Positions 1 through 64,000 of a stretch of DNA of 64,000 bases are shown here, one piece after another. Both the position numbers and the translations under genes were made by a program. The DNA is from Bacteroidia bacterium (GTDB lineage Bacteria > Bacteroidota > Bacteroidia > Chitinophagales > Chitinophagaceae), in the NCBI GenBank assembly GCA_030429205.1, contig JAUICZ010000003.1, forward strand, positions 62,001 through 126,000. Direction: 5' to 3'. The notes below the pieces were generated by a model. The model worked only from the letters and a program-made list of their open reading frames with translations, had not been told where the DNA came from and searched no databases. Position 1 is the stretch's first letter. Every line of letters starts with the position of its first letter.

Positions 1-942
1 AAGCTGCGGGTGTCCGTTTGGCCAACTAGGTGTTTCCATATATGCAATGTCACCAACAGCATATACATGCTCATAACCTTCAACTCTATTGTATTCATTT
101 ACCTTTAGCCTACCACCACGAACAACTTCAGCTTTATCCAACCCACTTGGCACATTACCTTTAATACCCGCAGCCCATATCAAGGTATGAGTTGGTAATT
201 CCCTGCCGTCTTTTGTCGTTACCAGCTCTCCATCATAATTATCAACAAATGTGTTCAGCCATACATTAACGCCTAAGTTTTCCAGATATTCCTGTGATTT
301 TTTCTTAGAGGCATCACTCATTGCAGAGAGCGTATTAGACATACCTTCTACCAAATAAATACCTAAACTTGAAAAGTCCATATCAGGATAGTCCTTAGGC
401 AACACATTCTTCTTCATCTCTGCCAACGCTCCTGCCAACTCTACTCCTGTAGGTCCTCCACCAACAATAACAACATTCATGATTGCCTCTAACTCATCTT
501 CGTCGGCCGTTAATGCATCTTCAAAATTGAGCAAGATTCTGTTTCTTAATGCCATTGCCTCCGTGGTAGATTTCATAGGAAAGGCATGCTCTTCAATTGA
601 TTTGTTACCAAAATAGTTTGAGGTGCAACCAGTGGCAACTACTAGCTTATCATAAGTAATTATACTTTCAGTAGTTACTACCTCATTATTATCTGTATCT
701 ACACGTAATACCTTTGCAATACGTACGTGTACATTGTTTCTCTTCTGGAACACTTTGCGTAGTGGAAAAGATAGCGAGCTCGGCTCTAAACGCGCTGTAG
801 CTACTTGATAAAACAATGGTTGAAATTGGTGAAAATTATATTGGTCGATAAGTGTTACATGAAAATTATCGTCTTTCAACCTTCTTGCCAGCTGTAACCC
901 TGCAAAACCTGCCCCAAGAATTACTATTCTTTGTTTAGCCAT
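1..942 (-). CDS. ndh: Type II NADH dehydrogenase (NDH-2), 3' end outside window
   Basis: FAD-dependent NADH:quinone oxidoreductase of the non-proton-pumping NDH-2 family. It would pass electrons from NADH to the quinone pool at the inner face of the cytoplasmic membrane. The 314 visible codons start at an ATG at 942 and run off the left edge, so the C-terminal membrane-anchoring part is missing. A first Rossmann motif (ILGAGFAGLQLARRL) lies near residues 7-21 and a second (VVIVGGGPTGVELAGAL) near residue 165. The segment ending AVGDIAY is the usual FAD-contacting stretch near the end of the visible part. A good promoter sits directly upstream (958-989) and the RNase Y terminator separates it from rny, so it is probably its own transcription unit. 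Other pyridine nucleotide-disulfide oxidoreductases are possible, but the two-motif layout and the SNYFGN segment fit NDH-2 best. Confidence 0.9.
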   Translation of the reverse strand, partial: MAKQRIVILGAGFAGLQLARRLKDDNFHVTLIDQYNFHQFQPLFYQVATARLEPSSLSFPLRKVFQKRNNVHVRIAKVLRVDTDNNEVVTTESIITYDKLVVATGCTSNYFGNKSIEEHAFPMKSTTEAMALRNRILLNFEDALTADEDELEAIMNVVIVGGGPTGVELAGALAEMKKNVLPKDYPDMDFSSLGIYLVEGMSNTLSAMSDASKKKSQEYLENLGVNVWLNTFVDNYDGELVTTKDGRELPTHTLIWAAGIKGNVPSGLDKAEVVRGGRLKVNEYNRVEGYEHVYAVGDIAYMETPSWPNGHPQL

Positions 943-957
943 TGGTTTGCTTTTTAT

Positions 958-989
958 CAAAGTTAAGGGAGTCTACCAGCTATTTCAAA
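958..989 (-). promoter_or_regulatory. Promoter of the NDH-2 gene (Bacteroidota -33/-7 type)
   Basis: On the minus strand TTTG (986-989) is followed by exactly 20 bases and then TAACTTTG (958-965). This matches the Bacteroidota primary sigma consensus TTTG / TAnnTTTG. The predicted start of transcription near 952 leaves a leader of about 10 bases before the ATG at 942. Confidence 0.65.
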
Positions 990-1030
990 AGAAAGGTGTT
1001 AAAACGGATATATCTTCACTTAGATAGAAC

Positions 1031-1065
1031 AAAAAAGCCACGAGCTATACTCGTGGCTTTTTGTT
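1031..1065 (-). terminator. Terminator downstream of RNase Y
   Basis: A 12-13 bp perfect stem (GCCACGAG with flanking A/T, loop CTATA) lies 14 bases after the rny stop codon. It has A/T runs on both sides, so it could work in either direction. Confidence 0.8.
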
Positions 1066-1078
1066 GCTACTTTATTTT

Positions 1079-2659
1079 TTAGCGAGCAATATTCACTGCC
1101 CTTAATTCTCGTATAACGGTCACTTTTATCTGTCCCGGATATTGCATTTCTTTTTGAATCTTATCCGCAATTTCAAAAGATAGTTTATCACTATCAGCAT
1201 CGCTCACCTTTTCTGCTTCTACAATTACACGTAGCTCACGACCTGCTTGTATTGCATATGCTTTCTCAACACCATCATAGTTAGTTGCCAGCGATTCTAA
1301 ATCCTTAATACGCTGCAAGTAGCTTTGCATGATCTCGCGACGGGCACCAGGACGTGCACCACTTATAGCATCACAAGCCTGAACAATAGGAGATATTATA
1401 TATGTCATCTCCATCTCATCGTGGTGAGCACCAACAGCATTAACAACAGCTTTATGCTCGCCACATTTCTCTGCTACTTTTGCACCAAGCAATGCATGAC
1501 TCAATTCAGATTCTTCGTCAGGCACTTTACCAATATCATGCAGCAGACCTGCACGCTTAGCTAGCTTTACTACTTTTTGTCCTAAACCAAGTTCTGCTGC
1601 CATTGTAGCACAAAGGTTTGCAGTTTCTTTTGAGTGCATCAATAGGTTTTGCCCATAAGAAGAGCGGAAACGCATTTTACCTATCAGCCTTACTAGGTCT
1701 TTATGTAAACCATGTATGCCTAGTTCAATTATTGTACGCTCACCTATTTCTTTGATCTGTTCTTCTAGCTGCTTTCTGGTTTTCTCAACAACTTCTTCTA
1801 TTCGCGCCGGATGGATACGCCCATCTTGCACTAAACGCTGTAAAGACAAGCGGGCAATTTCTCTACGGAATGGATCAAAGCAACTTAAGAGAATTGCTTC
1901 AGGAGTATCGTCAATAATCAAATCGACACCTGTTGCTGCTTCTAAAGCACGTATATTACGCCCTTCACGACCGATGATCTGCCCTTTAACCTCATCCGTT
2001 TCCAGGTTAAATACAGTAATGGCATTTTCAATCGTATTTTCAGCAGCTGTACGCTGTATCGTTTGAATTACTACTTTCTTAGCTTCTTTAGAAGCATTTT
2101 GCTTAGCCTCTTCAACTATTTCTTTTACGTGAGATAAAGCTTGGGTACGCGCTTCTTCTTTAATAGCTTCCATTAACTCAGCCTTAGCCTCTTCGGCAGA
2201 AAGGTTAGCTACTGTTTCCAGCTTCTTAACAGCTTCATCCATTTTACGCTGGTAGTCTGCTTTTTTATTGCTGACAATTTCTAGCTGTTCGTCAAGATTT
2301 TTCTTCTTCTTGTCGTACTCGTTAACCTCTTTTTGCAGATTTGCTTTTTGATCGTTTAACGACTGTCTTTCTTGTTTCAGTCTTCGATCTTCATCTGCCT
2401 GCTTTTGCTTACGTTTGTTAACTTCTCTGTCGTGTTCGCTTTTCTTTTGTAGGAAGTGCTCTTTGGCTTCAAGTATTTTTTGATCTTTTAGTGTGTTGCC
2501 TTTCTCTTTGGCATCTTCTATAATTTTATTTGCTTGTTTCTCAGCTTCTTCTACTTGTTTTTGAGTATTTTTTGCGAAAAGTACTTTACCTAAAAATATA
2601 CCTATAAGGATTGCTGCCACCACCGAAATGACGACAACAATAATTGTTGTTGACTCCAT
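1079..2659 (-). CDS. rny: Ribonuclease Y
   Basis: Membrane-anchored endoribonuclease that starts mRNA decay. The 526-residue length is the family norm. Visible in order: an N-terminal transmembrane helix (about residues 5-29), a long charged coiled coil (about 30-200), a KH RNA-binding domain with the GREGRNIR motif, and an HD phosphohydrolase domain with the metal-binding LLHDIGK sequence. The C-terminus ends in VNIAR. The ATG at 2659 directly precedes the membrane helix and suits the family start. The gene is monocistronic here, with its terminator at 1031-1065, and is divergent from the NlpC/P60 gene. No TAnnTTTG promoter is obvious upstream. Confidence 0.96.
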   Translation of the reverse strand: MESTTIIVVVISVVAAILIGIFLGKVLFAKNTQKQVEEAEKQANKIIEDAKEKGNTLKDQKILEAKEHFLQKKSEHDREVNKRKQKQADEDRRLKQERQSLNDQKANLQKEVNEYDKKKKNLDEQLEIVSNKKADYQRKMDEAVKKLETVANLSAEEAKAELMEAIKEEARTQALSHVKEIVEEAKQNASKEAKKVVIQTIQRTAAENTIENAITVFNLETDEVKGQIIGREGRNIRALEAATGVDLIIDDTPEAILLSCFDPFRREIARLSLQRLVQDGRIHPARIEEVVEKTRKQLEEQIKEIGERTIIELGIHGLHKDLVRLIGKMRFRSSYGQNLLMHSKETANLCATMAAELGLGQKVVKLAKRAGLLHDIGKVPDEESELSHALLGAKVAEKCGEHKAVVNAVGAHHDEMEMTYIISPIVQACDAISGARPGARREIMQSYLQRIKDLESLATNYDGVEKAYAIQAGRELRVIVEAEKVSDADSDKLSFEIADKIQKEMQYPGQIKVTVIRELRAVNIAR

Positions 2660-2852
2660 AATTTCTACGTCTTTTTACCATTGATTTTTTCAATCTCTAA
2701 CCGCCTCACTATATAAAAACATCTATACGAAGAGGGTAAATATTAGCGAGCTAAATTAAGAAAAGATTTTGGTAACAGAAATGCTAATGAGGCATATATA
2801 AGTGCTCTTTTCAGTGTATTTTGCATTTTTATTAACGTAGCGGCAGATATAC

Positions 2853-3626
2853 ATGATTTTATCTTATGCTTTTTGCAGTGTACCGGTGATGCCTATTAGG
2901 TTGGAGCCCGCACACACATCAGAAATGGTGACGCAAGCATTATTTGGAGAGAAACTAGAATTAATAGAGATCAACGAGCAAGAGTGGGCTAAAATACGCT
3001 GTAGCTGGGATGGGTATATTGGGTGGTGTAAACTAGGACAGGTAACTACTATAAACGAAAAAGAGTTTAACAAGCCTGTTAAACATACCTCCTTCCTTCA
3101 TCAAAACAAATTGGCTTTTGAAGAAAGTGAACAACACATGCCAATGGGAGCTGATTTATTTGGCGTAAAAAAACTAAAAGATGCTCCTGCCAAATTCAAG
3201 GGTAAAAAACTGGCGACAGAAGACATGATGGCTACCCCTGAAAAACTGGTAGAAATGGCACTACACTACCAGAATGCGCCATACTTATGGGGTGGACGAA
3301 GTTATGCTGGTATCGACTGCTCGGGATTAATGCAAGTGGTTTTTAAAATGTGTGGGATGAATATACCCAGAAATGCATCAGAACAGTCAGAAGAAGGTGA
3401 CACAATTGATTTTTTGCAGCATAGCAGAACCGGAGATTTGGCATTCTTCGATAATGCGGATGGAAAAATAACACACGTAGGATTATTAATTGATCACGAC
3501 CATATAATACACGCTACGGATACGAGTGGAAAAGTGGTGATTGATAGAATTGATCCAGGAGGCATTATCAGCAGAATACTGAAACGCAGAACTCACTCGC
3601 TTAGAGTAGTAAAACGCTATATTTAG
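2853..3626 (+). CDS. SH3-like plus NlpC/P60 family cell-wall peptidase
   Basis: Probable gamma-D-glutamyl-meso-diaminopimelate-type endopeptidase acting on peptidoglycan peptides. A bacterial SH3-like region occupies about residues 10-70 (EMVTQALFGE then WAKIRCSWDGYIGW). The NlpC/P60 catalytic domain follows from about 130 to the end. The nucleophile is Cys156 in GIDCSGLMQ, the base is His208 in THVGLL, and a third polar residue lies in the following HIIHATD segment. No clear signal peptide is present, so it may act on imported muropeptides in the cytoplasm, as the related recycling enzymes do. The last four bases overlap the 3' end of the convergent gene at 3623-4711. Family assignment is secure; exact substrate is inferred. 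Confidence 0.88.
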   Translation: MILSYAFCSVPVMPIRLEPAHTSEMVTQALFGEKLELIEINEQEWAKIRCSWDGYIGWCKLGQVTTINEKEFNKPVKHTSFLHQNKLAFEESEQHMPMGADLFGVKKLKDAPAKFKGKKLATEDMMATPEKLVEMALHYQNAPYLWGGRSYAGIDCSGLMQVVFKMCGMNIPRNASEQSEEGDTIDFLQHSRTGDLAFFDNADGKITHVGLLIDHDHIIHATDTSGKVVIDRIDPGGIISRILKRRTHSLRVVKRYI

Positions 3627-4711
3627 TGAAACTCTCTACCCTTGTAATAAATACGGAACATGTTTTTACCTACCTGATATTTTAATACATCATAGGTAAG
3701 CTCCCAGTTTTCAAGTGTAGCATTAGTAACATCATACGTCTTTCCTTCTGTAAATAAGCGCAACATGCCCATCCTGTTTACATATGCTATTGAATGGTAT
3801 TGCATGATGTACTTTTCAGGATAGTAGCTTTCTAAAGAGTAAATTTTGCCTTTGTAAAAGACTTTAAAGTAACCGCTCTGATCTTTAAAGGCAACCATGT
3901 TATCTATTACCCGATACTCTTCTGGCGTAAAGAACCCTATACTCTCTATACTCTGATCATAGTATACTTTGAAGTATCCATCATTCGAAATAAATGCAAC
4001 TACGTTATCCCCAACCTGATATGAGTTTGGCGGAAATTCTTCTACTATATATGTTTCTCCCTTATTAAAGATTTTAAATCTTCTATTTATATCGATATAT
4101 CCAACAGTACTCCTGCCCACCTCAAAGCTATTTACGGCATAATCTTCCTGATGAAGAAGCCTACCCTGATAAAATACTCTGAATTGGTTAGCATAGTTAT
4201 CGTAAGCAATAATGTTATCAGTTACTTTTACTACTTCTAAAGCTTCTGAGGCAAGAAAACCTTCTATTGGATGCACCTGCCCTTTGTAATATGCCTTGTA
4301 TTCGCTTCTTATACCATCAAAAAACAACAACACACTATCCCCTAAGTAGTACTTCTCACAAAAAGTAGAGAGTTTTGTAACCTTACCTTGTTCAAAAACA
4401 CTTAATGCAGTGTTATTCTTAAACGCAACCAAATTATCACTTACTTTAAACTCATTTGTAAAACCTGCATTTAGTTGTTTCATGCCACCTCCATAGTAAA
4501 TCTTGAAAGAGCGAGAATTATCAATATAGGGTATCGCGCTTCTGCCGGTTTTTACTTCTAAAGGCCTTAAGTAGTCAACCTTTCTGATGAGACCATTATC
4601 CCACACCATCACTTGGTTTTGCATGTTTACAAAACTGGATAATGGCTGGCCTATGCATATAACAAACTGAAAAAGAAGAAATATTGAAATAGTTATTACT
4701 CTAACAATCAT
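3623..4711 (-). CDS. Secreted beta-rich tandem-repeat protein of unknown function
   Basis: No family recognised. An N-terminal signal peptide (MIVRVITISIFLLFQFVICIG) is followed by about eight or nine degenerate repeats of 36-38 residues that fill the rest of the protein. The repeat core reads roughly VGDNVVAFxxxxGYFKVYYKGKIY, alternating hydrophobic and aromatic residues, which suggests a beta-propeller or beta-solenoid. There is no T9SS sorting domain and no lipobox, so a periplasmic location is inferred. It lies downstream of infC and a candidate small RNA with its own terminator (4741-4772). Its transcription may therefore come from the small RNA promoter by read-through. It converges on the NlpC/P60 gene with a 4-base overlap. 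Confidence 0.75.
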   Translation of the reverse strand: MIVRVITISIFLLFQFVICIGQPLSSFVNMQNQVMVWDNGLIRKVDYLRPLEVKTGRSAIPYIDNSRSFKIYYGGGMKQLNAGFTNEFKVSDNLVAFKNNTALSVFEQGKVTKLSTFCEKYYLGDSVLLFFDGIRSEYKAYYKGQVHPIEGFLASEALEVVKVTDNIIAYDNYANQFRVFYQGRLLHQEDYAVNSFEVGRSTVGYIDINRRFKIFNKGETYIVEEFPPNSYQVGDNVVAFISNDGYFKVYYDQSIESIGFFTPEEYRVIDNMVAFKDQSGYFKVFYKGKIYSLESYYPEKYIMQYHSIAYVNRMGMLRLFTEGKTYDVTNATLENWELTYDVLKYQVGKNMFRIYYKGREFH

Positions 4712-4740
4712 TGCAGGGATTTGAGCATGTAATATACTAA

Positions 4741-4772
4741 AAATAAAAAAGCCGGCCCGAGAACAGGCCAGC
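4741..4772 (-). terminator. Intrinsic terminator of the candidate small RNA
   Basis: A 9-bp stem, GCTGGCCTG with CGGGCCGGC (two G-U pairs), closed by a TTCT loop and followed on the minus strand by TTTTTTATTTTT. It is among the most GC-rich terminators in the window. Confidence 0.85.
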
Positions 4773-4836
4773 CCCTATAAACCCTATCACCATGAAAACT
4801 TCTTATAAAGACACTACCTTGGTAGCGATTTATTCT
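4741..4836 (-). ncRNA. Candidate small RNA or terminated leader, about 95 nt
   Basis: A compact unit on the minus strand between infC and the repeat protein gene. A near-consensus promoter (4841-4871) is followed by a 5' hairpin at 4812-4827 (CGCTACC pairing with GGTAGTG), an unpaired linker, and a strong terminator hairpin at 4751-4772 followed by T6AT5. The length fits a free small RNA. It could instead be an attenuated 5' leader for the gene starting at 4711. A possible 18-codon reading frame (starting MVIGFIGAG) runs through the terminator and could be a leader peptide. I do not recognise it as SRP RNA, 6S RNA or tmRNA. Confidence 0.55.
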
Positions 4837-4840
4837 ACTG

Positions 4841-4871
4841 CAAATTTAAGAACAGTTTTTCTTATTTACAA
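4841..4871 (-). promoter_or_regulatory. Promoter of the candidate small RNA
   Basis: Minus-strand TTG (4869-4871), 20 bases, then TAAATTTG (4841-4848). The spacing is identical to that of the secA, acyl-CoA dehydrogenase and NDH-2 promoters in this window. The nearest upstream gene, infC, ends at 4941, so this is an independent start site and not part of the infC promoter. Confidence 0.65.
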
Positions 4872-4940
4872 GCAGGTTATCTTTTTTTTATCTTTTTCCT
4901 GCTGATACGCCTATTAGCACAATATATATTAACTGAACTT

Positions 4941-5486
4941 TTATTTTTTCTTAGGCGTAAAGATTGCGATCATTCTTCTACCTTCCATTTTAGGCATAGA
5001 TTCCAAAGAGCCCGCTTCTGCTAATCGCTCTGCAAATTTTAATAACAAAAGTTCTCCGCGATCTTTAAACATGATTGCTCTACCCTTAAACTGAACATAG
5101 CATTTGACCTTGTTACCATCTTGCAAGAACTTGAGCGCATGCTTTGCTTTAAAGTCAAAATCGTGATCATCTGTATTAGGCGTAAAACGTATTTCTTTTA
5201 CCTCAGACTGCTTTGATTTTGCTTTCTGCTCTTTCTCACGTTTCTTCTTTTCATAAAGAAACTTTTTGTAGTCTATTAACCTACAAACAGGAGGGCTGGC
5301 TTTAGGAGAAATCTCCACAAGATCTACCTCTAACTCTTTGGCCATTTCCAGCGCTTTTTGTATTGGGTACACATCAGACTCGATGTTTTCGCCAACAACG
5401 CGAACTTCGGGTGTTGTAATCTCTTCGTTTGTACGGTGTTCTTTCTGTAGTCTTTGTCTAAACGGTTTTCTACCTCTTCTTTGCAT
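4941..5486 (-). CDS. infC: Translation initiation factor IF-3
   Basis: Binds the 30S subunit, keeps it free of 50S and proofreads start codon choice. The 181 residues cover both domains: the N-terminal domain with NEEITTPEVRVVGENIE and the C-terminal domain with EIRFTPNTDDHDFDFKAKHALKFL. The start is an ordinary ATG at 5486, and the codon directly before it is an in-frame TGA, so the autoregulatory AUU start known from enterobacteria is not used. It follows thrS by 71 bases with its own promoter-like sequence (5509-5540). The usual partners rpmI and rplT are not downstream. Confidence 0.97.
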   Translation of the reverse strand: MQRRGRKPFRQRLQKEHRTNEEITTPEVRVVGENIESDVYPIQKALEMAKELEVDLVEISPKASPPVCRLIDYKKFLYEKKKREKEQKAKSKQSEVKEIRFTPNTDDHDFDFKAKHALKFLQDGNKVKCYVQFKGRAIMFKDRGELLLLKFAERLAEAGSLESMPKMEGRRMIAIFTPKKK

Positions 5487-5508
5487 TCAAGATTTTTATA
5501 ATTGTAGG

Positions 5509-5540
5509 CAAAAATAGCTTATTTGTGCTTTCAATAACAA
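5509..5540 (-). promoter_or_regulatory. Candidate infC promoter in the thrS-infC gap
   Basis: Minus-strand TTG (5538-5540), 21 bases, TATTTTTG (5509-5516). It would start transcription near 5503 and give infC a 17-base leader separate from thrS read-through. Confidence 0.45.
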
Positions 5541-5557
5541 TAAAACGTATATAAATA

Positions 5558-7516
5558 TTAAGAAACAGCCTCAGGATTTTTGCCACTCATCTGCATATTT
5601 ACGATTTCTAATGTAGAATCTATAAACTCTTGCAGAGGTACCGCCCCCTTATCTCCTTCTTTATGCACCCTAACTGCTACTTTCCCTTCATCCATCTCTT
5701 TTTCACCAATAATGAGCATATAAGGCACTTTTGCCAACTCTGTATCACGTATTTTTTTACCAATTTTTTCGCTTCTATCATCCAGTTCTGCCCTTATACC
5801 TGCAGCATTTAGATCTGCCACTACCTTGTTGGTATAATCAGCGAACCTGTCGCTGATAGGCAATACTTTTACCTGTACAGGCGCCAACCATAACGGCAAA
5901 TCTCCACCACAGTGCTCTAACAATACAGCTATAAAACGCTCCATCGATCCAAATGGTGCTCTGTGTATCATTACAGGGCGCTTACGGCTATTATCACTAT
6001 CTACATACTCCAATTCAAAACGCTCTGGTAAGTTATAATCGACCTGTATGGTACCCAGTTGCCAGCTTCTACCCAAGGCATCACGCACCATAAAGTCTAA
6101 TTTCGGTCCGTAAAATGCAGCCTCACCATATTCGACAACGGTTTTCAAACCTTTTTCGGATGCAGCTTCAATAATAGCTTCTTCTGCTATTTTCCAGTTT
6201 GCATCATCACCAATATATTTAGACCTATCTTCCTTATCTCTTAGAGATATCTGCGCTGTAAAGTCAGCAAAATCTAAAGATGTAAATACAAACAGCACCA
6301 GATCAATAACTTTCTTAAACTCTTCCTTCACCTGCTCTGGACGACAGAATAGGTGCGCATCATCCTGAGTGAACCCTCTTACTCTGGTTAACCCATGCAA
6401 TTCACCTGATTGTTCATAACGATAAACAGTACCAAACTCAGCCAACCTTAGCGGAAGATCTTTGTAAGACCTTGGTTGTGATTTATATATCTCGCAGTGG
6501 TGCGGACAGTTCATTGGTTTTAATAAGAACTCTTCACCTTCCTGCGGTGTTGTAATTGGCTTAAAACTATCTTCGCCATACTTCTCCCAGTGCCCTGAAG
6601 TGATATATAACTTCTTGCTGCCGATATGTGGTGTCATTACGGGCAAGTAACCACTTTCTAGTTGTGCTTTTTGCAAAAATTGTTGTAGCCTTTCCCTAAG
6701 CATAGCACCCTTTGGTAACCATAAAGGCAACCCGCTACCAACATTCTCAGAAAAAGCAAACAACCCTAGTTCTTTACCCAACTTACGGTGATCACGCTTC
6801 TTAGCCTCTTCTAATAAGTGCAAATGCTGCTCCAACTCTTTATTACTAGGGAAGGTTACACCATATATACGTGTAAGCATCTTATTCTTCTCGTCTCCAC
6901 GCCAATATGCTCCGGCAATACTGGTCAGCTTAATTGCCTTTATATGACCGGTGTGCGGTATGTGCGGTCCACGGCATAAGTCAGTAAAGTTTCCTTGAGT
7001 ATAGAAAGTAATGCTACCGTCTTCTAAACCGTCTAGCAAATCCAGCTTATATTCATCGTCTTTCTCTTTATAATACGCCAACGCATCGGCTTTTGATATT
7101 TCCTTACGTTCAAACTTGCTCTTGCCTTTTGCCAACTCTTTCATTTTGGCTTCAATCTTTGGCAAGTCTTCCTCCCCTATTGTTTTATCACCAAGGTCTA
7201 CGTCATAATAAAAACCGTTAGCAATTGGCGGACCAATGCCTAGCTTAATTCCCGGATATAATGCTTCTAGTGCTTCTGCCATCAAGTGAGCAGACGAGTG
7301 CCAAAATGTTGCCTGAGCTCCTTCTTCCCCCCATGTAAGTAGTTTAAGACTAGCATCGCTGCTGATAGGTCTGGTAGCATCCCATACCTGTCCATCAACT
7401 TCTGCTGCCAATACTTTTCTGGCTAAACCTTCGCTTATTGATAAGGCTACATCCATTGCAGATACGCCTGCTTCATATTGGCGTACTGCTCCATCGGGTA
7501 GTGTAATATTTATCAT
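5558..7516 (-). CDS. thrS: Threonyl-tRNA synthetase
   Basis: Charges tRNA-Thr in the cytoplasm. The 652 residues match the full-length bacterial form: TGS domain (about 1-62), editing domain with [11 protein letters not shown] and the later [12 protein letters not shown], class II catalytic core, and C-terminal anticodon-binding domain ([11 protein letters not shown] onward). Zinc ligands are visible as the Cys in MNCPHHCE, the His in DDAHLF and the His in [13 protein letters not shown]. Class II motif 2 is in [22 protein letters not shown]. The ATG at 7516 opens directly into the TGS domain. It is followed by infC in the common thrS-infC order. Confidence 0.98.
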
Positions 7517-7544
7517 AAAATCTTTGTTCTGTCTTAAAGTAGCG

Positions 7545-7576
7545 CAAAGCTACAAATTCAAAATATTGTGTAAAAT
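7545..7576 (-). promoter_or_regulatory. Possible thrS promoter
   Basis: TAGCTTTG (7545-7552, minus strand) matches the -7 box. Twenty bases upstream the -33 position reads TTTT instead of TTTG, so the match is only partial. The predicted start leaves a leader of about 24 bases. Confidence 0.4.
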
Positions 7577-7606
7577 AAAAATCCCACTGGCAACAACCAG
7601 TGGGAT
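7572..7606 (-). terminator. Terminator of the ABC/LolA/lipoprotein operon
   Basis: Perfect 10-bp stem ATCCCACTGG / CCAGTGGGAT with a six-base loop and a minus-strand T-rich tail. It begins about 20 bases after the lipoprotein stop codon. Confidence 0.82.
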
Positions 7607-7625
7607 ATATTTTTTCCTTTATAAG

Positions 7626-8216
7626 TTATTGCCTTACGAACTCCATGTGTATGGTTGTCGTATCCCTAGACCAAAAACCAGGGTTGCCATTAGCATTAAT
7701 TTTCGAATCGTCGTATATATTATACTTTATACGAAACTTATCCTCATAAAATTCAACTAGTTCTGCATTCACATCATCTCTAAAGAACTCTTTTGCATCG
7801 TATATATACATTTTTGTACCACCATCAGTAATCCCCCATGTAAACCCAACTTCTGCAGTTTCATTAATAGAACACGTTTTCTCGCCAGGTATATGCGCAC
7901 CTTGATTTAACTCTCTGAAAGCGAACAGATCATCATCAGCACACTCCAAATCAATTTTCTTTTCTAAGAAATACTTAAGTGGGTTAGCGCTGGTCGGGTC
8001 TGTATAGAACACTGTGTCTACATCAAAAAGGTTAGCTTTTGCGTATACGTCCACATTGAACATATCACCCATATTGTGCAACCTGTACTCTACTTCTGCA
8101 GTATTCAATTTCCATTTACTTTCCTGAAGTATCTCTTGCTTAGATTTAGCTTGCTCTCCTTTTTGACATGAAGCAACAACAATTGCAAGGGACAATACTA
8201 GTAAACTATATCTCAT
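7626..8216 (-). CDS. Hypothetical lipoprotein, last gene of the ABC operon
   Basis: No family recognised. The 196-residue product has a lipoprotein signal (MRYSLLVLSLAIVVASC) with the lipidated Cys at position 17. The following KSKQEILQESKWKLNTAEVEYRL resembles the opening of small Bacteroidota lipocalin-like or DUF-type lipoproteins, but I cannot name one. A pair of cysteines (CADDD and CSINE) lies mid-protein. It follows the LolA-like gene by 68 bases in the same direction and ends at the terminator at 7572-7606. It is therefore probably co-transcribed with the exporter genes and may act with them in the envelope. Confidence 0.72.
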   Translation of the reverse strand: MRYSLLVLSLAIVVASCQKGEQAKSKQEILQESKWKLNTAEVEYRLHNMGDMFNVDVYAKANLFDVDTVFYTDPTSANPLKYFLEKKIDLECADDDLFAFRELNQGAHIPGEKTCSINETAEVGFTWGITDGGTKMYIYDAKEFFRDDVNAELVEFYEDKFRIKYNIYDDSKINANGNPGFWSRDTTTIHMEFVRQ

Positions 8217-8284
8217 AATTCAGTTCAATTAACCCTTAAAACTAAGGAATATCTTTATGTTGTGAAAGGTTTCTGAGTAAAAAA

Positions 8285-9001
8285 TCAGTCTTCAACCGTA
8301 AATATATCGTCAGACAGGCCTGTATTTATATCGTATTTCAGATATGTGATCTTAATTTTCCCTTTTGTTTTCTTGTTTTGAGCATCACTAACCTCATCGG
8401 CACTTACCCCTGCCGCATCATAATCCATGGTTATACCTTGTGGTAACTTAAACCCTTTTACATCTAAATGGAATATTATCTTATCCGGCAAGGCATAATC
8501 AGCGTACTTACCAAACACCAGCTCCATAGAAATAGTACCATTTTCTCGTGTAGTAGTCTCGGTTTGTAATACCAGCTTCTTTTCCTCATCAATCCACATT
8601 TTAGTAAGTATAATTCCCTGCTCATCATTATCCGGTACTACTTTTATAACTCTCAACTTTCTGCCGTCTTTTGTATCATACCCCCCATCTATTACTGTGG
8701 CAGCTCCTTCCGGTATTGATGTATTTAAAGACATACTCATCCCCTTCTTAGGTAGTATTGTAATACCACCCCTACGCTCCAGCTTTACTTTATCCGGGGC
8801 TTTGTAATACAACTTACCCCCTAGCGGCGGCACTTTCATATAAGATATATCTATCAGCATCCTTACATCTGCGGTATAATCTTTTACCGATGTAATACGC
8901 GCTCTTACCTGATTAAACAACTCATCTGCACTTAGCGACTCTGCTCCAGCTAACATAGGCATCAAAAAAGCAAATGCCAATAAAACACTCTTTATCCTCA
9001 T
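8285..9001 (-). CDS. LolA-like outer-membrane lipoprotein-sorting protein
   Basis: Periplasmic protein of the LolA/LolB-like superfamily (an incomplete beta-barrel that carries hydrophobic ligands). A signal peptide (MRIKSVLLAFAFLMPMLAGA) is followed by DELFNQVRARITSVKDYTAD, the typical opening of outer-membrane lipoprotein-sorting proteins, and by repeated amphipathic strands (GKLYYKAPDKVKLE). At 238 residues it is slightly longer than LolA. Its start overlaps the permease stop by four bases (ATGA), a sign of translational coupling. This suggests a dedicated carrier for what the ABC exporter moves. It is unlikely to be the housekeeping LolA, because it is tied to this operon; that is an inference. 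Confidence 0.78.
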   Translation of the reverse strand: MRIKSVLLAFAFLMPMLAGAESLSADELFNQVRARITSVKDYTADVRMLIDISYMKVPPLGGKLYYKAPDKVKLERRGGITILPKKGMSMSLNTSIPEGAATVIDGGYDTKDGRKLRVIKVVPDNDEQGIILTKMWIDEEKKLVLQTETTTRENGTISMELVFGKYADYALPDKIIFHLDVKGFKLPQGITMDYDAAGVSADEVSDAQNKKTKGKIKITYLKYDINTGLSDDIFTVED

Positions 9002-9828
9002 GACTTAATATCTTTTCTATTAAATACAAATAACGCTGTTGACACAAAGCCGATAATATATAATATCAAAACACCGGCAGATTTATAAATAGACGAGTAT
9101 GGCACGGGGTCTTCAAAAAAGCCTTTCCACCCTATCATGTGTGTCGTAAACAAATATGGCTTTACTATATTAAATAAGGGCAAATTCATGTTCGAGAACA
9201 ACATCATAACAATAATTACTGCCATTGTGCTGATGATGGGACCTATTGCATTATCGGATAAAGCTGAGAATAAGACCGATAACGCAGCAACACATGTCAT
9301 AGCTATGGCTGCAAAAACAAATGCTGCCGCATAGCGCCATAACACATCATCTTTTAACAACACCACAAACATATTACCCTTTAAGTTGATAAGGTCTCCT
9401 GCACCAAATATTAACACTGATAAACCTAAGCCAATAATTGCCAACCATACTATTAAGCTCACTGAATAGATAACACATGATGCAAACTTGTACAACACTA
9501 TCTGTGTTCTCGATACCGGCTTTGTCAACAATAGCCTGAGTGTACCTTTATTCGCCTCTCCAGCAATTACATCTCCGGCGACTAGTGCTATTAATAACGG
9601 CACCTGTATCAGTAACGACTGTAGTATCAGGTAGGTAATGAGATACCCGTTTATTATTTTCCCTCCTATATCAAACTGCCCACCCGTCATCTTCAAAGCC
9701 AGGCCAATATATTCATCACCTCCTGATAGCATTGCCAGCTCTATACTTAATGAAAAAGCTGTAATTACCGCAAAACTTATATACGTTCTTGGCCGACTAA
9801 ATATTTTATATAACTCCAGCTTTAGCAT
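8998..9828 (-). CDS. ABC-2 type transporter permease
   Basis: Membrane subunit of an ABC exporter with the ATPase encoded just upstream. It has 276 residues and six predicted membrane helices, starting with YISFAVITAFSLSIELAML. The segment EANKGTLRLLLTKPVSRTQIVLYKF is characteristic of the ABC-2/NosY-type permeases. The start codon lies 23 bases inside the end of the ATPase gene and the stop overlaps the LolA-like gene, so the three genes are translationally linked. Substrate unknown: a lipid, lipoprotein or peptide would fit the LolA-like neighbour. Confidence 0.88.
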   Translation of the reverse strand: MLKLELYKIFSRPRTYISFAVITAFSLSIELAMLSGGDEYIGLALKMTGGQFDIGGKIINGYLITYLILQSLLIQVPLLIALVAGDVIAGEANKGTLRLLLTKPVSRTQIVLYKFASCVIYSVSLIVWLAIIGLGLSVLIFGAGDLINLKGNMFVVLLKDDVLWRYAAAFVFAAIAMTCVAALSVLFSALSDNAIGPIISTMAVIIVMMLFSNMNLPLFNIVKPYLFTTHMIGWKGFFEDPVPYSSIYKSAGVLILYIIGFVSTALFVFNRKDIKS

Positions 9829-10747
9829 CTAGTTGGTTTGTTAATGAAAGAAAATATGCTTCTAACGAATGTGTTGACTTGATCTCTGAAATATTCACCC
9901 CTGCAGTAACCAATCCCTTTGTAAGTGCCGGCACTTTGTCTAAATGCATTTTAAATCTGAGCGTAGTCTTAGTACCGCTCTCAAGGAAAGTTCCCCATTC
10001 ACTGTTCTTTATTAATTGCACCACATCTTTATCATTACTATAGCTAACATCTACCAGCATATCGTCAGGGTTAAGGAGTTCTTTCACCTCACCTTCTACT
10101 ACCTTTTTACCCTTGTGAATAATGAGCATTCTATTAGCAATCAACTCTATTTCGTGCAGCAAATGCGATGAAATAATGATGGTTTTGCCTTCTTCTCTGC
10201 CTAATCTAAGTATAAGCGCTCTCATCTCTGCTATACCTTGCGGATCCAGCCCGTTAGTAGGTTCGTCCAGTATCAAAAGGTCGGGGTCGTGCACCAGTGC
10301 TATTGCTATGCCCAACCGCTGCTTCATTCCTTGAGAGTATGCTTTTACTTTGCTATGCTCCCTACCCGTTAGCCCCACTATTTCCAACACCTCTTTTATC
10401 CTGTCTTTACTAATATTTCCACCACTTAGTTTTGCAAACATGCTGATGTTGTCCCATGCTGATAAATAAGTGTATAGATCAGGACGCTCAACTACGGCAC
10501 CTATCTTCTTTAAAACAGCAGTTTTATTGTTCTTTATATCTAATCCTGCTATTTTGATTTCTCCTTTCGTAGGGTGTATCAGCCCCAGTAACATACGTAT
10601 AGTAGTGCTTTTGCCCGCTCCGTTCTGCCCCAAAAAACCATAAACATCCCCTTTATTAATGGTGAAGGAAAGATCGTCAACGGCTACAAAATTGCCGAAC
10701 GATTTACTCAATCCTTCTACACTGACTATTTGCTCTGATTGTTCCAT
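9806..10747 (-). CDS. ABC transporter ATP-binding protein
   Basis: Cytoplasmic ATPase of the exporter. Walker A is GQNGAGKSTT (about residues 39-48), the signature is YSQGMKQRLGIAIAL, and Walker B is LLILDEPTNGLDP followed by the H-loop in SSHLLHEIE. The 313 residues include a C-terminal accessory region of about 90 residues typical of the ABC-2/drug-resistance class. It is the first gene of the ATPase-permease-LolA-like-lipoprotein operon and is divergent from the histidine kinase at 10925, which makes regulation by that kinase plausible. Confidence 0.93.
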   Translation of the reverse strand: MEQSEQIVSVEGLSKSFGNFVAVDDLSFTINKGDVYGFLGQNGAGKSTTIRMLLGLIHPTKGEIKIAGLDIKNNKTAVLKKIGAVVERPDLYTYLSAWDNISMFAKLSGGNISKDRIKEVLEIVGLTGREHSKVKAYSQGMKQRLGIAIALVHDPDLLILDEPTNGLDPQGIAEMRALILRLGREEGKTIIISSHLLHEIELIANRMLIIHKGKKVVEGEVKELLNPDDMLVDVSYSNDKDVVQLIKNSEWGTFLESGTKTTLRFKMHLDKVPALTKGLVTAGVNISEIKSTHSLEAYFLSLTNQLDAKAGVI

Positions 10748-10861
10748 CTACTACACAAATTAATGCAGCAAATGCAAAAATGTTCGGAATAAACAGCTAA
10801 ACATCAAAATTTCACATTTAAACATTACCTTTTTACATCTATATTTATACCTCTTGTTGAT

Positions 10862-10917
10862 AAATAGTTAAACTATTTACAATATTAGTATTACTGATGT
10901 TTGAATAGTTAATTTTG
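10862..10917 (+). promoter_or_regulatory. Palindrome and -7-like box before the histidine kinase
   Basis: A perfect inverted repeat AAATAGTT-A-AACTATTT (10862-10878) lies in the divergent gap. Its half-site AATAGTTAA recurs at 10904, running straight into TAATTTTG (10910-10917), a -7-type box only eight bases before the kinase ATG. This could be an operator with a nearly leaderless promoter. No good -33 box is visible. Confidence 0.35.
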
Positions 10918-10924
10918 TTGGTTA

Positions 10925-12202
10925 ATGAAAAAGGTTTTTCCGCTTATTGTTGTGCTCATATCCCTTTCTGTATTGGGGATCATCTTTATACAAGTTTCCT
11001 GGATACAGAACTCTGTACAATTAAGGCAGAAACAACGTAACCAAGATCTGGAACACGCTATTACACAAATAAGAGAATCTCTTTACGATGCATACCTATT
11101 CAATACTGGTGAAATTGGTTATTTAAGCCCCGAATCCAGACAATTTTATTTACAAAGCTTTACAGTAGACTATATACCTAAAACAGAGCTTACACGCAGA
11201 ATAGATACTGCTTTAAAAAGATACAACATAAGGGAACCTTTCGAGTACTCTGTTACAAACATATTTCAAATGCCGACTGTGAGCTCTGATGGGTTTGACA
11301 GAAACGCGGATGCTACATTCCTTGAAATACCTTTGAGTACTGCTGACGCCAAATTTTACGAGACGCTTCATATAGCCATACTAGAAAAAAGGAGTTTTCT
11401 AATAAGAAAGATGAGTTGGTATATCGCCGGCTCCATCTTGTTTACCATTATTATTATTTCGGCATTTACACTCACCATACGCACCTTATTCAATCAGAAA
11501 AAGCTGTCTGAGATCAAATCTGATTTTATTAACAACATGACCCATGAGTTAAAAACACCATTAGCTACAATATCCCTAGCAATAGATGCTTTAACGAATG
11601 AAAAAGTAATACACGACACCGACAAGATCCGGTACTATAGTGCCATGATCAAAGACGAGAATAAGAGAATGAACAAGCAGGTTGAAAAAATCCTGCAATC
11701 GGCAAGAATTGAAAAACAGGATATCAAGCTCAACTTACAAGTGCTTAATGCCCACGAGATTATTAGCAAAGTTGCGGATAATGTAAACCTGCAAGTACTT
11801 GACAAAAGTGGTAAACTAACACTCGACACCAATGCAGACAGCTTTAAGATAATCGCTGACGAAGTTCACTTTTCAAATGTTGTTTTCAACCTGCTGGATA
11901 ATGCAATTAAGTATTCAAAAGAAGATCTAGAGATCAACATCAGCACAAGAAATCAGGGTAAAATGTTTGTACTTAAAGTGAAGGACAATGGTATTGGCAT
12001 GAGCAAGGAAACGCAATCAAGAGTATTTGAAAAGTTCTACAGAGCACATACCGGTAACTTGCATAATGTAAAGGGCTTTGGGTTAGGTTTAAGCTATGTA
12101 AAAGCTATTGTAGAGGCGCATGGTGGTAAGATAAAAGTAGATAGTGCCCTCGGTAAGGGAAGTACATTCTCTGTATTCTTCCCTACTACCGAAGATGCAT
12201 AA
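10925..12202 (+). CDS. Membrane sensor histidine kinase (orphan)
   Basis: Two-component sensor with 425 residues. It has a TM helix at about 5-27, a periplasmic region of about 130 residues, a second TM helix at about 163-187, a HisKA domain with phospho-acceptor His207 (NNMTHELKTP), and a HATPase domain with N box NLLDNAIKYS, DNGIGMS, FEKFYR and GFGLGLSYVKAIVEAHGG. It lacks a HAMP domain. No response regulator gene is adjacent: the next gene downstream is on the opposite strand two bases away. It is divergent from the ABC exporter operon. Its cognate regulator must be elsewhere, or outside this window. Confidence 0.93.
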   Translation: MKKVFPLIVVLISLSVLGIIFIQVSWIQNSVQLRQKQRNQDLEHAITQIRESLYDAYLFNTGEIGYLSPESRQFYLQSFTVDYIPKTELTRRIDTALKRYNIREPFEYSVTNIFQMPTVSSDGFDRNADATFLEIPLSTADAKFYETLHIAILEKRSFLIRKMSWYIAGSILFTIIIISAFTLTIRTLFNQKKLSEIKSDFINNMTHELKTPLATISLAIDALTNEKVIHDTDKIRYYSAMIKDENKRMNKQVEKILQSARIEKQDIKLNLQVLNAHEIISKVADNVNLQVLDKSGKLTLDTNADSFKIIADEVHFSNVVFNLLDNAIKYSKEDLEINISTRNQGKMFVLKVKDNGIGMSKETQSRVFEKFYRAHTGNLHNVKGFGLGLSYVKAIVEAHGGKIKVDSALGKGSTFSVFFPTTEDA

Positions 12203-12203
12203 T

Positions 12204-12782
12204 CTATACTACTACACTAAGGCTTTTAATAACAGCCGCTAATCTTACAGCATCGTATATACGAGCTTCTGAAGAGCCAAGCTGCTTCACCGAATGTTCA
12301 TGAGAAACAACACATTGCTGGCAACCGTTTACAGCAGATATTGCAATACTCATCAGCTCAAAAAACTCTTTACCTAATACAGGGTTCATCATAATACTCA
12401 TCCTAATACCTGCGGGGGTATTATTGTAGTATTCATTATCTCCCATAAAATGCCTGAATCTGTAAAACACATTGTTTAGACTAAGCAGAGATGCACAAGC
12501 ATGCGCCTCGGCAATTGCTTCCGCAGTGGCTTCATTTGCTTCTGCCATTTTTTCAAATGCTTTTATTAGTGCATCATTCTTTTCATTTACAGCTATAGAC
12601 AATGCCAGTAAAGCTGCTTCTTGAGGATTCAGGTTCTTACTTTTCAATACCGCCGAAACATTCAGTTTGAGATCTCTTAAATACTTACTGTCTACAGAAG
12701 ACAGTCTTTCCAAACTCAAACTACTGTGGTCTTCATCAACACCTAAATCGGCAAACATATTTTTAACTGTATCAGTCAGCAT
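12204..12782 (-). CDS. ahpD: AhpD-like alkylhydroperoxidase (carboxymuconolactone decarboxylase family)
   Basis: Thiol reductase that in the AhpC/AhpD system reduces oxidised AhpC. The 192 residues carry the catalytic CxxC as Cys154-Cys157 with His161 four residues on (GCQQCVVSH), and the supporting Glu of the proton relay is in EFFELMSIA. It lies 95 bases downstream of ahpC on the same strand, but with a terminator-like hairpin in between (12825-12854), so its expression is probably lower than or separate from ahpC. It converges with the histidine kinase gene. Family assignment is firm, and the AhpD role follows from the neighbour. Confidence 0.88.
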   Translation of the reverse strand: MLTDTVKNMFADLGVDEDHSSLSLERLSSVDSKYLRDLKLNVSAVLKSKNLNPQEAALLALSIAVNEKNDALIKAFEKMAEANEATAEAIAEAHACASLLSLNNVFYRFRHFMGDNEYYNNTPAGIRMSIMMNPVLGKEFFELMSIAISAVNGCQQCVVSHEHSVKQLGSSEARIYDAVRLAAVIKSLSVVV

Positions 12783-12824
12783 ATTACTCTTCTTTATAGT
12801 TATATAATCAAGGTTATTTAAAGT

Positions 12825-12854
12825 AAAAGCACCTACCTGCCGGTAAGTGCTTTT
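12825..12854 (-). terminator. Hairpin between ahpC and ahpD
   Basis: Stem AAAAGCAC(C/T)TACC with one wobble position, short loop, and TTTTACTTT tail on the minus strand. It sits 24 bases after the ahpC stop and 43 bases before the ahpD start, so it probably limits read-through into ahpD. Confidence 0.65.
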
Positions 12855-12877
12855 ATATTTTCAGTTACACTATTCAA

Positions 12878-13438
12878 TTAAGCAGATTGCATTTGCTGTG
12901 TCAATGTTTCTTCTCCTTTGCTCCAGTTACAAGGGCAAAGCTCATCTGTTTGTAGTGCATCTAATACACGCAAAACTTCATCAACATTACGACCTACGCT
13001 TAAGTCATTAATATTTAACCAACGTACAATACCATCCGGATCGATGATAAATGTAGCGCGGTAAGCAATCTTCTCATTCTCTTCTAAAATTCCTAACTCT
13101 TCAGCAAGGCTTTTAGACGTATCAGCTATCATTGGGAAACGTAGGTCACGAAGGTCATCGTGATCGTTACGCCATGCAAGGTGTACAAACTCACTATCTG
13201 TAGAAGCTCCTAACAACAATGTATCTCTATCTTCAAAATCAGAAAATTTGTTGTTGAATTCAGCGATCTCTGTAGGACAAACGAATGTAAAATCTTTTGG
13301 CCACCAGAACATCACTGTCCATTTACCATTCATGTCTTCATTGCTGATGTCATAAAACTCTTTTCCTTTCTCAATACTTACTACCGATTTCTTTTTAAAC
13401 TCAGGGAATTTAGATCCCACTGTTACACAATTGCTCAT
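12878..13438 (-). CDS. ahpC: Peroxiredoxin AhpC
   Basis: Cytoplasmic peroxiredoxin that reduces hydrogen peroxide, organic peroxides and possibly peroxynitrite. The 186 residues have the peroxidatic Cys54 in DFTFVCPTE and a C-terminal Cys168-Pro-Cys170 (ELCPCNW), the three-cysteine arrangement known from the AhpC class that works with AhpD rather than AhpF. The neighbouring ahpD agrees. A promoter is present at 13470-13500, giving a leader of about 25-30 bases. No OxyR-like gene is nearby. Confidence 0.95.
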   Translation of the reverse strand: MSNCVTVGSKFPEFKKKSVVSIEKGKEFYDISNEDMNGKWTVMFWWPKDFTFVCPTEIAEFNNKFSDFEDRDTLLLGASTDSEFVHLAWRNDHDDLRDLRFPMIADTSKSLAEELGILEENEKIAYRATFIIDPDGIVRWLNINDLSVGRNVDEVLRVLDALQTDELCPCNWSKGEETLTQQMQSA

Positions 13439-13469
13439 TTTTTCTTTTTATATGTTTTAAGTTTCGATG

Positions 13470-13500
13470 CAAAGGTCGTTCATGTATTTTTTAGAAACAA
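13470..13500 (-). promoter_or_regulatory. ahpC promoter
   Basis: Minus-strand TTG (13498-13500), 20 bases, then GACCTTTG (13470-13477), one base off the TAnnTTTG consensus. Confidence 0.5.
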
Positions 13501-13556
13501 TGCCTAGCCTATTATGATTACTTATAAAAAAATAAGTACACTCAATTGAAAATAAC

Positions 13557-13582
13557 AAAGGCGAGCTTGCAAGCTCGCCTTT
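13557..13582 (-). terminator. Terminator of the gliding-type T9SS protein gene
   Basis: Perfect 26-base palindrome built on AAAGGCGAGCTTG and its complement, 23 bases after the stop codon at 13606. Confidence 0.8.
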
Positions 13583-13605
13583 GTTTATAATATACGATAG
13601 TATTA

Positions 13606-15654
13606 TTACCGCAGTAAGGTGACATTACCTTGTTTTCGGAGTAGCCTGCCCGAATTACAGTAACCTGTTACTGTATACATATATACGCCTACAGCCGCTT
13701 TTTCACCATTTATTGTACCATCCCACCTAACAGCAGGATCTGTAGTAGTAAACACTTGTTTGCCCCAACGATCGTATATGCTGAAAGTTTCAAGTTTTAC
13801 TAGTTGACTGTTCATTAAACCAAACGTAGATCTTGGTCCACCAGACTCAGGAGTAAATACGTTAGGTAAGTTTAAACCTTCACACTCTACATATACAATT
13901 ACAGTATCAGTAACAGCACAAGAAGGAGTTGATCCTGAATCTACTACTGTTAAGTAATAAGTAAAATCATGTGGAGGCCTAACTATAGGATTTTCTGCAT
14001 ATATATCATCTATATATTGCTCGGGAAACCATCTTCTGAGATACCTTCTACCTTTTACAGTTTCAGGTCCACCCAACATTGTAGATGCTCCGTCTTGGAT
14101 AGTACGGTTAGGCCCCGCGTCTGCTTTGATTTTTACAACATTAACCTTTATTGCTGTATCAACAACACAAGTTCCTATCGGGAATGGCATTTTTACACGA
14201 TAAGTATTCGTGAAGTCTGGCCATACTTTTATCGCACTCTTACTGGTACTAGAGATATTGTAGTTTGGTGTCCAGCTGTATGAGATTGCGTTGATTGAAA
14301 TAATCTCAAGAAATGCAGTATCACCTTCACAGATAGTAGTGTCGGTGCTCATTATGATCGGAGGTATTGGTGCAACATATATCAACTTACACTCAACCTG
14401 CATATCAGGCATACCTTCATTTACAGCATAGTATAAGTTGTACAAACCTGCTGTATCATATTGAAATGCAGGAGGATTTTTAGATAAAGAATACTGAATA
14501 TTAGTATTGTTACATTGAGCAAACTTCAACTGAGATATAGTATTGTTCGCCTGGTTGATAACGTAGCTGTATATATTATCTCTATCTCTTATAATATTAG
14601 TTAAACCGGCTGGCCCTAATACCTGACCTGTATTAGTAAAATTTGTTGCATCGTATGGGCCTTGTATACCTCCCATCTCCATTCTAATGATATCGTGAGA
14701 ACCAATATTTGTAATAAGACCATAAATACGATCACAATCACGAACCATAGTTATAGCAGAGGCACTACCAAAAGGCACACTACTCAACGATGTTGTAATA
14801 TTGATTGCTGTAGGGGTAATATTAGTAAGGCTGTCCATATCTACACGCGTAACAGCAACATTATCGTTAGCACCTGTGATAAAGAAAAACCACTTATCAT
14901 TCTCCTTCAATACTCCAATATCTGTTGGACTAGATAAAGAACCACTACCAAATGTAACATCAACTATAGTAGGTGTTAGAGATATGTTGGTATCCATATC
15001 AAAACGAACCAATTGATCTGAAGCCTGATTTACAAGGAAACCATACCATTTATCTTTGCTTTTAGCAACAAAAACACCTGTCGGGCTGTTTAATTTACCC
15101 TCTAGGTTACCAAAGTTTACAATATTAGGAGTGTTTGCTAATGATGTACCAAAATCTATCCTAGCCAGTCTGGAAGTATTGGCTATTTGTCCTGCGGTTA
15201 AAAATATGTACCATCTTTTATCCTCAGGATCTCTTACCAAATACATTGAATTTGCATCTCTAGGCAAGATATCGTTCATGTTACCAAAGTTGGTCACTTT
15301 AGGGGTGTTCTCTAAACTTTCACCAAATTCCAAACGGAGGAATTCATGATCAGCAGCAGTTGTCCCAACGTTTACAACAAAACCATAGTAATTGCCATCG
15401 TCATCCTTAGACATCACAATATCAGCAGCACCATCTAATTGAAAATTACTACCTAAGTTTTTTCCTTCTGGCTTATTAAACATATAGCCAGAACAAAAAC
15501 CCCAATAATGCGATGTAGCTAAAGGCCTATTTGTTTTTAATTGAACTGGTTGATTAACACAGACTGTGTCCGGCGCTTCAAACATACTCTGGGCAGTGAT
15601 AGTACTCGCAAAAGAAACTATCAGAGCTACTACTAATAGCAGGCTTTTTCTCAT
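13606..15654 (-). CDS. Secreted protein with gliding-motility-type (T9SS type B) C-terminal domain
   Basis: Large secreted protein with a type IX secretion signal of the gliding motility-associated C-terminal kind (LPNVFTPES, then FSIYDRWGKQVF, WDGTINGEKAAVGVYMYTV). The start chosen is the ATG at 15654 because it opens directly into a signal peptide (MRKSLLLVVALIVSFASTITAQ). An upstream ATG at 15756 would add 34 residues with no signal character. Residues about 55-400 hold six to seven repeats of 50-60 residues around WYGFLVNQASDQLVRFDMD, probably a beta-propeller. They are followed by PKD/Ig-like segments with PPIIMSTDTTICEGDTA. About 682 residues in all. Function likely adhesive or surface-exposed. 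Confidence 0.82.
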   Translation of the reverse strand: MRKSLLLVVALIVSFASTITAQSMFEAPDTVCVNQPVQLKTNRPLATSHYWGFCSGYMFNKPEGKNLGSNFQLDGAADIVMSKDDDGNYYGFVVNVGTTAADHEFLRLEFGESLENTPKVTNFGNMNDILPRDANSMYLVRDPEDKRWYIFLTAGQIANTSRLARIDFGTSLANTPNIVNFGNLEGKLNSPTGVFVAKSKDKWYGFLVNQASDQLVRFDMDTNISLTPTIVDVTFGSGSLSSPTDIGVLKENDKWFFFITGANDNVAVTRVDMDSLTNITPTAINITTSLSSVPFGSASAITMVRDCDRIYGLITNIGSHDIIRMEMGGIQGPYDATNFTNTGQVLGPAGLTNIIRDRDNIYSYVINQANNTISQLKFAQCNNTNIQYSLSKNPPAFQYDTAGLYNLYYAVNEGMPDMQVECKLIYVAPIPPIIMSTDTTICEGDTAFLEIISINAISYSWTPNYNISSTSKSAIKVWPDFTNTYRVKMPFPIGTCVVDTAIKVNVVKIKADAGPNRTIQDGASTMLGGPETVKGRRYLRRWFPEQYIDDIYAENPIVRPPHDFTYYLTVVDSGSTPSCAVTDTVIVYVECEGLNLPNVFTPESGGPRSTFGLMNSQLVKLETFSIYDRWGKQVFTTTDPAVRWDGTINGEKAAVGVYMYTVTGYCNSGRLLRKQGNVTLLR

Positions 15655-15770
15655 AATATTGAAAAGAGTTTCACTTTCTAATGGGCTAATATAACGATTT
15701 TGCCCAAAAATTTTATAGCAATACTGTATATTTATTTCTTTCAAAATCATTTTCAAATATTGATCTTTTT

Positions 15771-17939
15771 ATGAAGAAAATTCAAGTTGCTACATTATTT
15801 AAGACGTTAGCACTCATAGTTTTAGTTGGAAGCCCCGCATTAACATTTGCTAAAAAAGGTATGTGGATGCCGCCACTACTGGAATCGCAGGAAAAAGACA
15901 TGCGTTCTCGTGGTCTGGAAATACCCATAGAACGGCTGTATAATGAAGACGGTACATCCCTAAATAATGCTATAGTTTTATTTGGCAGAGGCTGTACTGG
16001 CGAGATCATATCTTCAAAAGGACTAATATTAACTAACCATCACTGCGGATATGGTACAGTACAAGGGCTTAGCAGCAAAGAAAAAGACTACTTTGCTAAT
16101 GGTTTCTGGGCGATGAACCACCAAGAAGAGCTACCCTGTCTCGGGCTTACTGTAACTTTTATTAGAAAAATGGAAAATGTTACCGACAGAATAATTGTTG
16201 GCTTAGCAGATACATTGAATGATAAATACAGAGATAGTATTATTAATATCAGGATTAAAAATCTTGTAAAAGGGTATGAATACACCACTAAATATGATGC
16301 TGCCATTAAGCCTTATTTCTATGGCAATCAATATTGGGTAATACTCAGCGAAACTTATCGTGACATCAGGCTTGTAGGATTTCCGCCAAACGGTATTGGT
16401 GTTTTTGGTGGAGATACAGACAACTGGATGTGGCCAAGACACACAGGCGACTTCAGTATGTTCAGAATATATGCTGGTGCTGATAACAAACCCGCTGACT
16501 ACAGCAAAGACAACAAGCCATACCAAACAAAGAACTTCTTGACAATCAACACATCAGGATATAAAGAAGGGGATTTTACTATGGTATATGGTTTCCCGGG
16601 GTATACTCAAGAGTACATTTCTTCTTACCAATTAGGACATATTTACAATATTATCGATCCTGTACGTATCGAAGCTCGCACCATACTACTAGATACATGG
16701 GCAAAGAATATGGAACGTTCAAGAGATGTTTACCTGAAATACACATCTAAGCATAAACGTGTAGCCAATGGCTGGAAAAAGTGGCAGGGAGAAGTACGCG
16801 GGCTTAGGCTAAACAATGTCATGGAAAGTAAAGTCAACTACGAGCTCAAATTTCAAGGCTGGGCATCATCCGACGAAACAATGCCATTTGCCGATGATTT
16901 ACTACCCCATATCGGCGCCATATCTTTAGCTGCAGACGACCCGATACGAGCCGACCAGTATATAAGAGAAGCTGTATTAGCAATCGAAATAATCAGACAA
17001 GGCCGCGCATTAAATAGCATGCTGAATGTACTTAATAGCGGGCTTGACGAGAATCAAATAAAAGACAGCCTTGGCAAACTAGCCAACCGCTGGAATGGCT
17101 TTTATAAAAATTATGATGTAGCAACAGACAAAGACGTCTTTCAGGCACTGATGCCTTTATTTTTTGAAAAATGTAACAACTATGTACCAGAACTGTATAA
17201 AGACCAGTTTAACCGTTATGGAAAGGACTATAGCAGGTGGGCTAATTATGTGTTCAGTTCAATCATAACAGACCAATCAAAAATCAAATCTTTAGGCACA
17301 GGCTCGGCAGAAGAAGCCAAAAAGAAAATATTAACAGACCCTGCTTGGCAACTATATGTTGCAGTAAGTAATGTGCACAAAACTCAGGTTCAACCAACGC
17401 TATCTAATTACAAAGATAAAATGAGCTACCTGAACAGGTTGTACATGAAAGCGCAAATGAATTATGACAAAAAGAATACCAACTTCCCTGACGCTAACTT
17501 AACCCTTCGTTTGGCATACGGAAGAGTAAAAGGCATAGACCCTGACGGATCTGCAGGCTACTCTTACCAAACTAACCTGGACGGTGCTGTAAAAAAACAC
17601 AACCCGAGTGTTGAAGAGTTTGACATGCCTGAGAAATTGAGAGAGATACATAATAACAAAGATTACGGGCGATGGGCTGTTGATGGTACTGTACCAATAG
17701 CTTTCATAGCAACAAACCACACCACAGGAGGTAACTCAGGCAGCCCTGTATTAAACAACAAAGGGCAACTAATCGGCTTAAATTTTGATCGTATATGGGA
17801 AGGTACAATGAGCGACCTGTACTTCGACCCCAACCTTTGCAGAAACATCAGTGTAGACATTAGATACCCCTTATTTATTATAGATAAGTTTGCCGGTGCC
17901 GGATGGCTAATTGATGAAATGGAGCTGGCATCCGAGTAA
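15771..17939 (+). CDS. S46 family dipeptidyl-peptidase, DPP11-like
   Basis: Periplasmic serine exopeptidase that removes N-terminal dipeptides. The 722 residues open with a signal peptide (MKKIQVATLFKTLALIVLVG). The catalytic His is in TNHHCGYG (His90/91) and the nucleophile is Ser656 in GGNSGSPV. In the S46 family the residue about 18 after the serine decides P1 specificity: Gly in DPP7, Arg in DPP11. Here it is Arg674 in GLNFDRIWEG, so Asp/Glu preference is predicted. The C-terminus (DIRYPLFIIDKFAGAGWL) is typical. Divergent from the T9SS gene, with a terminator at 17958-17992. Confidence 0.93.
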   Translation: MKKIQVATLFKTLALIVLVGSPALTFAKKGMWMPPLLESQEKDMRSRGLEIPIERLYNEDGTSLNNAIVLFGRGCTGEIISSKGLILTNHHCGYGTVQGLSSKEKDYFANGFWAMNHQEELPCLGLTVTFIRKMENVTDRIIVGLADTLNDKYRDSIINIRIKNLVKGYEYTTKYDAAIKPYFYGNQYWVILSETYRDIRLVGFPPNGIGVFGGDTDNWMWPRHTGDFSMFRIYAGADNKPADYSKDNKPYQTKNFLTINTSGYKEGDFTMVYGFPGYTQEYISSYQLGHIYNIIDPVRIEARTILLDTWAKNMERSRDVYLKYTSKHKRVANGWKKWQGEVRGLRLNNVMESKVNYELKFQGWASSDETMPFADDLLPHIGAISLAADDPIRADQYIREAVLAIEIIRQGRALNSMLNVLNSGLDENQIKDSLGKLANRWNGFYKNYDVATDKDVFQALMPLFFEKCNNYVPELYKDQFNRYGKDYSRWANYVFSSIITDQSKIKSLGTGSAEEAKKKILTDPAWQLYVAVSNVHKTQVQPTLSNYKDKMSYLNRLYMKAQMNYDKKNTNFPDANLTLRLAYGRVKGIDPDGSAGYSYQTNLDGAVKKHNPSVEEFDMPEKLREIHNNKDYGRWAVDGTVPIAFIATNHTTGGNSGSPVLNNKGQLIGLNFDRIWEGTMSDLYFDPNLCRNISVDIRYPLFIIDKFAGAGWLIDEMELASE

Positions 17940-17957
17940 GAATAAACGCATAATTTG

Positions 17958-17992
17958 AAAAGCACTTGTTTCACAACAGGTGCTTTTTTTTC
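17958..17992 (+). terminator. Terminator of the S46 peptidase gene
   Basis: Stem AAAAGCACTTGTT / AACAGGTGCTTTT (one wobble) with a TCAC loop and a run of eight T, 18 bases past the stop. Confidence 0.85.
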
Positions 17993-18040
17993 TGTATATT
18001 TACTCGCCTCATAAAACGTTTACCCCAAAAAATATAACTG

Positions 18041-18574
18041 ATGATCAACAAACTCATTACAATACCAGTTATTGTTGTTTTAGTGATGACACTAAGTGCA
18101 TGTGCACAAACTAAAAAAGGCGCAGGTTCTAAATCCAGAAAAAACATAAAACCGGAATTAATACAGGCAACAAAGCAAACAACTATGCCTGGCAGACCGG
18201 AAACCCCACCTACTACAAATTATAAATTTCTTGTAGCATGGAAAGGCACTGAAACGCCATTGAGTTTCTTCTGGTATCATGAAAATACATGGCAACCATG
18301 TAACATCAGTACTATAAAGAACTATACGGTGCTTAATGTTGACAAAAAAAGCCAGAAACATAAACCCAATTATCAAATAGATGTCAATAGCCCTGATAAA
18401 ATCAGTGCCAATGACACACTACAGCTTTATCCTAATGCAGGTGGTAAACACCCTATACCGGAGGTTTTAAAAGCTCCGGTACAGAACACATTATATTATA
18501 AAACAACAACAGGAAAATGGATGGCAATACCGGTGAGTACTATAACGGATTTACCACCGATTATTATGCCATAA
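18041..18574 (+). CDS. Hypothetical lipoprotein
   Basis: Not recognised. 177 residues with a lipoprotein signal (MINKLITIPVIVVLVMTLSAC, lipidated Cys at 21), a Lys-rich linker, a Pro/Thr stretch, then a domain with FLVAWKGTETPLSFFWYHENTW and CNISTIKNYTVLNVDKKSQK. It stands 12 bases before the large T9SS protein gene at 18587, so the two are probably one transcription unit. That makes a surface or envelope partner role possible; this is inference only. Confidence 0.7.
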   Translation: MINKLITIPVIVVLVMTLSACAQTKKGAGSKSRKNIKPELIQATKQTTMPGRPETPPTTNYKFLVAWKGTETPLSFFWYHENTWQPCNISTIKNYTVLNVDKKSQKHKPNYQIDVNSPDKISANDTLQLYPNAGGKHPIPEVLKAPVQNTLYYKTTTGKWMAIPVSTITDLPPIIMP

Positions 18575-18586
18575 ATAAAAATGTAA

Positions 18587-21175
18587 ATGAAGAAACTTTT
18601 ATTAGTTATAGTTGCAAGTGTTTTTTGTGCTACGTTATACGCGCAACCATGGTTAGATGGTATTGAGAAAAAAAATGGCAGAATAAAACTGCAAGATGTT
18701 GTTGATGCACAAAGCGCCAGAAACAACTATCTAACGCCAGAGACAAACACTACAAAGGAAGAAACAGAATATGAAGGATATGACTACCATTATCAAAGGT
18801 GGCTTTGGTATTGGGAAGGCAGAACCGATGCCGACGGGTACCTAGTTTCACCGGCAAAACAATGGTACGAGCTGAAGAAACTACAACAATCCAGAGCACA
18901 AGCAAAAGGCACCTTATCGAAAGATGTTAACTGGAGCTTTCAGGGACCAACGAATCCTCTCGGAGAAAACAAAGGTATTGGTCGGATAAATGCCGTTGAG
19001 TTCCACCCAACTGATACTAATACACTAATTATAGGTAGTGCAGGTGGCGGCGTATGGCGCACAACAGATAATGGATTGTCTTGGCAAGTATTAAACGACT
19101 TCCTTCCTGTACTTGGCGTTTCTGATGTAGATTACAATCCGCAAAACCCGAATACGATATATGTGTGTACCGGAGATCGCGACGCGAATGACACATACAG
19201 CATGGGCGTGTTTAGAAGTGTTGATGGTGGTACCACATGGGACACTACAGGGTTTCAGTACTCATTTACACAACTTGAAAAAACTAACGGGTTGCTAGTT
19301 AACTGGGTGGATACAAATTCATTAACACTGGCAACTAGTGGTGGTATATACAAATCATACGATGCAGGTAAAACATGGAATATGACGTATGGGGGTAGTT
19401 TCCAACAAATACTTTACCACCCTACAGACACAGCCATTATGTATACCGCAGGTTTAAAAGGTTCTATTCAAGTACACAGATCAATTGATGGTGGTGCTAC
19501 ATGGCAGCAAACAAGTAATTTTTCAGGTGCTATCCGCTGTGTAATTGCTGTAACAAAAGCCGACCCTTCTATTGTAAAGGCTATTACATCAAACCAACAA
19601 TACGGCTTGGAAGGTATATACAGCTCTAACGATACAGGTAAGAGTTTTACCAAAATATTTGATGATGATACTTGTAAAAAGAATATCCTAGCCAGCTCAT
19701 CTAAAGGTAACAGATGTGGAGGCCAAGGCTGGTACGACCTTACGATACAGATAAGTCCATTGAATGCCAACCACCTTGTAGCCGGCGGGGTGAATACATG
19801 GTACTCAACAAATGGAGGAAATAGCTGGAAGGTAGCCAACCAATGGAAAAACACTGTTACAGGTGTTACGCTTGTACATGCAGACAAACACATGCACATG
19901 TTCCACCCGTTAAAACCAGGCACACTTTACGAATGTAATGATGGCGGCATCTTCTTTACCGAAAGTCCAATGAGTTCTAACGGGATTTGGAATGACCTAA
20001 CCGAAGGACTGGGCATAACGCAATTCTATAGAAATGCAGTAGCACCAAGTGCGATGTACGTGCTGGGAGGCTCCCAAGATAATGGTACAAAAATGATTAC
20101 AGGCGGCACCTCTAAACATATGACTGGTGCTGATGGCATGGATTGCCAAATTGACCCAATTGATAGCAATGTTTTGTATACGTCTCAACAATATGGAGAA
20201 CTAAGGCGCTCTACTAACGGTGGAGATAATTTTACAGACATACAAAATAATATTCCTAACAAACCTAAAGGAGCTTGGATTACTCCAATAGTAATATCAC
20301 CTTCTAATAACCAAACAATCTTTACCGGTTACAGGCAGGTATTTCACAGCCCTAACAGAGGAGACAATTGGTACCCTATGTCTGACAGTGTATATGATAA
20401 TATTGACCGTATTGCTGTTACACCACTCAATCATAACTACATGTACTTCTCTGTAAACAATATCATCCAATACACTACCAACTTTGGCAACGATTGGAAG
20501 AACATTATTAATAACAACACAGGTAGTGTTTCTGATATTATGGTTCATCCGGAAAACCCGAACCGCCTTTGGGTAACCTTCAGGTCTTATAACGGAGATA
20601 AGGTTAGCATGTATGATATCGATTCAGGAAGATGGTACAAACACACCAAAAACCTACCGGCAGTACCTGCCAACTGTATAGAGTACGACCATACAAATAA
20701 GACTTATTATATAGGTACAGATTTGGGCGTTTTTTACAGGGAAAAAGAATCTGACGATTGGCTGGAATTTAATAATGGAACATTGCCTAATGTCGAGGTT
20801 ATTGATTTAGGTATCAACTCAACAACCAACCAGATTTGGGCTGCTACATATGGACGAGGCATGTGGAAATCACCAACTCATAAATCTACTGTTGGTGTAG
20901 CTACCCTTATACCGTATAGAAATGACGTCATTACTATTGCACCAAACCCAAACAAAGGGATTTTTAACATTCATACTGATAACGATTTACTAAAAGGCAG
21001 CGTTGTTAATGCACAAATATTAAATATTACAGGCGCTGTCGTTTGGAATAAAAACTTAACCATCAGCAATGCAGGTAATACTAGTATTACTGCTGACTTA
21101 CCTAAAGGAACATACATAGTTCAGCTGATAGACAACGGCACAGTCTTTACAAAAACAAAAATGATTGTTTATTAA
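18587..21175 (+). CDS. T9SS-secreted Asp-box (BNR/sortilin-like) propeller protein, paralogue 1
   Basis: Large extracellular protein of 862 residues. A signal peptide (MKKLLLVIVASVFCATLYAQ) is followed by an N-terminal segment with HYQRWLWYWEGRTDADGYL, then many Asp-box repeats of the S-x-D-x-G-x-x-W type (SVDGGTTWD, SYDAGKTWN, SIDGGATWQ, STNGGNSWK, SPNRGDNWY). These form beta-propeller blades as in sialidase or VPS10 folds. The end is a T9SS type A sorting domain (IAPNPNKGIFNI to the C-terminus). No sialidase catalytic set (RIP motif and paired Arg/Tyr) is evident, so binding is likelier than hydrolysis. Two paralogues lie at 29010-31616 and 31741-34380. Confidence 0.85.
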   Translation: MKKLLLVIVASVFCATLYAQPWLDGIEKKNGRIKLQDVVDAQSARNNYLTPETNTTKEETEYEGYDYHYQRWLWYWEGRTDADGYLVSPAKQWYELKKLQQSRAQAKGTLSKDVNWSFQGPTNPLGENKGIGRINAVEFHPTDTNTLIIGSAGGGVWRTTDNGLSWQVLNDFLPVLGVSDVDYNPQNPNTIYVCTGDRDANDTYSMGVFRSVDGGTTWDTTGFQYSFTQLEKTNGLLVNWVDTNSLTLATSGGIYKSYDAGKTWNMTYGGSFQQILYHPTDTAIMYTAGLKGSIQVHRSIDGGATWQQTSNFSGAIRCVIAVTKADPSIVKAITSNQQYGLEGIYSSNDTGKSFTKIFDDDTCKKNILASSSKGNRCGGQGWYDLTIQISPLNANHLVAGGVNTWYSTNGGNSWKVANQWKNTVTGVTLVHADKHMHMFHPLKPGTLYECNDGGIFFTESPMSSNGIWNDLTEGLGITQFYRNAVAPSAMYVLGGSQDNGTKMITGGTSKHMTGADGMDCQIDPIDSNVLYTSQQYGELRRSTNGGDNFTDIQNNIPNKPKGAWITPIVISPSNNQTIFTGYRQVFHSPNRGDNWYPMSDSVYDNIDRIAVTPLNHNYMYFSVNNIIQYTTNFGNDWKNIINNNTGSVSDIMVHPENPNRLWVTFRSYNGDKVSMYDIDSGRWYKHTKNLPAVPANCIEYDHTNKTYYIGTDLGVFYREKESDDWLEFNNGTLPNVEVIDLGINSTTNQIWAATYGRGMWKSPTHKSTVGVATLIPYRNDVITIAPNPNKGIFNIHTDNDLLKGSVVNAQILNITGAVVWNKNLTISNAGNTSITADLPKGTYIVQLIDNGTVFTKTKMIVY

Positions 21176-21191
21176 GAATATTATAACTAAG

Positions 21192-21221
21192 AAAAAAGCG
21201 GACGATATCGTTCGCTTTTTT
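21192..21221. terminator. Bidirectional terminator between the T9SS gene and recN
   Basis: AAAAAAGCGGACGAT and its near-complement with T7 on the plus strand, filling the gap between two convergent genes. The last base coincides with the recN stop codon. Confidence 0.82.
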
Positions 21222-22882
21222 TATGCTCTTATCAGTGCCTTTGCATTCTGTATTGCTACTTTACTAGGGTCATCACCATCCAACATTTGCGCTATTATTC
21301 TCACCCTTTCATCGCCCTCTATCTCTTTTACCTTTGTATTGATACGCTTATCTTCACCTGCTTCTTTATACACATACAAGTGATAATCCCCGCGAGCAGC
21401 AACCTGTGGCTGATGGGTAATACATATGATCTGATGATGTTGCGACAGGCTGCTCAATAGTAGCCCTACCTGTTTTGCCGCCTCCCCTGATATTCCCATA
21501 TCTACCTCATCAAATATAAGGGTAGGCATATCCATCACTTGTGCCGTGAGAGACTTTATACACAACATAATACGGCTCATCTCTCCACCTGATGCTGCTT
21601 TATGTATGGCCTGAGATTTACCACTCTTGTTTGCATCTAAGTAAAACTGAATTTCGTCAAAACCAAACGCAGAGGGTGTTTCTTTTTTAGCTATACCCAC
21701 AGAGAAAATTGCATTGGGCATCCCTACAAGTGCCAGCAACTTATTCACGTCTTCGGCAAAACTTGTAGCGTACTTAGCTCTGTTCTCCGACAACCGGTTA
21801 CCTATATTTTGAAGCTTATCTAACAGATCTTTTTGCAACACTCCAAGTTCTGCGATATCGGTATCTATATCCAAACCCGACTGCAGCTCCTTTTCTAACT
21901 GTTGAGTAATTTCAATGAGTTCGTTTGTAGAGTTAACATGATGTTTCTTCTGCAGCTTGTAGCCAATATCTACCCGATCGTTTAGCAGTTGTATCTCTTC
22001 TTCATCAACATCAAACCTACTCCCCAACAAATTTATCTCTCCCGCAATATCATCCAGCTCAATTTGTGCGGCATTTAACCTATCTAACACCTCCTTTGCT
22101 TCAGGGAATACCTCTACAATAACTTCCAGTTGTTTACAAAGTCTTTGTAATTCATTTACAATAGGCTGTTCCCCTTCTTGCAGATACTGAACTGTAGCAT
22201 GCACCACTTGTTGCACCTCTTCTGCTTTATTTACAGTTTTTAGCTTCAGCTCAGCATCTTCAATTTCATTTTCTTTAAAGCTTGCCTCTACTAATTCATT
22301 ATACAAATATTGCTTATAGTCAGACTCCCTTTGCCAATCTTCTTTCTTTTTCAAAAGAGCCTCCAGCTCTTTTTGTGTAGACTTGTATTGACTGTACACC
22401 TCTTTAAACTCTTTACGCAATTCTATATTATCGGCAATCGCATCTATAACATCTAATTGAAAATATTCGCTTTCTAATGCCAAATGATCAAACTGCTGAT
22501 GCAGGTCGACCAGCATAGAGGTGAGCTTGTTCAGTACATCAAGCCTTACAGGTGTATCGTTTATAAAAGCCCTGGACTTACCTTTTATATTGATCTCTCT
22601 TCTAACAATGCATTGTTGTTCATCATCAAGATCTTCTACTGCTAATGCATTTAAAAAAGCAGCATTACCTTTTACATCAAAAACCGCCTCTACAATACAT
22701 TTTTCATCTTTATTAATAAGCACAGATGTATCTGCACGCTCTCCTAAAATAAGAGATAGAGCACCCACAATAATACTTTTACCCGCACCAGTCTCACCAG
22801 TCAGAATACTTAACCTTTTGTCAGGTGTCAGCTCCAAACGATCAATGATCGCATAATTATTTATGCTCAGCTTTTGTAACAT
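21221..22882 (-). CDS. recN: DNA repair ATPase RecN
   Basis: SMC-like ATPase in double-strand break repair. The chosen start is the ATG at 22882 (MLQKLSINNYAI), the usual RecN opening; the reading frame extends four codons further to a TTG. The product is 553 residues. Walker A is GETGAGKS near residue 30, a central coiled coil spans about 150-380, the signature is AASGGEMSRIMLCIKS and Walker B is LIFDEVDMGISG, with ITHQPQVAARGD following. In many Bacteroidota recN sits with coaBC and porD, but here those genes are 17 kb away. Confidence 0.96.
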   Translation of the reverse strand: MLQKLSINNYAIIDRLELTPDKRLSILTGETGAGKSIIVGALSLILGERADTSVLINKDEKCIVEAVFDVKGNAAFLNALAVEDLDDEQQCIVRREINIKGKSRAFINDTPVRLDVLNKLTSMLVDLHQQFDHLALESEYFQLDVIDAIADNIELRKEFKEVYSQYKSTQKELEALLKKKEDWQRESDYKQYLYNELVEASFKENEIEDAELKLKTVNKAEEVQQVVHATVQYLQEGEQPIVNELQRLCKQLEVIVEVFPEAKEVLDRLNAAQIELDDIAGEINLLGSRFDVDEEEIQLLNDRVDIGYKLQKKHHVNSTNELIEITQQLEKELQSGLDIDTDIAELGVLQKDLLDKLQNIGNRLSENRAKYATSFAEDVNKLLALVGMPNAIFSVGIAKKETPSAFGFDEIQFYLDANKSGKSQAIHKAASGGEMSRIMLCIKSLTAQVMDMPTLIFDEVDMGISGEAAKQVGLLLSSLSQHHQIICITHQPQVAARGDYHLYVYKEAGEDKRINTKVKEIEGDERVRIIAQMLDGDDPSKVAIQNAKALIRA

Positions 22883-22950
22883 ATAGCGGCACAAAAATAA
22901 GCAAGATAGTTAAGCATACTACCACAAAAATTCTTCATTATTTTTATGCT

Positions 22951-24123
22951 ATGGCCAACATATACTTACGGAAACAAATGGGCAGCAGAATTGTTAAAGG
23001 ACACCCATGGGTTTTCGCAAATGAAATAGGCGATGAGGAAGGAAGTTATACTACCGGAGATATTGTAGCACTATACTCTTACAGTGGTTCATTTATCGGT
23101 AAAGGCTTCATCAACCCCAACTCTCAAATAAGGGTTAGGCTAATTACAAGAGATAAAAACGAAGAAATTAATGATGAATTTTTCATCAAGAAGGTAAATG
23201 ATGCCTGGATATATAGAAAGCGAATCGGGTTTACAGAAAACTGCCGTGTGTTTTTCACCGAATCTGACGGCTTGTCAGGTCTGATCATTGACAAGTTCGG
23301 CGATTATTTCGTGATCCAAACTTTGTCTTACGGCATTGATAAATATAAGGATACAATTATAAGAGCGATACAATCAGTATTTAACCCCAAAGGTATATAT
23401 GAAAGAAATGATGTTCCTGTACGAACATTAGAACGGCTACCGTTGACAAAAGGCTTCATTTCTGAAGAGTTTGATACGAATATCACAATTAACCAATACG
23501 ATTTAACGCTGCAAATAGATATTGCAAATGGCCCCGGAACCGGACATAATCTTGACAGAAGAACCAGCCGATTAGCTATTCAAAAGATTGCTAAAGGCAG
23601 TACCGTATTAGATGTGTTTTGTGGTGACGGAACTTATGGGCTTTTAGCAGCTAAATGCGATGCAACGTCGGTTACAGGTATAGACCTGTCTGAGGCGAGT
23701 ATAAAAAGTGCCGAACAAAACGCATTCAATAATAAAATGGCAGCGGTATGTCAATATCATACAGCTAATGCATTTGACTATTTAAAAAAAATAGCCCAAA
23801 GTGATAAGCAATACGACCTTATTATTCTTGACCCTCCCGCCTTTACACGAGGAAGAGAAAGTGTGAGCAAAGCACTCAACGCCTATAAAGAGATTAACTT
23901 AAGAGCCATATTAGCTTTAGCCCCAAATGGGTTTCTTGTTACCAGCTCGTCTAGTGCGCTCATAACAAACGAGCAGTTTATAAATACAGTTATGGAGGCC
24001 TCTACTGATGCAAAAAAACAGTTGAGGCTCGTTAATTCCAGTATACAATCTGCCGACCACCCTATTCTACCTCAGGTACCAACAACAGGTTATTACAAAT
24101 CCCTTGTATTTCAAGTACAATAA
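22951..24123 (+). CDS. RlmI-type class I rRNA methyltransferase (23S rRNA m5C family)
   Basis: SAM-dependent RNA methyltransferase of the RlmI/YccW family. The 390 residues have an N-terminal PUA domain (MGSRIVKGHPWVFANEI), a central EEHD-like domain and a Rossmann methyltransferase domain with motif I VLDVFCGDGTYGLLAA, motif IV LDPPAF and the conserved ADHPILPQVPTTGYYKS end. In E. coli RlmI the motif VI region reads FSCSG, with a Cys expected for m5C chemistry. Here the same place reads TSSSSALI, with Ser instead of Cys, so activity or position may differ. Monocistronic, convergent with the YRWYNP protein gene through a shared terminator. Confidence 0.88.
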   Translation: MANIYLRKQMGSRIVKGHPWVFANEIGDEEGSYTTGDIVALYSYSGSFIGKGFINPNSQIRVRLITRDKNEEINDEFFIKKVNDAWIYRKRIGFTENCRVFFTESDGLSGLIIDKFGDYFVIQTLSYGIDKYKDTIIRAIQSVFNPKGIYERNDVPVRTLERLPLTKGFISEEFDTNITINQYDLTLQIDIANGPGTGHNLDRRTSRLAIQKIAKGSTVLDVFCGDGTYGLLAAKCDATSVTGIDLSEASIKSAEQNAFNNKMAAVCQYHTANAFDYLKKIAQSDKQYDLIILDPPAFTRGRESVSKALNAYKEINLRAILALAPNGFLVTSSSSALITNEQFINTVMEASTDAKKQLRLVNSSIQSADHPILPQVPTTGYYKSLVFQVQ

Positions 24124-24150
24124 AAAAGCGGGATGCAATGCATCCCGCTT
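24122..24150. terminator. Bidirectional terminator, methyltransferase / YRWYNP gene
   Basis: AAAAAGCGGGATGCA and its complement, a perfect palindromic stem between the convergent stop codons at 24123 and 24172. Confidence 0.8.
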
Positions 24151-24171
24151 GAATATCTTAATTACTAACTA

Positions 24172-24711
24172 TTATAGTTGATTGTATAAAGTAGCATCTA
24201 CACTACGCTTAATACCGAAGTATTGGAAAGTTTTACGACGATAACCTTTTTTAAAGTAGCTATCAGTGTTACCTTCTTCAGAAATAGTTACCCAATCATG
24301 ATTTTTAGGTACATACCAACGGTAAACATCAACCGTATTAGCACCACGGCGAGTTAAACCATAGAATTGTAACACCTTATCAGTGTATCCCATTTTAATC
24401 ATGTTGTCATCAGTAAACTCATCACCAGCTACACTAACATAATCTTTAGTGTGTGGGTTGTACCAACGATATACAGCTACGCGATCCGGACCCGGGTGAC
24501 GGTAAGCTACAAAAAGCTGAGTTTTGTCTTTCCAATTCCAGTTTAATAGTTGCCCTTCTTGGAACTCTCCATCAGCAACTGTAACGTAGTTTTGATCTGC
24601 AGGGTTATACCAACGATATACCTTAACTAATTCATCATCTTGAGCAAAGCTGTTGTTTGCCGTAAAAACTGATACTAAAACAGTTGTAACAAGGATGAAG
24701 GCTCTTTTCAT
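24172..24711 (-). CDS. Secreted protein made of three YRWYNP repeats
   Basis: Function unknown. The start chosen is the ATG at 24711, which opens a signal peptide (MKRAFILVTTVLVSVFTANN, then SFAQ); a longer frame from 24771 lacks signal character. After the signal the whole protein (179 residues in all) is three tandem repeats of about 44 residues: VYRWYNPxxxxYVTV, a Glu-containing segment, a Gly-Tyr pair and QFYG or QYFG. The pattern weakly resembles the DUF5648-type repeats (YRFYN...H) found in secreted bacterial proteins. Likely a small beta-trefoil or propeller-like binding protein in the periplasm or outside. Repeat structure is directly visible; the fold is inferred. Confidence 0.75.
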   Translation of the reverse strand: MKRAFILVTTVLVSVFTANNSFAQDDELVKVYRWYNPADQNYVTVADGEFQEGQLLNWNWKDKTQLFVAYRHPGPDRVAVYRWYNPHTKDYVSVAGDEFTDDNMIKMGYTDKVLQFYGLTRRGANTVDVYRWYVPKNHDWVTISEEGNTDSYFKKGYRRKTFQYFGIKRSVDATLYNQL

Positions 24712-24821
24712 AATTGCGCTTTTTTCTATTATTATAGCCCCAAAATACATAAAAAATTTCTTGCCTTGCAAGCTATTACACTAAATTTTTTTTGTTACAT
24801 GTATTTATCACTTTTTTATGC

Positions 24822-24852
24822 TTGCTCAAATGCCGCATTTGGCGTAGTTTTG
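24822..24852 (+). promoter_or_regulatory. secA promoter
   Basis: TTG (24822-24824), 20 bases, TAGTTTTG (24845-24852). Predicted start near 24858 gives secA an unusually long leader of about 120 bases for this window. Confidence 0.6.
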
Positions 24853-24892
24853 ACGCCCTTCAAGTGCCAGCCTGTCAGTTAAAAATAATTGC

Positions 24893-24931
24893 ATGGGATT
24901 TGATACTAAAGGTACTGGAAATAAGCTGTAA
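24893..24931 (+). other. Mini reading frame in the secA leader
   Basis: ATG followed by 11 sense codons and TAA (MGFDTKGTGNKL), preceded by an A-rich stretch of the kind that favours initiation in Bacteroidota, 46 bases before the secA ATG. It has no hydrophobic segment, so it is not a SecM-like exported arrest peptide. It may be chance. Confidence 0.25.
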
Positions 24932-24977
24932 TTGCTTCATTACCAATAATTCAACATACTAAATAACTAAGAGTAAG

Positions 24978-27900
24978 ATGATAGGTTTTCTTTCAAAGAT
25001 ATTCGGAGGTAGTAAATCAGATAAAGATGTAAAGCGTTTAGACCCCATCGTTGCTGAAATAAACAACATATATGAAGGGTTGCAAAACCTTACAAACGAC
25101 CAGCTGAGGAACAAAACAAACGAGTTTAAACAAACCATTAAGGACCATGTTAAAGACATTGATGCAGAAATAGCTGCAAAAAAAGCAGAAGCAGACAACC
25201 ATCCTGAGGCTGAACTACATTCACGTGAAGAGATTTACAATGAAGTAGATAAACTATCGAAAAAACGAGATGAGCTTTTAGAAGAAGTTTTAGAGAAAAT
25301 ACTTCCGGAAGCTTTTGCTGTTATTAAAGAAACTGCCCGCAGGTTTAAAGAAAACTCAGAACTTGCTGCAACTGCTACCGAGCTAGATAGAGACCTTGCT
25401 GTTAGCCGACCGCATATAAATATTGAGGGGGATAATGTTATATATAATAATACCTGGCAAGCTGCCGGCAACGATGTTACCTGGAACATGGTACACTACG
25501 ATGTACAGCTTATAGGTGGTATTGTTCTACACCAAGGTAAAATTGCAGAGATGGCAACGGGTGAGGGTAAAACTCTTGTTTCGACCTTACCTGCATATCT
25601 AAATGCACTAACAGGAGAAGGCGTACACCTAGTAACAGTGAACGACTATCTTGCCCGTCGTGACCAAGAGTGGAACTCTCCTATATTCGAATTCCTAGGT
25701 ATCACTACCGATTGTATTGATAAACACCAACCAAACTCTGCTGAAAGACGTAAGGCTTATATGGCAGATATCACTTACGGTACGAATAACGAATTTGGTT
25801 TCGACTACCTGCGTGACAACATGGTACACCACCCTGACGAGATGGTACAGCGCAAGCACCACTATGCAATGGTCGATGAGGTGGATAGTGTATTAATTGA
25901 TGACGCACGTACTCCACTAATCATATCCGGACCAATACCTAAAGGAGACGACCAACAGTTTCACCAGCTAAAACCTAGAATTGAGAAGTTAGTTGAAGCA
26001 CAAAAGAAAATTGCTACTAAAAGCTTAACCGAAGCTAAAAGGTTAATTGCAGAAGGTAAAGCCGATAAAGAAAATGGCGGGCTACACTTATACCGTGCAT
26101 ATAAAGGTTTACCAAAGAGTAATGCTTTGATCAAATTTTTGAGTGAAGAAGGTAACCGCCAAATTCTACAAAAGACTGAGAACTATTACTTAGGAGAGCA
26201 ACAACGTAACATGCCTAAAGTGCACGAAGAGTTGTTCTTTACTATAGACGAAAAAAACAACAGTGTAGACCTTACCGATAAAGGCCTGGAGTTGATCACC
26301 AGCACCAGCGAAGACCCCAACTTCTTTGTATTGCCGGAGATGGCTACGGAATTGGCGGCTATTGAAAATGCTGATGTAAGTGACGAAGAAAGAGCAAAGC
26401 AAAAAGATGCTTTATTACAAGACTATGCTATTAAAGCAGATAGAATACATTCACTGCAACAACTATTAAAAGCTTACACTCTATTTGAAAAAGATGTAGA
26501 GTACATTGTTGTAGAAGGAAAGGTTAAGATAGTAGATGAGCAAACAGGTCGTGTAATGGAAGGGCGCCGTTATAGTGACGGTTTACACCAGGCCATTGAA
26601 GCAAAAGAAAATGTGGAAGTAGAAGCAGCTACACAAACCTTTGCGACTGTTACCTTACAGAACTTCTTCCGTATGTACCACAAGCTGGCCGGTATGACAG
26701 GTACCGCCGAAACAGAAGCGGGTGAGTTCTGGGAGATCTACGAATTGGATGTTGTGACTATCCCTACTAACGTACCAATAGCTCGTAACGACCAACAAGA
26801 CTTAGTATATAAAACCAAGCGGGAAAAATACAGTGCCGTAATAAACGAAGTAGAAAAACTACAAAATGCAGGGAGACCTGTGTTGGTAGGTACTACCTCT
26901 GTAGAAGTTTCGGAGCTACTATCTCGCATGTTGCGCCAAAAGAAAGTAAACCATAACGTACTAAACGCGAAGCAACACGACCGTGAGGCAACTGTTGTTG
27001 CTGAAGCAGGGCTGCCGGGTGCCGTTACTATAGCAACAAACATGGCAGGTCGTGGTACAGATATCAAGCTCGGACCAGGTGTAAAAGACGCAGGTGGTTT
27101 AGCCATTATCGGTACTGAAAGACACGAAAGCCGTCGTGTAGACCGTCAGCTACGTGGTCGTGCCGGTCGTCAGGGAGATCCGGGTAGCTCACAATTTTTC
27201 GTATCTCTGGAGGATGACTTGATGCGTTTATTCCAGTCCGACAGGATTGCTTCTTTGATGGACAAAATGGGGCACAAAGAAGGTGAAGTACTACAACATA
27301 GCATGATCACAAAATCTATTGAGCGTGCACAGAAAAAAGTAGAAGAAAACAACTTTGGTATACGTAAGCGTTTGTTAGAGTTTGATGATGTAATGAACTC
27401 ACAACGTGATGTTATCTACAAACGTCGTAACCACGGTTTGTTCGGAGATAGACTATCTATCGATTTGGACAACGCCATGTATGATGTTTGTGTAGACTTA
27501 GCAACGCAATCTGAAGAGCATCGTGATTACGAGACGTTTAAGCTAGAGGTAATGAAACACCTGGCTATTGAACCCGATACTGTTACAGAAGAGGAAATAG
27601 CTAAAGGTAACCTTGAGCAAGTAGGTGATAAACTATATCACGAAGTTAAAAACGTATATAGCCGTAAAATGGCTGGTATAGCTGAAACTATACTACCTAC
27701 TTTAAAACGTATTAAAGAAGACAACGGCGATAGATTTGAAGATATAATGATACCATTTACGGATGGTGTAAAAGGGTTACAAATAAGAACCAACCTGGCT
27801 GAGGCTATTGAAGATGGCGGAAAACCGGTAATAGTTTCTCTTGAAAAAACAATAACACTAGCGCTTATAGATGAGGCATGGAAAGATCATCTACGCGCTA

Positions 27901-28295
27901 TGGACGATCTTCGTTCTTCTGTACAAATGGCATCGTACGAGCAGAAAGATCCGTTGTTGATATACAAGTTTGAAGGTTTCAACCTATTTAAACAAATGCT
28001 ACTGGAAACAAACAGAAGCATTGTATCTTTCTTACTACGTGCAGGTATCCCTATGGAAGAAGAAGCTCACGAGGCAAGACAAGCGCCAGAACGTACTGAC
28101 ATGAGTAATATGCAGGTTAATAAGGCTGAGGTGGATGCTCGAGGTGAAGATTATGCAGCAAATGAGAATGACCTGTATGACAATGGAGAAACGGCCGTAA
28201 AACGTAGCCCTGTACAAACAGGTCCGAAAATAGGCAGAAACGACCCTTGTCCTTGTGGTAGCGGGAAGAAGTACAAACAATGTCATGGTAAATAA
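24978..28295 (+). CDS. secA: Preprotein translocase ATPase SecA
   Basis: Motor that drives proteins through SecYEG. The 1105 residues are longer than the E. coli protein (901); the extra length is mainly an insertion around residues 340-480, as is usual in Bacteroidota. Motifs: [56 protein letters not shown] and [16 protein letters not shown]. The C-terminal SEC-C zinc motif [13 protein letters not shown] is intact, suggesting SecB-like or ribosome interaction. It has its own promoter and a long leader. Confidence 0.98.
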
Positions 28296-28335
28296 TGCAT
28301 TATCAACAGTATCCACAAAAGGAGTATAACTATCT

Positions 28336-28367
28336 TTTGAATTTTGAGAATGCAGGCTTTACATTTG
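28336..28367 (+). promoter_or_regulatory. Promoter of the DUF6580-like gene
   Basis: TTTG (28336-28339), 20 bases, TACATTTG (28360-28367): a full match to the Bacteroidota consensus. Leader about 15 bases. Confidence 0.65.
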
Positions 28368-28386
28368 CAGTAATACATTTAGAAAA

Positions 28387-28938
28387 ATGATGAAACGTAA
28401 TAATATTTTAATTGCAGGCGGCCTTATACTAATAGCTGCTATCGCACGTATCGTTAACTACGAAGTAGAAGTTTACAACCTTGCACCTGTAGCCGCGTTA
28501 GGTTTATTTGCAGGTTCTGTATTAAACAATAAGCGGGTAGCCTATTTGTTTACCATTTTGGCTATGCTTATTTCTGACGTTTACATTGAGTTCTTCACGT
28601 CAATGTCTGGATTCTACGATATATCTCAGTTTTTCGTATACGGTAGTTTAATATTGGTTACACTAATGGGTACTACACTAAAAAAGCACAACCCATTAAA
28701 AATTGCCGGTTACTCTATAACAGGTTCGGCTATTTTCTTTATTTTATCTAACTTTGGTACATACCTTACAGGTTACTGGGGCTACGGTATTGAAGGTTTA
28801 ATTACTACATATACTGCCGCTATTCCTTTTGCTAAGAATACTTTTATTAGCGACTTATTATTTAGTGGTTTGTTATTTGGTGCTTACACTTTATTACAGC
28901 ACACACTTACAAATAAAGCAGTAAAAGTTAAGGCTTAA
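28387..28938 (+). CDS. Small multi-pass membrane protein, DUF6580-like
   Basis: 183 residues with five predicted membrane helices, beginning ILIAGGLILIAAIARI and containing LAPVAALGLFAGSVL and a C-terminal FISDLLFSGLLFGAYTLL. This pattern matches the DUF6580 family, which resembles ECF transporter S components. That makes a vitamin or small-metabolite uptake role possible but unproven. No energising module (EcfA/EcfT) is encoded nearby. ATG at 28387 or the directly following ATG could be the start. It has its own promoter and shares a 36-base terminator with the gene at 29010. Confidence 0.72.
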   Translation: MMKRNNILIAGGLILIAAIARIVNYEVEVYNLAPVAALGLFAGSVLNNKRVAYLFTILAMLISDVYIEFFTSMSGFYDISQFFVYGSLILVTLMGTTLKKHNPLKIAGYSITGSAIFFILSNFGTYLTGYWGYGIEGLITTYTAAIPFAKNTFISDLLFSGLLFGAYTLLQHTLTNKAVKVKA

Positions 28939-28954
28939 ATTTTTATTCTAATAC

Positions 28955-28990
28955 AATAAGGAAGCCCCGCAAATGCGGGGCTTCCTTATT
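28955..28990. terminator. 36-base perfect hairpin terminator between convergent genes
   Basis: Arms of 16 bp (AATAAGGAAGCCCCGC and complement) around an AAAT loop. It lies between stop codons at 28938 and 29010 and serves both strands. Confidence 0.85.
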
Positions 28991-29009
28991 TATATCATCA
29001 ACGGGCAAC

Positions 29010-31616
29010 TTACCTTACAACTACCCTTTTACTACCTATTACCACGTGCTGATCACTCAGCTCAACGATGTACATGCCAGCTGGTACATCTCCTAAGTTA
29101 ACATCTACACGTTTAGTATTATTTAAAGTACTTACTGAGGAGAATACTACCCTACCAGTGTAGTCCATCACTGTAACCTTAACTGTTTCAGAAGCATTAA
29201 CTGTTTCACCAGCCACAATACTAAATCTACCACTATTAGGGTTAGGTACTATTTGGAAAACATCATGAGCAAAAGGAACAGTAGCTATAGATGTAGTAGT
29301 ATCTCTCTGTCTCGGAGAAATCCATACACCACGACCATATGTAGCAGCATATACATTATTCTGTACGTAGTTGATCTCAATATCAGTTACATTTATACGT
29401 GGCATACCTTTATCAAAAGCCTGCCAGGCAGCAGCTGTATCTTCTTTAAAGAAAACACCAACATCAGTACCTATGTATAATGTTCTGTTGTTAGTATCTA
29501 TCCTTACACATAACACAGGTACATCAGGTAAGCCAGCTTTGCTTTGAGACCATGTACCACTCTTGTATTCTGCAAACTGAGGGCCACCATACCCTCCGTA
29601 AGTAAGCCAGAAATGATCCTTATCCTTAGGGTCTACTTCTATATCAGTAACTAAACCATTGTATTGAGGATTAATTCTGTTAAAGTTTGCAGGCGTACCA
29701 GGCGTAAAGCTATGTGTATAATACACTGTATCAGAACCTTCTAGTAATGCATAGATCGTCGTGTTGCTTGCAGGAGTCATCTCTACTCTGGACAAATGCC
29801 CGGCACCAATACTACCATTAGAAACGTTTTGCCAGTTATCTCCCTGATCGGTACTAAACTGCACATCACTATATCCTGCAACTAAATGCTTGTTATTGAA
29901 CGGGCTGATCTGGAATGAAGTTACCCAAGGACCAGCACCCGGAGAGATAATTTTATCAGTAGCTGCATTAAAATCCACTTTATGAAAATGCCCGTTTTGC
30001 TCCATCGCGTACATGATGGTATCTACCATATCAAGCTTGGCATTTGTACCATCACCAGTACCAACTATTTTGATCTCACCATCTACTATATAGTAAATAG
30101 AGTTATCCTGAGCACCACCAACAACAAAGGTGTCTTGTATGTTTGCTACACCAATTCTGTAAAACTGCGTAATTTCCATACCATCAGTTACATTCGTCCA
30201 TATAGCACTTGAAGATGCCGGAGCATCGGTATAAGATATACCGCCATCGTTACATTCAAATAATCTTGCAGGTACTAATGGGTGAAACGCCATCCAATGC
30301 TTATCCGCATGCACTACACTTACACCCGGTAATGTTTGGTCCCATTGGTTCATTGTACTCCAGCTAGTTCCGCCATCTGTTGAGTAAAATGCATTTACAC
30401 CACCAACAAAAACATTATTTGTATTTAGTGGACTGATGGCTAACGTAACATCATAACTACCCTGTCCTTTACAACCTGTACCATCTTGATTACTTGCTAA
30501 CAGATTACCACTGGTACAACCATTTGGTACATACACAGCTGAAAAACCTGCTCCGCTATTTGTTGATTTAATAACAGCCAACAAGCCTTCTTCGTTAGAT
30601 GTACCTTGCTCAACTACAACTCCCATTAATAACGTAGGGTCTGATTTTGATACTGCAAGTGCAATTCTGAATGAGTTGGTCAAGCTGGTTATTTTCACCC
30701 AACTAGCACCACCATCTGTACTACGGTAAACTTGAGCAGGGTCCAAAATATTGTAATCATAAAAACTAGATGCGTATATGATAGACGTATCTGTTGGATG
30801 GTACAGCAATTGCTTAAAGTGGGTATTAGAAACAACTTGCGTCCAGTTAGTACCTCCGTCATACGACTTATAAATACCATCGCTGCGACCCAAAGTCAAT
30901 GAATTTGAGTCAGATGGATTGATCACTAAACAATTGTCGCTCTCTTTATCTTTCACTAACCTTGCGCTACCTACCTGCGACCAGTTAGCACCTCCGTCAA
31001 CAGTTTTAAAAACACCTGCACTATATAATCCATGATCAAATGGGTTATCCCTATCACCTGTACAGATGTAGATCGTATTCGGATTCATAGGGTTTACATC
31101 TACATCAGAAACACTCATGATAGGCATGTTATCTGAAATACATGTCCAGGAGGTACCATTGTTAATCGTCTTCCATACTCCTCCATTAACAGAACCTACA
31201 TAATATGTATTTGCATTTGTAGGATGGAACTCTACACAATTGATGCGTCCTAAGCCATTACCCAAGTTGATCAAAGCAGTATCCATTTCATTGGCGCCCA
31301 ATGGCATCCAATTGGCAATACTTGCTGCAGAGGTCTTACGCGCACTCCTACTCGCCTCATACTGCTTATAATACTGGTATTTGTCTTTTGCGTTTACCAA
31401 ATGGCCGCTTTGATCTGTATGCTGTTTAGCATACCATAGCCAACGTTGAAAATGAGCGTCGCCAGATTCCTTCCCTACTTTTTGAGTAGGGCTATTAGCC
31501 AGTTTTTGGTTATGATCTCGGACAACCTTGTCTAATTTTACGCCCTGACTATTTTGGGCATATATACTTGTACAGAAGAGTACAGCTGCACAAGTTAAAA
31601 TCACATTCTTGTTCAT
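29010..31616 (-). CDS. T9SS-secreted Asp-box propeller protein, paralogue 2
   Basis: 868 residues built like the gene at 18587: signal peptide (MNKNVILTCAAVLFCTSIYAQ), N-terminal HFQRWLWYAKQHTDQSGHL segment, an initial GLGRINCVEFHPTNANTYYVG, repeated Asp-boxes (TVDGGANWS, SYDGGTNWT, STDGGASWV, STDGGTSWS, STDQGDNWQ), and a T9SS type A domain (IVPNPNSGRFSI). A threonine-rich link (QRDTTTSIATV) precedes the sorting domain. It lies directly downstream of paralogue 3 on the same strand, separated by 124 bases and a terminator, which points to tandem duplication. Likely cell-surface or extracellular; ligand unknown. Confidence 0.86.
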   Translation of the reverse strand: MNKNVILTCAAVLFCTSIYAQNSQGVKLDKVVRDHNQKLANSPTQKVGKESGDAHFQRWLWYAKQHTDQSGHLVNAKDKYQYYKQYEASRSARKTSAASIANWMPLGANEMDTALINLGNGLGRINCVEFHPTNANTYYVGSVNGGVWKTINNGTSWTCISDNMPIMSVSDVDVNPMNPNTIYICTGDRDNPFDHGLYSAGVFKTVDGGANWSQVGSARLVKDKESDNCLVINPSDSNSLTLGRSDGIYKSYDGGTNWTQVVSNTHFKQLLYHPTDTSIIYASSFYDYNILDPAQVYRSTDGGASWVKITSLTNSFRIALAVSKSDPTLLMGVVVEQGTSNEEGLLAVIKSTNSGAGFSAVYVPNGCTSGNLLASNQDGTGCKGQGSYDVTLAISPLNTNNVFVGGVNAFYSTDGGTSWSTMNQWDQTLPGVSVVHADKHWMAFHPLVPARLFECNDGGISYTDAPASSSAIWTNVTDGMEITQFYRIGVANIQDTFVVGGAQDNSIYYIVDGEIKIVGTGDGTNAKLDMVDTIMYAMEQNGHFHKVDFNAATDKIISPGAGPWVTSFQISPFNNKHLVAGYSDVQFSTDQGDNWQNVSNGSIGAGHLSRVEMTPASNTTIYALLEGSDTVYYTHSFTPGTPANFNRINPQYNGLVTDIEVDPKDKDHFWLTYGGYGGPQFAEYKSGTWSQSKAGLPDVPVLCVRIDTNNRTLYIGTDVGVFFKEDTAAAWQAFDKGMPRINVTDIEINYVQNNVYAATYGRGVWISPRQRDTTTSIATVPFAHDVFQIVPNPNSGRFSIVAGETVNASETVKVTVMDYTGRVVFSSVSTLNNTKRVDVNLGDVPAGMYIVELSDQHVVIGSKRVVVR

Positions 31617-31691
31617 AGTTCGTAATAAATATGAGGGGTAAACAATATATTAAGTACACTAAAAATACATTCAGAAATTTACATATACAAT

Positions 31692-31717
31692 AAAGCCTTG
31701 CTATATAGCAAGGCTTT
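31692..31717 (-). terminator. Terminator between the tandem T9SS paralogues
   Basis: Perfect 26-base palindrome AAAGCCTTGCTAT and complement, 24 bases past the stop of the gene at 31741. No long T-run follows. Confidence 0.7.
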
Positions 31718-31740
31718 ACACATTAAAAAATTATAAAATC

Positions 31741-34380
31741 CTATCTGACGACAATTCGCTTTCTGCCGAGAACTACTTCTTTATCACGCAGTTCTACAAT
31801 ATACATTCCGGCAGGCACGTTCAGTTTTACTTCTGTTTGCTTATCCACATTAAAGGTTGTTAATGCACTGTGTACAGTTTTTCCTGTATAGTCAAAAACA
31901 TTCACTTTTACAGCCTTACCTACAGGTATATGCTTACCTGCTTTAACAACAAACTGTCCCATATTAGGGTTTGGCGCAACCACAAATACCTCTTCTGCAT
32001 AAGGTATAATAGCAACAGATGTTGTTGTATCTGTAGTATCTGGTGGTGGTGTAGTATAAAACTGTTTTACAGATTTCCATAAACCCCTACCATATGTAGC
32101 AGCATAAATATCGTTCGTAGCATAATTAATACCTAAATCCGTCACTTCTATATAAGGCATGTTTTTTCTGAAAGTAGCCCACTGACCATTAGTTGCGGTA
32201 TCTATATAATACACACCCAAATCGGTACCAACATATACTATATGTGTAGCTGTATCGTACTCAAAACACCTAACGGGTACATTTGGCAAACCATTGTTCA
32301 TAGTAGACCAAACACCTTGATTATATTCAGCCACCTTGTTGTTATTATACCCTCTGAAGGTTATATAGAAGTGCGCACTGTCTGTAGGGTGTAATTTTAT
32401 ATCAGATATAGTACCGCTATATGGCACTTGTATTGTATCGAAAGTAGTTGTGTTATTAGGTACAAAATTTGTACTATAAAATACTACCTGTGTATCAGGG
32501 AATACTGCATAAATTACCGGAGTAGAGCCACCAGACATAGCAAGCCTTGTTGCATTTTTACCAGTAATATTACTACCGGTTAAAGACATCCAGGTATCTC
32601 CCTGGTCATCACTAAAGTAAATGTGCTTGTAACCTGCAACTAGGTGGTTGTGGTTGTTAGGACTAATTATATAAGGAGTGATCCATGCTCCTGAAGGTTT
32701 TCCAGGAATATTGCTTGATATATCATCATCAAAATTTGATCCCTTATAACGATATATGACCCCATTCTGTACACCTGTATAGTAGGTATTGCTATCAACA
32801 GGATCTATCTGACAATCCATACCATCACCGCCAGAAACATTATACCAAACACCACCTTGATATGCGAAGGTTCCATTATCCTGTGCACCTGCCAGTACTC
32901 CGTTCACCCCGTTAGCAACTGCGTTACGATAATACTGGGTAATACCCAAACCCGGCGTTATATCATTCCATATTGCAGAACCGTCTACATGAGTATATAT
33001 TCCTCCGTCGTTACACTCTATAAGCTGCTTGGTTATAGGGTGAAAAATTTGCCAGTGCTTGTCTGCATGCACGACACTAATTCCGAGGTTACTACCCGAC
33101 CATTGGTTTACCATTGTCCATGAAGAACCTCCGTTTGTAGACCTGAATGTATTAACTGCACCGACGTATAAAATATTAGCATTTGTTGGCGAAACAGCAA
33201 TTGACAAGTCGTACCAACCTTGCTTACCACAACCGTTTATATTAGCTCCATTCGTACTGTTTCTGCTGCTGGAGATCAAGTCTCCTTTCATACTATTACA
33301 GCTGCTTCCGCTTCTCGCATATATAGATGAGAAACTGGCACCTGAATTGCTCGAGCTGATAATGCTGTGTAGTCCATTATCATTTCTGCAAACAATACCC
33401 TTCACAACTGTAGGGTCTGCAACCGTAACGGCTAAAGTGATACGTTTTGCACTACTTGGATTGTACACTCTTGTCCAGTTAGAGCCGCCATCTGTCGAAC
33501 GATATACATCACCATTGTTAGTACCATAACGTGTAGCGTATACTATTGATGTATCCCCCGGCTTATATATTACTTGTTTAAAATGGCCAGACTGAACATT
33601 TGTCCAGCTGGCACCACCATTAAAAGATTTGTAAATACCGATATTAGTGGCTAAAGTTAATGAGTTCGTATCCTGAGGATTGATCACTAAACAGTTGGTA
33701 AGGCGGTACTGAGATGTCATCCAAACCAAACCCGCATGGCTCCATGTTTGCCCGCCATCGGTTGTTTTAAATACACCTATACTATAGTTGTTATTGTACG
33801 AAGCACTACCACCATCCCTATCGCCTGTACATATATATATAGTATTAGGGTTCTGCTGGTTCACATCAACATCTGATATATCTAAACGAGGTAAATCTTC
33901 TGTTAATGGTGTCCATGAGCTACCTCCATTTGTAGTTCTCCAAACACCACCACCAGATGCTCCAACCCAAAAAGTATTAGGATCAGTCGGGTGAAAATCT
34001 ACCGCATTTACTCTACCAATACCGCGGTAGCCGCCGGGCGTTGTAGTAGGTCCCAAAAATTTCCAGTCAGACTGGTCAGCCGTTGTTTTAGAGGCGCTAC
34101 GTTGCATTTTCTGAACCTCTAAATAGTTTTGCATGGGAGACACGATGTAACCATTTTCATCTAAATGTTGTTCCCAATACCATTTCCACCTGTCGAAGTG
34201 GTAATTCGGACCTTCTCCAATTACACCATCTTCTTCAATCAATCTGGTTTGTTCTCTATTGTATTCGTTAACAACATCATCAAACTTAATTGGGTTACCA
34301 TTATCATCTCTAACCAACTCTTGAGCGTTGACCATAGCTGTGCTGACCAGGAAGAATCCTAGCAGATAAATTTGTTTCAT
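31741..34380 (-). CDS. T9SS-secreted Asp-box propeller protein, paralogue 3
   Basis: 879 residues, closest in layout to paralogue 1: signal peptide (MKQIYLLGFFLVSTAMVNAQ), NYHFDRWKWYWEQHLDENGY segment, GRVNAVDFHPTDPNTFWVG, many Asp-boxes (TTNGGSSWT, TTDGGQTWS, SFNGGASWT, STDGGSNWT, STNGGSSWT, SDDQGDTWM), a Pro/Thr linker (TTPPPDTTDTTTS) and a T9SS type A sorting domain (VAPNPNMGQFVV to VVR). Its C-terminal 30 residues are close to those of paralogue 2. The gap upstream holds an inverted repeat (34441-34460) shared with the divergent 2TM gene. Annotators often call such proteins sortilin-like or glycosyl hydrolase BNR; no catalytic residues support hydrolase activity. Confidence 0.86.
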   Translation of the reverse strand: MKQIYLLGFFLVSTAMVNAQELVRDDNGNPIKFDDVVNEYNREQTRLIEEDGVIGEGPNYHFDRWKWYWEQHLDENGYIVSPMQNYLEVQKMQRSASKTTADQSDWKFLGPTTTPGGYRGIGRVNAVDFHPTDPNTFWVGASGGGVWRTTNGGSSWTPLTEDLPRLDISDVDVNQQNPNTIYICTGDRDGGSASYNNNYSIGVFKTTDGGQTWSHAGLVWMTSQYRLTNCLVINPQDTNSLTLATNIGIYKSFNGGASWTNVQSGHFKQVIYKPGDTSIVYATRYGTNNGDVYRSTDGGSNWTRVYNPSSAKRITLAVTVADPTVVKGIVCRNDNGLHSIISSSNSGASFSSIYARSGSSCNSMKGDLISSSRNSTNGANINGCGKQGWYDLSIAVSPTNANILYVGAVNTFRSTNGGSSWTMVNQWSGSNLGISVVHADKHWQIFHPITKQLIECNDGGIYTHVDGSAIWNDITPGLGITQYYRNAVANGVNGVLAGAQDNGTFAYQGGVWYNVSGGDGMDCQIDPVDSNTYYTGVQNGVIYRYKGSNFDDDISSNIPGKPSGAWITPYIISPNNHNHLVAGYKHIYFSDDQGDTWMSLTGSNITGKNATRLAMSGGSTPVIYAVFPDTQVVFYSTNFVPNNTTTFDTIQVPYSGTISDIKLHPTDSAHFYITFRGYNNNKVAEYNQGVWSTMNNGLPNVPVRCFEYDTATHIVYVGTDLGVYYIDTATNGQWATFRKNMPYIEVTDLGINYATNDIYAATYGRGLWKSVKQFYTTPPPDTTDTTTSVAIIPYAEEVFVVAPNPNMGQFVVKAGKHIPVGKAVKVNVFDYTGKTVHSALTTFNVDKQTEVKLNVPAGMYIVELRDKEVVLGRKRIVVR

Positions 34381-34440
34381 AAGACACCTTTAAAATTAAC
34401 CAGCATTAAAAATATTGCATTTTGCCCTACTATCCTTGAA

Positions 34441-34460
34441 TTGTCGAATATATTTGACAA
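34441..34460. repeat. Near-perfect inverted repeat in a divergent promoter gap
   Basis: TTGTCGAATATATTTGACAA: a 20-base quasi-palindrome with one mismatched pair, about 60 bases upstream of the T9SS paralogue 3 start and about 67 bases upstream of the 2TM -7 box. A dimeric regulator could bind it. Confidence 0.4.
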
Positions 34461-34503
34461 TACTTGATAACAAATAGTTGATATATAAGGTTCAATTATC
34501 CAT

Positions 34504-34534
34504 TTCGTTTTATGAGATTGTCAGAGTATATTTG
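34504..34534 (+). promoter_or_regulatory. Promoter of the 2TM protein gene
   Basis: TATATTTG (34527-34534) matches the -7 box. TTCG (34504-34507) lies 19 bases upstream, one base off TTTG. Leader about 12 bases. Confidence 0.5.
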
Positions 34535-34551
34535 CGGAAACATTTAGAACA

Positions 34552-34800
34552 ATGCCACAAAAAGTAAAACCTACAGCTAAGCAAAAGCGTATTTTCTACA
34601 TCCACCTTGTTGTATTTGCTGCAATTACTGCACTTACATGGATGGTTTATGATAACGGTGTTGAAGGATGGGCCTACCCATGGCCGGCTTGGACAACCGC
34701 GGCATGGGGACTATCATTGATCGGACACTGGTGTGCAGTTTATACCAGCTACGAAGATCCGGGTCATGATGAGTATAGCCGTCAGGAAGTAAACGGATAA
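34552..34800 (+). CDS. Small 2TM-domain protein
   Basis: 82 residues with two hydrophobic helices (FYIHLVVFAAITALTWMVY and WPAWTTAAWGLSLIGHWCAVY), matching the 2TM domain family that often occurs near signalling genes in Bacteroidota. The family is of unknown function and is sometimes fused to LytTR or kinase domains. It lies 76 bases before the TPR hybrid kinase, separated from it by a terminator, so functional linkage is uncertain. Confidence 0.78.
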   Translation: MPQKVKPTAKQKRIFYIHLVVFAAITALTWMVYDNGVEGWAYPWPAWTTAAWGLSLIGHWCAVYTSYEDPGHDEYSRQEVNG

Positions 34801-34820
34801 TTAGCACAATATTTATATAT

Positions 34821-34856
34821 ACCCCTTGCCGTAATGGTAAGGGGTTTTTATTTTTA
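34821..34856 (+). terminator. Terminator of the 2TM gene
   Basis: ACCCCTTgCC / GGtAAGGGGT stem with loop GTAAT, followed by T5AT5. Confidence 0.8.
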
Positions 34857-34876
34857 TAAGCATACAAACTATCCCA

Positions 34877-37513
34877 ATGGATACCCAACGATACAAAGAG
34901 CTACAGAAGAAATACGACTCATTAACAGATGAAAAATCTAAAATAGACCTATTGGTGACTATGGCTCTGGCGTTACGTGCATCTGATGTTGAAGATGCCG
35001 CCAGAAAAGCCGATGAGATCATCGAAAGGTCAGAAAAGATCAACTATACGCTGGGTATCGGGCGTGGGTTAAACCTTAAAGGATCTTGCTATGGCATACA
35101 AGGTGATTATGATGAGGGCTTGGCAGAGCTGCACAAAGCCTTAAAAATTGCTAAAGAAATAAAAGAAAAAAGACTGGAGGCACGAGTATTAAACAACTTC
35201 GGTAATATTTACCGAGAGCTGGGTGATCTTGCAATAGCACTTAACTACTTTGAGGATGCTTTGGCCATAAACGAAGTACTGAACGATAAAGTAGCAGAGT
35301 CTGTTAACCTAACCAGTATTTCACAACTATTATACGACCTAAATGACTTTGAGGCCGCTCTTGAATACGCCCTGCGTTGCATGCCAATATTTGAACAGGC
35401 ACATGATACCAGCAGAGCTACTACCGTATACAACATACTGGGAAGCATTTATTACAAGTTAGAGGAGTACGATAAAGCACAGGAATACTTTGAAAAAAAC
35501 CTGAGACAAGAAGAGCCGGATTCGTCAGTATACATAGCCGCTCTAAGTGGCATGGGTAAAGTGTTCTACATTCAAGACGACTTTGAACAAGCACGAGAGT
35601 ACCTGAACCGATCGTTGAAGCAAGCTGAGAGACACGAAAATGCAGAAGTACAGATCATTTGCCACTACTATCTGGGCAAAATGAAGATGGCTGAAAGCGA
35701 CCTAGCATCAGCACTTAAAAGTATCAACACAGCCTATGAAATGGCTGAGGATTATATGCGCAAACATGATATAATGAGTTTGCACGAAACGCTGTCCATA
35801 CTTTATGATAAAATGGGCAATATCCCCAGTGCCTTTTACCACCTTAAAGCATATGAACAGTTAAAAGAGGAGATCTTTAAACAGGCTACCATAAGTAAGC
35901 TACGCAATCTGCAGATCAGGCAAAAAACAGAACTTGCTCAAAAAGAAAAAGAAGTAGCAGAAAGAACGGCGCAGCTAAAACAACAATTCATGGCAAACAT
36001 GAGCCATGAAATACGCACACCTATGAATGCAATTGTAGGTATGAGCAGGCTACTATTAAGCAAAGACCCTAAGCCTGAACAATTAAAGTATTTAAACGCC
36101 ATACAGCAGTCTGCTGATAATCTGCTGGTCATCATTAACGATATTCTTGATCTGTCAAAAATTGAAGCGGGGAAAATTGTTATTGAACAAACTGATTTTG
36201 TACTGGCAGAACTAATAGAAAGCATTAAGGATATTCTACTATTTAAAGCTGAAGAAAAAGGCCTGCAACTAAACATAGATATAGATGACAACATACCTGT
36301 GAGGTTAATTGGAGACCCTACTCGCATCAATCAGGTATTGATCAACCTGGCAGGTAATGCCATTAAATTTACAGAGAAAGGGCATGTTGGCATCTACGTC
36401 AAACTCATAAAAAACGCCAACAAGAAATGTGTGTTGCAATTTGACATTGAGGATACAGGCATTGGCATATCCCCTGATTATGTAGGGAAAATATTCGAGA
36501 GCTTTACACAAGCCGGAACCGATATTGCCAGAAAATTTGGTGGTACGGGGCTGGGGCTAACCATCTCTAAACAGTTGGTAGACCTGATGAATGGTAAGAT
36601 ATATGTAAGAAGCGAACTGGGAGCAGGGACCACTTTTACAATTGAGATTCCATTGATAGAATGTGAAGACCAAAGCCCCGCAACTACTGAACAAGTAATA
36701 CCGGAAGACCAAAGCGAAACACTACGCAACCTAAAACTGCTACTGGTTGAAGATAACGAGTTCAACAGAATGGTGGCCGAAGACACACTAAACGAATTAC
36801 TCTCAGGCGTTTCAATTGATGTAGCAGTTAACGGGAAACAAGCAATAGAGAAGATTGAAAACGGTGATTACGATGTTGTATTAATGGACATACAAATGCC
36901 TGTAATGGATGGTACTGCTGCAACAAAAGCCATACGTAATACATTAAAAGAACCATTGAAAGATATACCTATCATTGCTATGACTGCAAACGTATTGCAG
37001 GAAGATGTACAAAAGTATTTCGACATTGGTATGAATGGCTATATATCAAAGCCTTTTCAACCTAATGAGTTGTTATTGAATCTTAAATCTGTGCTTAAGA
37101 ATAGAGATGGTTCAGAGCAAGAACCTCAAAAAAAGGAACCTCAAAAAGAAGCCCCTCACCAATTAAAAGCTGTTCCGGAAAAGGTTACCGATATGCAGTT
37201 TTTAAAACAGTTTACAGGCAATAAACCCGACAAAATAGACAAATACAAGGGCATGTTTTTAGAAAACGGGCCTAGGCTGTTAAATAATATTGAGCAGGCA
37301 ATGGTAAACAAAGACTATGAAGCCCTGAAGATTGCGGCTCACTCACTAAAGCCTCAACTGTCATATATGGGTGTAAAAGAAGAGGTTAGCAACATCTTTC
37401 TCATAGAGCAATCGGCGGGAGAAACAGCCCATTACGACCGACTGCCAAGGCTGATAGACCGCTTAAACTTAATATGTAATAAGGCTTTTGACGAGTTAAG
37501 GTCTTCTGATTAA
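34877..37513 (+). CDS. Cytoplasmic TPR hybrid histidine kinase with receiver and HPt domains
   Basis: 878 residues with no membrane helix. About seven TPR units occupy residues 1-330 ([34 protein letters not shown]), then a coiled coil (340-370), a HisKA domain with His377 ([12 protein letters not shown]), a HATPase domain ([33 protein letters not shown]), a receiver with Asp671 ([12 protein letters not shown]) and a C-terminal HPt domain with His822 (AAHSLKPQL). All four phosphorelay stations His-Asp-His are thus in one protein, except a final Asp. The membrane-tethered receiver encoded 109 bases downstream could provide it. Input is likely protein-protein contact through the TPRs. Confidence 0.94.
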
Positions 37514-37562
37514 ATAATAGATATATTGAGGTAACCAACTTAAAAACACAGGATAATATATA

Positions 37563-37570
37563 TAGCTTTG
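37563..37570 (+). promoter_or_regulatory. Possible -7 box before the tethered receiver
   Basis: TAGCTTTG lies 52 bases before the ATG. The -33 position 20 bases upstream does not match TTTG, so support is partial. Confidence 0.3.
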
Positions 37571-37622
37571 GGCTTTTAGATATTTTTTCTATTTTTCTAC
37601 TTAATTGATATAATACAGCAAT

Positions 37623-38150
37623 ATGGCAACAGAAAACAAACGCTACATTTTCTTAGTAGATGATGAGCCAATACAGAACGAGATGCTCAAAGATTATATC
37701 GACGAGCGCTTTCTGTACGATATTAAAATTTTCGATAATGGTGAAGATGCCCTTGCCGAAATGAACCTGATGCCGGAGATTGTCATACTAGACTATCACC
37801 TAAACGGACATAACACCGATGCAAAAAATGGTGTTGAAATTCTTAAAACAATGAAAGAGCGCCACCCTGAAACACAAGTTATTATGCTTTCAGGACAAGA
37901 CAAGCTTGATGTTGCTGTCGACTGTATGAAATATGGCGCTTATGATTATGTGATAAAAGGAGAAACTGCATTTTCTCGTATGGAAAATGCCTTGAACAAT
38001 GTAAGCGAATTGCATAGAATGAAAACTATAAATAACGCCTACAAAAAAACAATCGTTTTCTTAGGTGTTATTATAGGGCTTATAATTCTTATTGCACTGT
38101 ACCTACAATTCTTCACAGACGCATTTTCACATACATCTAACGCAGCGTAG
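37623..38150 (+). CDS. Membrane-tethered single-domain response regulator
   Basis: 175 residues: a receiver domain (1-125) with the acidic pair in FLVDDEPI, phospho-acceptor Asp57 (IVILDYHLNGH), the switch Ser in MLSGQD and Lys in YVIKGE, then a short helix and a C-terminal membrane helix (TIVFLGVIIGLIILIALYL, about 140-160). There is no DNA-binding or enzymatic output domain. A receiver anchored by a C-terminal helix is unusual. It may act as a phosphate sink or a membrane scaffold for the hybrid kinase encoded just upstream. Confidence 0.88.
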   Translation: MATENKRYIFLVDDEPIQNEMLKDYIDERFLYDIKIFDNGEDALAEMNLMPEIVILDYHLNGHNTDAKNGVEILKTMKERHPETQVIMLSGQDKLDVAVDCMKYGAYDYVIKGETAFSRMENALNNVSELHRMKTINNAYKKTIVFLGVIIGLIILIALYLQFFTDAFSHTSNAA

Positions 38151-38174
38151 ATAAATAACCTTTTTTTTAACAAT

Positions 38175-38207
38175 AGCTACAAAACGTAATACACATGTTT
38201 TGTAGCT
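38175..38207 (+). repeat. Inverted repeat overlapping a -7-like box before the aminotransferase
   Basis: AGCTACAAAAC (38175-38185) pairs perfectly with GTTTTGTAGCT (38197-38207). The second arm overlaps TAGCTTTG, a good -7 box. It may be the terminator of the upstream gene, an operator, or both. Confidence 0.45.
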
Positions 38208-38229
38208 TTGTTGTTTAATACACATTTAT

Positions 38230-39420
38230 ATGCAATTAGCCCACAGATTGGATTTAGTAGTTGAGCCACAAACAATAAAGATGGCAAAACTAGGAAGAGA
38301 ACTTAGAGCACAAGGAATAGACATTATAGACTTAAGTCTTGGAGAGCCTGATTTTCAAACCCCTGTTCATATATGTAATGCAGCTACCGATGCTATGGCA
38401 GAAGGGTATACTAAATACACACCCGTAGCAGGATACCCTGAATTAAGAGAGGCGATTAGTACTAAATTAAAACGAGATAATAACTTAGACTACCCTGCCG
38501 ACCAGATTATAGTATCTACAGGTGCCAAACAGTCTTTAGCAAATGTAATTTTAAGTGTTGTAGACCCCGGTGCTGAAGTAGTAATACCCACACCTTATTG
38601 GGTTACATACAGCGCATTAGCACAGCTGGCAGAGGCAGATATAAAATACATACCCTGCTCAATAGATAATGATTACAAGCTTAGTGCAGCACAGCTTGAT
38701 GAACACCTTTCTGAAAAAACAAGACTCTTTCTATTTTCATCTCCTTGCAACCCAAGCGGTAGTGTATACTCCAAAGACGAACTGGCTGCAATGGCTGAAG
38801 TATTTGAGAGGTATCCAAACTGTGTCATTATCAGCGATGAGATATATGAATACATTAATTACACAGGGCAACACGAAAGTATTGCACAATTCGATAGTTT
38901 GCGAGACAGAGTTGTAGTGGTGAATGGCATGTCTAAAGGATTTGCTATGACAGGCTGGAGGTTAGGCTATGCAGCAGGCCCTAAAGAATTGATACAAGCT
39001 TGCGATAAGTTTCAGGGACAGTTTACATCAGGTGCCAACTCTATAGCACAACGTGCCGCTATTGCCGCATTAACAGAAGACATGACCCCTACACATGAAA
39101 TGACGAAGGCGTTTCGCGCTCGCAGAGATTTCGTGTTAGCATCTTTAAGTAGCATTGAAGGAATAAAAGTAAACAACCCTCAAGGAGCGTTTTACGCTTT
39201 TCCTGACATTAGTTACTTCATAGGTAAAACCGATGGCGAAATGACTATCAATAACGATGAGGACTTTTGTATGTATCTGCTACACAAAGGACATATCAGC
39301 AGTGTAATGGGTTCTGCATTTGGGGCTCCGGGGTGTTTCAGAATATCTTTTGCTACTTCTATGGAAAAACTGGAAGCTGCAATGCAAAGAATGAAAGATG
39401 CTCTAGGTAAGCTGAAATAA
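38230..39420 (+). CDS. Class I/II PLP-dependent aminotransferase (aspartate aminotransferase type)
   Basis: 396 residues of fold-type I aminotransferase, subgroup I-gamma. The opening IDLSLGEPDFQTPVH, the substrate/PLP site PTPYWVTYSALAQL, NPSGSVY, ISDEIYEYINY and the PLP-lysine motif NGMSKGFAMTGWRLGYAAGP are all visible, and the C-terminal Arg lies in CFRISFATS. It probably interconverts aspartate and glutamate with their oxo-acids; some relatives act on prephenate or aromatic substrates. It stands alone, convergent with the DUF4296 gene with 17 bases between stops and no clear hairpin. Confidence 0.93.
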   Translation: MQLAHRLDLVVEPQTIKMAKLGRELRAQGIDIIDLSLGEPDFQTPVHICNAATDAMAEGYTKYTPVAGYPELREAISTKLKRDNNLDYPADQIIVSTGAKQSLANVILSVVDPGAEVVIPTPYWVTYSALAQLAEADIKYIPCSIDNDYKLSAAQLDEHLSEKTRLFLFSSPCNPSGSVYSKDELAAMAEVFERYPNCVIISDEIYEYINYTGQHESIAQFDSLRDRVVVVNGMSKGFAMTGWRLGYAAGPKELIQACDKFQGQFTSGANSIAQRAAIAALTEDMTPTHEMTKAFRARRDFVLASLSSIEGIKVNNPQGAFYAFPDISYFIGKTDGEMTINNDEDFCMYLLHKGHISSVMGSAFGAPGCFRISFATSMEKLEAAMQRMKDALGKLK

Positions 39421-39437
39421 GATAAACTACTTATTAT

Positions 39438-39794
39438 CTACTTGCCTGTGTTTGAAAGTATACCATCCAGCTCGTTTAACTGAGTTAGCATATTAACATA
39501 TACAGAATCCAGCTCTGCAGGGTGTCGTGCATACCACTCCGTGCTTTGGTTAAATTCTTCTAGCGTAATGTTATGCGCATCTAGCACGATGTTGTAGTAC
39601 TTAACCAAAGAATCTATATTCTTATTAGTTGTACGCTCTTCTCCCGCATCAATTATAGAGCTGTATACTTCCGCCATATGAATATCCTCCAGTACTGCCA
39701 GCATTTTTTCTCTGGGCATATGCGGTGGTTCTGCTTCTTTACATGCAGTAATAAAAAAGACCATGCAGGCGATTAGCAAACTATACCTCATCAT
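39438..39794 (-). CDS. DUF4296 lipoprotein
   Basis: 118 residues with a lipoprotein signal (MMRYSLLIACMVFFITAC) and the DUF4296 core (PREKMLAVLEDIHMAEVY ... YNIVLDAHNITLEEFNQSTEWY). Small helical lipoprotein found widely in Bacteroidota; function unknown. Its first codon overlaps the end of porD by four bases, so it is the last gene of the coaBC-porD operon. A role in the outer membrane or in T9SS support is only inferred from that link. Confidence 0.85.
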   Translation of the reverse strand: MMRYSLLIACMVFFITACKEAEPPHMPREKMLAVLEDIHMAEVYSSIIDAGEERTTNKNIDSLVKYYNIVLDAHNITLEEFNQSTEWYARHPAELDSVYVNMLTQLNELDGILSNTGK

Positions 39795-40720
39795 TTTCTC
39801 AGGCTATTATATTTTTGGGCGTTAGGCACATCTATTTGAGAAAGCATGGTTATATAAAGTCCTCTGTTCTCTTCAGGTATTTGAGCCAGCACACTGGCAA
39901 ACTCATCGCTCTTTGCGTTGAAGAAAAACTGCAATAAGATAGTATTCGGGTTCTCTCTTTGCAGCTGGCTTAATGAGTTTATACTATTCAAAAACACCTT
40001 GCGAGATTCTTCAGGCTCTTTATACATATTGTCCAGTGCTTCTCTATGTATAGAGTACCATACAGAGCGTAGTGCCTGAAAACGAGGATTCAACAACTGA
40101 TCAACAATCCAATATCTATTGAAGTTACCCTCTACTGCCTTCCATCCAGAAATAGACTTACCTTGCTCGGGAGCATTATTAACAATATTCTGTGCCTTCT
40201 TAAAAAACTCCTGTCCCCCTTTTGCCTCAAAGCTTTCATAATCTAAACCGATGGCTAAATATGTATAATAGGCCAGCACTGCCGTTAAGTTAGATGTATA
40301 CGGATTGTTCCCTACTACTCTGTTATCATTAAACTGTAGTGGAGAAAATTGATTGTATGCAAACTGCACGTCTTTGTCTACGTACTTAATTATTTGAGTT
40401 TTATAACTGGTATTATATACGGGACGAGATGCTTGTATAGTTAATGTTGCAGAAAACCCATTCTGCACACCTTGTAACTGCCCTGATACGTTTAATAATA
40501 TATTACATTCAATGCGTTCATTCGGATTAAACTGATCATCTGTCCATTTACGGCTATTCATAAACTCTGTAATTGCACGTTGCATATTGGTAAATACCTC
40601 TTTATCTGCCCCCTGCCCTCTAATACCATCAGACATCACTTTTACAGTGCAGTTTAGCTCTTGTGCATTTACACTAAATGTAAAACACAACAAAAGAACT
40701 ATATGAATGAGTTTAACCAT
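39791..40720 (-). CDS. porD: PorD-like T9SS-associated protein (DUF4835)
   Basis: 309 residues with a signal peptide (MVKLIHIVLLLCFTFSVNAQ) and the DUF4835 hallmarks: ELNCTVKVMSDGIRGQGADKEVF, WTDDQFNPNERIECNI, YYTYLAIGLDYESF. Members of this family are named PorD in gliding and Porphyromonas-type T9SS genomes and are needed for secretion, although the mechanism is unclear. It overlaps coaBC by eight bases, the order known across Bacteroidota. Together with the several T9SS cargo genes it supports an active T9SS. Confidence 0.88.
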   Translation of the reverse strand: MVKLIHIVLLLCFTFSVNAQELNCTVKVMSDGIRGQGADKEVFTNMQRAITEFMNSRKWTDDQFNPNERIECNILLNVSGQLQGVQNGFSATLTIQASRPVYNTSYKTQIIKYVDKDVQFAYNQFSPLQFNDNRVVGNNPYTSNLTAVLAYYTYLAIGLDYESFEAKGGQEFFKKAQNIVNNAPEQGKSISGWKAVEGNFNRYWIVDQLLNPRFQALRSVWYSIHREALDNMYKEPEESRKVFLNSINSLSQLQRENPNTILLQFFFNAKSDEFASVLAQIPEENRGLYITMLSQIDVPNAQKYNSLRK

Positions 40721-41909
40721 TTACTTGATTTACTATATGCTCAACAATAGCCTGAGCAACTTCTTTTTTACTTAATAAAGGTAGCTCTTTTTTAAGCCCT
40801 TCTTTAGCAATCAAAGTCACCTTGTTGGTATCATGTCCAAAGCCCGCACCTTCATCATTCAGTGAGTTCAGAACAATCATATCGGCATTTTTCCTCGTAA
40901 GCTTTTTTTCCGCATTCGCCTCTTCGTCATTAGTTTCCAAAGCAAAACCTACCAGGTATTGCTTCTTTTTCTTCTCACCTAAGGATGCCAATATATCGTG
41001 GGTACGCTCTAACTGTATATCTAACGTATTACCATCCTTTTTTATTTTCTTATCTGCTTTTATTGCCGGTTTATAATCCGCAACAGCTGCAGACATTACA
41101 GCAATATCAGAACTTTCAAAAGCTGCAATGCAGGCATCATACATTTCTTGAGCACTTTCCACCCCTTTCACGGTTATCCTGGCATCTTTTGTTTGCTGGC
41201 TTGATGGTCCTAAAACCAATGTCACTTCTGCACCTGCGGCGGCTAAGGCTTCTGCCACGGCAACACCCATTTTACCGGTTGAAAAGTTACCTATAAAACG
41301 AACAGGATCAATACGCTCATAAGTAGGACCAGCTGTTACCAATGCTTTTTTACCGGTAAGAGGCAAGTTCTTATTTAAAAACTCATCTACGTATGTCACG
41401 ATATCAGCAGGTTCTGCCATTCTACCTTCTCCCACCAAACCACTGGCTAGTTCTCCATGAGCCACAGGTATCACACGGTTGCCGAAAGATTTTACTTTCT
41501 CTAAATTAACCTTAGTGCTATCATGATGCCACATATCCTCATCCATAGCAGGTGCTATCAATACAGGGCATGTGGCAGAAAGATATACCGCACATAGCAG
41601 GTTGTCGCATAACCCTGTTGCCAGTTTAGCCAATGTATTAGCACTACATGGCGCCACTAACATCACATCAGCCCATCTGCCCAGCTCTACATGGTTATTC
41701 CACGAAGAGCCATTGTTTACGCTATGCAGTACAGGGTGTTTAGAAACTGTCTCTAGAGAAAGCGGGCTTACAAAATCTGCAGCAGCATGTGTCATAATAA
41801 CACGTACCTCTGCTCCGGCTTTTACGAATTGTCGCACCAGCTCCGGTGTTTTATAAGCAGCAATACTACCCGAAACAGCTAATATGATCTTTCTACCGGT
41901 TAATTGCAT
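40713..41909 (-). CDS. coaBC: Bifunctional CoaBC (phosphopantothenoylcysteine synthetase/decarboxylase)
   Basis: Two steps of coenzyme A synthesis: joining cysteine to 4'-phosphopantothenate (CoaB) and decarboxylating the product (CoaC). The start chosen is the ATG at 41909 (MQLTGRKIILAVSGSIAAYK), giving 398 residues; the frame extends 19 codons further. CoaC has SWNNHVELGRWAD with the active His. The motif that reads PxMNxxMW in E. coli reads PAMDEDMW here, and the later active-site Cys region reads ELASGLVGEGRM without a Cys. CoaB shows RFIGNFSTGKMG and KKIKKDG. To my knowledge both substitutions are common in Bacteroidota. Confidence 0.95.
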   Translation of the reverse strand: MQLTGRKIILAVSGSIAAYKTPELVRQFVKAGAEVRVIMTHAAADFVSPLSLETVSKHPVLHSVNNGSSWNNHVELGRWADVMLVAPCSANTLAKLATGLCDNLLCAVYLSATCPVLIAPAMDEDMWHHDSTKVNLEKVKSFGNRVIPVAHGELASGLVGEGRMAEPADIVTYVDEFLNKNLPLTGKKALVTAGPTYERIDPVRFIGNFSTGKMGVAVAEALAAAGAEVTLVLGPSSQQTKDARITVKGVESAQEMYDACIAAFESSDIAVMSAAVADYKPAIKADKKIKKDGNTLDIQLERTHDILASLGEKKKKQYLVGFALETNDEEANAEKKLTRKNADMIVLNSLNDEGAGFGHDTNKVTLIAKEGLKKELPLLSKKEVAQAIVEHIVNQVNG

Positions 41910-41944
41910 AAAGAACTGCAAGTTACAGCTTTTTACAGAGTATA

Positions 41945-41990
41945 TATGTAAAACAAAAGCCAACATATATGTTGGCTTTTGTTTTACATA
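41945..41990 (-). terminator. 46-base perfect palindrome, terminator of the DNRLRE gene
   Basis: Two 23-base arms, TATGTAAAACAAAAGCCAAC and on, fully complementary with no loop interruption. It lies 18 bases after the stop codon at 42009 and 35 bases before coaBC. It contains T-rich stretches within the stem and can act on both strands. Confidence 0.7.
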
Positions 41991-42008
41991 AAGTTATTAT
42001 TTTCTCGC

Positions 42009-43076
42009 TTACAACTTGGCAAACCGCTTATATATAGCTTTTTCACCATCGTGTAAAGATATAATGTACATACCCTTAGGTAGTGTTGTTACGTTCACGG
42101 ACAATCTATTATGTCCTGCACTAAGGAGCTTTTGTTCATGCATCATTAGTTGGCCGCTAATGCTTCTTACCTCATAATCTAATATTACACCGGAGCTTAT
42201 ACTGAATTCTAAATTCAAATAGCTTTCTACAGGATTAGGGTATAAATTAATAGATTGCTCTACCTCTGACATAGTACTGATACCTGTCGTCGCTCTACCA
42301 GTCCAAATGGTTGTTGTATCACGATCATCATAAGTGCTATCATCTTTTTGAATAGTGCTATCATAATGATAATAAACCCTTAGTTCCGGCCTGTCTTCTG
42401 CCTGTTTTGCAAAACTGCTGAAGAAGATCATGCTTCTATAATACACCTCAGTTCTTTGCTTTAAAGAAAAACCATATGGAGTAGACGAATCTACCATATC
42501 CTGCACTAATGACGAAACATCCAATGTTACATCATACCCTGCCTTCTTTGTAGATGGCGGAATTACAATAATATTTCTAGTACTGGTATTAGGACTATTA
42601 TTCCATGTTAGTTTACTGAAGCTCCAATTTTGTGTAACACGCATTAACTCCACTTCATTAGTACCATATGAATTATACGGAGAACCCGGGTAATATGAGT
42701 TGCCGGGCTGGATAGTATAAAATGTACCTGTTTTCCCTTTCAATACAAGCTTCGCACTATCTATTGTAATGTTTGTCGGCAAAGTACTCAGTCCCGGAAA
42801 TTTTTGATAGGCACGAACTGCTCCTGTGCTGCAACCTTTTGCACTATAAGTCCATGATGCAGTACATAGTTCATCTACAACACCAGGTGGCTCATTCTCT
42901 GCATTCTTAAATAACGAAGAAGAACCACAGTTATAAGTTTTAAAACCATACGCCGAAACAGAGTCTGCGGGACCGGGAGTAAATGAAGTCTGCTTGTAGA
43001 CTTTTATCACTGTTTGAGCATTAGTTGGGCTAACAGAAACAGCAACAAGGGTTAAATAGAGTAATATATTTCTCAT
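42009..43076 (-). CDS. T9SS-secreted DNRLRE-domain protein
   Basis: 355 residues: signal peptide (MRNILLYLTLVAVSVSPTNA), a beta-sandwich of the DNRLRE type (AKLVLKGKTG, TWNNSPNTST, VTLDVSSLVQDMVDSSTPYG, FSLKQRTEVYYRSMIFFSS), and a T9SS type A sorting domain (INLYPNPVESYLNLEF to the C-terminus). Several cysteines (CGSSS, CTASW, CSTG) could form disulphides. DNRLRE domains are common in secreted and adhesive proteins. It lies 58 bases after the cytochrome c lipoprotein gene with its own -7 box (43094-43101). It may therefore be separate from the sigma/anti-sigma transcript, or partly under it. Confidence 0.82.
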   Translation of the reverse strand: MRNILLYLTLVAVSVSPTNAQTVIKVYKQTSFTPGPADSVSAYGFKTYNCGSSSLFKNAENEPPGVVDELCTASWTYSAKGCSTGAVRAYQKFPGLSTLPTNITIDSAKLVLKGKTGTFYTIQPGNSYYPGSPYNSYGTNEVELMRVTQNWSFSKLTWNNSPNTSTRNIIVIPPSTKKAGYDVTLDVSSLVQDMVDSSTPYGFSLKQRTEVYYRSMIFFSSFAKQAEDRPELRVYYHYDSTIQKDDSTYDDRDTTTIWTGRATTGISTMSEVEQSINLYPNPVESYLNLEFSISSGVILDYEVRSISGQLMMHEQKLLSAGHNRLSVNVTTLPKGMYIISLHDGEKAIYKRFAKL

Positions 43077-43093
43077 AAAAAGGATTTACCTGA

Positions 43094-43122
43094 CAAATAT
43101 ATGCATTAATGCCATTCAACAA
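43094..43122 (-). promoter_or_regulatory. Promoter-like site of the DNRLRE gene
   Basis: TATATTTG (43094-43101, minus strand) is a full -7 match. TTG at 43120-43122 is 18 bases upstream, shorter than the usual 20. Confidence 0.4.
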
Positions 43123-43134
43123 TAATTTATATTA

Positions 43135-44682
43135 TCACCAACGTTTGGATAATGTATCATTACCGTATGAATAAGAATATGGGTTACAATTACAGTTAAC
43201 AGGGAAGTAAGGGTTTAATGATCTTAACTGTTCCAATTCCTCATCAAACTCCCTTAACGAGTCTGCGTTTTTTGAATCCTCTACAGTAAGATCTACCCCA
43301 TCAAAGTTCATCGAGTTGAGGATATTATCAAAAGTCTCTTTTTCTATTGGCTCGAGTTTAATATCAAAAACCTGTTCGGCTTCCGTAATAAAACTTGTTT
43401 TTCCAAATACAATATTGCCGTCTTTCTCGCCCATAGCCAATATATATGCTTGACGCCCATGCACAAGCGGCAATCGGCCATCACTTTTGTAAAAACCGTA
43501 CACTTTGCTACTGCCGGTCACATGCCCGCCTTCGTTAAATATTTTGTTAGAAGGTATCACTAGATAAACATGCAACTGCATATCCATATCATCTTTGATC
43601 GTTACTGTCAGCAAACTTTCTTCAGCACCCGGCAAGTCATCAGCCACCATATCAATATTGTACCAACCAAAAGCATCTACATTAAACTCGTAATAACCTA
43701 CTTTGCCTCTTTCTATAGCCACTAAGGTGTCTGTATATATTGTGTCTTTTACAACAGGCAACCATGAACCTGCCGGTTCTTCTCGTTCATAATAGTTTAC
43801 TAATGCTGATAAACCTTGCTCTTCAATCAGTTTGCTCTTTTTGTATAAAACATCTAATAAATTACCAGATGCCATACAGCTATCGTCGCAGTCCATCTCC
43901 TTATTTTGCAAATTATTCTCATATGCTATATTCTGTAAATAGCCATACAAATCATCCAGCTGCTCATCTGTTAGATTGGGGTATAGTGTCATAGCTGTTT
44001 TTCCCCAGGCGTTAAATATGTAGTTAGCTCTAGAGTCGCCACTGGCAATTAGCCTTGCAGAGTTTCTCGTAAATGCATACATCCACTCTTTATCCCTCAT
44101 TATTGAAACATATGCCAACGCAGGACCTGTAGAACTTTTTAAGAGGTGATGACAAGAGGCACAGGTATATTCAAATAACTGTTTACCTCTGTCTAATGCC
44201 TGCATAGGTGTATCTATCAGTGGTTCAGGTGCAGTCCAGTCTATTAGCCCTTCTTCATTTTCTTCACCTTTATACACCTGCATACCTTTTTGATTGTACT
44301 TGGTAGGCATGTATGCACTCAATGGTTTTACTATTTCTGCTTTATCATCCGTTTTTATATTGATCATACCGCCACTGCTCAGTGGTATCCCGTTTGCCTG
44401 TGTAGCCAAATTAGCTTTCACCATATCATTAACATCATATGCTTCGCTAATGGTTATATCTATTTTATCCAACTCACTTTTAATAGCACCCGCAGGAATA
44501 TTAATGATGGCACCTTTGGCACTGACGATTGTATTGTTCTCTGAAATATTAATGGTGTATGTGGCGCTTTCCAGTTTACTTACATCCAACAATACATTCT
44601 TGTAACGCTTTATGTCTCCATCAGTACAAGATGCGAACAATACCAGTAGTGCCAAAAAAAGAGGTTTATATAGTTTCATCAA
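43135..44682 (-). CDS. Lipoprotein with ZU5-like domain and class I cytochrome c domain
   Basis: 515 residues. Lipoprotein signal MMKLYKPLFLALLVLFASC. Residues about 45-140 (VSAKGAIINIPAGAIKS, DITISEA) look like the ZU5/autotransport-type beta domain with its I-P-x-G-A turn. A single haem c site Cys174-Ala-Ser-Cys177-His178 follows, with candidate distal Met in TAMTLYPNLTDEQ and the class I end LYGYLQNI. The C-terminal half (about 290-515) is unrecognised and ends in a Cys/Tyr-rich tail (CNCNPYSYSYGN). The gene follows the sigma and anti-sigma genes by 19 bases, so it is probably their operon partner. A redox or surface-sensing role is possible; none is proven. Confidence 0.8.
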   Translation of the reverse strand: MMKLYKPLFLALLVLFASCTDGDIKRYKNVLLDVSKLESATYTINISENNTIVSAKGAIINIPAGAIKSELDKIDITISEAYDVNDMVKANLATQANGIPLSSGGMINIKTDDKAEIVKPLSAYMPTKYNQKGMQVYKGEENEEGLIDWTAPEPLIDTPMQALDRGKQLFEYTCASCHHLLKSSTGPALAYVSIMRDKEWMYAFTRNSARLIASGDSRANYIFNAWGKTAMTLYPNLTDEQLDDLYGYLQNIAYENNLQNKEMDCDDSCMASGNLLDVLYKKSKLIEEQGLSALVNYYEREEPAGSWLPVVKDTIYTDTLVAIERGKVGYYEFNVDAFGWYNIDMVADDLPGAEESLLTVTIKDDMDMQLHVYLVIPSNKIFNEGGHVTGSSKVYGFYKSDGRLPLVHGRQAYILAMGEKDGNIVFGKTSFITEAEQVFDIKLEPIEKETFDNILNSMNFDGVDLTVEDSKNADSLREFDEELEQLRSLNPYFPVNCNCNPYSYSYGNDTLSKRW

Positions 44683-44701
44683 TAAGGGTTTATTATTCTG
44701 G

Positions 44702-45049
44702 TTAATTCATCATTTTCACTACCCAATAACCAATGACACATAAGATCACAATTATCAGTATAGCGAGCCAGCTCCATTTATTATCAGTATATAATTTCTT
44801 ACTGCGATGGCTTTGTTTGCGTACATCGTGCTTTAGACGGTAGTTTACTTTCTCTGTTAGCTGTTGTATATCTGCAGCCGATACATCTTTCAACCCTTCA
44901 ACAGCATCACTCTCCAACCCTTCTTCAGACAAAAACATCTCTACTTCCCGCTGTTCTTCCGGCGAGAGCCTTCCGTCAAGGTACGCTTTCAACTGCTCGT
45001 CAGACAGCCCGCTACCTTCTTCGTTCAATATGTCTTTCCAGTCTGTCAT
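44702..45049 (-). CDS. Short single-pass membrane protein, probable anti-sigma factor
   Basis: 115 residues: an acidic N-terminal cytoplasmic part (SGLSDEQLKAYLDGRLSPEEQREVEMFL, about 13-45, similar to the zinc-less anti-sigma opening), a basic stretch (RKQSHRSKK) and one membrane helix near the C-terminus (WLAILIIVILCVIGYWVV). Almost nothing remains outside the membrane, so it lacks the usual sensor domain. Its start overlaps the end of the sigma factor gene by four bases, the classic sigma/anti-sigma coupling. Signal input may come through the co-encoded cytochrome lipoprotein. Role inferred from position and layout. Confidence 0.7.
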   Translation of the reverse strand: MTDWKDILNEEGSGLSDEQLKAYLDGRLSPEEQREVEMFLSEEGLESDAVEGLKDVSAADIQQLTEKVNYRLKHDVRKQSHRSKKLYTDNKWSWLAILIIVILCVIGYWVVKMMN

Positions 45050-45624
45050 ATATTGTTGCTGTCTTTTAATTTACCTAACAGCAATTTCTTTAAATTTCTT
45101 TTACCATTTTGGATATAACTTTTCACCTGCATAAAGCTATATCCGGTATGTTCTGTAATCTGATTATACGTCTTCTTTTCAAGATAAAACATTTTAACAC
45201 AGGTTCGTTGCTCTTCTTCAAGCTGTGCTAAACTTTCGTGCATTTGGTCCAGCGTCCAGTCATATTTCTTCAATGAGGTAAAGTCTGCTTCTTCTGCTGC
45301 TTTCTGATCATACAAGCTATCCTCGGTCTGATGGTATTTTTTGTCGCGCAACAGCTGGAAGCAATAATTACGCATAAGAATATACAGCCAACCTTTAAAG
45401 TTCTGTATTTCTGTTTCAGGGAATGAGGTGAGGGCCTTCAAAAAAACCTGTTGCACACAATCTGCAGCAACATCCTTATCCTTCATATACTTAATGGCTA
45501 CACCCAATAGTAATGTTGTATAGCGCTGCAGTAACACCCCCAACCATTGATTATCCTTGGCCTTGCGATGCAGACGAATGAGTTGATCATCTGTAAGGTT
45601 TGTATGTGATTTTTCGGCTTGCAA
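45046..45624 (-). CDS. ECF-type RNA polymerase sigma factor
   Basis: 192 residues with sigma-70 region 2 (LGVAIKYMKDKDVAADCVQQVFLKALTSF, FKGWLYILMRNYCFQLLR) and region 4 (EEEQRTCVKMFYLEKKTYNQITEHTGYSFMQVKSYIQNGKRNLKKLL). It has no region 3. The frame has no ATG before region 2: an in-frame TAA lies upstream, and the only good start is a TTG at 45624. Starting at the next Met would delete half of region 2. It heads a sigma/anti-sigma/cytochrome operon. No TAnnTTTG promoter is visible upstream, so it may autoregulate. Confidence 0.92.
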   Translation of the reverse strand: MQAEKSHTNLTDDQLIRLHRKAKDNQWLGVLLQRYTTLLLGVAIKYMKDKDVAADCVQQVFLKALTSFPETEIQNFKGWLYILMRNYCFQLLRDKKYHQTEDSLYDQKAAEEADFTSLKKYDWTLDQMHESLAQLEEEQRTCVKMFYLEKKTYNQITEHTGYSFMQVKSYIQNGKRNLKKLLLGKLKDSNNI

Positions 45625-45745
45625 ATAAGAGTGTGTTCTGTATTAAGACGTGAAGTAACTACTATTCCACATATTATTTCTACGGCAATCAATTGCCATA
45701 TTGGAATTAAGGTATTTATTTTAACACCACTAAATAAACCTGACA

Positions 45746-46084
45746 ATGTTTAAATCTATCCAAATAGCCTTATGCTGCCTCTTGGTAATCAGCATTTCTG
45801 CCAATGCCCAGCACGATGAAGTAAAATATAAAATAGTCAATCGCAACTATGTAAGTTTTCTGGAGCGTACACACATCGGGTATTCTCTGCATACCATCGC
45901 AGCAAAGCAACAACGTGGTGCTACACCTTTTTTTAGGTACTGTCACTACCGAAGAATATGAATCCAGAACAGTACGTACTATTGGTGGTTCTGGTTTTAC
46001 TGTCGGTAATTTTCTACCAACTTATCTTTTATAGTATATCCGTTCTCGTATAAATGGCCTGAATATGGTTGGTGGAAATTCTAA
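45746..46084 (+). pseudogene. Frameshifted remnant of a small secreted protein gene
   Basis: The ATG at 45746 opens a good signal peptide (MFKSIQIALCCLLVISISANA) followed by HDEVKYKIVNRNYVSFLERT. The frame changes at a run of seven T (45928-45934): the original frame ends at 45961. The next frame continues in protein-like fashion (LGTVTTEEYESRTVRTIGGSG) to a TAG at about 46055, and a third frame then reads VYPFSYKWPEYGWWKF to 46084. Two frame changes would join these into one protein of about 112 residues. A sequencing error in the T run is an alternative to genuine decay. Family unknown. Confidence 0.5.
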
Positions 46085-46136
46085 GAAGACGAATACCCAA
46101 TAATACAGATAAGCACCTTTCCTTATTTTTACAAAT

Positions 46137-46685
46137 ATGGAACCTCTAACACAAATTCTTGAGACTGAACGACTATTATTAAAAGAAGTAACACCCGAGT
46201 TGTACCACTACCTTTTTAAACATTTAAGCGAGGAGGAGTTCAAAACCTATTTCTGTCTGGATGATGCCTTAATGCAACAAGCAAAAGAACGCTATGAAAA
46301 GGGAATAACATATTACGGCATCACCTTCAAGTACTTTTTGCTTAAAGACAAAGCTACAAGAGAGACGATAGGTACTTGTGGTTTCTACCGCTGGTATCAG
46401 GAATATAATCGTGCAGAGTTTGGTTATGTGATGAGTAATGAAAGCTACCGAAAGCAAGGTTTAATGAAGGAAGCTGCAGAGCGACTCATCAAGTTTGGGT
46501 TCGATGATATGGGCATTCACCGCATCGAGGCCTTTGCAAATCCCGAAAACACCGCTTCTGTTAAAATACTGGAGGGGCTGGGTATGCAATACGAAGGTCT
46601 TTTGAGAGAGCATTACCTGCGTGGAGATGAGTATGAGCCATCTGCCTGTTACAGCATATTAAAACATGAGTATAATTCGCTATAA
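46137..46685 (+). CDS. GNAT family N-acetyltransferase (RimJ/RimL type)
   Basis: 182 residues. The opening LTQILETERLLLKEVTPELY and the acetyl-CoA-binding core (EFGYVMSNESYRKQGLMKEAAERLIKFGFDDMGIHRIEAFANPENTASVKILEGLGMQYEGLLREHY, here shown by its key features RKQGLM and NPENTAS) are typical of RimJ/RimL-like acetyltransferases. These modify ribosomal protein N-termini, other proteins or small amines. It is monocistronic with no informative neighbours, so the substrate cannot be named. Confidence 0.9.
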   Translation: MEPLTQILETERLLLKEVTPELYHYLFKHLSEEEFKTYFCLDDALMQQAKERYEKGITYYGITFKYFLLKDKATRETIGTCGFYRWYQEYNRAEFGYVMSNESYRKQGLMKEAAERLIKFGFDDMGIHRIEAFANPENTASVKILEGLGMQYEGLLREHYLRGDEYEPSACYSILKHEYNSL

Positions 46686-46733
46686 ATATCTTAACCATTT
46701 AGTGGGTTTCGCATACTATATATTTACCATAAG

Positions 46734-46764
46734 TTGAATTTATAGGGCTAAAAACCTACATTTG
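46734..46764 (+). promoter_or_regulatory. Promoter of the acyl-CoA dehydrogenase gene
   Basis: TTG (46734-46736), 20 bases, TACATTTG (46757-46764). Predicted leader about 32 bases. Confidence 0.6.
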
Positions 46765-46801
46765 CAGCATTATTCCAGTTTAACAATATTTATTTTTTCA
46801 T

Positions 46802-47944
46802 ATGAATTTTGAACTAACAGAAGAACAGAAAGCTGTGCAGTTAGCAGCCCGTGACTTTGCACAAAACAAGTTACTACCGGGTGTTATAGAGCGCGATGAA
46901 CAACAAAAGTTCCCTACAGAGCAGATAAAAGAGCTTGGAGAACTAGGCTTTTTGGGAATGATGGTAGATCCTAAGTATGGCGGCTCGGGCATGGACAGTG
47001 TATCGTACGTTCTTGCGATGGAAGAAATATCTAAAGTAGATGCATCTACTTCTGTTTGTATGAGCGTAAACAACTCGCTTGTATGCTGGGGCTTAGAAAC
47101 ATATGCCAGCGAAGAACAAAAACAAAAATACCTTACAGAGCTAGCTAGTGGACAAAAAATAGGTGCATTCTTATTGAGTGAGCCTGAAGCCGGGTCTGAT
47201 GCAACATCGCAACGTACTACTGCAGAAGATAAAGGTGACCATTATTTACTGAACGGTACAAAAAACTGGATCACAAACGGTAGCACAGCATCTTACTACA
47301 TTGTAATTGCACAAACATACCCGGAGAAAAAACACAAAGGCATCAATGCTTTTATTGTACATAAAGATTGGGAAGGTGTAACTGTTGGTGCTAAAGAAAA
47401 CAAACTGGGTATACGTGGTAGTGATACACACAGCATCATGTTCCAGGACGTGAAAGTGCCTAAGGAGAATCGTATTGGTGAAGATGGCTTCGGTTTCAAG
47501 TTTGCGATGAAGATATTAGCAGGTGGCCGTATCGGTATTGCTGCACAAGCATTGGGTATTGCGAGTGGTGCTTATGAACTTGCACTAAAGTACTCTAAAG
47601 AGCGTAAAGCATTTGGCACAGAAATTTCTAACCACCAGGCAATTGCCTTTAAGCTGGCAGACATGGCTACTGCTGTTGAAGCGGCTCGTTTACTATGCAT
47701 CAAAGCAGCATGGACAAAAGACCAGGGCGAAGATTATACACTGGCTGCATCTACAGCTAAACTATATGCTTCTGAAATTGCACAATGGGTAACTAACGAA
47801 GCTGTACAGATACATGGTGGTTACGGTTACGTAAAAGAATTCCACGTAGAGCGTTTGATGCGTGATGCAAAGATCACACAGATATACGAAGGTACCAGCG
47901 AGGTACAGAAGATCGTGATCAGCAGAACAGTATTGAAAGACTAA
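46802..47944 (+). CDS. Acyl-CoA dehydrogenase
   Basis: FAD enzyme that introduces the alpha-beta double bond in acyl-CoAs during beta-oxidation or branched-chain amino acid breakdown. The 380 residues match the family. FAD-contacting LLSEPEAGSD, GTKNWITNG and the C-terminal QIHGGYGYVKEFHVERLMRD are visible, and the catalytic Glu lies in IYEGTSEVQ, the position used by short- and medium-chain types. No ETF or other fatty-acid genes are adjacent. It ends at a strong terminator at 47966-47994. Confidence 0.95.
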   Translation: MNFELTEEQKAVQLAARDFAQNKLLPGVIERDEQQKFPTEQIKELGELGFLGMMVDPKYGGSGMDSVSYVLAMEEISKVDASTSVCMSVNNSLVCWGLETYASEEQKQKYLTELASGQKIGAFLLSEPEAGSDATSQRTTAEDKGDHYLLNGTKNWITNGSTASYYIVIAQTYPEKKHKGINAFIVHKDWEGVTVGAKENKLGIRGSDTHSIMFQDVKVPKENRIGEDGFGFKFAMKILAGGRIGIAAQALGIASGAYELALKYSKERKAFGTEISNHQAIAFKLADMATAVEAARLLCIKAAWTKDQGEDYTLAASTAKLYASEIAQWVTNEAVQIHGGYGYVKEFHVERLMRDAKITQIYEGTSEVQKIVISRTVLKD

Positions 47945-47965
47945 CTTTAAGAATATTGTATTTTC

Positions 47966-47994
47966 AAGGCAGCACATTATGTGCTGCCTTTTTA
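47966..47994 (+). terminator. Terminator of the acyl-CoA dehydrogenase gene
   Basis: AAGGCAGCACAT and complement around a two-base loop, followed by TTTTT, between convergent stop codons. Confidence 0.83.
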
Positions 47995-48010
47995 TAGTTT
48001 GTTTCTTTTA

Positions 48011-48742
48011 TTACCAAGGCAACTCCTTACCCAGATGCATATACTTCCCTGTTGGTCCATTTTCATCTAAAGTTGCTAATTCAACAGATGTTTTTGCTCC
48101 ATCGATAATTTCCATCGGAGCTACTTCTCCTCCCATATCTGTTTTAACCCAACCAGGGTGCGCGCTGTTCACTTTTATATTCGTGTCTTTTAAAGATGCT
48201 GCTAAGTGCACAGTAAATTGGTTAAGTGCCGTTTTAGAGGCGTCGTATGCAAAAGGTTTTGATCCTGCAATTGGAGAATTTTCGTCGGCATGTAAAGCTA
48301 ATGACCCAAGAATAGACGAAAGGTTAACTATACGCCCTGCCTCACTCTTCTTAATAAGTGGCAACAACTGTTGCGTCAAGTTTACAACACTAAAAACATT
48401 TGTATTAAATGTATCGTACAGGTCTTTTTGAGTAACCGTGATTGTAGAATCTCCGGCAAACTCTTCACCTTGTATAATGCCTGCATTGTTTACCAATACA
48501 TCTAAACGTCCGTACTCTTTTTCAAGATATGCTACCGCTGCTTTTACATCTTCATCATTAGTTACATTTAGCTGTATGCCTTTTGCGTCTATACCTTCGC
48601 TTATTAATTGATCTGCTGCATTATCTGCCTTTTCTTTGCTTCTGGCTGCAACAATCACAGTAATATCTTTTTTGCCTAGCTGACGCGCGGTTTCCAAACC
48701 GATTCCTCTATTTGCTCCTGTTATTAATGCTATTTTTTTCAT
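48011..48742 (-). CDS. SDR family oxidoreductase
   Basis: 243 residues of a classical short-chain dehydrogenase/reductase. The cofactor site is ALITGANRGIGLETARQL (TGxxxGIG), NNAG is in LVNNAGIIQG, the catalytic Ser is in VNLSSILGSL and the catalytic Tyr-Lys is in YDASKTAL. The Arg in GANRG and in AARSKEK suggests NADP(H). Such proteins often reduce carbonyl compounds; the substrate is not predictable. It stands alone between convergent and divergent neighbours. Confidence 0.92.
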   Translation of the reverse strand: MKKIALITGANRGIGLETARQLGKKDITVIVAARSKEKADNAADQLISEGIDAKGIQLNVTNDEDVKAAVAYLEKEYGRLDVLVNNAGIIQGEEFAGDSTITVTQKDLYDTFNTNVFSVVNLTQQLLPLIKKSEAGRIVNLSSILGSLALHADENSPIAGSKPFAYDASKTALNQFTVHLAASLKDTNIKVNSAHPGWVKTDMGGEVAPMEIIDGAKTSVELATLDENGPTGKYMHLGKELPW

Positions 48743-48827
48743 TGATGTAATATTTAAATAATAACTGCAATGGTATGATTATTGTTTAAATTGAGCGTAA
48801 TACCTTTATATAGCATATCTATACAAC

Positions 48828-50516
48828 ATGGTTACCACAATCCAGAAAAAATCAATAAGGCTCATATTCTATGGTTTGTGGTTTGCAATATCTATTTTTC
48901 AAGCTTATCACACAGAATTACTGGCCGATGAGGCTTATTACTGGAAGTACAGTCAAAATCTTGCATGGGGGTACTTCGACCACCCGCCTGTTGTTGCTGT
49001 CCTGATCAAATGTGGTTATGCACTTTTTCAAAACGAGTTAGGTGTCCGGCTATTATTCATTCTCAGTAATCTTGGTTTCTTTTATTTATTGGAGCGGCTT
49101 ACTCACCCAAAAAATCTTGCACTCTTCTATTTAGCGATTAGCTCTATTGCAGTGTTCCACTTCGTATGCATTATGGCACTTCCGGATATGCCACTATTAT
49201 TATTTACTGCCAGCTTTTTACTGCTGTATAGGTCGTACTTAAAAAGCGATAACCTGAAAAACGTATTACTGCTCAGTATAAACATTGCCTTGTTACTGTT
49301 GAGCAAGTACCTGGGGATACTGGTGATTATTTTCACCTTATTATCCAACCTGAAACTACTCGAGAGAAAATCATTCTGGCTAATTGTAATCACCTCAATA
49401 CTATTATTCAGCCCACATATATACTGGCAATATACTAATGGATTTCCATCCATAAAATATCACCTGTCAGAACGGTCTGGCACCCCTTATCAATTTGAGT
49501 TCACGCTCAACTACCTACTATCTTTCCTGCTGATACTCTCCCCTATAGTTGGCATTGTTCTGTTTTGGCATAGCACAAAAGAAAAAGCTCCAGACAGTTT
49601 CAACAAAGCGTTAAAAGCTTTGCTTATAGGCATACCGGTATTCTTTTTCGTTATGACTTTTAAGGGGCGTTCTGAAGCAAACTGGCTGGTGTATATGTTA
49701 ATACCTGCAATTGCCTTGGGCTACCCTGCTATTGAAAATAAGGCATGGAACAACAAGTTCATCCGTATAAGCTTTCTCATTACCGTCCCTCTTTTGCTTG
49801 TTGGGCGATTTTATATGATGTATGATTTCCTGCCGGATCAACAAGCATTTAAACTGCTCAAAAATAAAATACACTATACATCTGCATGGGCTAATGACAT
49901 CAGAGAAAAAGCACAGAACAGACCAGTAGTATTTATGAATAAATACCAATACGCTGCACAGTATGAGTTCTACACAAAACAACCGGCCATTTCCCTTAAT
50001 AACAGGATGGGCAGAAAAAACCAGTATAACATTTGGGAAGACGAAGCACAACTACAAGGCAAACCTGTACTGCTTATACCCAACTATGATGTGAATGGAA
50101 TAGACCATATAAACACACCTAAAGGCTCTTTTCAATATTTTTATTTAGACAACTTTTCATCTGCATCACTACTAAGAGTTATACCCACAAACAAAGAAGT
50201 AACGTCCAAAACAAACGCAACTATCGACCTTTCTTTCAGATTAAATACTAATGACAGCTCTGCAAACTGGGACTATGAACGAAACCCTGACTACCCTTTA
50301 AAAATACAGGCGTTGTGGTTTATAGATGGGCAGTTACAAAAAACAGAATACTCAGAGTTCTTTATTAAGAATGATATGATTAAAGGAAGAGAACAGTCTA
50401 TAACTCTACAAACACCACAGCAAGCAGGTGACTACCAGTTATACTTAGACATTGCTGCGGGGTGGCTACCCCCTGCCATCAACTCAAAAAAAATAAGTGC
50501 AACTATCTTGAATTGA
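48828..50516 (+). CDS. ArnT-like / GT39-GT83 family membrane glycosyltransferase
   Basis: 562 residues. The N-terminal motif LLADEAYYWKYSQNLAWGYF followed by DHPPVV carries the Asp-Glu and DHP residues that define the lipid-linked-sugar transferases of the ArnT/PMT type. About 11-12 membrane helices follow, then a soluble domain from about residue 350. It would move a sugar from an undecaprenyl or similar lipid donor onto lipid A, another lipid or protein on the periplasmic side. The 3' end overlaps the proS terminator hairpin (50494-50528). No LPS-modification genes are adjacent. Confidence 0.87.
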   Translation: MVTTIQKKSIRLIFYGLWFAISIFQAYHTELLADEAYYWKYSQNLAWGYFDHPPVVAVLIKCGYALFQNELGVRLLFILSNLGFFYLLERLTHPKNLALFYLAISSIAVFHFVCIMALPDMPLLLFTASFLLLYRSYLKSDNLKNVLLLSINIALLLLSKYLGILVIIFTLLSNLKLLERKSFWLIVITSILLFSPHIYWQYTNGFPSIKYHLSERSGTPYQFEFTLNYLLSFLLILSPIVGIVLFWHSTKEKAPDSFNKALKALLIGIPVFFFVMTFKGRSEANWLVYMLIPAIALGYPAIENKAWNNKFIRISFLITVPLLLVGRFYMMYDFLPDQQAFKLLKNKIHYTSAWANDIREKAQNRPVVFMNKYQYAAQYEFYTKQPAISLNNRMGRKNQYNIWEDEAQLQGKPVLLIPNYDVNGIDHINTPKGSFQYFYLDNFSSASLLRVIPTNKEVTSKTNATIDLSFRLNTNDSSANWDYERNPDYPLKIQALWFIDGQLQKTEYSEFFIKNDMIKGREQSITLQTPQQAGDYQLYLDIAAGWLPPAINSKKISATILN

Positions 50517-50528
50517 TAGTTGCACTTA
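50486..50528 (-). terminator. proS terminator lying inside the 3' end of the glycosyltransferase gene
   Basis: TAAGTGCAACTATC (50494-50507) and its exact complement (50515-50528) around a seven-base loop, with a minus-strand T8 run (50486-50493). The T-run and the first arm are coding for the last residues of the opposite gene. Confidence 0.8.
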
Positions 50529-50576
50529 GAAATATCTACATACATACCAGCCCAACAGTATGTATATGAAATTCAT

Positions 50577-52055
50577 TTAGTATGCTTTTGCAAACAACAC
50601 TCTTTCTTTAGAAGGCTTGCCCGTCAACACACATTTACCTTCTTCCTGCACATTATCTAAAGGTATACAACGGATGGTTGCCTTGGTCATTTCTTTGATC
50701 TTATCTTCTGTTTCTGCAGTGCCATCCCAGTGCGCTGATACAAAGCCTCCTTTATCATTCAACACAGATACAAACTCATCCCAGCTGTCTACTTTGGTAA
50801 TATGCTCGTTACGGAAGTTAAGCGCTTTATTGTACAACCCATCTTGCACCTCGTCCATCAAACTCACTACCTTACCCGCTACGTCATCCAATGAGCAGTT
50901 TTCTTTTTCTTTCGTATCTCTGCGTGCTACCTCTGCCAAACCGTTCTCCATATCGCGAGCCCCCAGTGTAACGCGTACAGGTACACCCTGTAGTTCATAC
51001 TGTGCGAATTTCCATCCCGGCCTGCGTCCTTCATCGTTATCAAACTTCACACGTATGCCTTTTGCACGTAATTCTTTTATCAGCTCATCTGCGGTTGTAT
51101 TTATTTTTTCTGTAGCCGCTTCGTCTTTATTATAAATAGGCACAATCACTACTTGAAGTGGTGCAATTTTAGGAGGAAGTACCAGCCCGTCATCATCACT
51201 GTGCGCCATGATCAATGCTCCTATCAAACGCGTAGACACCCCCCACGAAGTAGCCCAAACGTACTCCATGTTATTATCCTTGTCTGAGAACTTCACATCA
51301 AACGCTTTGGCAAAATTCTGACCTAAGAAATGCGATGTGCCAGCCTGCAATGCTTTACCATCCTGCATTAATGCTTCTATACAATAAGTATCTTCCGCAC
51401 CTGCAAAACGTTCGCTTTCTGTTTTCACACCTTTTATTACAGGCAACGCCATATACTCTTCTACAAATGTGGCGTACACATTCAACATTTGTTTGGTTTC
51501 CTGTATTGCTTCTTCTTTGGTAGCATGAGCTGTATGCCCCTCTTGCCACAAAAACTCGGCTGTACGTAGAAACAATCGCGTACGCATCTCCCAACGAACA
51601 ACATTTGCCCATTGGTTCACCAGTATTGGTAAGTCGCGGTATGATTGTATCCAGTTCTTATAGCTATTCCATATAATAGTTTCAGAAGTTGGGCGAACAA
51701 TAAGTTCTTCTTCCAACTTTGCTTCAGGGTCTACTATTACACCATTACCGTCAGGGTCGTTCTTTAAACGATAGTGCGTAACTACTGCACACTCCTTCGC
51801 AAACCCGTCTACATGTGCGGCCTCTTTACTTAAAAAACTCTTAGGGATAAATATGGGGAAATAAGCATTCTGGTGACCTGTTTCTTTAAACATTCTGTCT
51901 AATTGATCGCGCATATTCTCCCACAGTCCAAACCCATATGGTTTTATAACCATACAACCTCTTACTGCAGAATATTCTGCTAAACCACTCTTCAACACAA
52001 GGTCGTTATACCATTGTGCATAATCCTGTTTACGTGATGTTAAAATATTACCCAT
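50577..52055 (-). CDS. proS: Prolyl-tRNA synthetase, archaeal/eukaryotic type
   Basis: Charges tRNA-Pro. The 492 residues are of the short form without an editing insertion: class II motif 1 around [14 protein letters not shown], motif 2 [24 protein letters not shown] (key RxxxFLWQEGH), motif 3 with [20 protein letters not shown], an anticodon-binding domain and the C-terminal zinc-like domain of this class with CIPLD and CVLTGK. Its terminator overlaps the convergent glycosyltransferase gene. A -7 box (TACATTTG) lies at 52105-52112. Confidence 0.96.
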
Positions 52056-52104
52056 ATTCTGTTGTATTACCTTTACGTACTGTTAATTAATTGGCTGAGA
52101 TTGG

Positions 52105-52136
52105 CAAATGTAGTAATTTACCGAGGTACTTTTAAA
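52105..52136 (-). promoter_or_regulatory. proS promoter
   Basis: Minus-strand TTTA (52133-52136), 20 bases, TACATTTG (52105-52112). Leader about 45 bases. Confidence 0.5.
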
Positions 52137-52145
52137 TGTGATAAG

Positions 52146-53336
52146 ATGAAAAGAGCATTGATAATATTTTTGGCGATTGCTGCTGTGCAGCAGGTGCCAG
52201 GTTATGCCCAAAGCAAGAAATCTTATGACGACATCTACTACACTGCAGATGACGCGGAGAAAGATGCTGAGGCTGATGCAAAAGCTGCAGAAGAAAGAAG
52301 AATTGCCCGCGAAGAGGCCCGCAGAAAACGTGCAGAAGCCAGGGCTCAAAACAATACATACAATAGCTCTGACGGCAACTATTCTGATGAAGAATATATT
52401 GACTATGACGATGATGATTACACGTATGCCAACAGACTAAATCGTTTCAATAGCCCTTATTATGGTGGTAGCTATTGGGCTTACGATCCGTTTTGGTATA
52501 ACTCTTGGGCTATGGGTCCTAGTTGGGGTTACGGCTGGAACTCCTGGGGCGGCTGGTATAGTCCGGGCTGGTCAGTAGGCGTTGGCTGGGGTGGCCCATA
52601 TTGGTCATCTTACTGGGGATACAATTGCTGGGGTGGATATCCCGGTTTCTACAATAGATTTTACAGCCCATGGACATTTGGTTATGGTGGTTACTATGGA
52701 GGATATTATGGCGGCTTTTATGATGGATACTATGCAGGCATCAACAACGGTGGCGTTGTAAGGTCAAGAACATACGGACCACGCAGTAGTCTGAACAGAT
52801 ATCCCGGGAGTTTAAGATCTTCAAATAACTTAAGATCATCGACCAGCACACCAACAAGAGGACAGAGACGCTCTACCGGTGGCAGCTACAATACATCTGA
52901 CAGAAGAAGTTATAATACATCGGGCACAACCAACAACACAGGTACTCGCAGAAGCAGCACAAACGCTACGCGTAGTACTACAGTGCCTTACAACGGAGAT
53001 AACAATAATAGAAGAGGTAGTTATAATACTCCTTCCAGATCAACATCTCCAAGCAGCACTTCTCCATCAAGAAGTAGTAGCCCAAGCAGATCATATCAAC
53101 AAACTCAACCATCTAGAAACTACTCTTCGCCTAGCAGAAGCAACACCTCTCCGAGCAGACGTTCTTCTTCACCAAGCAGGAGCAGTTCCTCTCCGAGTAG
53201 AAGCTATTCTTCGCCTAGTAGAAGTAATTCGTCTCCTAGCAGAAGCTATTCTAGCCCTAGTCGCAGTAGTGGTAGCAGAAGTTACTCTTCTCCAAGTAGA
53301 AGCAGTGGTGGTGGTGGCGGTGCCAGACGCAGATAG
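52146..53336 (+). CDS. Secreted low-complexity protein with GYW-rich core and SPSRS-repeat tail
   Basis: No family recognised. The chosen start is the ATG at 52146, which begins a signal peptide (MKRALIIFLAIAAVQQVPG); an upstream ATG at 52062 lacks one. 396 residues in three compositional zones: a Glu/Ala/Lys/Arg helix (about 35-70) and an Asp/Tyr stretch, a Gly/Tyr/Trp-rich core (about 95-200: GSYWAYDPFWYNSWAMG, YGGYYGGYYGGFYDGYY), and a Ser/Arg/Asn/Thr-rich tail (about 210-396) ending in ten or more SSPSRS-type repeats and a GGGGGARRR tip. Proteins of this kind occur in Bacteroidota, without known function; the composition suggests disorder or condensate/matrix behaviour. Confidence 0.75.
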   Translation: MKRALIIFLAIAAVQQVPGYAQSKKSYDDIYYTADDAEKDAEADAKAAEERRIAREEARRKRAEARAQNNTYNSSDGNYSDEEYIDYDDDDYTYANRLNRFNSPYYGGSYWAYDPFWYNSWAMGPSWGYGWNSWGGWYSPGWSVGVGWGGPYWSSYWGYNCWGGYPGFYNRFYSPWTFGYGGYYGGYYGGFYDGYYAGINNGGVVRSRTYGPRSSLNRYPGSLRSSNNLRSSTSTPTRGQRRSTGGSYNTSDRRSYNTSGTTNNTGTRRSSTNATRSTTVPYNGDNNNRRGSYNTPSRSTSPSSTSPSRSSSPSRSYQQTQPSRNYSSPSRSNTSPSRRSSSPSRSSSSPSRSYSSPSRSNSSPSRSYSSPSRSSGSRSYSSPSRSSGGGGGARRR

Positions 53337-53361
53337 TAATTAACAAGATTTTACAATACTC

Positions 53362-53394
53362 AAAGCGGCTTAGATATCTAAGCCGCTTTTTTTT
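53362..53394 (+). terminator. Terminator of the SPSRS-repeat gene
   Basis: AAAGCGGCTTAGAT and complement with eight T, starting 25 bases past the stop. Confidence 0.85.
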
Positions 53395-53476
53395 AACAAA
53401 GAGGTAGCTTTTGATTTCGGATATTTGTTTTAGGTTACATTCACACAAAAACCACTTGTTTTTTAAACAGAGACGT

Positions 53477-55009
53477 ATGACGACAAGGTATTTAGTAATA
53501 TTCACGACACTACTTTTTACAAGCATCATTGGCACTACCTGGTATGCAGCAGCACAAACAGAAGCTGATGCACTAAGGTTCTCTATGGTTAGCCCTCAGG
53601 GTACTGCACGCTCAATGGGTTTTGGCGGCGCACTGGGTTCTATTGGCGGAGACTTTTCGTCATTAACAGTTAACCCTGCCGGCATAGGTGTTTACAGAAG
53701 TTCAGAACTTACCTTCACGCCTTCGTTAAAGTTAAATAAGACAAATAGCACATATACAGGTACTGCATCAGAAGACAACAGTACGCGTTTTACCATTAAT
53801 AATCTGGGCGTAGTATTTACGAACGCAGCGAAAGGCAAGAGATATAAAAAGAGTAAATGGAAATCAACCTCATTCGGTATAGGCTTTAACCGTATTGCAG
53901 ACTTTAGCAGCAACCATGTTTATAGTGGTACAAATAATACATCTTCTGCAAGTGAGGTGTTTTTAATTGATGCCATCAACTACCCCGGCGACTTAGGTGA
54001 GCCATCAACATTTGCAGGTTTAGGTTATCAAAGTTATTTAATTGATGATGCTAACAACCAACTAACAACAGTACCTAACTACAATACTGGATTAAACCAA
54101 CAAAGAAGCGTAGAACAAAAAGGAGGCATTACAGATGTAAACTTTTCGTTTGGTGGTAACTACGAAGAAAAACTATTACTGGGTGCCACCATCAGCATAC
54201 CTTCTCTAAGATATCTGAGCACTATCAACATGCGCGAAGAAGACGCATCAGGAAACCCTGATAACAACTTTAACAGCTTTGAATATCAGGAGTCTCTAAA
54301 AACTACAGGTACAGGTATCAATTTAAAACTAGGTTTCTTATACAACATCACGAAGAACATTCGTGCCGGTGCTGCTATACACACTCCAACCTACTTTGGG
54401 TTAACAGATATACAAAACAGATTTGTTGTAAGTAATACAGAAAACTTCAAAGCTGATCTTGGTGATAACTCAGGGCCAATTACTCGTATAGATGCTCCTG
54501 AAAACGAATACCAATACTCATTAATTACGCCATGGCGCGGTGTCATCAGTGCAGCTGGTATCATTGGTAAGCACGGCTTTGTAACTGTAGATTACGAGTA
54601 TGTAGCATATAACTCTGCACGTTTCAGTTTTGATGATGTAGACGCTCTTTATGAAAAGGAGGTAAATAATGGTATTAAGAACATGTACAAAGGAGCTTCT
54701 AACCTGCGTATAGGTGGTGAAGCTCGTATTGACATATTGATGCTTCGTGTTGGTTTCGGTTATTACGGCAACCCATATAAAAATGCTTCTATGGGTTCTG
54801 AAACGATGACCTACTCTGCCGGATTGGGCTTCAGGTTCGATAACGTTGCACTCGACTTAGGTTTTGTGCATACAGCTACTGAAGCGAATGAACAACCATA
54901 CACATTGGTATATCCGGCGTCTACTGGTTTTGGTACGATTAACGTACCAAATGCTCAAATCAAGAAAAGCTTCAACAATGTTGCTTTGACAGTAGGCCTG
55001 CGTTTCTAA
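53477..55009 (+). CDS. Outer-membrane beta-barrel protein, OmpP1/FadL-like
   Basis: 510 residues from the ATG at 53477, which starts a signal peptide (MTTRYLVIFTTLLFTSIIG, cleaved near AAAQ); the frame extends upstream to 53411. The mature N-terminus (DALRFSMVSPQGTARSMGFGGALGSIGGDFSSLTVNPAGIGVYRSSELT, key features PQGTARSMG and NPAGIG) is the FadL/TodX pattern, and the rest is amphipathic strands ending in the barrel-closing VALTVGLRF. It would let hydrophobic compounds, or haem-like molecules as in some Bacteroidota annotations, cross the outer membrane. Confidence 0.87.
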   Translation: MTTRYLVIFTTLLFTSIIGTTWYAAAQTEADALRFSMVSPQGTARSMGFGGALGSIGGDFSSLTVNPAGIGVYRSSELTFTPSLKLNKTNSTYTGTASEDNSTRFTINNLGVVFTNAAKGKRYKKSKWKSTSFGIGFNRIADFSSNHVYSGTNNTSSASEVFLIDAINYPGDLGEPSTFAGLGYQSYLIDDANNQLTTVPNYNTGLNQQRSVEQKGGITDVNFSFGGNYEEKLLLGATISIPSLRYLSTINMREEDASGNPDNNFNSFEYQESLKTTGTGINLKLGFLYNITKNIRAGAAIHTPTYFGLTDIQNRFVVSNTENFKADLGDNSGPITRIDAPENEYQYSLITPWRGVISAAGIIGKHGFVTVDYEYVAYNSARFSFDDVDALYEKEVNNGIKNMYKGASNLRIGGEARIDILMLRVGFGYYGNPYKNASMGSETMTYSAGLGFRFDNVALDLGFVHTATEANEQPYTLVYPASTGFGTINVPNAQIKKSFNNVALTVGLRF

Positions 55010-55030
55010 AAGAATTTTAATAAACATTCT

Positions 55031-55065
55031 ATAGGCAGACTCTTAAAATAGGGTCTGCCTATTTT
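55031..55065 (+). terminator. Terminator of the FadL-like gene
   Basis: ATAGGCAGAC / GTCTGCCTAT stem with a 12-base interior and TTTT after it, 22 bases past the stop. Confidence 0.75.
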
Positions 55066-55162
55066 ACATATAGCAATAATTATATACAAGCTGTGTATAA
55101 CTGAATGTGTGTTGAATTCTATATTTTATTTTCTTTGTAAGACTAAGAATAAGAGGACAAGA

Positions 55163-57049
55163 ATGGCAAACTCAGAAAATCAATATACAGAAGATAGTAT
55201 TAAATCACTCGACTGGCGGGAGCATATCCGCTTGCGCCCCGGTATGTACATCGGTAAGTTGGGTGATGGTAGCAGCCCCGACGATGGTATATATATACTA
55301 TTGAAGGAAGTAATAGACAACTGTATTGATGAGTACACCATGGGTTATGGTAAACGTGTGGAGATATCTATCGATAAAGGCTCTGTAACTATCCGCGACT
55401 ACGGACGTGGTATACCGCTGGGGAAAGTTGTAGATGTGGTGAGCAAGATCAACACAGGTGCCAAGTATGATAGTAAAGCTTTCCAGAAATCTGTGGGATT
55501 GAACGGTGTGGGTACCAAGGCAGTAAACGCATTGAGTAACTACTTTAAAGTAGCCGCATTTCGTGATGGGAAAGTAAAAGAGGCTGAGTTTGAAAAAGGT
55601 GTGTTAACCAAAGAACACAATCAAAAGAAAACCGATGAACCAAATGGTACATTGGTCACATTCATACCCGACGACTCTGTTTTCAAAAACTATCATTACC
55701 TAAACGATTATATTGAAAACCAGATATGGAACTACTGCTATCTGAATGCAGGTTTGCAGATCAAGTTCAACAATCGCTTGTATGTTTCTAAAAATGGTCT
55801 GTTAGACTTACTAACAAATAAAACCAATGCAGAAACCAATCGCTACCCTATTATCCATCTCAAGGGAGAGGACATAGAAGTAGCTATCACACATAACAAC
55901 GACTACGGCGAGGATATTTATTCTTTCGTAAACGGACAGTATACAACACAAGGTGGTACACATCAGGCAGCTTTTCGTGAGGCATATGTAAAAACCATAC
56001 GCGAGTTCTTTGGCAAGAATTATGAGCCTACAGACATTCGCCAAAGTATTTGTGCTGCCATATCGGTACGTGTGCAAGAGCCTGTGTTTGAATCGCAAAC
56101 AAAAACAAAGCTAGGTTCTCAATACGTGTTCGAGGGCGGACCATCCATGAAGGTATTTGTACAAGATTTCTTTGCTAAAGAACTGGATAACTACCTGCAC
56201 AAGAACCCTGCCGTAGCAGATGCATTAAAAAAACGTATTGAGCAAAGTGAGCGTGAACGTAAAGAGTTATCAGGCATCAGGAAATTAGCCAACGAGCGCG
56301 CAAAAAAGGCCAACCTGCACAACAAAAAATTGCGCGATTGCCGTATACACTATAACGCTAACCCGCCTGCAAAAAACAAAGAGGAGTTCATACAAAAGCA
56401 AAACGAGAGTACCATCTTTATTACTGAGGGAGATTCTGCAAGTGGTAGCATTACCAAAAGCCGCAATGTGGAGACACAAGCCGTATTCAGCTTGCGCGGT
56501 AAGCCGCTGAACAGTTTTGGTATGAGCAAGAAAGTTGTGTACCAAAACGAAGAGTTCAACTTATTACAACATGCCCTGAATATTGAAGAAGGCATGGAGA
56601 ACTTGCGCTATAATAACATCATTATAGCAACGGATGCCGATGTAGATGGTATGCACATCCGTTTGCTGATCATGACATTCTTCCTTCAGTTCTTCCCCGA
56701 CCTGGTAAAAGGGGGGCATGTTTACATATTACAGACACCGCTCTTCCGTGTGCGTAATAAAAAAGAAACCATTTATTGCTACAGCGATGAAGAACGTATT
56801 GCTGCTATCGAAAAGCTGGGTAACAAACCGGAGATCACCCGATTTAAAGGTTTAGGTGAGATTAGCCCTGATGAGTTTGCACAATTTATTGGGGAGGATA
56901 TGCATAAAGACCCTGTTATGCTGGGTAAAGAAGCGCAAATACAAAAAATGCTTTCTTACTATATGGGCAAAAATACTCCTGAAAGGCAAAAGAACATAAT
57001 TGAAAACCTGCGTGTAGAAAAAGATCTGGCAGAAGAGATGGGAGTATAA
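55163..57049 (+). CDS. parE: DNA topoisomerase IV subunit B
   Basis: ATPase subunit of the decatenating type II topoisomerase. The start chosen is ATG 55163 ([20 protein letters not shown]), the usual Bacteroidota opening; the frame runs 18 codons further. 628 residues. GHKL motifs: [49 protein letters not shown] and [10 protein letters not shown], then RFKGLGEI. It lacks the insertion that distinguishes gram-negative GyrB. The usual partner parC is not downstream; instead an 11-base gap leads to three accessory genes, apparently one operon (57061-59340). Confidence 0.95.
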
Positions 57050-57060
57050 AATTGAACACC

Positions 57061-57837
57061 ATGAAACAACTACTATTATTAACTCTACTTTTTTTATCAT
57101 TCAGCAGTAATGCTCAAAGAGTAGTTGAACGTTTAATAGACGCGACTTGGGAAGAGTGGACTTTTGGATTTAAAGAAGGCTATACATTTGAACGAGACAC
57201 TACTTTGTATAAGCAGGTAAGGTACTACAACCACGATTTTTACAAGTCGCCGAAGTATACTAAAATCATCTCAAACGTAACTGTATTAAAAACTAATACC
57301 CATAAAAATGGAATAATTACAATTATTGCGCTTGATGAACATAAAAATGTTTTGGTAAAAGGGTCATACAAGCTTAAACCCAAACCTAATGTATGTGGTT
57401 CTACCCCGGGGAGCTGCTATCAAACTTATGGGATATGGGAAAAATATTCTCTTGACGGAAAACTACTGTACAAAGGCTCATACAATTGGACAAACTATAT
57501 AGAAGTCGGCAAATGGGAACGTTACCATCAGAATGGACAGCTCAAAGAACTATATTATAAAAAGCTATTTGCAAAAGACGAATACGACAAAGGCCATTCT
57601 TGTAAAACCGGCAATTATGAACGGTACTATGAAAATGGCCAACTAAAAGAAAAAGGGGCATATAAGGCAGTCGTTGAATCAGATTATTTAGATTCCTTTT
57701 ATACCATTGACAAGAAAAGTAGCCAAATTAGTTCCAAAACAAAAAAGCCAAATACACCACACTACAAATCTGTAAAAACTGGCACATGGTATTACTACAA
57801 AGAAAGTGGAGAGTTAGAGCGTAAAGAAGAATATTAA
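57061..57837 (+). CDS. Secreted MORN/YwqK-type repeat protein
   Basis: 258 residues from the ATG at 57061 (signal peptide MKQLLLLTLLFLSFSSNAQ). The middle and end contain MORN-variant repeats: GIWEKYSLDGKLLYKGSY, VGKWERYHQNGQLKELYY, GNYERYYENGQLKEKGAY, TGTWYYYKESGELERKEE. These repeats are the hallmark of the YwqK family, once annotated as antitoxin-like, with no settled function. It is 11 bases after parE and 11 bases before the next gene, hence probably in one transcript. Location periplasmic or outer membrane. Confidence 0.8.
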   Translation: MKQLLLLTLLFLSFSSNAQRVVERLIDATWEEWTFGFKEGYTFERDTTLYKQVRYYNHDFYKSPKYTKIISNVTVLKTNTHKNGIITIIALDEHKNVLVKGSYKLKPKPNVCGSTPGSCYQTYGIWEKYSLDGKLLYKGSYNWTNYIEVGKWERYHQNGQLKELYYKKLFAKDEYDKGHSCKTGNYERYYENGQLKEKGAYKAVVESDYLDSFYTIDKKSSQISSKTKKPNTPHYKSVKTGTWYYYKESGELERKEEY

Positions 57838-57848
57838 CACAACCATCT

Positions 57849-58595
57849 ATGCCCTTAGACTTTAAAAAAGAATACGAACAATTAAGCAATGAAGAGTTGC
57901 TGAAGATTGTTCGTCAAGCAGATCAATATCAGCGCGAAGCAGTTTCTACTGCACAAGAAGTTTTAAATACCAGAGATGTAACTGAGGAGGAAGAAAACAA
58001 AGTAGACAGGCATTTTTATAATATCGAAGCTGAAAAGCAAGCTGTAAAAGACACTAAAGAAGCAGCAAAAAAAGCCGTCAGCAGTAAGCTGCAAGAGGTA
58101 GTAAACCCTTTCAACAACAACGATGGTAAACCCAAACCTGTTCTGTGGTTAAACATGTTCATCATTGCATGGGTGGGCTTGTATTTATGGAAATTACCCG
58201 GTGACATAAAGATCTTATATTATATAACACAAGCCGACTATGATTTTGTTTGGGACCATTTCTTCATATTCCTGATACTGCGTATGTTCTTCATACCATT
58301 GACCAGTATTCTGCTTTACAAAAGATCTCTTTGGGGCTGGAAGCTGTTGTCATTTTACAGCATTTTTCAATTAGGCATGGCGCTACCTATCATTCTTGGC
58401 ATGATTAAAGGTAGCCACTTATCTTCCGGCACAAGTACGCAATTTTTTATTGGCTGTGGCTTTTATAGTTTACTGGTTTACTTCTTATTCAAACCGGAGA
58501 TCACAGCATTATTTAAGGTTACCAAGTCTATCAAACGAAAGGTTATACTCAATACTTTAATAATATCTCTTATTATTGCATTACTCTTAAGGTAA
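57849..58595 (+). CDS. Hypothetical membrane protein with cytoplasmic helical N-terminus
   Basis: 248 residues. The first 95 are soluble and rich in Glu, Gln, Lys and Ala (EYEQLSNEELLKIVRQADQYQREAV, AVKDTKEAAKKAVSSKLQEV). Five hydrophobic segments follow, the first at about 98-122 (WLNMFIIAWVGLYLW), the last at the C-terminus (VILNTLIISLIIALLLR). The N-terminal part, with LSNEELLKI and QxEAV, resembles the short helical region of Bacteroidota proteins that precede DUF-type membrane domains, but I cannot name a family. It lies between the MORN-type gene and the metallo-beta-lactamase with gaps of 11 and 10 bases. Confidence 0.68.
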   Translation: MPLDFKKEYEQLSNEELLKIVRQADQYQREAVSTAQEVLNTRDVTEEEENKVDRHFYNIEAEKQAVKDTKEAAKKAVSSKLQEVVNPFNNNDGKPKPVLWLNMFIIAWVGLYLWKLPGDIKILYYITQADYDFVWDHFFIFLILRMFFIPLTSILLYKRSLWGWKLLSFYSIFQLGMALPIILGMIKGSHLSSGTSTQFFIGCGFYSLLVYFLFKPEITALFKVTKSIKRKVILNTLIISLIIALLLR

Positions 58596-58605
58596 CATTG
58601 TGTAT

Positions 58606-59340
58606 ATGAGGTTGTGGTTTGCCATATTATTATTACTCTTCAATGCAAAGATGTATGCTCAATACACCTTAAAAATTACGCCCGTTGACAGTAATATATA
58701 CCTATACACCTCTTATGGAGATGTTGGCAATTACAAAAATATTGATGCAAATGCAGCTGTTATAATTTCAGGAAATGATGCAATTATCTTTGATACCCCA
58801 TGGGACAATGCGCAAGCCGCAGAACTAATACGTTTTGTTCAAGACAGCTTAAAGAAAACCATACAACTGTGCATCATCACGCATGCACACGTTGATCGTA
58901 TAGGCAGTATTGAAACCTTTCAAAAAAACAATATTCCCACCCTCTGTTATTACAAAACTTCAGAAGAAGCACCCAAGCATAACCACCCAAAACCAGAATA
59001 CAATTTTTACAATAGAGATACCACACTCAAATGTGGTGATATAGAGATTATAGCATACTACCCCGGCGCAGGACATACAATAGACAATATAGTATTGTAC
59101 GTCCCGTCAAAACAATTCCTTTATGGCGGATGTTTTATAAAAAGTGGTTTGAGCCAATCTATCGGAAATATTGCAGATGCAGATGTTACAGAATGGCCTA
59201 ACAGCGTAAAACGGATGCAACAACGTTTTGAAAAAACAGGAGTTAAAATGGTAATACCTGGTCACGGTAGCTGGCAGTCTGAAATTGCGATAAAAAACAC
59301 GCTCAAGCTTCTAAAAGAAGATGAGAGTAAAGGTTACTAA
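58606..59340 (+). CDS. Metallo-beta-lactamase, subclass B1 type
   Basis: Zinc hydrolase with a signal peptide (MRLWFAILLLLFNAKMYAQ) and 244 residues from ATG 58606; a GTG at 58600 is a less likely start. All zinc ligands of the B1 subclass are present in order: His93, His95 and Asp97 (THAHVDRIGS), His157 (GAGHTIDN), Cys176 (LYGGCFIKS) and His220 (IPGHGSW). The GGCFIK segment and the ADVTEWPNSVKRMQQRF helix that follows are close to known B1 enzymes. Beta-lactam hydrolysis is therefore predicted; resistance in the host is not shown. It is the last gene of the apparent parE operon. No mobile element is near. Confidence 0.88.
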   Translation: MRLWFAILLLLFNAKMYAQYTLKITPVDSNIYLYTSYGDVGNYKNIDANAAVIISGNDAIIFDTPWDNAQAAELIRFVQDSLKKTIQLCIITHAHVDRIGSIETFQKNNIPTLCYYKTSEEAPKHNHPKPEYNFYNRDTTLKCGDIEIIAYYPGAGHTIDNIVLYVPSKQFLYGGCFIKSGLSQSIGNIADADVTEWPNSVKRMQQRFEKTGVKMVIPGHGSWQSEIAIKNTLKLLKEDESKGY

Positions 59341-59357
59341 CCTAATACTTCTGCCAT

Positions 59358-59798
59358 CTAATTAACTTTAAACGATCGTTCTGCTACTACCAAGGTACCT
59401 GCGATAATATCGTGAAGAGCCTGTTTTTTATCCGTAAAACCCGCCATTATATAACCGATAAATAAAATCACAGCAGATATAATCTTACTAAAGTGCCTGC
59501 CTGTTGCTCTACCAAAAGAAATACGCCTTCCAAATTCATCAGTTACTTTTATATCCAGCATTCTTTTACCAAAGGTAGCTTGCAAAGGTCCTGATTCTTG
59601 TAATGAATAGTACAACCAGACAATAACTATCCGTGCTAAATTTGCCCAGCCCGAATTTTCTCCAAAATGTCCATCTATCAAGTAAACAACTATTCCTGTT
59701 GGAATTAAGAGAACAATAGCATCTATAAGAAAAGCAAAAAACCTGGCCCAAAAACCAGCATATACTACCACATTGCCATCTTTATCAATATAATCCAT
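59358..59798 (-). CDS. RDD family membrane protein
   Basis: 146 residues with three membrane helices. The N-terminal FWARFFAFLIDAIVLLIPTG contains the Arg and Asp pair that gives the family its name, and the second Asp is in FGKRMLDIKV, with GRRISFGRATGRHFSKIIS next. RDD proteins are of mostly unknown role; some are Na+/H+ antiporters. It is convergent with the beta-lactamase gene (17 bases between stops, no clear hairpin) and divergent from the membrane protein at 59938. Confidence 0.88.
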   Translation of the reverse strand: MDYIDKDGNVVVYAGFWARFFAFLIDAIVLLIPTGIVVYLIDGHFGENSGWANLARIVIVWLYYSLQESGPLQATFGKRMLDIKVTDEFGRRISFGRATGRHFSKIISAVILFIGYIMAGFTDKKQALHDIIAGTLVVAERSFKVN

Positions 59799-59937
59799 GT
59801 TAATCGAGTTTGTTTATTATAATGGATATTAAAGATAATTTTTTGTCAATAAAGAATCTTAATTCAAAAAAATAAGTTTCCGGCATTGCTAATTATAGAA
59901 TACATTTATATGTTTACATATACCTAAAACAAATACC

Positions 59938-60840
59938 ATGACGAACCAGGCTAACACTACCGCTGGGAAACAAGAAAATGAAGAAAAAAAACTCTCCACC
60001 GGAGACATTGTCCTTCAAGCTGCTCTCACAATATTATTTCTACTTGCTACATTATACCTGATATGGGCTATATATCATGCATGGCCTATTAACAAAGGGG
60101 ATTTAGAAACATCTGTAAGGCTATGGCCTGGGTGTGATGCTATAATGGTTTCACAAGAGCAGAATTTCCTCCTGCTTATGCTACTTGGTGGGGCTACTGG
60201 AGCTATGCTCCATATAATGGTATCATATTCTGCATTTGTGGGCAATAAAGACTTTGTCAGGTCATGGATACCTTGGTATATTCTACGCCCTTTAATTGGT
60301 GCGTTACTGGCTTTAGTTTTTTACCTCCTTCTACGAGGTGGGCTACTAACTTATTCTGCAAGTGCTGACGCTTCTATACCTAACATTGATAGAATTGAAA
60401 GCAAACTGGACAGTATTAGCATGTTGATTCCACAAAAGGAACTTGACTCACCTCCAATCAAAAATGACAGTTTTAATACGGCAACGGTAGCAACCAACAC
60501 TAATAATACATACAGCACAACAGAAAGCAATAAAGAACCTCAAGACAATAAACAACAAGTACCTCTACCCTTAAATCCATTCGGCCTTATGGCTGTTGCT
60601 TGTCTGGCAGGTTTGTTCTCAAAGCAAGCTACTCAAAAGCTTGAAGAAGTCTTCAATAATATATTCTCTTATGAAAACAAGAATAAAAACAAAACAGGCA
60701 AAGACAAAGAGAAGGAAGACCAGGAGAAGGCAGCACAAGAAGAGCAGAACCAGACAACCGTTGATAGTGATGATATAAACGATGCAATACCTGATGCTGA
60801 TGAGGGAACCGAAGAGGACGATAACCAACCAAAAGGATAA
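59938..60840 (+). CDS. Hypothetical multi-pass membrane protein with charged tail
   Basis: 300 residues. Hydrophobic segments lie at about 24-48 (IVLQAALTILFLLATLYLIW), 76-97 (FLLLMLLGGATGAMLHIMV) and 113-136 (ILRPLIGALLALVFYLLL), with a weaker one at about 212-228. A Ser/Asn/Thr linker (about 145-205) lies between, and a highly charged Lys/Glu/Asp tail follows from 240. No family recognised. It is followed after 12 bases by an SH3/Cys-His hydrolase gene; the pairing recalls holin/endolysin modules, but no phage genes are nearby. Direction and tight spacing support joint expression. Confidence 0.68.
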   Translation: MTNQANTTAGKQENEEKKLSTGDIVLQAALTILFLLATLYLIWAIYHAWPINKGDLETSVRLWPGCDAIMVSQEQNFLLLMLLGGATGAMLHIMVSYSAFVGNKDFVRSWIPWYILRPLIGALLALVFYLLLRGGLLTYSASADASIPNIDRIESKLDSISMLIPQKELDSPPIKNDSFNTATVATNTNNTYSTTESNKEPQDNKQQVPLPLNPFGLMAVACLAGLFSKQATQKLEEVFNNIFSYENKNKNKTGKDKEKEDQEKAAQEEQNQTTVDSDDINDAIPDADEGTEEDDNQPKG

Positions 60841-60852
60841 AAAAGAATCACC

Positions 60853-61758
60853 ATGAACCAACAATACCGAACTACAGCAAGCTCCCTGAGGGTAAGAAGA
60901 ACAGGGATGATAGTACGCGATAATATTATCACATCGATACCCAGAGGTACACTGGTAACTGAAAAAGACAATTCACTTTATCAGGGCTGGTTGTACATAG
61001 ATGTAGTGCTGAACAACAAGACAGTAAGCGGATATATTTATGCAACTTATGCAGAGCCTGTTGATACACCTGCACCTGCTGTAACAGAGACCCAGATCAA
61101 AGAAGTACACCTGCCTGTTGAAGGGAAAAACATCTCATTAAACATGACGCATGGCAGGGCATACCCGCTTAACCAACCTGGAATGCCCAACAAAGAAGGC
61201 ACTACACATATCGAAAAAATAAATTCAATATACCGCATAATCAACTTCCTTGATGTGGAGACCAGCCTTAGATATCGCCCTAAAGGAGGGCTTACTTTTT
61301 GTAATATTTATGCCTATGACTTTTGCCACCGCTCACTATGCTACATGCCCCGCGTATGGTGGACAGGGAAAGCCATACAAAAACTATCGGCAGGAGAAAC
61401 AGTACCTGTACAATACGGCGAGACCGTAATAGAGCTAAATGCTAATAGTCTGTACGATTGGTTCAATGAATTTGGCGATGATTTTGGTTGGGAAAGGTTC
61501 TTTGACCTTGACGAGATACAATCAGAAGTAAATAAAGGTAAAACCGGCATTATTGTAGCTAAGCGAAAACAAACAAACAGATCCGGACATATTGTTGCTG
61601 TACTACCGGAAACTGATGATTACAGGGCAGAGCGCATTAATGGAAAAGTCATCAAACCTTTACAAAGTCAGGCAGGTGTTAAAAACAAAAGGATCTTTAC
61701 ATCCAATTGGTTTTATAGCAATCTGTTTTCAGGTTTTGCTTATTGGGCTCACGATTAA
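60853..61758 (+). CDS. SH3-like domain plus putative Cys-His hydrolase
   Basis: 301 residues, no signal peptide. The N-terminal 70 residues look like a bacterial SH3 domain (SLRVRRTGMIVRDNIITSIPRGTLV, YQGWLYIDVV, VSGYIYATYAEP as key pieces). The C-terminal part has a Cys150 in LTFCNIYAYDF and a His246 in RSGHIVAVLPE, 96 residues apart. This is the Cys-then-His order and local sequence style of CHAP/NlpC-like papain-fold amidases. Between them lies YMPRVWWTG and NSLYDWFNEFG. A peptidoglycan amidase or endopeptidase is therefore the best guess. Twelve bases downstream of a membrane protein gene. Confidence 0.62.
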   Translation: MNQQYRTTASSLRVRRTGMIVRDNIITSIPRGTLVTEKDNSLYQGWLYIDVVLNNKTVSGYIYATYAEPVDTPAPAVTETQIKEVHLPVEGKNISLNMTHGRAYPLNQPGMPNKEGTTHIEKINSIYRIINFLDVETSLRYRPKGGLTFCNIYAYDFCHRSLCYMPRVWWTGKAIQKLSAGETVPVQYGETVIELNANSLYDWFNEFGDDFGWERFFDLDEIQSEVNKGKTGIIVAKRKQTNRSGHIVAVLPETDDYRAERINGKVIKPLQSQAGVKNKRIFTSNWFYSNLFSGFAYWAHD

Positions 61759-61800
61759 TTAAGTGTAACATTCAGGCAGTTTTTATCCTATATTCGGGCA

Positions 61801-62343
61801 ATGGAAATCAATTCATTAGGCATAGGCTCTCGTGTAGAGCATCCACATTTTGGGAAAGGAGTAGTTGTAGATGTATCCAGTGAGTTATACATCATTTGGT
61901 TCAAGTCTCAACAAGGCACTAAAAGTATTGGTAAAGATTTCGACCTGAAGGCTCTCGAAGCGGTAGAAGACAGTAGTGGCGTAGGTAATGGCATTACTAT
62001 TACTGATATTGAACAAGCGGTAGATAATATTTTCGAACGCAGACTCAACGAATTTCAGCTAGTGCCTATGGCCAATAAATGGAATAACGGGAAGCTGTTG
62101 ATGCAACCTGCAGATGATAGTTTACAGGCAAAAGAACTACCTATCGAAACCTTCTTCCATAAAATAGTAATGGTACGTGATAGGCTGCGTTTGATAGAAC
62201 AAAAGATAAATTCAAACAAAACCTTGAATGATGAAGAAAAAGTGGACCTACAACAATATATAACTGCCGTATATGGTTCATTAACCACCTTCAACGTACT
62301 GTTCAAAGAGCAGCACCATCAATTCAAAGGTTCAAGTAAATAA
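61801..62343 (+). CDS. Hypothetical protein with tudor/PcrA-tail-like N-terminus
   Basis: 180 residues. The first 50 (GIGSRVEHPHFGKGVVVDV, LYIIWFKSQQGTKSI) resemble the small beta-barrel found at the C-terminus of PcrA/UvrD helicases, which binds RNA polymerase. The rest (about 60-180) is helical (ITDIEQAVDNIFERRLNEFQ, MVRDRLRLIEQKINSNKTLNDEEKVDLQQYI). Such two-part proteins occur as conserved hypotheticals in Bacteroidota; function unknown. A nucleic-acid or polymerase-related role is a weak inference. Separate from the upstream pair by 42 bases. Confidence 0.7.
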   Translation: MEINSLGIGSRVEHPHFGKGVVVDVSSELYIIWFKSQQGTKSIGKDFDLKALEAVEDSSGVGNGITITDIEQAVDNIFERRLNEFQLVPMANKWNNGKLLMQPADDSLQAKELPIETFFHKIVMVRDRLRLIEQKINSNKTLNDEEKVDLQQYITAVYGSLTTFNVLFKEQHHQFKGSSK

Positions 62344-62350
62344 AGGTTGA

Positions 62351-62539
62351 TCATCCCATAATGGATAACCATTCGTAGATCTCGGCTTTGGTCTTACCAA
62401 GCTTTTCTTGCAATTTTTCAAGCAGCTCAATCTCCTTACCTAATTCCAGTTCAAGGTCTTCATCCTTGATGTTGGGGTGTGCCGTTTTAATAAGCTCTTT
62501 CATCTCTGGCCAACGTTCATTAAAATCTTTAGTGTCCAT
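62351..62539 (-). CDS. CsbD-like small protein, divergent copy
   Basis: 62 residues. It shares the layout of the neighbour at 62596: a short opening with a W (NERWPEMKELIK), an acidic mid part, then LLEKLQEKLGKTKAEIYEWL, parallel to LLGKLQNKLGKSRQEIIDWL of the neighbour. The opening lacks the canonical Lys-Gly repeats, so it is a diverged CsbD-like paralogue. CsbD-family proteins are stress-induced in several bacteria; the biochemical role is unknown. Start ATG 62539; 56 bases downstream of the CsbD gene, with a terminator in between. Confidence 0.7.
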   Translation of the reverse strand: MDTKDFNERWPEMKELIKTAHPNIKDEDLELELGKEIELLEKLQEKLGKTKAEIYEWLSIMG

Positions 62540-62561
62540 TTTATTTAAATTTTAGTTTAAT

Positions 62562-62587
62562 AAAAAAAAGTCCCTTACGGGACTTTT
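62562..62587 (-). terminator. Terminator between the two CsbD-like genes
   Basis: AAAAGTCCC / GGGACTTTT stem with TTAC loop and a minus-strand T8 run, nine bases past the stop codon of the gene at 62596. Confidence 0.8.
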
Positions 62588-62595
62588 AAATGTTT

Positions 62596-62781
62596 TTACA
62601 GAGAGTTTAACCAATCAATGATCTCTTGTCTTGATTTACCAAGTTTGTTTTGCAACTTACCCAGTAACTCATCTTCCTGCCCTTCGGCATAAGCAAGATC
62701 GTCATCAGTCAGCTGACCATACTCCTGTTTTGCTTTACCTTTCAATTCATTCCAATTTCCTTTCAATTGTAACTTATCCAT
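62596..62781 (-). CDS. CsbD family stress protein
   Basis: 61 residues with the CsbD signature: LKGNWNELKGKAKQEYGQLT, DDDLAYAEGQEDELLGKLQ and KLGKSRQEIIDWLNSL. Family members (CsbD, YjbJ) are small, abundant general-stress proteins. It is followed by a terminator (62562-62587) and a diverged paralogue at 62351. Confidence 0.9.
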   Translation of the reverse strand: MDKLQLKGNWNELKGKAKQEYGQLTDDDLAYAEGQEDELLGKLQNKLGKSRQEIIDWLNSL

Positions 62782-62830
62782 GTCTGTTGTTTTTGGTTCT
62801 GTATATATAACAAGCTACAAGGGAAATTGT

Positions 62831-63343
62831 TTAAGGGTGGGTCATATTTTTTATTAAATCTTTATACAAAGGGTATTTTTCTGCTAACTCCTCTGCTTTT
62901 GCCAGTTCAAAATCAGCAAAATCAAAACCCGGCGATACAGTACAGCCACATAATGTATACCCTCCTTCTACTTCAACTCTAGAGCCAAACCAGCTACCTG
63001 CTTCAATAACGATCTGAGGACGTTCACCTGCATCAATATTTTTACCCAACAAATGTTTTATCAATTCTCCCGATTCTTTTATCTCATACACAGTTAGCGC
63101 TTGCCCATCATAAAAATGCCATAGTTCGTCAGAAGCAATTCTATGAAAAGCAGAAAACTCTCCATACTCTAATAAAAAATAGATACCGGTAGATGCATTT
63201 CTGTCTCCTTTATGCTCATCTGTTAGTATGTTTTGAGGCAACATCAAAGCAGACCGATATACCTCTTTAAAAGCGCCACCTTCTACATGAGAAGTTAACT
63301 CCAGCTTTTCTTTCCAATATTTAGCATTGTATTGTGTATTCAT
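62831..63343 (-). CDS. DUF985 cupin-family protein
   Basis: 170 residues of a single-domain cupin. The family features are YWKEKLELTSHVEGGAFKEVY at the start, STGIYFLLEYGEFSAFHRIASDELWHFYDG, then WFGSRVEVEGGYTLCGCTVSPGFDFADFELA, all typical of DUF985. Members bind a metal or small molecule through the His/Glu of the two cupin motifs; the reaction is unknown. It is divergent from the lipoprotein gene at 63447 and lies 49 bases upstream of csbD on the same strand. Confidence 0.9.
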   Translation of the reverse strand: MNTQYNAKYWKEKLELTSHVEGGAFKEVYRSALMLPQNILTDEHKGDRNASTGIYFLLEYGEFSAFHRIASDELWHFYDGQALTVYEIKESGELIKHLLGKNIDAGERPQIVIEAGSWFGSRVEVEGGYTLCGCTVSPGFDFADFELAKAEELAEKYPLYKDLIKNMTHP

Positions 63344-63446
63344 GCCTGTAAAGCTAAAGGTTTTGTTAATTGAACAAAATACCTATTGCCTGCATGAGCA
63401 ATGGCATATTTGTTGTTTTACATTTAACGAACCAAAACCAACTGTT

Positions 63447-64000
63447 ATGGCACGTTTACTCAGCATACTATTTTTAGGATTAACATTATTCACAACATCT
63501 TGTGTAAAGAACGAATATTATACCGTAGAACCAGATGAGCAGCAACCGGTACAATACAACTATATATTTGATGACAACTTCGATAATAATGTCAACAACT
63601 GGGCATTTAGCGACCCAAGTAATGCAGCATTTGTAACTATATCAAACGGTAGTTTAAAATACACATATTTACCTCCGAACGAAGGAACAAATACTGTAGC
63701 CATAGGTACCGGGGCTCAACTTCACAGAAACTTTTTGATACAAACTCGCATTCGTTCAGACTATGCAATGGGGTTAGTGTTTGGTGTCTCTGATAAAGAT
63801 TATGGGTACTCTTTCTTTATAGATAATGAAGGATACTTTGCACTATACAAAGAAGGTAATGCCAATACTGATGTAACTACCATTATCAACTGGCAAGAAA
63901 GCGATGCTATTTATCGCAACGCGTGGAATGATGTAGAGTTTGAGCAAGTGGGTAATTTTTGGTTAGGTTTTATCAATGGACAAAAGGTATTTGAAGTTCC
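63447..64000 (+). CDS. Lipoprotein with beta-sandwich domain, 3' end outside window
   Basis: At least 184 residues, cut by the right edge. The lipoprotein signal MARLLSILFLGLTLFTTSC places the lipidated Cys at residue 19. From about 40 (YIFDDNFDNNVNNWAFSDPS) the sequence has the LamG/concanavalin-like or DUF1080-type pattern: FLIQTRIRSDYAMGLVFGVSD, YGYSFFIDNEGYFALYKEG and WNDVEFEQVGNFWLGFINGQ. It is a probable surface carbohydrate- or protein-binding lipoprotein. The start ATG is clear; the C-terminal domains are not visible. Confidence 0.75.
   Translation, partial: MARLLSILFLGLTLFTTSCVKNEYYTVEPDEQQPVQYNYIFDDNFDNNVNNWAFSDPSNAAFVTISNGSLKYTYLPPNEGTNTVAIGTGAQLHRNFLIQTRIRSDYAMGLVFGVSDKDYGYSFFIDNEGYFALYKEGNANTDVTTIINWQESDAIYRNAWNDVEFEQVGNFWLGFINGQKVFEV

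Follow-up and report, generated by a model that had tools for sequence, protein, structure and literature searches.

A candidate lysis-like gene pair of a membrane protein and a predicted endolysin-type hydrolase in a Chitinophagaceae bacterium

Can a membrane protein gene and a wall hydrolase gene that stand side by side in a bacterial chromosome, with no phage genes around them, be a pair of the holin/endolysin kind? This question is raised by a locus of a Chitinophagaceae bacterium in the window, i.e., the whole 64,000-nucleotide stretch of DNA that was analyzed, which comes from a genome of 3.64 Mb (G000). Two open reading frames on the forward strand, here called P0001 (positions 59938-60840) and P0002 (60853-61758), are separated by 12 bases. 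A sequence-only reading had taken them for a membrane protein with a charged tail followed by a signal-less SH3/Cys-His hydrolase, and its coordinates, strand and 12-base spacing were all reproduced. A purine-rich AAAGGA stretch (60832-60837, +) lies right before the stop codon of P0001 and, judging from its position, may be the ribosome-binding site of P0002; similar stretches were found at the equivalent place in some relatives. A C-terminal glycine recurs in several membrane partners encoded upstream of related enzymes. We considered it as a protein motif and rejected this, since the glycine probably arises because an AGGA-type site overlaps the stop codon.

P0002 (301 aa) was predicted to combine an SH3 domain with an NlpC/P60-like cysteine peptidase domain of an endolysin-type family. 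A hydropathy scan revealed no hydrophobic segment, and therefore no signal peptide is evident, as the sequence-only reading had held. The structural model, built from 75 aligned sequences, reached a pLDDT of 94 and a pTM of 0.88. The proposed SH3-like domain was recovered at residues 1-72 (60853-61068, +), with a profile match to 2kq8 (E 6e-4) and a structural resemblance of residues 1-76 to bacterial SH3 domains, the best being that of the phiSM101 endolysin (Z 11.1, rmsd 1.4, 66 residues). The catalytic domain covers residues 119-301 (61207-61755, +) and was modelled with a Tae1-like fold. Residues 120-301 were closest to the T6SS amidase Tae1/Tse1 (PDB 4eq8, 4fgi), with which they share the NlpC/P60-like fold (for 4eq8, Z 12.6 and rmsd 2.5 over 131 residues, with 15% identity over the structural match). 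The next matches of this part, both CHAP-type lysins, were Ly7917 (Z 9.0) and PlyGRCS (Z 7.7); they have the same broad fold as P0002 but match it more weakly than Tae1 does, and neither gave a sequence match. Foldseek E-values were modest, the best being 8e-5 for an SH3 plus NlpC protein of Trichomonas, with 2e-3 for Tae1.

The predicted nucleophile, Cys150 (codon 61300-61302, +), is the first residue of helix 150-160 in the model, and the predicted base, His246 (codon 61588-61590, +), is the first residue of strand 246-250. A cysteine opening a helix and a histidine opening a strand are the usual positions in the NlpC/P60-like fold. Each of the two residues was conserved in 74 of 75 aligned rows, and the sole exception, the phage locus L080, lacks both. 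This alignment (A7) holds P0002 and 74 of the 89 remaining rows, hand-picked for spread; from the 95 loci collected for alignment, five were not entered (L124, L141, L144, L147 and L153) and L078 was removed because of a stop in its range. The CHAP/NlpC-like setting that had been proposed for Cys150 and His246 was thus borne out by conservation, the model and the Tae1 match, and the model places them in a predicted papain-like core, with the cysteine at a helix start and the histidine on the following sheet. In Tae1 itself, the catalytic residue is Cys30 and the C30A variant is inactive, according to PMC9270033.

No Pfam or NCBIfam model matched P0002 at or above its cut-off. The Tae4 model (PF14113) scored 16.8 bits, below its curated cut-off of 27, and the one weak NCBIfam match lay over the SH3 part. 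A PHROGs search returned nothing, and matches to PDB sequences were at chance level. Taking fold and catalytic residues together, we predict that P0002 is very probably a cell-wall hydrolase.

Where relatives of this enzyme are found says more about its origin. The catalytic domain is encoded by 15 viral contigs (retrieved from 111 pattern stretches), mostly as proteins of ~200-220 aa that lack the SH3 domain. In five of these contigs (L067-L071), the order is ~290-340-aa gene, ~100-aa gene, holin, spanin-like gene, homologue, and because the homologue stands immediately behind the holin and spanin-like genes, the P0002 family looks endolysin-type. The holin of L067 belongs to PF05105 (E 3e-12; also phrog_199) and has counterparts in L068-L071 (53-92% by BLAST), where counterparts of the spanin-like gene were also clear by BLAST; the spanin-like, lipoprotein-like and GH9-like genes and the lysozyme-like N-termini of this study were named by eye. 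These cassettes resemble the locus in that a homologous catalytic domain comes immediately after lysis genes (holin and spanin-like), with 44-51% identity to P0002 in the cassettes other than L070 and 46% in L070. They differ in that their enzymes are 217-220 aa long without SH3, unlike P0002, and that their PF05105 holin looks unrelated to P0001 in family searches. In five other viral contigs (L072-L074, L076 and L081), a tail sheath gene adjoins the homologue. Among 50,697 named phage records, two matched P0002, weakly (25% identity, E 7e-4) and with equal length and match place, and the family is therefore rare in described phages. With good confidence, we regard P0002 as kin to endolysins. 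The label "non-phage", which the sequence-only reading had given to the pair, consequently applies to its surroundings but not to its kinship, the enzyme domain being one carried in phage lysis cassettes.

A search of the genome collection with alignment A5 found 325 relatives among 339 pattern stretches, while a scan with P0002 alone as the query gave 19 stretches and no relative. The best 80 of the 325 were analyzed. A lysozyme-like motif lay upstream in the same frame in 32 of them, a GH19-like motif in 10 and neither in 38, although this split rests on short motifs and at least five long relatives (L106, L108, L122, L134 and L146) are counted under "neither". The GH19 domain was confirmed by Pfam in one locus, L095; the lysozyme-like domain in L009 was matched by no Pfam model. 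A GT51 transglycosylase is fused to a relative in G073. Two relatives are plasmid-borne, in Azospirillum and Hymenobacter; in Hymenobacter, very large genes are found close to the relatives, and the plasmid-borne one is preceded by a lipoprotein-like gene. The neighborhood of L105 includes a gene named SpvB-like by eye. Some relatives were also observed near proteases without a signal peptide. The fold, the Cys/His pair, the SH3 domain, the missing signal peptide, the relatives in phage cassettes and the muramidase-type fusions together make the assignment of P0002 as a lysis-type enzyme well supported.

By eye, many relatives look like solitary chromosomal genes beside unrelated genes, which, like the fusion to the GT51 synthase in G073, would suit a private enzyme of wall remodelling, unconnected with lysis, that P0001 only docks at the membrane. 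P0002 has no signal peptide, however, and the family is present in just 3 of 147 genomes at the genus/family level, a patchiness unlike that of a core remodelling enzyme, so we consider this explanation improbable. At the phylum level, a search with alignment A3 found the family in 14 of 345 genomes, with G166 and G315 matching by the SH3 part only and G235 by a short stretch only.

The likeness to Tae1, a T6SS effector, the weak Tae4 match and the setting of the Hymenobacter relatives near very large genes, with a lipoprotein-like gene before the plasmid one, would fit an interbacterial toxin/immunity pair, in which P0002 would cut the walls of rivals and P0001 would protect the producer. A search of the own genome for the T6SS sheath component VipB (PF05943), whose model matched E. 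coli among 14 control genomes, gave no match, and neither did a search for the tail/eCIS sheath (Phage_sheath_1, PF04984). P0002 also differs from Tae1/Tse1 by its SH3 domain, its phage relatives and the low identity, and its viral homologues sit in lysis cassettes or beside tail genes. Furthermore, immunity proteins of Tae toxins are small and periplasmic, not multi-TM. A T6SS or eCIS effector was rejected as the main reading given the absence of both sheath matches and the sub-threshold Tae4 score, and we hold a toxin/immunity pair to be very unlikely.

What, then, is the membrane protein? P0001 (300 aa) has three strong TM segments and a weak one, starting at residues 24, 77, 119 and 208 in the hydropathy scan, and a charged C-terminal tail, which agrees with the 3-4 TM protein of the sequence-only reading. 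TM1 comprises residues 24-48 (60007-60081, +). The glycine-rich TM2, drawn from hydropathy and the family alignment, comprises residues 74-98 (60157-60231, +) and contains Gly85 and Gly88, which are invariant across 15 rows. TM3, at residues 116-134 (60283-60339, +), is preceded by the family signature W-x-x-W-Y, of which Trp110, Trp113 and Tyr114 are invariant in the same number of rows. A Ser/Thr-rich loop (residues 135-211) leads to the weak TM4 or amphipathic segment at residues 212-228 (60571-60621, +; hydropathy, alignment and model), where Gly225 is invariant. The tail (residues 229-300; 60622-60837, +) is rich in Lys, Glu and Asp, with 10 Lys/Arg and 21 Asp/Glu in 72 residues; its acidic DDINDxxPDADE-type motif is kept in the relatives L082 and L083 and, in a looser form, in L084. 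The predicted structure is of low confidence (pLDDT 46), too poor for a fold assignment, and at that confidence places helices at residues 21-48, 73-100, 110-133, 214-227 and 229-248.

No holin family of Pfam, PHROGs or NCBIfam matched P0001, and the relative in L084 gave no PHROGs match either. Identity with a known holin was therefore rejected; at 300 aa, P0001 is also long for a holin. Among the relatives of the enzyme, the best 80 of 325 included four with a P0001-family gene directly upstream, at gaps of 10-12 bases: L082 and L083 from Chitinophaga, L084 from the metagenome-assembled genome (MAG) 46-16 and L100 from a Chitinophagales MAG. These upstream genes were found with an HMM of alignment A4 on greedily called ORFs. 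The nearest named relatives of the pair are those of Chitinophaga. In the catalytic-domain tree, L082-L085 form a clade with the window (100/98). Every member of this clade for which upstream DNA is available, four with the window included, has the pair; L085 was left out of the count because its contig begins too close to the enzyme gene. L100 is an outlier, placed outside the clade of the window yet carrying the pair.

In a separate clade of five rows (100/97), this upstream position is taken by other membrane proteins, i.e., a family of 228-277 aa in L097, L101 and L139 and one of 147-148 aa in L090 and L145. The partner in L145 had a weak holin match (phrog_6384, E 0.007). A comparison of the P0001 family with these two families by hhalign detected no similarity; since their alignments hold just 2 and 3 rows, a distant tie is possible. 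This pattern suggests, from sequence comparison, that the membrane partner was acquired on its own and can be exchanged. One hydrolase family with swapped, sequence-unrelated membrane partners upstream is typical of holin/endolysin pairs.

Across the short relatives of the enzyme, 10 of 32 have a tightly linked upstream gene, taken as one on the same strand at a distance of -20 to 30 bases. Eight of these 10 genes encode two or more TM segments; in the background of the same loci, the figure is 15 of 123 tight pairs. Fisher's test gave p 9e-6 for the excess, and 2e-4 when two of the eight, which are near relatives, were dropped; both values are too small because of relatedness within the two clades. 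As a pattern, the tight linkage to membrane proteins exceeds chance. A tightly linked upstream gene was lacking in 22 of the 32 short relatives and in 46 of the 47 long (fused) ones, none of which has a linked multi-TM gene, and therefore most copies of the enzyme have no such partner. The neighbor counts depend on a simple greedy ORF caller, which does not cope with every GC-rich locus: the hydropathy and pair scan yielded no family ORF at 13 of the 80 loci, and the frame-based neighbor count lost one, L118.

Searched for without P0002, the P0001 family occurred in 4 of 147 genomes, 14 of 345 phylum genomes and 3 of 395 class genomes, the own genome included each time. G174 carries both families ~2.4 Mb apart on one contig, and co-occurrence of the two families is rare in the phylum. 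The sequence-only reading had made co-occurrence a test of the pair: the linkage holds in every testable member of its own clade but not across the phylum. The P0001 set comprises 15 loci at E below 1e-5, among which the neighbors of L038 and L039 could not be read; weak matches in G448, G282, G278 and G323 were excluded. A wall hydrolase is the next gene in two of the 15, the window and L015 of G087. In L015, the gene behind the P0001 relative begins after 18 bases and encodes a protein that lacks a signal peptide and has an Amidase_2 domain (E 2e-15) and an SH3_3 match (E 1.5e-5, just under its cut-off), an arrangement like that of the window except that the catalytic domain is unrelated to that of P0002. 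It continues with a lipoprotein-like gene and a gene for a 109-aa protein, both absent from the window. The 109-aa protein is related (E 2e-7) to one encoded downstream of the P0002 relative in L085, and the lipoprotein-like proteins of the two loci were not alike by BLAST.

The other neighbors of the P0001 family are varied. An FRG gene lies beside it in L033 (PF08867, Pfam) and L037 (by eye), a SIR2-like gene in L036 (SIR2_2, Pfam) and L034 (upstream, by eye), and a metallo-hydrolase gene in L014 and L016. Two genes on, L170 has a Trypsin_2 gene and L037 one whose protein gave an NLPC_P60 match below threshold, and the remaining loci have unrelated or unrecognizable neighbors. Given these varied enzymes, P0001 looks like a more general membrane component, and together with the absence of a holin match they make a holin role for P0001 only putative. 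The holin/endolysin-like pair of the sequence-only reading is therefore upheld for the lysis-type enzyme and its pairing with membrane proteins, but not for P0001 as a recognized holin.

The same neighbors feed the main rival of the lysis-like reading, a membrane-anchored conflict (abortive-infection) module. Here P0001 would be a sensor or scaffold for many effectors and P0002 its effector at this locus, and a signal such as phage attack would lead to wall cutting and death of the infected cell. The FRG, SIR2-like, metallo-hydrolase, Trypsin_2 and Amidase_2 plus SH3 genes beside P0001 relatives fit this, as does the sporadic occurrence of the family in the phylum and class, since defence genes tend to be sporadic. 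PADLOC matched the C-terminal part of P0001 weakly to the defence candidate PDC-S05 (E 0.016) but returned nothing further for P0001, P0002 or the four relatives scanned. The scanned neighbors in the window are ordinary chromosomal genes and not a defence island, and a wall hydrolase must cross the membrane, for which a cytoplasmic anchor alone gives no explanation. Most steps are common to the two readings, which differ in the trigger and in the role of P0001; we consider a conflict module possible, if rather doubtful.

Could the pair instead belong to a phage? None of 16 flanking ORFs, scanned in sets of 6 and 10, gave a phage family in Pfam searches (two of the set of 10 gave no family at all), in agreement with the absence of phage genes noticed in the sequence-only reading; the flanks hold gyrB-like, MBL, RDD, cupin and other chromosomal genes. 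With PHROGs giving nothing for P0002 and a chance-level match for P0001, a prophage was rejected, and the pair lies outside a prophage as far as the flanks were scanned. By eye, no spanin gene adjoins the pair, whose neighbors are the RDD gene (59358-59798, -) and a gene for a 180-aa protein without an evident TM segment or lipobox, and no cargo gene is evident next to it within the window. A link between the pair and the MBL gene was considered, there being an MBL gene near the P0001 relative L014 as well, and was dropped because the MBL gene belongs to a gene order of the genus shared with G002 and a convergent gene lies in between.

In the congener G002, the gyrB-like, MBL and 180-aa genes are adjacent, with 30 bases between the last two. 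Window positions 58657-59319 and 61780-62539 match neighboring stretches of the G002 locus L165, so the intervening segment of about 2.4 kb (59341-61779, approximate limits), which contains the RDD gene, P0001 and P0002, is absent from G002 at this place. The window has a further extra segment between its gyrB-like and MBL genes, and the place is therefore variable. The comparison is of one pair of genomes, and it is the scattered presence that favors a gain in the window over a loss in G002. Base composition, at 0.40 for P0001 and 0.41 for P0002 against 0.39 for the window, gives no sign of a foreign origin. A phage-type enzyme in a variable insertion region might also be a decaying phage remnant without present function. 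Yet both frames are open, the catalytic pair is kept, the composition fits the window, other genera have conserved the pair, and the viral contigs (71 pattern stretches) yielded no P0001 relative; a remnant is accordingly highly unlikely.

We therefore return to the lysis-like reading, in which P0001 and P0002 form a horizontally moved two-gene module, and to which we give an even chance. P0002 would be made in the cytoplasm without a signal peptide, and P0001 in the inner membrane, once triggered, would let it reach the periplasm. There its SH3 domain would bind the wall, and Cys150 and His246, placed by model and conservation, would cut a peptide bond of peptidoglycan. Tae1 cleaves the gamma-D-Glu-mDAP bond, and the Tae1-like fold leads us to guess that the same bond may be cut here. 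The outcome would be that the producing cell lyses or opens its wall in a controlled way. The enzyme domain would come from the family carried in phage lysis cassettes, and the membrane partner would have been recruited on its own.

PMC10847048 and PMC9527704 describe the type 10 secretion system as a holin/endolysin/spanin cluster outside phages, and phage-type lysis genes outside phages from Gram-negative enterobacteria and their kin and from clostridia. The pair resembles such systems (Serratia ChiWXYZ and Yersinia entomophaga YenLC) in having a signal-less wall hydrolase beside a membrane protein, in lying outside a prophage as far as scanned and in the kinship of its hydrolase to phage lysis enzymes. 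It differs in its phylum and in having no recognized holin, adjoining spanin or evident cargo. By analogy, we propose that the pair may act as the holin and endolysin do in a type 10 secretion system; lacking a flanking spanin and a recognized holin, it is not filed as such a system. It would be a new example of a known theme, in which bacteria retain phage-type lysis genes outside prophages. Among the top-ranked matches listed, we found no publication on such modules in Bacteroidota, which is no proof of their absence from the literature.

The case adds an endolysin-type catalytic family at 325 loci that is recognized by no Pfam, PHROGs or NCBIfam model and that combines exchangeable muramidase domains with membrane partners that are likewise exchangeable. 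Should P0001 export or gate P0002, this would be a new route for a folded hydrolase out of the cytoplasm; if P0001 is a sensor, wall hydrolysis would be tied to membrane proteins found beside SIR2 and FRG genes. More speculatively, and in our judgment improbably on present comparisons, P0001 might found a Bacteroidota family of modular membrane gates serving both phage-independent self-lysis units with endolysin-type or amidase hydrolases and immune-type death units with SIR2, FRG, metallo-hydrolase or protease partners. The same gate would then serve wall-cutting and cytoplasmic effectors and would link phage lysis cassettes to bacterial programmed cell death. For the bacterium itself, we predict that the two-gene unit could serve for self-lysis or for opening the cell wall at a given signal.

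Small helical protein genes (108-109 aa) at two loci hint at a larger gene organization. At L085 (1164-1923), a relative of P0002, the SH3 and NlpC/P60-like cysteine peptidase, is followed by a lipoprotein-like gene and one of these helical proteins. The same two types of gene follow an Amidase_2+SH3 protein at L015 (7348-8171). The two helical proteins are related to each other (E 2e-7), which points to a larger cassette whose hydrolase may be exchangeable.

Several other genes lie close to P0002 relatives. Papain, subtilase (twice) and astacin-type proteases were found at L084:10541-11320, L087:4950-6092, L149:9044-10108 and L056:5013-6050, with no evident signal peptide; they are possibly cargo released by lysis. 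In Chitinophaga and Runella, the neighbours of the P0002 relative include GH9-cellulase-like genes, recognized by eye (L082:9006-10976, L083:8981-10852 and L090:8922-11402). In Hymenobacter (L105:7157-7901), two genes upstream of the P0002 relative appear spanin-like by eye, one protein having an N-terminal TM and coil-like sequence and the other being secreted with a C-terminal TM; a SpvB/TcB-like gene lies farther along. A conserved gene of ~470-513 aa adjoins the P0002 relative at L059, L060, L062 and L063, which represent four genomes of a single genus, Flavobacterium-like by eye.

The P0002-type catalytic domain was also found in fusions. Many of the loci L092-L161, as well as L009, L002 and L056, encode proteins of ~530-600 aa, with no evident signal peptide, in which the P0002 catalytic domain shares one chain with an SH3 domain and a domain of lysozyme-like or GH19 type; going by the record titles, most are from Proteobacteria. 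No Pfam model covers the P0002-type domain of these proteins, which would be bifunctional muralytic enzymes. At L003 (13-2136), the cysteine peptidase domain is fused to a GT51 peptidoglycan glycosyltransferase, uniting synthase and hydrolase in a single chain. The phage homologue L080 (8001-8600) lacks both the Cys and the His of the predicted catalytic pair and forms the longest end branch in the tree; it is perhaps a decayed or repurposed copy.

In the window, a metallo-beta-lactamase-fold gene (58600-59340), with a hydrophobic N-terminus by eye, belongs to the gene order common to the window and the congener G002. The MORN_2 repeat protein gene and the 248-aa membrane protein gene at 57052-58595 are both absent from the matching place in G002, making this a second variable segment close to the P0001-P0002 pair. 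Elsewhere, membrane proteins of the P0001 family are adjoined by FRG (L033, L037), SIR2-like (L034, L036), metallo-hydrolase (L014, L016) and trypsin-like (L170) genes. The P0001 family is possibly a modular partner of conflict-type effectors.
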